Source: a virus
DNA length: 25,419 nucleotides
Strand: one strand, 5' to 3'
IMG/VR virus record: IMGVR_UViG_3300031658_000104
Coordinates: 1-25,419 of that record
Below the pieces are notes generated by a model, which ran no database searches, had not been told where the DNA came from, and saw nothing but the letters and a program-made list of their open reading frames with translations. Positions within the stretch are counted from its first letter, which is position 1; each line of letters starts with the position of its first letter. Shown one piece after another: positions 1 through 25,419 of the stretch. The position numbers and the translations under genes are program-made.

Positions 1-3000
1 CACCAGTTATGCTTACTCCTGAATCACTTGTTTGGAATCTTACAGAATGATTGTGCCTTAGCTGAACATACCCATTTTCTTGGAAAATTGCCATATTTTC
101 CGTTCCAGCTGCATTTTGTATATAAAGATCATCTGCCTTAATAACTAAATCACCAGCACCGGCTTCTTCGATATAAGAAGTGTTATTGGCCTTATTGTGT
201 CTAATGACTAAGTCACCACCAGTTCCAAAACTTGCTTTGTGATCGTCACCAAATTCTAGAGCTTTATCTGACTTATCAAATATTATACCACCAGCAGAAT
301 CAAATATTATGTCATTAGCAAATGTTATTGTATTAGCAAAATTTGAATCAATCATTGACTGCGTAGCGGCTGAATCTGTACCTGCGGCTGTTCTTGCTTG
401 TACGTATGCAGAATCGATTAATGCGGTAGTTCTTGCAGCTGTGTAATATAAGTTAGTTTGTTCTGGAAGATCTGCAGTACTTACTTGATTAGTACCAGTT
501 CCAAAATCAATATGAGTATCATCAATACCATTAGCTTTAATTGTAACTGCACCAGACGAAACACTAAAATGATCAGCGCTAAATGAAGCTATACCTTTAT
601 TTGAAGTTGATGCATTTTCACCAGATATTGCTCCTGATGATATATCAATACCTTCGCCTGCTGATATTGCTCCCTGAGCTCTAGCATTTGTAAAATATAG
701 ATTGCTTCCTTCAGTTAAATTTGCTGTGGTAAATCCTGTTAAGTTGCGTGTACCAAGTACGAGAGCGTGACCCATATAACCATGTGCTGAACACTGGTAA
801 TGTAATGTTGGAGGTGTCGCTTCACTTACAGCAATTTGTAAGTACGTTGAAGTAGTTGTAACACCACTAGTATAAGCTGTTGTTTTTGCAGCGTCATAAT
901 AAAGTCTAAATGGATGACTTGACATATCACTTGAACTTAAAGTGAATCTATATGTTCTACCTAATTGTAATTGAATTATAGGTGAAAACGTACCATCTAC
1001 CTTATAACCAAGACTACTGCCTGATCCATTATAAACGTGATCGGTGCTTTTTGTAGCGACTGTAACTGCAAAGTTCTTAACTGCTGCAGTATGCTTATTT
1101 CTTTCAACGGCTGTATTTGCAGAGTCTTTTGCTAAGATATAATCACTATCAAAATTAAACATTCCTCGTACATTTGCAGAGTCTATATCAAATGTTCTAC
1201 TAGTAACAATAGTACCACCGCCAGTTAATCCTTTTCCAGCAACTATAGAAACTCCAGAGTGAGATATATGCTCGTTAGCTACAAAATTAGCAAGAGCGTC
1301 GTGATCTATTGAAGGTATATTACCAATATCAGCAATTAATAAAGCTGGTATTCTAGCGGAATCAATTGTACCAGTTAATTGAGCTGCAGGTAATGCTGTT
1401 AAATTTGCTCCACTGCCTGTAAATGCATTGGCTTGCATAATACCTGTTAAAAACATGTTTCCTTCATGTGTTATTCTTGCTTTTTCAGCAGCCGCACCAG
1501 AAGTACTAAGTTTAAATACTAAATCAGTATTATTAGCAGTAGAAGAAAAAGTTGTATCTGCTTCTGCTACAATAGCAGCAGCTTCGACATTGGCATCACC
1601 GCCACTAGCTTCATTAGTTCCTTTAAAACTAATTGTGCCTAGTGTATTTCCATCAACAATTGTACCATCACTTCTTTCTAAGATAAGATTACCACCATTA
1701 CCAGTAGCAGACGCTCGCAGGGTGCCAGCCACTGTCAAAAGATTAGTAGATGGATTAAATGTTAACCCGCCGTTGTCTACTTGCATTTGAGAATAACTAT
1801 TACCAGCTGGCCTTGTGTTCTCAAATATAATATTATAAGCTGCATTATCATCTTCAGATTCGTCAACAAACACAGTGCCGGCTCGTGCAGCATTTCCGTT
1901 ACTGACGTCACTATCAACTCTTGCTTTAGTATAATAAAGATTTGTTCCTTCAGATAACTTTGTAGTAGAAGCTGAATCTAAATTCATATCAAAGTCAGAA
2001 TCAACTCTTGCTTTAGTATAATATAAGTTAGTTCCTTCAGTTAAATTAGCAGTGTTTTTAGTTCCTAGTGCGGAATCAAAATCAGAATCAAATCCTAGAA
2101 AACTACCTTGAAATGGTTTATTAAATACAAACTTATCGCCTACTGCCGCATATGTTATTGAAGCATTAGCACCATTAATTGTAATACCTGCTCCATTCGC
2201 AGCAGTTGCTGAATCTGCAGAATCAGCTAATATAATATTCTTATCGTTTATTGAAACTGCAGTTGAATTAATTACTGTTTGTACACCTTCAACTGTAAGA
2301 TTTCCTAAAATTGTAACTCTACCAGTTGCATTACCAACTGCAGCAGGATCTATAACAAAGTTTGCTGGACCTCTTATTTCGTTAAATGTAACAGTATCAC
2401 CAGTTCCTACTGATTGTCCAATTGATATTACGCCTGAACCTGAATCATAAGTTACACCTGTTCCACCAAGTAATGAAGCTTTTGCATCGCTATCACCTCT
2501 TGCAGTTGTATAATAAAGATTTGTTGAACCTTCTGATAATTTATCAGTTGAAGCTGAATCTAAGTTTTTATCAAAGTCTGAATCAGCTCTTACTGTTGTG
2601 TAATATAAATTAGTTTGTTCTGGAAGATCTGCAGTACTTACTTGATTAGTGCCTGTACCAAAATCAATATGAGTATCATCAATACCATTAGCTTTTACAC
2701 TAACAGCTCCAGATGATACAGCAAAATGTTCTGTATTAAAAGACGCAATACCTTTGTTAGATACTGTAGCATCTTCACCAGATATTGCTCCTGATGATAT
2801 ATCAATACCTTCACCTGCTGTAATATGTGCTCTTACTTCAGAAGCACTTGGACCAGTGTAAGTCATTACTCCAGTTGCTGAATCATACGTAAATGATCCA
2901 TCGCCACCAGCATCAATTCCTAGCAATGAAGCTTTTGCATCAGAGTCTGTACGTGCAGTAGTATAATATAAGTTTGTTCCTTCAGGTAATTGAGCAGTAT

Positions 3001-4165
3001 TTGCTAATCCTAAATCTGAATCAAAATTAGATTTTGTATAAATTTGTTCTACATCAATAGAGAATACACCAGTTGCAGAGTCATATGTAATGTCACCTTG
3101 ACCAGAAAAGTGTGCTCTTACTTGTGTTGGGCTTGGACCTGTATATGTTATAACACCATTAGCTGCGTTATATGCTAATGCTCCATCACCGCCAGCGTCA
3201 GTAACAGATATCATTGACTTTAAATTTGCAGAGTCAACACTAAATATACCAGTTGAGTTACTGTAAACTAAACCTTTATCGCCTGTAAAGTGCGCTCTTG
3301 TTTCACTTGCACTTGGACCAGTGTAAGTCATTACTCCTGATGAAGAATCATAAGTAAAATTACCATCACCGCCACCTATTGATCTTGCAAATAAAGAAGC
3401 CTTTGCATCACTATCAGCTCTTGCGGTTGTATAATATTGATTAGTTCCTTCTGGAAGATTTGTTGTACTAAAGTTTGCTGTGAATTCAGCACTATCTATT
3501 TTTATAGTATTTGTTGCAGCGTCATAAGCTAAACCTACACCGCCTAAAGCAGCTTCATCAATAGCTAGATTGAAATCAGAATCAAAATTTGCTTTTGTAT
3601 ATACTTGCTCAACATCAAAACTAAATACTCCAGTAGAAGAATTATAAGATAAATCTCCACCAGCACTGAAAAATCCACGTATTTGAGGTACTGATCCAGC
3701 TAAATCTATATTTACTACACTACCAGCACTATCTTTAACACCAAACTTATCACCTGAATCTTTAAGTAGTAATCCACCTAAATGAATAGTTGTTCCACTT
3801 AAAAATAAATCTTTCCATTTTTTATCACTATCACCTAAATTATACGCGCTATCTGCGCCAGGCAATAAGCTTCCATGAGAAGTAAGACCTGATATAATAG
3901 GAGAAGAACTCGAATCTATTCGAATTAATAATCTATCATTTCCTGGAGTATATAATTTTTCTAATCCATTATCAACATTTAAATCAAAGTTTTTAAATGC
4001 TTGTTCACTTGAATCATAGACTAGTATTTGAGCGTCAGATTTCGTGGAAACTTTAAAATCGTTAAACTGATCAATTGATAAACCAGTAACTGCTGTAGAT
4101 ATTGGAGTACCAACAACAATCTTTTTAATAAAGGTGTTTTGGCCTGTTGTGACTCTAATTGTCAT
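1..4165 (-). CDS. Giant repetitive tail fibre protein (C-terminus beyond window)
   Basis: The minus-strand frame from the ATG at 4165 stays open to base 1, giving at least 1388 residues; the end lies outside the window. It is a modular fibre. The N-terminal part (about 100-130) holds the ADSAYNLGDS...KWKDLFLSG motif seen in marine phage fibres. Next come glycine/serine/aspartate-rich repeats with eight LYYTxAR-type motifs, three GGDG...TYTGPS blocks, and a GNLTVEG...FNKPF block near residue 620. A cupredoxin-like module lies at about 1035-1140, and a 74-residue block occurs twice (about 449-523 and 1168-1242). The start has a GAGG ribosome site 6 bases upstream and directly follows the 117-aa gene. 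The likely role is host recognition at the tail tip. That rests on composition, repeats and position, not on one diagnostic domain. A C-terminal chaperone domain such as peptidase S74 could follow, but cannot be seen here. Confidence 0.85.
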   Translation of the reverse strand, partial: MTIRVTTGQNTFIKKIVVGTPISTAVTGLSIDQFNDFKVSTKSDAQILVYDSSEQAFKNFDLNVDNGLEKLYTPGNDRLLIRIDSSSSPIISGLTSHGSLLPGADSAYNLGDSDKKWKDLFLSGTTIHLGGLLLKDSGDKFGVKDSAGSVVNIDLAGSVPQIRGFFSAGGDLSYNSSTGVFSFDVEQVYTKANFDSDFNLAIDEAALGGVGLAYDAATNTIKIDSAEFTANFSTTNLPEGTNQYYTTARADSDAKASLFARSIGGGDGNFTYDSSSGVMTYTGPSASETRAHFTGDKGLVYSNSTGIFSVDSANLKSMISVTDAGGDGALAYNAANGVITYTGPSPTQVRAHFSGQGDITYDSATGVFSIDVEQIYTKSNFDSDLGLANTAQLPEGTNLYYTTARTDSDAKASLLGIDAGGDGSFTYDSATGVMTYTGPSASEVRAHITAGEGIDISSGAISGEDATVSNKGIASFNTEHFAVSSGAVSVKANGIDDTHIDFGTGTNQVSTADLPEQTNLYYTTVRADSDFDKNLDSASTDKLSEGSTNLYYTTARGDSDAKASLLGGTGVTYDSGSGVISIGQSVGTGDTVTFNEIRGPANFVIDPAAVGNATGRVTILGNLTVEGVQTVINSTAVSINDKNIILADSADSATAANGAGITINGANASITYAAVGDKFVFNKPFQGSFLGFDSDFDSALGTKNTANLTEGTNLYYTKARVDSDFDMNLDSASTTKLSEGTNLYYTKARVDSDVSNGNAARAGTVFVDESEDDNAAYNIIFENTRPAGNSYSQMQVDNGGLTFNPSTNLLTVAGTLRASATGNGGNLILERSDGTIVDGNTLGTISFKGTNEASGGDANVEAAAIVAEADTTFSSTANNTDLVFKLSTSGAAAEKARITHEGNMFLTGIMQANAFTGSGANLTALPAAQLTGTIDSARIPALLIADIGNIPSIDHDALANFVANEHISHSGVSIVAGKGLTGGGTIVTSRTFDIDSANVRGMFNFDSDYILAKDSANTAVERNKHTAAVKNFAVTVATKSTDHVYNGSGSSLGYKVDGTFSPIIQLQLGRTYRFTLSSSDMSSHPFRLYYDAAKTTAYTSGVTTTSTYLQIAVSEATPPTLHYQCSAHGYMGHALVLGTRNLTGFTTANLTEGSNLYFTNARAQGAISAGEGIDISSGAISGENASTSNKGIASFSADHFSVSSGAVTIKANGIDDTHIDFGTGTNQVSTADLPEQTNLYYTAARTTALIDSAYVQARTAAGTDSAATQSMIDSNFANTITFANDIIFDSAGGIIFDKSDKALEFGDDHKASFGTGGDLVIRHNKANNTSYIEEAGAGDLVIKADDLYIQNAAGTENMAIFQENGYVQLRHNHSVRFQTSDSGVSITG
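441..663. repeat. Direct repeat copy A within the giant fibre gene
   Basis: This block matches 2598-2820 without gaps at a fixed offset of 2157 bases, with scattered substitutions. It encodes the AGEGIDISSGAISGE...IDDTHIDFGTGTNQVSTADLPEQTNLYYT unit (residues about 1168-1242). Both copies are in the same frame, so the duplication lengthens the fibre by whole modules and could recombine to shorten or lengthen it. Confidence 0.9.
745..1065 (-). other. Cupredoxin-like (type 1 copper-site) module within the giant fibre
   Basis: Residues about 1035-1140 of the giant fibre read like a small plastocyanin-type beta domain. A YRFTLSSSDMSSHPFRLYYD strand carries His1084. About 40 residues later comes LHYQCSAHGYMG, with Cys1125, His1128 and Met1131. 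The order His...Cys-x2-His-x2-Met is the ligand order of type 1 copper proteins, and the C-x2-H-x2-M spacing is that of amicyanin. Similar HPF...C..HG.MG patterns occur in other marine phage structural proteins, from memory. Whether copper binds is inference; the fold may be kept only as a stable beta module. Confidence 0.6.
2598..2820. repeat. Direct repeat copy B within the giant fibre gene
   Basis: This is the second copy of the 223-base unit at 441-663 (residues about 449-523). The first half of the unit, which encodes the TNQVSTADLPEQ segment, is the best conserved at DNA level. The block that encodes the N-terminal AGEGIDISS part is also nearly identical. Confidence 0.9.
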
Positions 4166-4170
4166 TAATA

Positions 4171-4174
4171 CCTC
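4171..4174 (-). promoter_or_regulatory. Ribosome binding site of the giant fibre gene
   Basis: GAGG lies six bases before the ATG at 4165 and overlaps the TGA stop of the upstream 117-aa gene (4173-4175). It fixes the fibre start and suggests translational coupling of the two genes. Confidence 0.7.
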
Positions 4175-4526
4175 ACTTAGTTACTGAAGGAGTAACTTGA
4201 ATTCGACCTTCAAGTACTCGTTCAATGATTGTAGCAGAAGTTGCACTATCAACATGAGATAGTTCTATATCATATACATGTCGTCCAGATTTTAATGCAT
4301 TAGTTTGTGCATTAGTAAGAGACAATGTAGCTATTCCGCCAGAAGCATTAGTAATCTGCGTAGCAAATGATGTAGTTTCTGAACTATCACTATTAAATGT
4401 TTTTTTAATTTTAGATGTTAGTGAATGACCTGACAGGTTTTTTGCTGCGCCGTTAGCATCTACTAAATGAAGTTCTATAGAGGTATTAGTACCTTGATCA
4501 AAGGTAAATTCTTGGTATTGGGCCAT
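4173..4526 (-). CDS. Small virion structural protein (117 aa) upstream of the giant fibre
   Basis: The protein starts MAQYQEFTFDQGTNTSIELH and ends RVLEGRIQVTPSVTK. It is a mostly beta protein, with a segment of the type G-IATLSLTNAQT-ALKSGRHVYDIEL. Proteins of this look occur next to tail fibre genes in marine T4-like phages, and I read it as a fibre-associated or adaptor-like virion protein; no catalytic motif is visible. An in-frame ATG at 4574 would add 16 residues, but the ATG at 4526 has a good GGAG site and begins at the recognisable N-terminus. It is the first gene of a two-gene unit with the giant fibre, driven by the late-type promoter at 4581-4588. Confidence 0.8.
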   Translation of the reverse strand: MAQYQEFTFDQGTNTSIELHLVDANGAAKNLSGHSLTSKIKKTFNSDSSETTSFATQITNASGGIATLSLTNAQTNALKSGRHVYDIELSHVDSATSATIIERVLEGRIQVTPSVTK

Positions 4527-4531
4527 GAAAT

Positions 4532-4537
4532 ACTCCA
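4532..4537 (-). promoter_or_regulatory. Ribosome binding site deciding the start at 4526
   Basis: TGGAGT on the minus strand has GGAG six bases before the ATG at 4526. No comparable site precedes the upstream in-frame ATG at 4574, so 4526 is preferred. Confidence 0.75.
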
Positions 4538-4580
4538 GTTGATTTCTTTGTCGGACGATTACCGCCCCTGCCATTTAAAC

Positions 4581-4588
4581 TATTTATA
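4581..4588 (-). promoter_or_regulatory. T4-late-type promoter box for the fibre genes (minus strand)
   Basis: The plus-strand sequence tatttata reads TATAAATA on the minus strand, an exact match to the T4 late promoter box used by the gp55/gp33/gp45-dependent polymerase. The predicted transcript start is near 4575, giving a leader of about 50 bases to the ATG at 4526. It sits in the only gap between the divergent gene groups. Confidence 0.75.
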
Positions 4589-4600
4589 CAAATTAACTTT

Positions 4601-4608
4601 TATAAATA
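4601..4608 (+). promoter_or_regulatory. T4-late-type promoter box for the plus-strand enzyme cassette
   Basis: This is an exact TATAAATA on the plus strand, 12 bases from the minus-strand box and directly upstream of the first plus-strand gene. By the T4 rule (box about -13 to -6) transcription would start at about 4614, which is the A of the first ATG. Confidence 0.7.
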
Positions 4609-4613
4609 CATTT

Positions 4614-4913
4614 ATGAATGATTTTATCTTAAAACCTCAATGCCATAAACGAGAAAAAACTATACTATCTAAAGGTGCTGCATATGTATCTACAGGGCAT
4701 CTACTTCCATGTTGCTGGTGCGATAGTTTAGATCCAAAAAAAATAGAAGAATTTAGAAAGCTTGGTTTTTTCTTTGAAGATTTAAAAGTTGAAAAAAATG
4801 ACACAATTGAAGATATACTTATGTCTGACGTTTGGATCAACTTTCATAGAACACTTATAGAGAAACCAGAAGAAGCACCTTCTACTTGCAAGAAAAACTG
4901 CTCGAATGAATAA
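4614..4913 (+). CDS. SPASM-like cysteine-rich protein, partner of the radical SAM gene
   Basis: This 99-residue protein has Cys10, then GHLLPCCWCD (Cys33, 34, 36), then the C-terminal CKKNC (Cys92, 96). The GxLxPCCW...C-x3-C layout resembles the SPASM/auxiliary iron-sulphur domain that normally follows a radical SAM core in the same chain. Here it is a separate gene placed before the core gene, which starts at 4906 and overlaps it by 8 bases. The chosen start is the first ATG after the TATAAATA box; a longer reading would run back through the divergent promoters and the opposite gene. No Shine-Dalgarno site precedes it, and the predicted transcript start falls on the ATG, so translation may be leaderless. 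It likely binds an auxiliary [4Fe-4S] cluster or substrate for the next gene product (inference). Confidence 0.7.
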   Translation: MNDFILKPQCHKREKTILSKGAAYVSTGHLLPCCWCDSLDPKKIEEFRKLGFFFEDLKVEKNDTIEDILMSDVWINFHRTLIEKPEEAPSTCKKNCSNE

Positions 4914-5616
4914 TTTTAATAAGTTATATAGTTCATATATAGAAGAACAAAAAAAAGCAGTTTTTAATATCGAAACTACATCTAGATGTAGGCTTCAGTG
5001 TCCGTTTTGTCAAAGGCAAAGAAAAGGAGGTAAAGAAAAAGTAAAACTAGCTGGCGAAATGTCGTATGAAGATATGAGAAAAATTTATAATTTTACTACA
5101 AGGATGAATTTTTGTGGACAAATTAGTGATCCGATTTATCATACAGATTTCTTAAAAATACTAGAAATAAAGAAAAACGAATATCCGAATAATATAATGA
5201 GCATAAGAACTAATGGTTCCGGAAAGAAGTTAAGTTGGTGGGAAGCCGCGTACAATCTTTGTGATAAAACAACTATATGGACATTTGGTTTAGATGGAGC
5301 AAGTCAAAAAACTGCAAATATATATCGAATAGGCACAAACTTTAATGAAATTTTTAAAGCCATGATTATTGGAACAAAAAATAAAATACCTATAGAATGG
5401 CAATTTATTTTATTTAAACATAATGAGCATGAACTTGAACTGGCTAAAAACCTTTGTAATGAAAACGGAATAACTTTAGTTGTTATTTATTCACAGAGAT
5501 GGCCAAAAGAAAAAAAACATCTTGGAATAAATAAGTCAATTACTCAAATTAAAGAAGAAATTAAAACACAACAAATACCAGTGCAAAAATATGGAAAAAT
5601 ATATTTTAACAAATAG
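4906..5616 (+). CDS. Radical SAM enzyme core (236 aa)
   Basis: The N-terminal motif is CRLQCPFC with Cys28, Cys32 and Cys35, the CX3CX2C site that holds the [4Fe-4S] cluster for S-adenosylmethionine cleavage. Other core features follow: FCGQISDP at about 69-76 in place of the GGE motif, SIRTNGSGKKLSWW, then WTFGLDGASQ...YRIGTNF. The protein stops soon after the partial barrel and has no C-terminal Cys domain of its own; the SPASM-like gene just upstream probably supplies it. The start overlaps the upstream stop by 8 bases, so the two are translated together. The substrate is unknown. The neighbours (two glycosyltransferases, a methyltransferase and an oxygenase-like protein) suggest modification of a peptide, sugar or other small molecule, but nothing in the sequence fixes this. 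Confidence 0.85.
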   Translation: MNNFNKLYSSYIEEQKKAVFNIETTSRCRLQCPFCQRQRKGGKEKVKLAGEMSYEDMRKIYNFTTRMNFCGQISDPIYHTDFLKILEIKKNEYPNNIMSIRTNGSGKKLSWWEAAYNLCDKTTIWTFGLDGASQKTANIYRIGTNFNEIFKAMIIGTKNKIPIEWQFILFKHNEHELELAKNLCNENGITLVVIYSQRWPKEKKHLGINKSITQIKEEIKTQQIPVQKYGKIYFNK

Positions 5617-5628
5617 AAGATTAACAAG

Positions 5629-6348
5629 ATGGAAATAATATGTTTAAAGTGGGGTGACAAATTTAGTCATGAACATGTAAATCGTTTATATAAAATGGTT
5701 AAAAAGAATTTTGATCATGAATTTAACTTTGTATGTTATACAGAAAACTCTACATTAATTAATAAAGAAATAGAAATACGTAGATTAAATTCAGAATACG
5801 ACTTAGAGAAATGGTGGTGGAAACTTACATTATTTGAGAAGCCAACTGATAAACCTACAATGTTTTTAGATTTAGATGTTGTAATTCAACATAATATAAC
5901 TCATTATATAAATTATTGTAAAGATAATAAGATATGCACGATTAAAGCCTATTGGAAGCCACATGCTCATAACTTAAAACCAGTCGCACCTGGGTATAAT
6001 ATGGATTTAAATTCTTCTGTTATAATTTGGAAAGGTGATTGTACACACGTGTGGAATGAATTCTATGACCAATGTGATTACTTAATGTGTAAATATCAAG
6101 GAATAGATTCGTATTTATATTTTCACCATAAAAATATACTTGAATTTTTTCCTAGGAATGAAATATATTCTAGGTTACATGGAATGGATGAAGAAAGAAT
6201 GTGGTGGCATGGGCCTAAAGTTCCTTTGTTTTATGATCCGTTATATAGCATTTGTATTTTTAACAAATGGAAGATGGATAAAAAATGGGGTGGCCCAGGA
6301 ATTGAAGATGACGCATATGATGGATTTGAAAAGTATTGGAATGATTAA
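5629..6348 (+). CDS. Glycosyltransferase-like protein, GT-A type with DxD (239 aa)
   Basis: The chain begins MEIICLKWGDKFSHEHVNRL. It has the pattern NFVCYTENS, then KWWWKLTLFE, then MFLDLDVVI with Asp81 and Asp83 as the DxD motif that binds metal and nucleotide sugar in GT-A enzymes. Later segments rich in Trp and His (MWWHGPKVP) fit GT8-like marine phage glycosyltransferases. The start is 12 bases after the radical SAM stop, with a weak AGAAGA site. The gene ends in TAATG, so its stop overlaps the methyltransferase start. The likely role is sugar transfer to a phage or host molecule; donor and acceptor are unknown. Confidence 0.75.
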   Translation: MEIICLKWGDKFSHEHVNRLYKMVKKNFDHEFNFVCYTENSTLINKEIEIRRLNSEYDLEKWWWKLTLFEKPTDKPTMFLDLDVVIQHNITHYINYCKDNKICTIKAYWKPHAHNLKPVAPGYNMDLNSSVIIWKGDCTHVWNEFYDQCDYLMCKYQGIDSYLYFHHKNILEFFPRNEIYSRLHGMDEERMWWHGPKVPLFYDPLYSICIFNKWKMDKKWGGPGIEDDAYDGFEKYWND

Positions 6349-6947
6349 TGGACAGTAGATATAGTGAATGCTTAGGCTGGTTTTATAGAAGATACCCAGA
6401 TAAAATAAAAGATTATATACAAAGTGTATCACCAAAACAAATTGCGTGTAAGCAATGGTTAGTAGATCAATTAATTGAAATACCACATGATTTTAAAAAC
6501 ATTCATCTATATGGTGGCTGGTTTGGTTATCCTTTAATAGACGTGTTAAATAAACAATATAGTATTGATATTTTAACAAATATAGATTGTGATAAGTTTG
6601 CAACTTCAGTTTGTTTTAACTTTAAAAATTATTTTAATCATCATTTTGTAAAAACTTCAACACAAGATTTAGTAACAACTGGCGGAATATACAAAGAAGT
6701 TGATTTAGTAATTAACACTTCTAGTGAACATATGCCTGACTTACCTGAACTTATTAATAATAAATCATATAATAAGTCTTGTGTTTTCGCTTTACAAAGT
6801 AACAACATGTTTCACTTAGATGAACATACTAATTGTGTAAACTCTCATGAAGAATTAGCTGAAAAAAGTGGACTTAATACTATATTATATTCTGGTAAAT
6901 TAGATTTAGATAATTATGAAAGATATATGGTTATAGGTTTATTCTGA
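6348..6947 (+). CDS. SAM-dependent methyltransferase-like protein (199 aa)
   Basis: A Rossmann-type start is visible. IHLYGGWFGYPLIDVL (52-67) takes the place of motif I, LTNIDCDKFA (76-85) supplies an acidic strand end, and DLVINTSSEHMPDLPE (119-134) is a motif-IV-like region found in methyltransferase-like proteins of marine T4-like phages. A LQSNN segment follows at about 149-153. The motif I glycines are atypical (GGWFG), so enzyme activity is likely but not certain. The gene is coupled to the glycosyltransferase by a TAATG overlap and is the last of the plus-strand cassette. Its 3' end overlaps that of the convergent oxygenase gene by 9 bases. Confidence 0.7.
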   Translation: MDSRYSECLGWFYRRYPDKIKDYIQSVSPKQIACKQWLVDQLIEIPHDFKNIHLYGGWFGYPLIDVLNKQYSIDILTNIDCDKFATSVCFNFKNYFNHHFVKTSTQDLVTTGGIYKEVDLVINTSSEHMPDLPELINNKSYNKSCVFALQSNNMFHLDEHTNCVNSHEELAEKSGLNTILYSGKLDLDNYERYMVIGLF

Positions 6948-7553
6948 TTCTATATCTTCTATCATCATTTCCCAAAAGCTTTTATCTGGTATAACAAATC
7001 CTAATGTGAGTCTATCTTCATAGGCTCTTGCACAATGCCAATATAATTTATCCTTTTCTTCTAAAGATCCGTAATATCCTACCTTTGCTGTCCAACCAGG
7101 CGTATCATTCATAGTTACACTTGATAAACTCTTAGGGTCTTTATATTTAAAAAAACCTTTACCATTTTGTGTATATGAAAAAAGTATATTATATCCAGAA
7201 GCGTTATGATTATTATGCCAACCCATATATCCATTTTCAGGATAATACATTTTAACTGCACAATTTCGAGCACCTAATATACTACTGAACTGAATATCAA
7301 CTTGTCTTATTTTTTCTCTTAATTCAATTGGAGTAGAATCAATTGTTGCTATATCAATACCATAAGCTTTTTCTGGATATCCTACATGAGTTTCTTTATT
7401 AACAGATTTAAAATAATCTTCTTCTGTATAATATTCTTCTTGATCAGCTTCACCTGCTAATTTAATAACAGATTTATCTAAATTTTTAAACCAACTAGAA
7501 AAGTCATTTAGTAACAATAGTATTTCTTTATTTTTAATATTAATTACTTGCAT
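6939..7553 (-). CDS. 2-oxoglutarate/Fe(II)-oxygenase-like protein (204 aa)
   Basis: The C-terminal half has the double-stranded beta-helix pattern of 2OG-Fe(II) oxygenases. GYMGWHNNHNASGYNILFSY (108-127) provides a first His113, GKGFFKY follows, then WTAKVGYYG. YWHCARAYEDRLTLGFVIP has distal His173 and Arg181, the latter in the place that binds 2-oxoglutarate. The usual HxD iron motif reads HNN here (Asn115 for Asp). I recall GWHTN-type variants in marine phage relatives, so this may be a family trait. It starts at a TAATG overlap with the upstream glycosyltransferase. It could hydroxylate a sugar or protein side chain made or moved by the neighbouring enzymes; the substrate is unknown. Confidence 0.7.
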   Translation of the reverse strand: MQVINIKNKEILLLLNDFSSWFKNLDKSVIKLAGEADQEEYYTEEDYFKSVNKETHVGYPEKAYGIDIATIDSTPIELREKIRQVDIQFSSILGARNCAVKMYYPENGYMGWHNNHNASGYNILFSYTQNGKGFFKYKDPKSLSSVTMNDTPGWTAKVGYYGSLEEKDKLYWHCARAYEDRLTLGFVIPDKSFWEMMIEDIESE

Positions 7554-8254
7554 TAACTTCTCATACTTTGAGGTATAGGCTGGTGACCTATAACAATATC
7601 GTGGCCTTTAAGCTCTTGTTTATTATACACATGTACAAAATTCCATTTAACGTCTGGATCTGGAAAGTATGATCTTTTAATTGCATAATCAGTTTTATTT
7701 TGTAACCACCAATATGTCCACATATCCCATGGTCTTAAATATTCTGGATAAAGATCAGTATTCCATTTCCATTTATCAGAATGTTGCTCGCAGTATAATA
7801 ACCACCATTGTTTCATAAATTCTAAAGTGTGATCTTTATTGTTATATAAAAACAATCCGCAATGATCAGTTAATTCTCCGCCTTTAAATCTAGATTCAAT
7901 AGATGCTGCATATCTTCGAGCTTTTGTTATAGTAATATCTGTATTATAATCATATTGATCAAAAATATATTGTACATCGTCATGCTCTACCCATGTATCA
8001 CAATCAATATAACATGTTAACTTATAAGGAGTTTTATCTAAAGCCCATAGTTTTGCTCTTACATGATATGGAACATCTTTAGTAATTATATTATCAAATA
8101 ATGATTTATCTTCTTCGCACACCCATTCTTTATGAGTGAATAAAGTAACATTACAATCAGGCCAATGATCTTTTAAACTAGATGCAGAATATCTTGCTGC
8201 TACAATAAATTCTTTAGATTTACTTGCAACATAAACGAACCCGTTATTTGCCAT
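7553..8254 (-). CDS. Glycosyltransferase-like protein with DxD (233 aa)
   Basis: The N-terminus GFVYVASKSKEFIVAARYSASSL...NVTLFTH is typical of GT-A-fold transferases that handle nucleotide sugars. CYIDCDTWVEHDDV has Asp84 and Asp86 as the DxD metal site. The aspartate is followed by a domain with HCGLFLYNN and MWTYWWLQN, then a C-terminal HVYNKQ and IVIGHQ. Its layout parallels the plus-strand glycosyltransferase at 5629-6348, but the two are clearly diverged. The ATG at 8254 overlaps the upstream 143-aa gene by 11 bases. Acceptor and sugar are unknown; virion or host-surface decoration is the likeliest use from context. Confidence 0.75.
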   Translation of the reverse strand: MANNGFVYVASKSKEFIVAARYSASSLKDHWPDCNVTLFTHKEWVCEEDKSLFDNIITKDVPYHVRAKLWALDKTPYKLTCYIDCDTWVEHDDVQYIFDQYDYNTDITITKARRYAASIESRFKGGELTDHCGLFLYNNKDHTLEFMKQWWLLYCEQHSDKWKWNTDLYPEYLRPWDMWTYWWLQNKTDYAIKRSYFPDPDVKWNFVHVYNKQELKGHDIVIGHQPIPQSMRS

Positions 8255-8675
8255 GTTCTAATAATATCAATGAAGAAGTAAATGCAATTACTTCGGTTAA
8301 GCTTTTTGCTTTTCTTATTTTAGATTTAAATTCTCTGTTTTTTGAAGTCTTAATTTCTTCAATCTCAAATGCTTCAAGTTTAGCTGAAAAAAGAGCGTCA
8401 GTCTTCATTCGTTGTTTTTCATCTAATTTAAATTCATTTTTTTTATCGTGTTCTAATTTTACTTCTTTTAGCAATTCTTCAGTGTTTTTGTCAATTTCTT
8501 CAGAAGTATATATTTCAAAGATTTCTTTCCAATCTGGATTACTATCTTTTGTATCTGAAACAGCAGCTTCCATAACTGGACCGCCTTCATAATTAAATTG
8601 ACATATAACTTGTGTTTTTTGTTGATTTCCCCAATAGGGATTTAGTATTTTTCGTGGAAGATCTTTGTATTCCAT
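8244..8675 (-). CDS. Conserved phage structural-region protein (143 aa)
   Basis: The protein starts MEYKDLPRKILNPYWGNQQK and has a short beta part (VICQFNYEGGPVMEAAVSD, NPDWKEIFE), then a charged helical tail rich in Lys and Glu. Proteins with the LPR-ILNPYWG start sit in the structural region of marine T4-like phages, but I know no function. A TTG four codons upstream is in frame; the ATG at 8675 is preferred because GGAG lies six bases before it. It is the last clearly structural gene before the enzyme genes, and its end overlaps the glycosyltransferase start. Confidence 0.75.
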   Translation of the reverse strand: MEYKDLPRKILNPYWGNQQKTQVICQFNYEGGPVMEAAVSDTKDSNPDWKEIFEIYTSEEIDKNTEELLKEVKLEHDKKNEFKLDEKQRMKTDALFSAKLEAFEIEEIKTSKNREFKSKIRKAKSLTEVIAFTSSLILLEHGK

Positions 8676-8680
8676 AATAA

Positions 8681-8686
8681 ACTCCA
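8681..8686 (-). promoter_or_regulatory. Ribosome binding site deciding the start at 8675
   Basis: TGGAGT on the minus strand puts GGAG six bases before the ATG at 8675. The upstream TTG overlaps this site, which argues against TTG as the start. Confidence 0.7.
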
Positions 8687-8694
8687 ATAATGTA

Positions 8695-9705
8695 TTAAGC
8701 GGTTCTCACCCATAAGTATTTAGTTGATATTGTTTGTTGACTGCTTTGTACAGTTAACCCTGTAAAATTTCCAGTAAAAAATCCTGTAAAAAATCCTGTA
8801 AATGATCCTGTAAAAAACTTTGTACGGCTGCCAGCAAAATTACCAAGGTTCGAACCAGTAAAGGCTTCGATCCGAGCATAGCTAGCACTGAAAAATCCAG
8901 CAAATGTATTTGTAAAAGTTCCTTGAAAAGTATTAGAAAAAGCAGTTGAATAAGTTTGATTAGCTAATGCATAACGCGTATCTAAAAAAGCGCTTCCTGC
9001 AATGGCCCACGTTCCGCCAGAATCTGGTGCAGTAGCTTGAACTTTGTATTGCCCAACTCCTACTCTAATTCTATTTTTTAATCTAGCTGTAAATTGCTTT
9101 ATTTCAGTATCAGTCATTTCTTGTATAGTTTGAGTACTAAACTTAAGTGGTCTTACTGTTGTAGGTGTTGATGCTGGCTGAGATTTTCTCCATAATTTAT
9201 ATGTAGTATTTGTAGCATTTGAAAGTAAATTAGTAATAGTGCTTTTAGATACCCATGTTCCATCTGTTGGTGCAGAAGGTTGTAATTTATACATTCCTAC
9301 ACCAGAATTCACTAAGTTATTTTGAGTAGATGCAATGAAATCAGAATTAACATTTGTTGAAGGCATTCTTTTTAAATTAGTTGTACTATCAACCATTAAT
9401 GGTCTAGTTGCTGCAGCAACACTTTCAGATGCTGATCGTAAATCTTGATAAAATGTATATGTTACTGTAGTTACACTAGTTCCTACTGGGTGTGCGCCAG
9501 GAGCAGCGCCTCCTCGAGTATCAGTAATAGTACCTATGTTTGTTAATCCAGTCGCATCTGAAGGATTAACACTCAATGTTCCGGAACCTGTATCTGAAGA
9601 ATAAAAATCTGTTAATAACACATGTTCTAAATAATCTTTATCAGTAGCAGACATCTCTTGTATAGTGCCACCAGAGTTTGTTTGTTTAACAATAATATTA
9701 GCCAT
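8695..9705 (-). CDS. Fibre-like virion protein with FTG repeats (336 aa)
   Basis: The N-terminal part has two diverged units. Each starts around TIQEM and contains a VGxYKxQxxAP..GTW segment (about 136-152 and 216-233), so there is an internal duplication. The C-terminal part is a run of four-residue aromatic-Gly repeats (FTGSFTGFFTGFFTGNFTG), followed by TVQSSQQTISTKYLWVRTA. Such FTG or YTG runs ending in LxVRTA occur in structural proteins of marine T4-like phages. A beta-structured fibre or spike is likely. GGAG precedes the ATG, and the upstream stop is three bases away. Confidence 0.8.
   Translation of the reverse strand: MANIIVKQTNSGGTIQEMSATDKDYLEHVLLTDFYSSDTGSGTLSVNPSDATGLTNIGTITDTRGGAAPGAHPVGTSVTTVTYTFYQDLRSASESVAAATRPLMVDSTTNLKRMPSTNVNSDFIASTQNNLVNSGVGMYKLQPSAPTDGTWVSKSTITNLLSNATNTTYKLWRKSQPASTPTTVRPLKFSTQTIQEMTDTEIKQFTARLKNRIRVGVGQYKVQATAPDSGGTWAIAGSAFLDTRYALANQTYSTAFSNTFQGTFTNTFAGFFSASYARIEAFTGSNLGNFAGSRTKFFTGSFTGFFTGFFTGNFTGLTVQSSQQTISTKYLWVRTA
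8759..8818. repeat. Five tandem 12-base repeats coding the FTG run
   Basis: Units of the form cctgtaaaaaat are repeated five times with few changes. They encode FTGx units on the minus strand. Their 12-base length keeps the frame if units are gained or lost. Confidence 0.9.
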
Positions 9706-9708
9706 TAA

Positions 9709-10338
9709 TTAAGCTCCAGCTCCATGAATAGTTTTCAATGTGTTGCCACTTACGTCTTTAATTAATAGCGTTGATAATGTTTTTAATTCAGCCGATCCTA
9801 CAGCATCATTAGCCATTTTAGCTTCAGTCACATTATTATCTGCAATTAATGCAGTTGTAATTTGAAGATTTGCAATGTGTTCAGTATCGATTGAAGCGTT
9901 AGTATAATGCTCTGAGTTTATTGCATTATCTTCTATTTTAGTTCCATCAACTGCATCAGCAGCTATTCTAGCAGTAGTAACTGCAAGATTTTCTAACATA
10001 TCTGGATTAATAGTACCAGTTGGAATAAAGAATCTTCCTTGTGAAGAATCAAACCCTATACCATTTGCACTATCTTTCTGAAAATTAGCTTTTATTGATG
10101 CACCAGATACACTTGTTTGTCTTGCTATTACATAATCAGAATCGATTAAATTTATAATATCTGCAGAATCTGTTTTTTGTACGATATTATTTACATAGTT
10201 TAGTGCTTGCACTATATCTGAGTCAACTGACGCTCCAACATTAAGTTGGCCTAAATCACCTAAGTGAGTAGATATCGTGTTAGTTTTTGTAACTAGAGTT
10301 GATACTGGATCTGATAAATTTATTATAGTTTTAGCCAT
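9709..10338 (-). CDS. Small trimeric-type tail fibre protein (209 aa)
   Basis: The chain has a helical N-terminal part (LVTKTNTISTHLGDLGQL...VQALNYVNNIV), a middle part with FDSSQGRFFIPTG, and then heptad-like fibre repeats. Examples are AVTTARIAADAVDGTKIEDN, INSEHYTNASIDTEHIANLQ and ALIADNNVTEAKMANDAV. This repeat style is typical of trimeric tail fibre shafts of marine phages. The C-terminus is short (TLLIKDVSGNTLKTIHGAGA). It overlaps the 68-aa gene by 8 bases and precedes the FTG-repeat protein by 3 bases. It is probably a short fibre or collar of the baseplate edge; the exact position is unknown. Confidence 0.8.
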   Translation of the reverse strand: MAKTIINLSDPVSTLVTKTNTISTHLGDLGQLNVGASVDSDIVQALNYVNNIVQKTDSADIINLIDSDYVIARQTSVSGASIKANFQKDSANGIGFDSSQGRFFIPTGTINPDMLENLAVTTARIAADAVDGTKIEDNAINSEHYTNASIDTEHIANLQITTALIADNNVTEAKMANDAVGSAELKTLSTLLIKDVSGNTLKTIHGAGA

Positions 10339-10537
10339 TTAATTTCTCTACAATCTGTGTTAAAATTTTTTTAATATCACTTACTTCATTCTTTAGTTCA
10401 TCAATTTCGTTTTCTTTGTTTTTTCTATCGGCTTTTCTTTTTTGTGCTGCTTTTATTTCTTCTTTATTAGTATTCAATACTGCACCTGTTCTGTCTCTAA
10501 CATAACCATGGTGACCTTCAACTTTTACATAACTCAT
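10331..10537 (-). CDS. Small coiled-coil protein (68 aa)
   Basis: MSYVKVEGHHGYVRDRTGAV is followed by a Lys/Glu-rich helix with heptads (IDELKNEVSDIKKILTQIVE). A short conserved N-terminal motif with RD-GAVLN and a C-terminal coiled coil is common in marine T4-like phages between fibre genes. A role as a small adaptor or chaperone for the neighbouring fibre is inferred. The end overlaps the start of the 209-aa fibre by 8 bases, and the ribosome site is weak. Confidence 0.7.
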   Translation of the reverse strand: MSYVKVEGHHGYVRDRTGAVLNTNKEEIKAAQKRKADRKNKENEIDELKNEVSDIKKILTQIVEKLNG

Positions 10538-10539
10538 TA

Positions 10540-12108
10540 TTATACACTCAATGCAATTGCTCTTAAACTTTGAAATACAGGTACCACCGCTTGGTTGACA
10601 CTTTGCATTACTATTTTTAATTGATACTTAGTAAATGCTGGTAAGTCGCCTCCTAAGCCTCCTACTAAATATCTATACTCTCTAAATATAAGCGGATTTG
10701 AATCTTTAGGATTAGTATTTTCTGCAGTTATTAATGCATATGACTTATCTGACAATAGTTCATCAGATGTTGCAGTTCTATAGTATAACTGAAAATCAGC
10801 TGCATTTGGAATATTAGCTTCTAAAAGTATTCTTAAACCTACAGCATCAGATTCAAGATTTATTACTCTTGTTATATGTCTAGCTGCATGACTTCCATTT
10901 GGTCCAGCTTCAGCAGCATGAACTAATGGTACATTAAACCCAGTAGTAGTACTAGATGCTTGTTTATCTATAACATTAGATATAAGAGTTGCTGAAGTAC
11001 GTTGTAAATCAAGCATAGGCGCAACGTTATTGTCTATAGTTGATATATTTATATTCATATCTAAAGACTTCACACCTGACCCAAGTTCACTGGTTTCTGA
11101 TGTAGCATTTGCCACTAACTTCATAATAGTTGCGGTATTGTTTTGATTTAATTTAATACCATTAAAAGCTGATGTTTTTTGAAATGCTGTTTCTGTTCCA
11201 GCAAAAGATCTAGCTGATGTAGATTTCATCGATGCAGTAATAGTAGTTCCCTTTGGCTCTATCGTAGCAGCACTAGGATATATCACACTATATAGAATAT
11301 TCTTAGTAGCTTTTATTACACTACCTCCACCTTTAACAGCTTTATTAGCATTAGCCGCAGCTTCTACAGTATATCCGGTATAATCTCTAGCTGTAATTGT
11401 TCTACTTCCATTTATATTAGCTGCTGACAATCCACCTACTGCAACAGCTCCACTTATAACTACTGTATCGCCAATTTGTAATCCATGATTTAGATGAAAT
11501 ATTCTTATAGTAGCATCTGATACAGCTGTAGTAATTGGATTTGGTGTCAATAAACTTAAAGGCAATGGCGCATTTTTAAGACTTATTATTGCACTAGTAT
11601 GTTTAAATTTTGCTTTATGTAAAACAAAAGATAAGTCTTGATTTTGTGCAGCAGTAAAAGTAACTCCATTTTGTGAATAAAATAAACTACCAGATGTAGG
11701 TTGTTTATTAACTCTTCTTTCTGTTGAGCCATATGTGAATTCATTTATTTCTGCTATATAAATTTGATAATCTTTTGAATCAGCAGTTACTACTAGAGCA
11801 TAATCTTCTAAACCTTTTAAAAATATAGGTTCTTGAAATGTAAATGAAGTAGAAGTTAAAGCAGGTCCAACTAAATCAACGTTTATACTGCTAGCTGAAA
11901 CAACAACTTGTGATCCAGGAATAATTTCTGTATCTGATGGCAAACCATTAACTATTGGGCGTAATTGTATTTGAACTGGTAAACTTGCATCTTTTGTAGC
12001 AAAAAATAAATCTACCTTTGTTACGTATATCCCATTTGGTTCATCAATAAAAAATGATTGGGCTATAGGCTGTTTATTAAGTTGATACCCTGTAGAAGTT
12101 ACTGCCAT
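10540..12108 (-). CDS. Baseplate/fibre attachment-type structural protein (522 aa)
   Basis: The first 170 residues include QLNKQPIAQSFFIDEPNGIY, VTKVDLFFATKDASLPVQIQ, LRPIVNGLPS and FTFQEPIFLKGLEDYALVVT. This block recurs in large baseplate or fibre proteins of marine T4-like phages, usually near the gp9/gp10 position. A middle domain of about 60 residues (HGLQIGDTVVISG...GYTV) looks like a beta module. The C-terminal part is a jelly-roll-like domain (about 330-520), with a YRYLVGG motif. The gene starts one base after the stop of the 1324-aa gene, so the two probably act together at the baseplate edge. The name gp10 is sometimes used for such proteins, but I see no clear T4 gp10 match. Confidence 0.75.
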   Translation of the reverse strand: MAVTSTGYQLNKQPIAQSFFIDEPNGIYVTKVDLFFATKDASLPVQIQLRPIVNGLPSDTEIIPGSQVVVSASSINVDLVGPALTSTSFTFQEPIFLKGLEDYALVVTADSKDYQIYIAEINEFTYGSTERRVNKQPTSGSLFYSQNGVTFTAAQNQDLSFVLHKAKFKHTSAIISLKNAPLPLSLLTPNPITTAVSDATIRIFHLNHGLQIGDTVVISGAVAVGGLSAANINGSRTITARDYTGYTVEAAANANKAVKGGGSVIKATKNILYSVIYPSAATIEPKGTTITASMKSTSARSFAGTETAFQKTSAFNGIKLNQNNTATIMKLVANATSETSELGSGVKSLDMNINISTIDNNVAPMLDLQRTSATLISNVIDKQASSTTTGFNVPLVHAAEAGPNGSHAARHITRVINLESDAVGLRILLEANIPNAADFQLYYRTATSDELLSDKSYALITAENTNPKDSNPLIFREYRYLVGGLGGDLPAFTKYQLKIVMQSVNQAVVPVFQSLRAIALSV

Positions 12109-12109
12109 T

Positions 12110-15100
12110 TTATATGCCCTTTTTCATTGTTATAATTAAACCTATCAGCCTTAATGTTGGTCTTACTAATATTTTAGAAGAAATATCATAAGCATGTTGA
12201 GCTAAAGTAAGTTTAGTATTTAATTGTTTTGCTTTAAACAATTTAGTTAAAAACGTTCCTGATTTAGTATTACCTAATAACTTAGCAAGTTTAGGACCAA
12301 CTGCATCATATCCAATCATTCTATATGGATCAGTTCTTCGTAAATAAACACCCCATTTTTTAAGAACTCTATAATGATCCATTGAAATTAAGTTATTATC
12401 GAACACTGCTGCACAAATCCAAGAATTATCCGCAGTTGCGGATTCTTCATGTCCACCTACGCCAGAGTGCTGATTATTATTATTATTGTTTTGTCCATTT
12501 GTTGTTCCTACCCCAACTTCATTTCCTACACCTGGATTTCCATGATCTGTTGGAGATGGTCCGTGTTCGCCTCCATCATCTCCAACATATCTATAATATA
12601 CAGATGGTGGTACACTAAATCCTTGTACATTTAATTGTCTAGTTGATGTATACGTAGCTTCTTTAGTATCTAAATATCCAAGTGCAGCATAATTTGCGCG
12701 ACCAATACTACCAGCATTTTCTTCATTATCGACTGAGATATCTAAGAATTTTAATTGTTTAGTACCAACTCTAAATCTTAAAGCATCGTTATTAGGTATT
12801 ATCAAAGAACCTTCTACAGCGCCGTCATTATCAGTTGTTAAAGTATTTGTTCCATCCGGATGAGCTGTTAATCCGTTTAAGGTATTACCAAAATCTGTAG
12901 TAGTTGCTGAATAAAATTGGAATGTTTCTTCTCTAGCGAATGCTGCTATATTTACACCGTCTAGTACTGGAAATATTTGTGTGTTAGGGCGCATTGCTTG
13001 TACTTTAAAATGCACTTTACGCGATCTCATAAATGGTAAAAACGCAGTTTGTAAAACTCTATCTTCAACTAAATCTAATATTGTTTCTTCACTCACAACT
13101 CTATTAACCACACCGCTTTGTGTGTTAGTACTAGATCCTACTTGTAAATTTTCTACAGGTATTCCAGACCAACTCCATGACCAATTATTCCAGTTATTAG
13201 CGTTATTAGTTGCAAGGCGTGTTCCACCATGAATAATTTTATCTGGGAGACGTAATACGTCTCTCCACTCATCTGAAGCAGGAGATAGTGTAACTAGTCC
13301 TTCATAAATAATTACAGCAAAAGGATTAAGATGAACAAATTTTGTAGCTAGGTTTTGATTAATATATGGTTCTTCATCATATTCCATATAGACGTTATCG
13401 CCTTTACGTATAGTATTAGTTGATGCAGCAGAATCATACAATAATCTTATATTGTCTTCTAAGAATGCAGGTCTCATATGCTGTTCTACAGGATCAATGG
13501 CTGCTCTATACCCAGCAGTAATCCTTCGCGTATCAGTAAAAGTATGATCACCAAAATTATCAACAAAGAATCCTGATTTAGCTCTATCATTACCAGAAGA
13601 ATCTAGTGTTTGAAAATATTTAGTATCAACTTCTAATAAGCTTAAAGCTGTAACGTCTTCAAGGTTGCTTAATCTTTTTTCTAATCTTCCAATATCTTTC
13701 ATAGTAAAACGTCTATGCTCAATTTTTTGAACTGATACATCAGAATCATTATCAGTATTTGCACCCATTTTAATATCATACAGCCCTAAAGACTGTTCTG
13801 GTCTATTTGGAGTAGCTGGTGTAAAAGATGGCATGCCATGAACAAAATTTATAATACCTTCTCTATTAATTACAAGTTTGCCAGCTTGTCCTAAATAATA
13901 CTCATTATCACTCGTAATAAGTGTTCCAGGTTGAGGAAGTTCAATTACTCTAGCGCCGGAGCCTGAGGTAGCGAATGTAGATGACGCGTCCATGACTGAT
14001 CTAAAATCTAAGAAATTTCTTAAATTAATTCTATTGCCTGTAGATGTAGTAAATTCTGGTATTTTATCATAAGTAACTTGACCATTATATGAATTAACTG
14101 CGAAGAAGTCTCCAGAAACACCATGCTCAAAATAACGATACTTTATTTGACAACTATCAACTGCGGATAAACCAGGATTTAGACTTATTTTTCCTAAAGC
14201 ATAATGATTATCTCTTTGACCATTATCTAATTTAAATACTGTAGTTCGTGAAGTAGCGCTATCACCTGCCTTTATTACTTCAGTTATATCAAATATGTCA
14301 GCTTTACCTAAAGTTATAGATGTTCCTCCTGCTAAAACTTCAGTCTTGGTTGTTAAAGTTTTAGTTTTTATTGAAGGTTGACTTTTATTAACATAAGCTA
14401 ATATTTCAACGGCTGCGCTAGCTGGTAAAGAAGTTATAGACGAAGCGGTTGCTCCATTACCACCAATTGATGGATTAGTATATAACGCACTTGGATATAA
14501 TACACTACTATCGCTACCAATAATCCAATCACTTACATTAGTAAATGTTTCTCCAGTAGCTGATAAACTTATTGAAGCTGCGCCTGATCCATTTGCAGTT
14601 GCAGTAAATCTACGTTGTACAGCAAACGAAATATCTGTAATTGCTTTAGGTCTAGGTTTACCTACAGGAAATAAAGAAGTATTATTAAAAGGATCTTTTA
14701 AAACAGCTTTACCATTTTCTAATTCTGCATTAAAATATTCAGAAGTGCCTGTTCCTATACTTTTAACATTTCTAAAAGCTTTTCCACTATTCAATTGAAT
14801 ATCAAACATATGAAATTTAAGTTTATTTTCAAAATGATTTATAGCTTTAACTCTTGCAGTTCCAATAGTTGATCCAGCATAATTGTGGCCATCTCTAAGA
14901 TTCAATGCCGGAAAAGTGTTTATATTAGGTATTCCATCAATTGCACCTGCACTATCAGTATTAACTACAATAGCATTACCATAATCTATTGGTGTCACTT
15001 CATTTGTAATTTCAAGTGATGAACTTGGTTTTGTTATACGCAGAGTTGTAGGAAATGTAGTAGCTGCTCTATAGCCATCTACAATTGCAGTTCCTGGACT

Positions 15101-16084
15101 TACTGCTAAATTTAAATGAGTAGTAGCTGAATCTAATTCAAATTTTACTGTAAAAGGTTTTACAATGTAATCACCAGAATTTTCATTTATTCTTTTAGCT
15201 ATAACATCAGCTGGAATATTGTAAGAACTATTAGCGTCTATTGCACTAAATATTTGACCTTTTTTAATAGTTGCTACATGAATAAAGTTCTCATCAGAGT
15301 CAATATCAGCTTCTTCTGCTATTGTTAATTTAATTCTATATCTATCGGCGCCTGGCGCAGTTAAATTAGGTGCTGCTCCTTGATTATCAAATAATGAGTT
15401 ATCGTCAATTGCTGACACAACATCTTCAACTGATTTAAATCCTATATTAGTTGTTTTATTATCAGAATATTTTGAAATAACTTTCGACTGGTCTTCAGTG
15501 AATACAAAGTGTCCTCTAGCATAATATATGCCTGATGCTAATGTTGCAAGTATTCCTACACCAGTTGCTTGATTTGCAGCTGTATTAGTTGACTGTACTG
15601 TTAAGTTAATTGTTCCATTGTTTATTACTTCGCCTGGTGTTAATCTCACAGTTGTAGTTCCAGAAGAAGAAACAGTATTCATATATTGAATGTATAAAGT
15701 ATCTGGATCTGAACCAGTTGCACTAACAACTTGTAACACTTTAACTTGTATTGAAGATGTTTGACCAGTGAAAAGATTAGCAGAACTTGCTGCTGTAGTT
15801 ATAGAAGTAGTATCAGTTGGAAGAGTATTAGTTGTAGTGTCTAATTTAGCAAATTCATACTTAGGATTTATATTTGCTCCACCTGGTTTAACTACTGCAC
15901 CTTCTTTAAATATATTATTACCAAATCTTTGTATTTGATTTTGAAGTATTGATTGTAATTGCGTCAATTCACGAGCTTGTAATGCTTTACCTGAATTAAA
16001 TAAGATTTTATGAAATCCTGCGCTATCGGCAAAATCATCTTTATATGTAGTTTTAAAGACGGTTTCTGTAAGTGTAGTAGCCAT
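12110..16084 (-). CDS. Large DUF4815-type baseplate protein (1324 aa)
   Basis: The N-terminus (KTTYKDDFADSAGFHKILFN, then LQARELTQLQSILQNQIQRF) is that of DUF4815-type phage structural proteins. This type is found in marine T4-like phages just downstream of gp8, the place of T4 gp9/gp10. Beta domains fill the middle. Residues about 840-1150 include DVLRLPDKIIHGGTR, FLPFMRSRKVHFKVQAMRPN and RVGTKQLKFLDI. A Gly/Asn-rich linker with six Asn in a row (about 1165-1218) leads to a C-terminal domain (WICAAVFDNNLISMDHYRVL... ) of the type often closing such proteins. It starts 11 bases after gp8 with an AAGGA site. It is likely a wedge or peripheral pin protein that holds fibres. Confidence 0.8.
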   Translation of the reverse strand: MATTLTETVFKTTYKDDFADSAGFHKILFNSGKALQARELTQLQSILQNQIQRFGNNIFKEGAVVKPGGANINPKYEFAKLDTTTNTLPTDTTSITTAASSANLFTGQTSSIQVKVLQVVSATGSDPDTLYIQYMNTVSSSGTTTVRLTPGEVINNGTINLTVQSTNTAANQATGVGILATLASGIYYARGHFVFTEDQSKVISKYSDNKTTNIGFKSVEDVVSAIDDNSLFDNQGAAPNLTAPGADRYRIKLTIAEEADIDSDENFIHVATIKKGQIFSAIDANSSYNIPADVIAKRINENSGDYIVKPFTVKFELDSATTHLNLAVSPGTAIVDGYRAATTFPTTLRITKPSSSLEITNEVTPIDYGNAIVVNTDSAGAIDGIPNINTFPALNLRDGHNYAGSTIGTARVKAINHFENKLKFHMFDIQLNSGKAFRNVKSIGTGTSEYFNAELENGKAVLKDPFNNTSLFPVGKPRPKAITDISFAVQRRFTATANGSGAASISLSATGETFTNVSDWIIGSDSSVLYPSALYTNPSIGGNGATASSITSLPASAAVEILAYVNKSQPSIKTKTLTTKTEVLAGGTSITLGKADIFDITEVIKAGDSATSRTTVFKLDNGQRDNHYALGKISLNPGLSAVDSCQIKYRYFEHGVSGDFFAVNSYNGQVTYDKIPEFTTSTGNRINLRNFLDFRSVMDASSTFATSGSGARVIELPQPGTLITSDNEYYLGQAGKLVINREGIINFVHGMPSFTPATPNRPEQSLGLYDIKMGANTDNDSDVSVQKIEHRRFTMKDIGRLEKRLSNLEDVTALSLLEVDTKYFQTLDSSGNDRAKSGFFVDNFGDHTFTDTRRITAGYRAAIDPVEQHMRPAFLEDNIRLLYDSAASTNTIRKGDNVYMEYDEEPYINQNLATKFVHLNPFAVIIYEGLVTLSPASDEWRDVLRLPDKIIHGGTRLATNNANNWNNWSWSWSGIPVENLQVGSSTNTQSGVVNRVVSEETILDLVEDRVLQTAFLPFMRSRKVHFKVQAMRPNTQIFPVLDGVNIAAFAREETFQFYSATTTDFGNTLNGLTAHPDGTNTLTTDNDGAVEGSLIIPNNDALRFRVGTKQLKFLDISVDNEENAGSIGRANYAALGYLDTKEATYTSTRQLNVQGFSVPPSVYYRYVGDDGGEHGPSPTDHGNPGVGNEVGVGTTNGQNNNNNNQHSGVGGHEESATADNSWICAAVFDNNLISMDHYRVLKKWGVYLRRTDPYRMIGYDAVGPKLAKLLGNTKSGTFLTKLFKAKQLNTKLTLAQHAYDISSKILVRPTLRLIGLIITMKKGI
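12473..12487. repeat. ATT trinucleotide repeat (poly-Asn linker)
   Basis: Five ATT units code part of the six-Asn run in the 1324-aa protein linker. Changes by whole units would alter the linker length without a frameshift. Confidence 0.8.
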
Positions 16085-16095
16085 ATTTTATTTCC

Positions 16096-17475
16096 TTAAA
16101 GTGTTATCACAACTTTTATATCTTCTGTTTGATTAGCAGACCTTGTTACTGGCGCTCTATTTTCTATATATAATATTTGTCCGGATAGTTTATTTACATC
16201 ATCTTTAGTAAAAGCGTCTGCATCGCCATCTACTCCAGCTGCGACTAAAGTTCCTGAAGTTCCACCACCAGTTATTGCTTCACCTTCTCCGAAAGCTTTA
16301 AATCCAGTAAATTCAGATTGATGAAAATATATTCTATCACTATCTACTTCATCAATTATAGCCTTGGCACCTGAAGTTCCACCTGTTATTGTCGCATCTA
16401 AGAAAGATGTATTAGCAGCTGCTGTTAATTTTAAAAACGATAAAACTTTACCACTAGCATTTGTAAAATCAGAATCCGCAATATGCTTTTTAGGATCGCG
16501 GATAAGAGCGACTTGTCTAAAGTCTTGTCCTACTATAAAGTTACTATCTTCAATACCTGCAGGTTTAGTATTAAACATTAATGATGTAGATTTTAATTCG
16601 TCTCTAGGATCATTTCCCATTCCACTATCAGGTCCTATAATAACTATTGCAGTTGCAGCACCACTATTAAAGGATACGCTTGCAAAATTATATCCTTGTC
16701 CCATCGCCATTGTGCTATCAGTACTTGAATCTAATTCTATTTTAACTACAGCTCCACCTGAAATTGTAGCAGTAGCTGCAGCACGAACTCCATCACCAGT
16801 AATAGTTACTGTGGGTGCATCACCAGTGTAACCACTTCCGCCACTCGTAATAGCAATTCCAATTATTTGACCAGGAACCGATGAATCTTGAACTAGTTTT
16901 TGTTGGGTTTCTAATACAGAGTGTGAACGTCCTAAAGTCGCAGCTGACAATACCTTTTCGACTGGTATAAAATTTGCTGATAGAAATTTACTAGCTCGAG
17001 CAGCGCTCAATGTATATAAAAACTTCCAAACATAACCATCACCGCTTTTAAACGGTTTATTAGTTGTTCCAGCTGGTTTTACAGTAGAAGTACTAGGTGC
17101 GCCAGTTGATGATTTGCCTTGTTGTAAACAAATATAAACTTGATTATCTTCGGTTAAAACATAATAACTATTTGATGGAATAGCCGAAAGATCGTCGCTA
17201 TACGCTGAATATATTCCACCAGAAGACCAATTATATCTTGGAATTGTGAATGTAACATCATTTGCAGATTTAATTGATTGTAGACCGGCTCTTACATTTC
17301 TTATACTTCTTGGTGTGTCTGTTGCAGCAGGAACTGTTTCTGTATTATTCCATTGCTCAGATTTACCAATTCCTAGATAATACTTATGTGTTGAAGCTGA
17401 ATCTGGAAAAGAAACTTCTTGAAATATAGTTTGAACTAACTGTTTCTTAAATGGGTCTGTGATTATTGCCGTCAT
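16096..17475 (-). CDS. gp8: Baseplate wedge subunit gp8-like (459 aa)
   Basis: The N-terminus (ITDPFKKQLVQTIFQEVSF, KYYLGIGKSEQWNN) and the block YVLTEDNQVYICLQQ...PFKSGDGYVWKFLYTLS (about 95-155) are those of marine T4-like gp8 baseplate wedge proteins. A middle insert has GGSGYTGDAPTVTITGDG repeats, a beta motif also seen in phage relatives. In T4, gp8 is a dimer in the wedge that contacts gp6, gp7 and gp10. Position fits: downstream of gp6 with two genes between, upstream of the DUF4815 protein. An AAGGA ribosome site precedes the ATG. Confidence 0.88.
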   Translation of the reverse strand: MTAIITDPFKKQLVQTIFQEVSFPDSASTHKYYLGIGKSEQWNNTETVPAATDTPRSIRNVRAGLQSIKSANDVTFTIPRYNWSSGGIYSAYSDDLSAIPSNSYYVLTEDNQVYICLQQGKSSTGAPSTSTVKPAGTTNKPFKSGDGYVWKFLYTLSAARASKFLSANFIPVEKVLSAATLGRSHSVLETQQKLVQDSSVPGQIIGIAITSGGSGYTGDAPTVTITGDGVRAAATATISGGAVVKIELDSSTDSTMAMGQGYNFASVSFNSGAATAIVIIGPDSGMGNDPRDELKSTSLMFNTKPAGIEDSNFIVGQDFRQVALIRDPKKHIADSDFTNASGKVLSFLKLTAAANTSFLDATITGGTSGAKAIIDEVDSDRIYFHQSEFTGFKAFGEGEAITGGGTSGTLVAAGVDGDADAFTKDDVNKLSGQILYIENRAPVTRSANQTEDIKVVITL

Positions 17476-17485
17476 TTTATATTCC

Positions 17486-18484
17486 TTAAGTTATACTTAT
17501 ACCGTTATCTGATGAATCTGCACCATTTAACATAAACCATTTAGCTCCGTCCCAGATGCATTGAGTAGCATGATTAGTTGTTAATGCAAATGAAGTTCCA
17601 TTTGCAAAACTAGCTGGTGTAACCGTGGCTAGTCCACTTCCTTTATTAGAAAAGATTTTAAATTCACCAGTTGTTGTACCGTTTAACAAAGCTACAGCTA
17701 ATGCCGATGATTTGTTACATATTATTAAAGTTGCTGCTATTGATGCATTACCATTGGCTGTTATAGTAGAAGCTCCATATGCAGCTTTAGATATACTAAC
17801 AGATCCAGTACCTTTAGATGCAAGTGTTATATTTAAGTTTGCTCCGCCTCCAGTTGCAGATAATGCAGGACCTGCTACAGATGCGCCATTAGCGATTGTT
17901 AATTCATTAACTGCACTTCCAGTTGCTGTAAACTTAATTAATTCTGCACCAGCAGTATCATTTATAGATGTACCAATTTTAGGAGATGTTAAAGTTTTAT
18001 TTGTTAATGTCTGAGCCAATGCTGAAAACACTATAGTATCGCTATCTCCTAAAACTGGTAATCTTATATTACGATTAGCAGATAACTCGCCAGGAATCAA
18101 TGTATATTTGTGATTAGAGCTAGTATCGTTAATTTGTGGTAATGTTATAACTGGTGATGTTAAAGTTTTATTTGTTAATATATCTGTTGTATCTTTAAAA
18201 ACTATAGTTCCTGTTGCATTTGGTATAGAAACTGTTCTATCTGCAGTTGCGTTAATTGCAATTAATTTTGTTTCATGCGAATCGGCGCTAGTTCCTTCAA
18301 ATATAACTACACCAGTACTTGCAGAATCTTTGAGTTTAACTAATGTACTAAGATTAGAACTATTACCACCAAGTTGAGTGTAAATTTCTTCAAAATTTGC
18401 ATTCATTTTAGTTCCAGCGCTACGTAATGTATCGCCTGTACCGTCGTTTGCATTAGTACCTATATTAATATTTTGTCTTGTCAT
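17486..18484 (-). CDS. Fibre-like structural protein with TNKTLTSP repeats (332 aa)
   Basis: It begins MTRQNINIGTNANDGTGDTL, RSAGTKMNANFEEIYTQLGG, a start common in marine phage structural proteins. Two LTNKTLTSPxI repeats follow (about 102-113 and 159-170), then beta-rich glycine/serine repeats, and an end of the type FALTTNHATQCIWDGAKWFM. It is a likely trimeric beta fibre or wedge-associated protein. It is the first gene after a late-type promoter, with a TAGGA site, and is followed 10 bases later by gp8. No T4 counterpart is known to me. Confidence 0.75.
   Translation of the reverse strand: MTRQNINIGTNANDGTGDTLRSAGTKMNANFEEIYTQLGGNSSNLSTLVKLKDSASTGVVIFEGTSADSHETKLIAINATADRTVSIPNATGTIVFKDTTDILTNKTLTSPVITLPQINDTSSNHKYTLIPGELSANRNIRLPVLGDSDTIVFSALAQTLTNKTLTSPKIGTSINDTAGAELIKFTATGSAVNELTIANGASVAGPALSATGGGANLNITLASKGTGSVSISKAAYGASTITANGNASIAATLIICNKSSALAVALLNGTTTGEFKIFSNKGSGLATVTPASFANGTSFALTTNHATQCIWDGAKWFMLNGADSSDNGISIT
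17982..18008. repeat. Direct repeat copy 1 (TNKTLTSP)
   Basis: This near-identical 27-base unit (ggagatgttaaagttttatt and onward) recurs 170 bases away at 18152-18178. Both copies code LTNKTLTSP on the minus strand. Confidence 0.8.
18152..18178. repeat. Direct repeat copy 2 (TNKTLTSP)
   Basis: This is the second copy of the unit at 17982-18008, with one difference seen near its start. Confidence 0.8.
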
Positions 18485-18505
18485 TTTCTATCCTACTTAT
18501 AGTGT

Positions 18506-18513
18506 TATTTATA
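18506..18513 (-). promoter_or_regulatory. T4-late-type promoter box before the 332-aa gene
   Basis: The minus strand reads TATAAATA in a 29-base gap, one of the few real gaps in the minus-strand cluster. The predicted start near 18500 leaves a leader of about 16 bases that holds the TAGGA ribosome site before the ATG at 18484. Confidence 0.75.
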
Positions 18514-19485
18514 CTAGAAAGACGAGTCAGTTACACGTCTTGTGAATATTTGGTTATCCATAGTTTCTAATGTAATTGAGAAATCTGGAGTTGCGTTTAT
18601 GCCTGTTTCATCACTATCTCTAATACTGCTATCATCAAAAGTAAATGAGTTTGGTGTTATAACTTGTTTTAATGTATGATAAGTTGTATCTAATTGAGCC
18701 AAAGTTAACCCTTGATAATCGCTTACTATTTCATTTAAATTAGATCTTACTGATTTATCAGCTGAGTCTATCAATGTTGTAAATTGTATGAATGGTGTTG
18801 CCATAGTTATAGCTGCTTGAGAGATAACACTAGGACCAGGCGACGAATCAGCTAAAACTAGTGGAGCAGAAGGAAATACCGATGCTTCTGTGTCTGATAC
18901 AACTTGTCCTGCAAAATAAAAACCAGAAGGGTGTACAAATTTTTTATATAGTTCACTCCATGTATCAACAGAAATACCAGTTTTAATTAGTAAACCAAAT
19001 GTTTGATATATGTCATTATTTTGTATATATTTAATGGAATCTACACCAATTTGACTAGTAGCTTCTCCAACTTTAAATATTGATGCTTTACCATATTCAA
19101 CTTCAGCCCGCTGTTGAAAAAACAATCTAAAAAATTCTTCAAGTGAAAATCTACTTCCTTTTAGTCTAGCTAAATCAGCTAATCTTGTTAAAGCATATCT
19201 AGTATTAGTAAAATTATCACCCGTTTTTAATCCACCACCCAACTCTGTTACTAAATTATTTAGTAAATCTGCTGGCATTTCTCCAATATCTTTTTTAGCA
19301 AATAACTGATGATTGTCATGACCAAACGCATGAGCGCCGTCTGCAGAATCTAAAAAATCATAATATTTTTCTAGAAAAGTTACTAATTTTGGAAACTCGC
19401 TAGTATAAAATTCTGGTAAAGCTTCTCTTACTTTTCTATTTTGAAAAGATTTTAATCTTCTTTTACTATGATAATTAATTGACAT
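18514..19485 (-). CDS. Baseplate-region structural protein in the gp7 position (323 aa)
   Basis: The sequence has SKRRLKSFQNRKVREALPEF, then YTSEFPKLVTFLEKYYDFLD, then LADLARLKGSRFSLEEFFRL, and later KKFVHPSGFYFAGQVVSD. Proteins with the PEFY..EFPKLV.FLEKYY and FVHP.GFYFAG segments follow gp6 in marine T4-like phages. T4 has gp7 in this place, so it is a positional candidate for the gp7 role, but it is much shorter than T4 gp7 (about 1000 residues) and I cannot show homology. The ATG follows the gp6 stop with no gap. Confidence 0.75.
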   Translation of the reverse strand: MSINYHSKRRLKSFQNRKVREALPEFYTSEFPKLVTFLEKYYDFLDSADGAHAFGHDNHQLFAKKDIGEMPADLLNNLVTELGGGLKTGDNFTNTRYALTRLADLARLKGSRFSLEEFFRLFFQQRAEVEYGKASIFKVGEATSQIGVDSIKYIQNNDIYQTFGLLIKTGISVDTWSELYKKFVHPSGFYFAGQVVSDTEASVFPSAPLVLADSSPGPSVISQAAITMATPFIQFTTLIDSADKSVRSNLNEIVSDYQGLTLAQLDTTYHTLKQVITPNSFTFDDSSIRDSDETGINATPDFSITLETMDNQIFTRRVTDSSF

Positions 19486-21315
19486 TTATATACTTACCGC
19501 TGTGGTTTGATAATCTAAAACTGCTGCTGAAGATGAGGTTGCAACATCTATTTCTATAATATAGTTTCTTAAAGGTCTTATAGTATTTTGATTTGCAGGA
19601 GTTACAGATAATGATATTGCAGCTCCTTCAAATGCTGTAGGTTTAAATCCAGTTAAAGTAACTGCGCCTGATGCATTATTATAAGAACCAATATTATCAA
19701 TTTCTACTGTTCCATCTTCTGCTATTATTTGTAATTTAGTAGTTCCTGGTTTATTTTTTATTACACATGCCTGAGAATTAAAAGTAAATCGTGTAGAACT
19801 AAATGTTGAAATTAAAGCATTTGGTTCAGCTAATGCAACTGGAAAAACTATAGTATACGCAAGAGATAAATTAACTGTTGGTACAAAACTTTGTTTTATA
19901 AAGATAGCCATCTTAGAGTTTAATATTGATGGATCAATTGCATCGATGGTAGTAAGAAGATTAGATCTTCTAAATACTTTATTAAATTTTCCTAAGTTAG
20001 TAGTAAAATAATTATTAACTGTGTTTTGTACATTGGTTTCTAAAGATTGTGAAGTTGAACCAGTTAGATCCGGATCTAAATTAAAGGTTGTACTTACTGA
20101 TAAAAACGTAGTTATAGGTTCAACATATTCTGTTGTTATTGACATTATAGCCATATTATCAGTAAGTTCAGTTTGAATTGTATCTTTTACAGATTGTTGA
20201 GTATCAGCAGTTACTGCATTTTTAAATTTTAATCCAATAAAAGTTTTTCCATAAATTGCTGGAATACTATCTGCACCACTGTATGCAGTAACATCATCTA
20301 AATATGCTCCATAATTAGCTAAAATCTGACCTTTATAATCTTCTGCTGTCACTAATCTTCGTTGTGATGTAAAAGCAATAGGCGCATTTTGTCTTATAGA
20401 TTCTACGCTTTCTTTATATGATCCGCCAGCTGCAGCTGCTTCTGTTGTAGTAAGTAACGTGTAACTAGTTCCAGATATTGTAATATTTGCGGAAGGAGTA
20501 AAAGTAGCAGCTCCATTTGCAACTGTTCCTTTAGTTGATAGATAATCTATTATAATCTTATTACCTGCTACTGGTGCTTTACCTGTAGTTAAACCATCAC
20601 CAAAAATTATCTCATAATATCCATTAGGAACTTCTTTAATTTGATAGTGTGTACTACTATTAGTAATTCGAATTGCTTTGCTTATATTAGTGTAAGTGTC
20701 AAACAATGAAGAACCTGAAGTAGGAAAAACTCTTACGCGAATTGTAGTAGTATCAATAGTAATGTCTGGTATAACATATATTTGGGAGTCTGTAGTATCA
20801 CCAACAAAGAATGTTTTAGTTTTTTCAATTCCTTCAAAGACTGAAATATTTGTTCCATCTGTAGAATTTAAAAATGAATATAATCCAACACCATCATCTA
20901 TTGCAGTAAAACTTTCTCTAGTTTGAAATACATATGATACATCATTAACACTACTAGTAAATGAAGTGTTTCTAGGAATAGTTATACTAGTTGGTCTGGT
21001 GCCTGAACTAATAAGAACAGATAAATTTAAATCTGCCTTTGACGAAGAATATGATTTAGGGACATAACCTAAACCTTCAGCCAAAGATGCGACTGAACTT
21101 CTTAGTTGAGCAGTGTTAATAAAAGATTCGTTTAATGCAAAATTAGCAGTAAGACCATTAAAATGTGTATTATATGCTAAGACATCTAGTATATTACTTA
21201 AGCCTGAAGCTTCAAAATCATAATCTGCAAATTCAGTTTGCTGTTTAAAATAATCTTTAAGTCTGCCTTTGACTGTATCAAAGTCAAGTTGCGTCGATTT
21301 TATTGTTGTTGCCAT
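19486..21315 (-). CDS. gp6: Baseplate wedge subunit gp6 (baseplate J-like, 609 aa)
   Basis: The start (STQLDFDTVKGRLKDYFKQQ, then FADYDFEASGLSNILDVLAY, NTHFNGLTANFALNESFINT) is the clear signature of T4-like gp6, followed by LRSSVASLAEGLGYVPKSYS. The middle has the J-like repeats (YYEIIFGDGLTTGKAP, SIRQNAPIAFTSQRRLVTAE, DYKGQILANYGAYLDDV), and the C-terminal part is a beta domain. In T4, gp6 forms the inner ring of the baseplate wedge with gp7 and gp53. Length is near T4 gp6 (660). It sits directly between gp25 and the 323-aa gene with no gaps, a usual T4-like order. Confidence 0.93.
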   Translation of the reverse strand: MATTIKSTQLDFDTVKGRLKDYFKQQTEFADYDFEASGLSNILDVLAYNTHFNGLTANFALNESFINTAQLRSSVASLAEGLGYVPKSYSSSKADLNLSVLISSGTRPTSITIPRNTSFTSSVNDVSYVFQTRESFTAIDDGVGLYSFLNSTDGTNISVFEGIEKTKTFFVGDTTDSQIYVIPDITIDTTTIRVRVFPTSGSSLFDTYTNISKAIRITNSSTHYQIKEVPNGYYEIIFGDGLTTGKAPVAGNKIIIDYLSTKGTVANGAATFTPSANITISGTSYTLLTTTEAAAAGGSYKESVESIRQNAPIAFTSQRRLVTAEDYKGQILANYGAYLDDVTAYSGADSIPAIYGKTFIGLKFKNAVTADTQQSVKDTIQTELTDNMAIMSITTEYVEPITTFLSVSTTFNLDPDLTGSTSQSLETNVQNTVNNYFTTNLGKFNKVFRRSNLLTTIDAIDPSILNSKMAIFIKQSFVPTVNLSLAYTIVFPVALAEPNALISTFSSTRFTFNSQACVIKNKPGTTKLQIIAEDGTVEIDNIGSYNNASGAVTLTGFKPTAFEGAAISLSVTPANQNTIRPLRNYIIEIDVATSSSAAVLDYQTTAVSI

Positions 21316-21762
21316 TTATCTTAACCTCGTTATATTCACGTCTGTCGTAAGTGTTTCAGATGTACTAATTACTTGAAATGTTACAGTAACTTTTATTTCA
21401 TGCGAATCATCTTTTAAATTCGATGTTATGTTTAAAACTCTAGCTCTTGGCTCGAATATTTCAATTGATTGCATAATTTGTTCTCTTAAATCGTCATCGT
21501 CTATATCTGTATTAAGAGCAAATAAAAAAGAGTTTAGATTTCCACCAAATTTTGGTTGAAAAGGTTTTTCACTAAAATTAGTCAATAACAAGTTTTTAAT
21601 AGCTTGTTTAACTGCAGCCGCATTTTCTTTTTTATAAATGTCCCCAGACGTTTTTTTCGCAAAAGTTAGATCTATATCTTTAGAAGATACAACTTTGTTA
21701 GAAAGAATTGTAGCACTTCCTATATTTCCGTCTTCTACTGAAAAAGCTCTGATTGGCATCAT
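21316..21762 (-). CDS. gp25: Baseplate wedge subunit gp25 (148 aa)
   Basis: It carries the GPW/gp25 signature: AVKQAIKNLLLTNFSEKPFQ, PKFGGNLNSFLFAL, then LREQIMQSIEIFEPRARVLN with the EPR motif. The C-terminal strand pair (IKVTVTFQVISTSETLT) completes the fold. In T4, gp25 binds gp6 and gp53 and helps start sheath assembly; earlier claims of lysozyme activity for it are not supported. Two ATGs lie in tandem at 21762 and 21759; the AAGGA site fits either. The gene is first after the late-type promoter at 21777-21784, and its stop abuts the gp6 ATG. Confidence 0.93.
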   Translation of the reverse strand: MMPIRAFSVEDGNIGSATILSNKVVSSKDIDLTFAKKTSGDIYKKENAAAVKQAIKNLLLTNFSEKPFQPKFGGNLNSFLFALNTDIDDDDLREQIMQSIEIFEPRARVLNITSNLKDDSHEIKVTVTFQVISTSETLTTDVNITRLR

Positions 21763-21776
21763 ATTTCCTTTTTAAC

Positions 21777-21784
21777 TATTTATA
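21777..21784 (-). promoter_or_regulatory. T4-late-type promoter box before gp25
   Basis: The minus strand reads TATAAATA in the 26-base gap between the 210-aa gene and gp25. The predicted start near 21771 leaves a very short leader that still includes the AAGGA site before the ATG. Confidence 0.75.
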
Positions 21785-21788
21785 ACAG

Positions 21789-22421
21789 TTATGCGGCCGA
21801 TGTTGTTCTTAATACTTCTAATAATTCATTAGTAGCTTGATTTCTATTATTATATCTTGTTTCAACTTCATTTTTATATGTTATATTCCATGGTGGAATA
21901 ATTTCAGGCATTATTAATATTATTTGTGCGTTCAATGTTAAATCCGGATTATAGTTATCGTAATCTAATATTAGTTTATCAAATTGCAAATTGTCTTTCC
22001 AATATACAGCAAGATCAAATGTTTTTTCTACAGCGGTTTTACCTTTTAAATTTATTAACTCATACACAACAGCAAAACCTCTAGACATCATATAATTAAC
22101 GCCGTCACTAACATCTAAGTCTTCGCCTGGTTCTGGTCTATATAATCCTTCTACTACTTGTAATCTAAAATCTTTAAATTCTTTAGTAGCACTTGTAGAA
22201 TTTATTGTTTTCATTGCTTGTGCATGAAGAGTATATTGTTTAGCTAATAGTAATCTATCGTTATCTTCTAAGATGTGTGTTAATGTAACTGGATCACCAT
22301 AACCACCTAGGAATTTTGCCATAGATATTCCAGGAGCAAGTTTTGTTTTACTAGTTATTTCATCTTGAAATACTGGATTATATTTAGCATCTACAAAAAA
22401 ATCTGTGTTTATTACTTCCAT
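21789..22421 (-). CDS. Baseplate-region protein, possible degenerate M15-peptidase fold (210 aa)
   Basis: This protein is conserved in style with proteins between gp5 and gp25 of marine T4-like phages. Residues 86-120 (RLQVVEGLYRPEPGEDLDVS, then YMMSRGFAVVYE) and 134-153 (TFDLAVYWKDNLQFDKLILD) resemble the SGYR...H..G.A.D...FD.LI.E pattern of zinc peptidase M15 (DD-peptidase) domains. The zinc His, Asp and second His positions are not visible: Tyr or Asn and Tyr stand there. If the match holds, it is an inactive, structural version. It is not T4 gp53 by sequence (no gp53-type LYG...W segment), although its location could suggest that name. The TAGGA site before the ATG is good. Confidence 0.6.
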   Translation of the reverse strand: MEVINTDFFVDAKYNPVFQDEITSKTKLAPGISMAKFLGGYGDPVTLTHILEDNDRLLLAKQYTLHAQAMKTINSTSATKEFKDFRLQVVEGLYRPEPGEDLDVSDGVNYMMSRGFAVVYELINLKGKTAVEKTFDLAVYWKDNLQFDKLILDYDNYNPDLTLNAQIILIMPEIIPPWNITYKNEVETRYNNRNQATNELLEVLRTTSAA

Positions 22422-22430
22422 ATTATATTC

Positions 22431-23825
22431 CTATATAAACAATTGTGTTGGATTAGTTGCTCTTCCTAATGGCTCAATGCCTCTTCTAGGTACTTTTTTA
22501 CCACCAACAATTCTTCCTGTTGATAGAGGAGTTACACGTGTAATATTAGGAGACACTGTACCATCTGCAATTAATGCTGAAATAAATTTTTCATTATTAA
22601 TATTATTAGGATCTCTTAATTTAGATCTAGCTTGGCGTGTATTAAGATCAACTTTTGAAACTCCGCCATAATGAACAGTTCTATCTAATCGATTATACAA
22701 TTCACTGAATTCATCGATGTGAACTCTCTTAATAGCTACACCTGATTTTTCTAATGCATCATTTAACACTTCTGTAGTTGGTGTTACAGTTACTTTATTA
22801 GTACCTGCTACGTTACTTAATGTATGTGTTCCTGCGGCGCCACTAGCACCAAGCGATCCTGCTGTTCCTGCTTTTCCAGCTTGTGTTGCTGTTTTAGCAT
22901 TACCTTCTAAAGTGCCATGAAAAGTTGTAGCATGCATTGTTGTAGCATGGACTGAAGTAGAATTTACTCGAGGTATATGAGCAGCAAAACCATAATAAAC
23001 CATATCTTCACCACCTATAGTTCCACTATCTCCTAATACTGCAAGTGAAGAAGCTATAATATTTGCACTTTTAGTTGAAAGAGTTACTTCTTTTTCAGCA
23101 GTCATTATGAGTGTACCACCAGCAGCATAGTTATGATCTACTTGTATATTTTCAGCAAATGAACCTTTAATAATATTATTTTTATCACCATGTATTAATG
23201 ATGTATAACTGCCTCCAACTGTTTCTGATTTATCACCTATGATTTGCACTTCATGACTTCCAGCGATATCTTGTATTAATCCTCTAGTAATGTTTTGTTC
23301 CATATCGCCTTTAACATTAACATTAAAATCTCCACCAACTTCTAAGTCAAAATCACCTGCAACTTTTAGTTTTAAATTTCCATTATATTGTAGTTCACCG
23401 TCTCCATCAACTACAACCTTTTCGTCGTTAGCAGTTACTCTTAAAGTATTTTTAGTTGATGCATATATCACTGTGCCATCTGCTCGCATCTCTACACCAG
23501 ATCCAGATGTGTGTCTAATCATTACTCGTTCAGATCCAGGAGTGTCATCGTATTCTACTATATGGCCTGATGCTGTTTCCTTAACTTGTGAATTAGGATA
23601 TTGTGAAGTACTTTCATCACTTAATTCCAAATCAATATCTTTTACACTTCCGCCAAGCTCGACATTTACACGTTTAAATCCTCTTGCAATTTCATTAACT
23701 GATGATTGTTCTTGATATTCTACACGTGGATACGCTCCTCCAGGATCTTCAAATCCATCTTTTTTATCTTTTAATGAAGCAGCTTTTCCAGCTGGTATTG
23801 TGAAATTTTCAGATTCCATAGACAT
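22431..23825 (-). CDS. gp5: gp5-like baseplate central spike protein without visible lysozyme domain (464 aa)
   Basis: The N-terminal part (about 1-80) leads into SGHIVEYDDTPGSERVMIRH and TSGSGVEMRADGTVIY (about 85-120). Then come short repeats of the type VAGDFDLEVGGDFNVNVKGD, IIGDKSETVGGSYTSLIHGD and NIIKGSFAENI, the triple-stranded beta-helix pattern of T4 gp5 and VgrG spikes. T4 gp5 carries an OB fold and a T4-lysozyme domain before its helix; neither is recognisable here. A HATTMHATTFHGTLEGN segment and a basic C-terminal tail (about 350-464) follow. It should form the cell-puncturing needle of the tail hub. AAGGA precedes the ATG, and the pseudo-amidase gene ends 3 bases upstream. Confidence 0.75.
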   Translation of the reverse strand: MSMESENFTIPAGKAASLKDKKDGFEDPGGAYPRVEYQEQSSVNEIARGFKRVNVELGGSVKDIDLELSDESTSQYPNSQVKETASGHIVEYDDTPGSERVMIRHTSGSGVEMRADGTVIYASTKNTLRVTANDEKVVVDGDGELQYNGNLKLKVAGDFDLEVGGDFNVNVKGDMEQNITRGLIQDIAGSHEVQIIGDKSETVGGSYTSLIHGDKNNIIKGSFAENIQVDHNYAAGGTLIMTAEKEVTLSTKSANIIASSLAVLGDSGTIGGEDMVYYGFAAHIPRVNSTSVHATTMHATTFHGTLEGNAKTATQAGKAGTAGSLGASGAAGTHTLSNVAGTNKVTVTPTTEVLNDALEKSGVAIKRVHIDEFSELYNRLDRTVHYGGVSKVDLNTRQARSKLRDPNNINNEKFISALIADGTVSPNITRVTPLSTGRIVGGKKVPRRGIEPLGRATNPTQLFI

Positions 23826-23828
23826 ATA

Positions 23829-25419
23829 TTATTTCCTTCCAAATATACTAGCTAAGTTTTTAATATCTAATTTTTTAGATATCGTATCTACAAATGATTT
23901 ATTCTTATCAACACCAGGAATAAGTTTTTTCACAATGCTATCGCCTTGTTGCTTAGCTAAAGAATTTTTAGGATCATTTACAGCTTTAGCTATTCCACTG
24001 TTTATATCTAATTTTCCACTTAAAACATCATTCATCGCAGTTTTTACTGCCGCAGCATCTTTAGCATGATCTGCTGGTAATTCATTTCCAGTTTCTGGAT
24101 CTATATTTTCAAATTTATCTTGTAATTTTGAAAATGAAAATTTGTTTTTAGCATTAAATATTGTTGTATTACCTTTTGCAACTTCCTTTGGTTTTATATA
24201 TGCTATTTCTTTTCTAGTTGGCCCATTGCCGGCATCTTCAGGATTTTCAATAGTGTTTGTTTTTCCATACTTGTCACGGATAGCACTCATATCAAAACCT
24301 GGACCAGATTTAGTATCATCCAAATCGTTATCGCCGAATACGTTAACTCCTGGTAAAGTTTGATATATTTTAGATATTAATTTATTTAATGATGCCATTT
24401 GTACAGGACTAGCTGGTTGTTCGTTATTTGCAACTAATGTAACTTGTACGCCTGTAAGATCAAATGCTGATGTATCTGGATTTCGCACTTCGTCTATAGG
24501 CCTTCCTTTTTGTATTCGCCCATCTGTTAATATTACAAAATGAGATTGAATTCCATATAATTTTGGGTTTTTCTTTATTTCATTTATAGCTTTTTGTAAA
24601 TCTCCTTTAGATTTTATAAGCAATTGTTCATCACTAGCTTTACTTACAGCGTGAATAGTTTGTGCATTGACTTTTTCTGGAGGGCCAGTCATTTTATCAG
24701 ACCAACCAACAATAATAGCAACTACTGCATTATTATTACTTTTAAATCTACTACTATTTTCTAACTCATCTTCTAATTGCTCTACTGATTGAATTATCTC
24801 AAATTTATAAGTGTTAGGTGTACTATATCCAGTCCAATCGGATTTAGAACCTGACGAATTCGCTACATTTGCAGGAGACATATTCGGAGTCAGTTTTCCT
24901 TTTTGTATAAGTTTACTAACATTAGTATTAAAACTTTGTTTTCCTGTTAATGGATCAAATCCTTCAATTAAGTTAGGAACTTCAACTCCTGCAGGAGGAA
25001 TAACTCCATCTGGTAAACCTGGCAATTTATTTTTAATATTTCCTAATCCAAGTTTGTCTAACCCACCTCCTGTAATACCTTTAACTTTTGCGGTAAGATT
25101 AGCAAGTATATTAGTTCCTGATCTACCAGCGCCGCCTAAGATTCCAGTAGGATCCAATCCTATTCCAGCTTGTCTAACTTCTTTCATTTGTGCTTTAGTT
25201 TCTGTTTTCACATCTTTTGATACTTTACTTTCTAAAGTTATATTATTGTTTTTATCAGTAATTGCTGCAGTCGCTTGTTCAATTACTTTAACTGACACTG
25301 ATGCTGGTAAGACAGCTCTAGCATTTGTTTCAATAGTTGTAGATGGTGCAGTGGTGTGTGTTTTCATAGCGTCTATAATAGAATTTACACTACCTTGAGT
25401 AAATACAGTTTTATTTAAA
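23829..25419 (-). CDS. Tail-hub-region protein with degenerate amidase/PGRP-like domain (5' end beyond window)
   Basis: Numbering is from the ATG at 25367, but the frame stays open to the window edge (17 more residues, no stop) and that ATG has no ribosome site, so the true start is probably outside. Residues about 188-368 follow the N-acetylmuramoyl-L-alanine amidase type 2 (T7 lysozyme/PGRP) pattern: AVVAIIVGWSD, YGIQSHFVILTDGRIQKGRP, VQVTLVANN, VNVFGDNDLDD, KSGPGFDM. The expected zinc ligands read Gly221 (for His in VHW), Asp346 (for His in GHND) and Gly355 (for Asp or Cys in DPGFD), so the enzyme is probably inactive. The N-terminal 180 residues and the last 140 are helical or low-complexity. 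It sits upstream of the spike gene and may be a hub or spike partner that binds peptidoglycan (inference). Confidence 0.7.
   Translation of the reverse strand, partial: LNKTVFTQGSVNSIIDAMKTHTTAPSTTIETNARAVLPASVSVKVIEQATAAITDKNNNITLESKVSKDVKTETKAQMKEVRQAGIGLDPTGILGGAGRSGTNILANLTAKVKGITGGGLDKLGLGNIKNKLPGLPDGVIPPAGVEVPNLIEGFDPLTGKQSFNTNVSKLIQKGKLTPNMSPANVANSSGSKSDWTGYSTPNTYKFEIIQSVEQLEDELENSSRFKSNNNAVVAIIVGWSDKMTGPPEKVNAQTIHAVSKASDEQLLIKSKGDLQKAINEIKKNPKLYGIQSHFVILTDGRIQKGRPIDEVRNPDTSAFDLTGVQVTLVANNEQPASPVQMASLNKLISKIYQTLPGVNVFGDNDLDDTKSGPGFDMSAIRDKYGKTNTIENPEDAGNGPTRKEIAYIKPKEVAKGNTTIFNAKNKFSFSKLQDKFENIDPETGNELPADHAKDAAAVKTAMNDVLSGKLDINSGIAKAVNDPKNSLAKQQGDSIVKKLIPGVDKNKSFVDTISKKLDIKNLASIFGRK
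24264..24806 (-). other. Amidase_2/PGRP-like domain with lost zinc ligands
   Basis: This domain covers residues about 188-368 of the protein. HFVILTDGRIQKGRP aligns by eye with the HYVI-RDG-IQ-GRP core of type 2 amidases, and GPGFDM with DPGFDV. All three metal positions are non-ligand or weak-ligand residues, which suggests a binding or scaffolding role. Confidence 0.6.

Follow-up and report, generated by a model that had tools for sequence, protein, structure and literature searches.

A probable split gp5 hub with decayed amidase and M15 folds encoded in a T4-like virus

Results

A hub locus in which the spike lacks a lysozyme

We analyzed a 25,419-nucleotide stretch of a viral record (IMGVR_UViG_3300031658_000104, hereafter the window); its source virus is marine. 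Near one end, the complementary strand encodes two baseplate wedge proteins, gp6 (19486–21315; phrog_219, 5e-128) and gp25 (21316–21762; PF04965, 7e-13), together with a 210-residue protein of M15/LAS fold (21789–22421), a spike protein (22431–23825), and an amidase-like hub protein (23829–25419; phrog_822, 2e-10) whose 5′ part is cut off by the window end. About 2 kb separate the end of the window from the lysozyme-bearing gene, which lies outside it. The preliminary description, confined to the window, could see neither the truncation of the amidase-like ORF nor this gene. A second contig, L001, overlaps the window by 7,263 bp at 99.97% identity and runs on upstream, with the gene order tube cap, gp53, a hub protein in the gp27 position, OB-lysozyme, amidase-like protein, and spike. 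The OB-lysozyme gene is assigned to the window virus from this contig and from conserved synteny.

In the textbook example, T4 gp5, spike and wall-cutting enzyme belong to the same protein. The spike encoded here, 464 residues long, matches the phrog_430 profile ("baseplate hub subunit and tail lysozyme") at 1.2e-32, a match that covers only positions 328–539 of 868, and Gp5_trimer_C at 26.9 bits (5.7e-06), under the Pfam cut-off of 30.9; it thus resembles the C-terminal (gp5C) part of gp5. By analogy with T4 gp5, the region at approximately 22956–23618 on the complementary strand, which includes the phrog_430 match (residues 70–288) and the Gp5_trimer_C match (residues 166–238), would form a triple-stranded, trimeric β-helix. 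Profile searches identified no lysozyme or other hydrolase family in the spike, and the coordinates at which the preliminary description placed a lysozyme-free spike and its two neighbors are correct. That description had named an OB or lysozyme domain within the spike as a finding that would overturn this reading, and of the two only a sub-threshold tail of Gp5_OB was recovered (residues 12–70 against profile positions 69–119; 19.5 bits, cut-off 25). Both domains sit instead in a separate upstream gene.

That gene (L001:2569–3498), the next one upstream from the amidase-like gene, encodes an OB domain (Gp5_OB, 32.7 bits, cut-off 25) fused to Phage_lysozyme2 (86.8 bits, cut-off 28.2; E 2e-24). 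In an alignment to 3csr, the glutamate corresponding to Glu45 of phi29 gp13 is conserved; Glu45 is the suggested catalytic residue of gp13, and its equivalent is essential in a GH184 muramidase (PMC10394673). The lysozyme domain therefore looks intact, and we predict that it cleaves peptidoglycan. Because the OB-lysozyme gene aligns to positions 15–178 of phrog_430, and the spike to the part of that gp5 profile which comes next, gp5 appears to be split at this locus.

A degenerate amidase between the two gp5 pieces

The full amidase-like ORF encodes 735 residues (L001:3498–5705), with 529 codons inside the window. The predicted structure of its residues 400–603, approximately (24228–24839, complementary strand), adopts an Amidase_2/PGRP-like fold, matching LysC (Z 13.9, 136 residues aligned, rmsd 2.4) and T7 lysozyme (Z 12.4). 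The window protein misses the Pfam cut-off for Amidase_2 (17 bits against 26), the full-length protein gave no hit to the family at E 0.01, and an Amidase_2 family search of the virus's own record returned zero matches. We located the zinc-ligand columns by aligning intact relatives with T7 lysozyme (3e-24). Where intact homologs carry HHC or HHD, all three positions are replaced here, by G444 (24705–24707; T7 lysozyme H17), D569 (24330–24332; H122), and G578 (24303–24305; C130), each on the complementary strand. Judged by these substitutions and the predicted structure, the amidase fold is catalytically dead, as had been proposed for this neighbor of the spike.

This protein descends from an active zinc amidase, which probably served the hub as a second wall cutter. 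As all three ligands are lost in the window's lineage but the protein is kept, its role in the hub is now most likely structural, peptidoglycan-binding, or regulatory. One regulatory scenario, which we regard as unlikely but worth weighing, is that the degenerate amidase and M15 domains restrain the lysozyme until deployment. A degenerate LytM and a CHAP domain act in this way on the PrgK muramidase (PMC11323569), the T4 β-helix itself inhibits the gp5 lysozyme (PMC3004832), and the degenerate proteins have long been kept after loss of their catalytic residues; a purely structural or wall-binding role would account for this retention equally well, however. One may also postulate that the amidase-like protein has kept enzymatic activity through other residues or another metal site, given that the fold and one active-site-like histidine (in a YH/SH motif, invariant across the family alignment) persist. 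This appears very improbable, since the canonical ligands are replaced differently by clade (GDG, GEG, DRA, DKA, HFG, HYA, SIN, and DVA), as expected if the site had decayed several times over and not if a single new one had arisen.

Enzyme decay across related loci

We surveyed 274 modules, out of 440 loci. Counted over 110 clusters, a dead amidase occurs in 46, and in 13 the lysozyme has lost its glutamate or is encoded by a broken gene (in 3 its domain is replaced). No cluster among the 110, and no locus surveyed, has lost both enzymes. Catalysis appears to have been lost at least seven times in the amidase and at least five times in the lysozyme. Fisher's exact test on clusters gave p = 0.0004, a value that is inflated by relatedness and comes from a table in which a truncated locus and a domain-replaced one were included; the tree-corrected chance of no overlap between the two sets of losses is 0.04–0.2. 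Reciprocal loss of amidase and lysozyme in these sequences is therefore suggestive and falls short of a statistical law.

None of the 46 amidase-dead clusters, and indeed no amidase-dead locus of the 274 modules, has lost the lysozyme glutamate, a conservation that would be difficult to account for if the activity were dispensable. This bears on the proposal, made in the preliminary description, that the hub penetrates the wall without any cutting enzyme. None of the window genes tested encodes a hydrolase with an intact active site, as such a mechanism would have it, but we consider enzyme-free penetration highly improbable given this conservation and the intact-looking OB-fused Phage_lysozyme2 on the 99.97%-identical contig; the existence of the OB-lysozyme gene leads us to reject it. 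The associated suggestion of a fit to hosts with thin peptidoglycan is left unsupported by the same conservation, whereas the alternative offered alongside it, an active hydrolase encoded elsewhere, agrees with the gene found upstream.

An M15-fold protein in the position of the tip gene

The model of the 210-residue protein (pLDDT 87, pTM 0.83) best matches the zinc DD-peptidase 1lbu (Z 9.2 over 124 residues), followed by hedgehog and M15/LAS peptidases, and its fold also matches phage proteins annotated as M15A. Foldseek alone gave weak matches of this model to the PDB (best E 0.21), the protein sequence matched no family, and an M15 profile search of its family was empty in the PDB and Pfam. 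Among named phages there was no match of note, and Peptidase_M15_3 was matched in none of four large module-bearing records. A zinc motif of the SxHxxGxAxD or H-x6-D type occurs in none of 177 unique homologs. By its predicted structure the protein has the fold of M15 DD-peptidases and hedgehog without the catalytic motif, and by sequence all of its known relatives are likewise pseudo-peptidases. Structure prediction, which had been put forward as a check on the spike and both its neighbors, yielded for the neighbors the amidase fold and the M15 fold that had been raised as a possibility, each without its active-site residues.

The M15-like gene directly follows the spike, in the position held by the PAAR tip gene in relatives, and in many relatives the domain is joined to the C-terminus of the spike itself (e.g., the 675-residue protein of locus L032). 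PAAR profiles matched none of the 337 loci that hold the M15-like gene and none of six module-bearing records of 69–178 kb. The protein is probably located at or near the spike tip. We also considered whether it is instead gp53 or another wedge protein, given that T4 gene 53 adjoins gene 5 and that no sequence profile recognizes the protein; its fold, the spike fusions, the lack of a gp53 profile match, and a separate gp53 gene at L001:484–1215 (PF11246, above cut-off) lead us to reject gp53 and make this reading highly improbable.

A broader scenario is possible, although we advance it tentatively and rate it as somewhat less likely than its negation: in a large, mostly marine T4-like clade, the PAAR tip may have given way to a pseudo-peptidase of hedgehog/M15 fold that is often joined to the spike, and the hub may follow a rule of at least one live enzyme, under which either lysozyme or amidase may decay into scaffold, never both.

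Discussion

The explanation that we favor with good confidence is a T4-type puncturing hub whose gp5 is divided between two genes that flank a third, alongside decayed amidase and M15 folds. The first piece would supply the OB domain and a phi29-gp13-type lysozyme, and the second the β-helix spike. The genetic split would mirror the proteolytic cut of T4 gp5 into gp5* (OB and lysozyme) and gp5C (β-helix), which occurs at Ser351/Ala352 and yields equivalent pieces; as long as gp5C stays attached, the lysozyme shows 10% activity (PMC3004832). If infection follows the T4 course, the β-helix would most likely pierce the outer membrane and then be shed, after which the OB-tethered lysozyme would cut glycan strands.

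Neither a split gp5 nor an inactive hydrolase domain is new in itself; the novelty lies in the four-gene hub of OB-lysozyme, amidase-like protein, spike, and M15-like protein. A T4-like machine is here split over genes, with second and third hydrolase folds built in. The repeated losses serve as a natural experiment, bearing on the number of enzymes required by a contractile tail and on the role of dead enzyme folds. The locus also calls for caution, as claims of a hub without a hydrolase that are based on genome fragments may miss a split gp5.

Comparison with known systems places these features in context. The locus shares with T4 the gp5 family profile, OB domain, hydrolase, β-helix spike, and gp53-, gp27-, gp25-, and gp6-type neighbors, but differs in its two genes with an amidase-like gene between, in Phage_lysozyme2 replacing the T4 lysozyme, and in an M15-like protein after the spike where no PAAR tip was found. 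A split gp5 has been published for the rhizobial T4-like phages Atu_ph04, phiM9, and P10VF (PMC6630229). In RHph_I1_18, the one rhizobial phage whose annotation we inspected, OB-lysozyme and spike are likewise annotated as separate genes, but without an amidase-like gene or M15-like domain between or after them. The gp5 of Caulobacter phage Cr30 also combines OB and Phage_lysozyme2-like regions (29% identical over 91% of the OB-lysozyme), although as a single 701-residue protein followed by a PAAR tip gene. The N-terminal domain of phi29 gp13 (PF18013) shares the lysozyme domain and the Glu45 column, but belongs to a tail-knob protein with no gp5 OB fusion.

T7 lysozyme, Amidase_2, and PGRP proteins are relatives of the amidase-like domain and share its fold, whereas the window protein lacks their zinc ligands. 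The Streptomyces albus G zinc DD-peptidase and the hedgehog N-domain likewise share the predicted fold of the 210-residue protein, whose relatives differ in lacking zinc ligands and in being encoded with a phage spike and often fused to it. The hub protein gp15 of Anabaena myophage A-1(L) (PMC10966104) and PrgK of pCF10 (PMC11323569) are similar in that several hydrolase folds, only some shown to be active, occur in one envelope-crossing machine; their proteins and architectures differ, and the likeness is not a claim of homology. When named phages were searched by tblastn with the window's amidase-like protein, a single match emerged, a weak one in a Helicobacter phage record.

Gene setting of the hub

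The window (25.4 kb) is an IMG/VR virus fragment with T4-type baseplate genes on the minus strand, of which gp8, gp10-like, wedge, gp6 and gp25 genes were recognisable by profile search. Its gp6 shares 42% identity with that of Phage C48C1 and ~33% with those of Pelagibacter phage HTVC008M and Methylophilales phage Melnitz. In transcription order, three minus-strand genes precede gp25: an amidase-like gene (23829-25419, its 5' part cut by the window end), a spike gene with a gp5-family match (22431-23825) and a gene for a 210-aa protein with a modelled M15/LAS fold (21789-22421). After gp8, where pelagiphages have a large VrlC-annotated protein, a 1324-aa minus-strand protein of unknown function (12110-16084) matches phrog_358 (1.7e-238). 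A small plus-strand island within the baseplate/tail region (4467-6947) encodes a radical SAM protein (4906-5616) and a glycosyltransferase-like protein (5629-6348).

A gp5 divided between two genes

The preliminary description proposed a spike without lysozyme between two apparently dead hydrolase folds, and hence either a hub that might penetrate the wall without cutting or an active hydrolase elsewhere. The spike indeed lacks the enzyme: its match to the gp5 family phrog_430 (1e-32) covers only positions 328-539 of 868, a Gp5_trimer_C match scores under the family cut-off, and profile search found no lysozyme. Contig L001, which shares a 7,263-bp overlap with the window (two mismatches), extends further upstream, in the order tail tube cap, gp53 (PF11246 above cut-off), tail protein in the gp27 position, 309-aa gene, complete amidase-like gene (735 aa), spike, 210-aa protein, gp25 and gp6. 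The 309-aa gene matches Gp5_OB (32.7 bits; cut-off 25) and Phage_lysozyme2 (86.8 bits; cut-off 28.2), and its product matches phrog_430 at positions 15-178; the OB domain is alignable to T4 gp5 and the lysozyme domain to phi29 gp13, with gp13 Glu45 conserved. A catalytic role has been suggested for Glu45, whose equivalent proved essential in a GH184 muramidase (PMC10394673). Judged from these matches and alignments, gp5 is divided here between an OB-lysozyme gene and the spike gene. The non-cutting hub is not supported, given this OB-lysozyme gene, which on L001 lies just past the window edge; the dead neighbours stand.

Inactive folds beside the spike

The amidase-like domain (full-length residues 400-603), predicted with good confidence, matches amidases and PGRPs in structural comparison (LysC, Z 13.9; T7 lysozyme, Z 12.4). 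At the columns of zinc ligands H17, H122 and C130, set by aligning a profile of apparently intact relatives to T7 lysozyme (3e-24), the window has G, D and G; intact relatives have HHC or HHD, and decayed ones GDG, GEG, DRA, DKA, HFG, HYA, SIN, DVA, YHP and others. One locus (L315:5482-6702) has lost a single ligand (S-H-D) in a clade that is intact elsewhere, and may have been inactivated very recently. The N-terminal 400 residues (L001:3498-4700), a long region of moderate predicted confidence matchless among structure-comparison rows, probably contain the hub-binding part.

Sequence searches gave no family match for the 210-aa protein. In structural comparison of its model, built from 42 homologues (pLDDT 87, pTM 0.83), the Streptomyces albus Zn DD-peptidase 1lbu ranked first (Z 9.2); next came hedgehog domains (Z about 6) and M15/LAS enzymes, among them LysECD7, ChiX, LysB4 and Ply500. 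Top matches among viral models include gp5-OB proteins and proteins annotated as peptidase M15A. The suspected dead M15 fold is thus upheld, the zinc motif being present in 0 of 177 unique homologues (His column M, A, R, K, L or Q; Asp column V or A). In many relatives this domain is joined to the spike C-terminus; one such fusion (L104:4006-7065) carries a second, C-terminal M15_4-like domain (Peptidase_M15_4, 3.5e-4), seemingly also without its zinc motif.

In ordinary relatives (Cr30, HTVC008M, Mosig, Melnitz) a PAAR tip gene follows gp5/spike or lies just ahead of gp25. PAAR was found in none of six module-bearing records of 69-178 kb, and in 0 of 337 loci with the M15-like gene against 22 of 92 other gp5 loci; given the relatedness of these loci and the shortness of many, we only infer that the M15-fold protein has replaced it.

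Enzyme decay across the clade

We scored 274 modules from 440 loci, grouped by spike identity (93%) into 110 clusters. Both enzymes are intact in 48; in 46 the amidase is dead and the lysozyme Glu present; in 13 the amidase is intact and the Glu lost (F, Q, K, V, T) or the lysozyme gene split; and in three the amidase is intact and the lysozyme domain swapped for an unrecognised one. No cluster has both dead. Several related contigs have the OB-lysozyme gene broken into two ORFs inside the lysozyme domain (e.g., L106:7992-8836, L107:4023-4863), all with intact amidase. Assuming no regain of lost activity, the spike tree requires the amidase to have been lost at least seven times, the lysozyme at least five times and the lysozyme domain to have been replaced at least twice, without overlap. 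When relatedness is taken into account, the different tests put the probability of seeing no overlap at 0.04 to 0.2, so a rule that the two enzymes are never lost together is suggested rather than proven. A firmer observation is the retention of the Glu throughout the amidase-dead clades, whose combined branch length on the spike tree is ~12 substitutions per site; this retention speaks for a required lysozyme activity in the window's lineage.

Discussion

By analogy with T4, contraction would drive the trimeric spike across the outer membrane, the beta-helix would then depart, and the lysozyme held on the gp5 OB domain would cut the wall. The amidase-like protein, probably a former second cutter, may now serve as scaffold, wall-binder or regulator; the last has precedent in PrgK, whose muramidase is held back by a degenerate LytM and an inactive CHAP domain (PMC11323569). 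For the hub of Anabaena phage A-1(L), three hydrolase folds have been reported, two of them with demonstrated activity (PMC10966104). The single ingredients are of known kinds; in the open-access literature searched, we found no description of the four-gene module (OB-lysozyme, amidase-like, spike, M15-like), its repeated enzyme decay or an M15-fold protein at the place of the PAAR gene.

A split gp5 has been published for Atu_ph04, phiM9 and P10VF (PMC6630229). In Rhizobium phage RHph_I1_18 separate OB-lysozyme and spike genes lie near each other; Caulobacter phage Cr30 has both within one protein. In T4, proteolytic cleavage of gp5 at Ser351/Ala352 leads to a similar state, and the lysozyme has 10% activity with the beta-helix attached (PMC3004832). 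In three loci (L261:6298-7170, L351:4154-4984 and L352) a different, unrecognised C-terminal domain, lysozyme-like by eye in the first, replaces Phage_lysozyme2 in the OB gene, which suggests that different enzymes can be exchanged at the gp5 OB domain. In Melnitz this position is occupied by a VanY-like domain.
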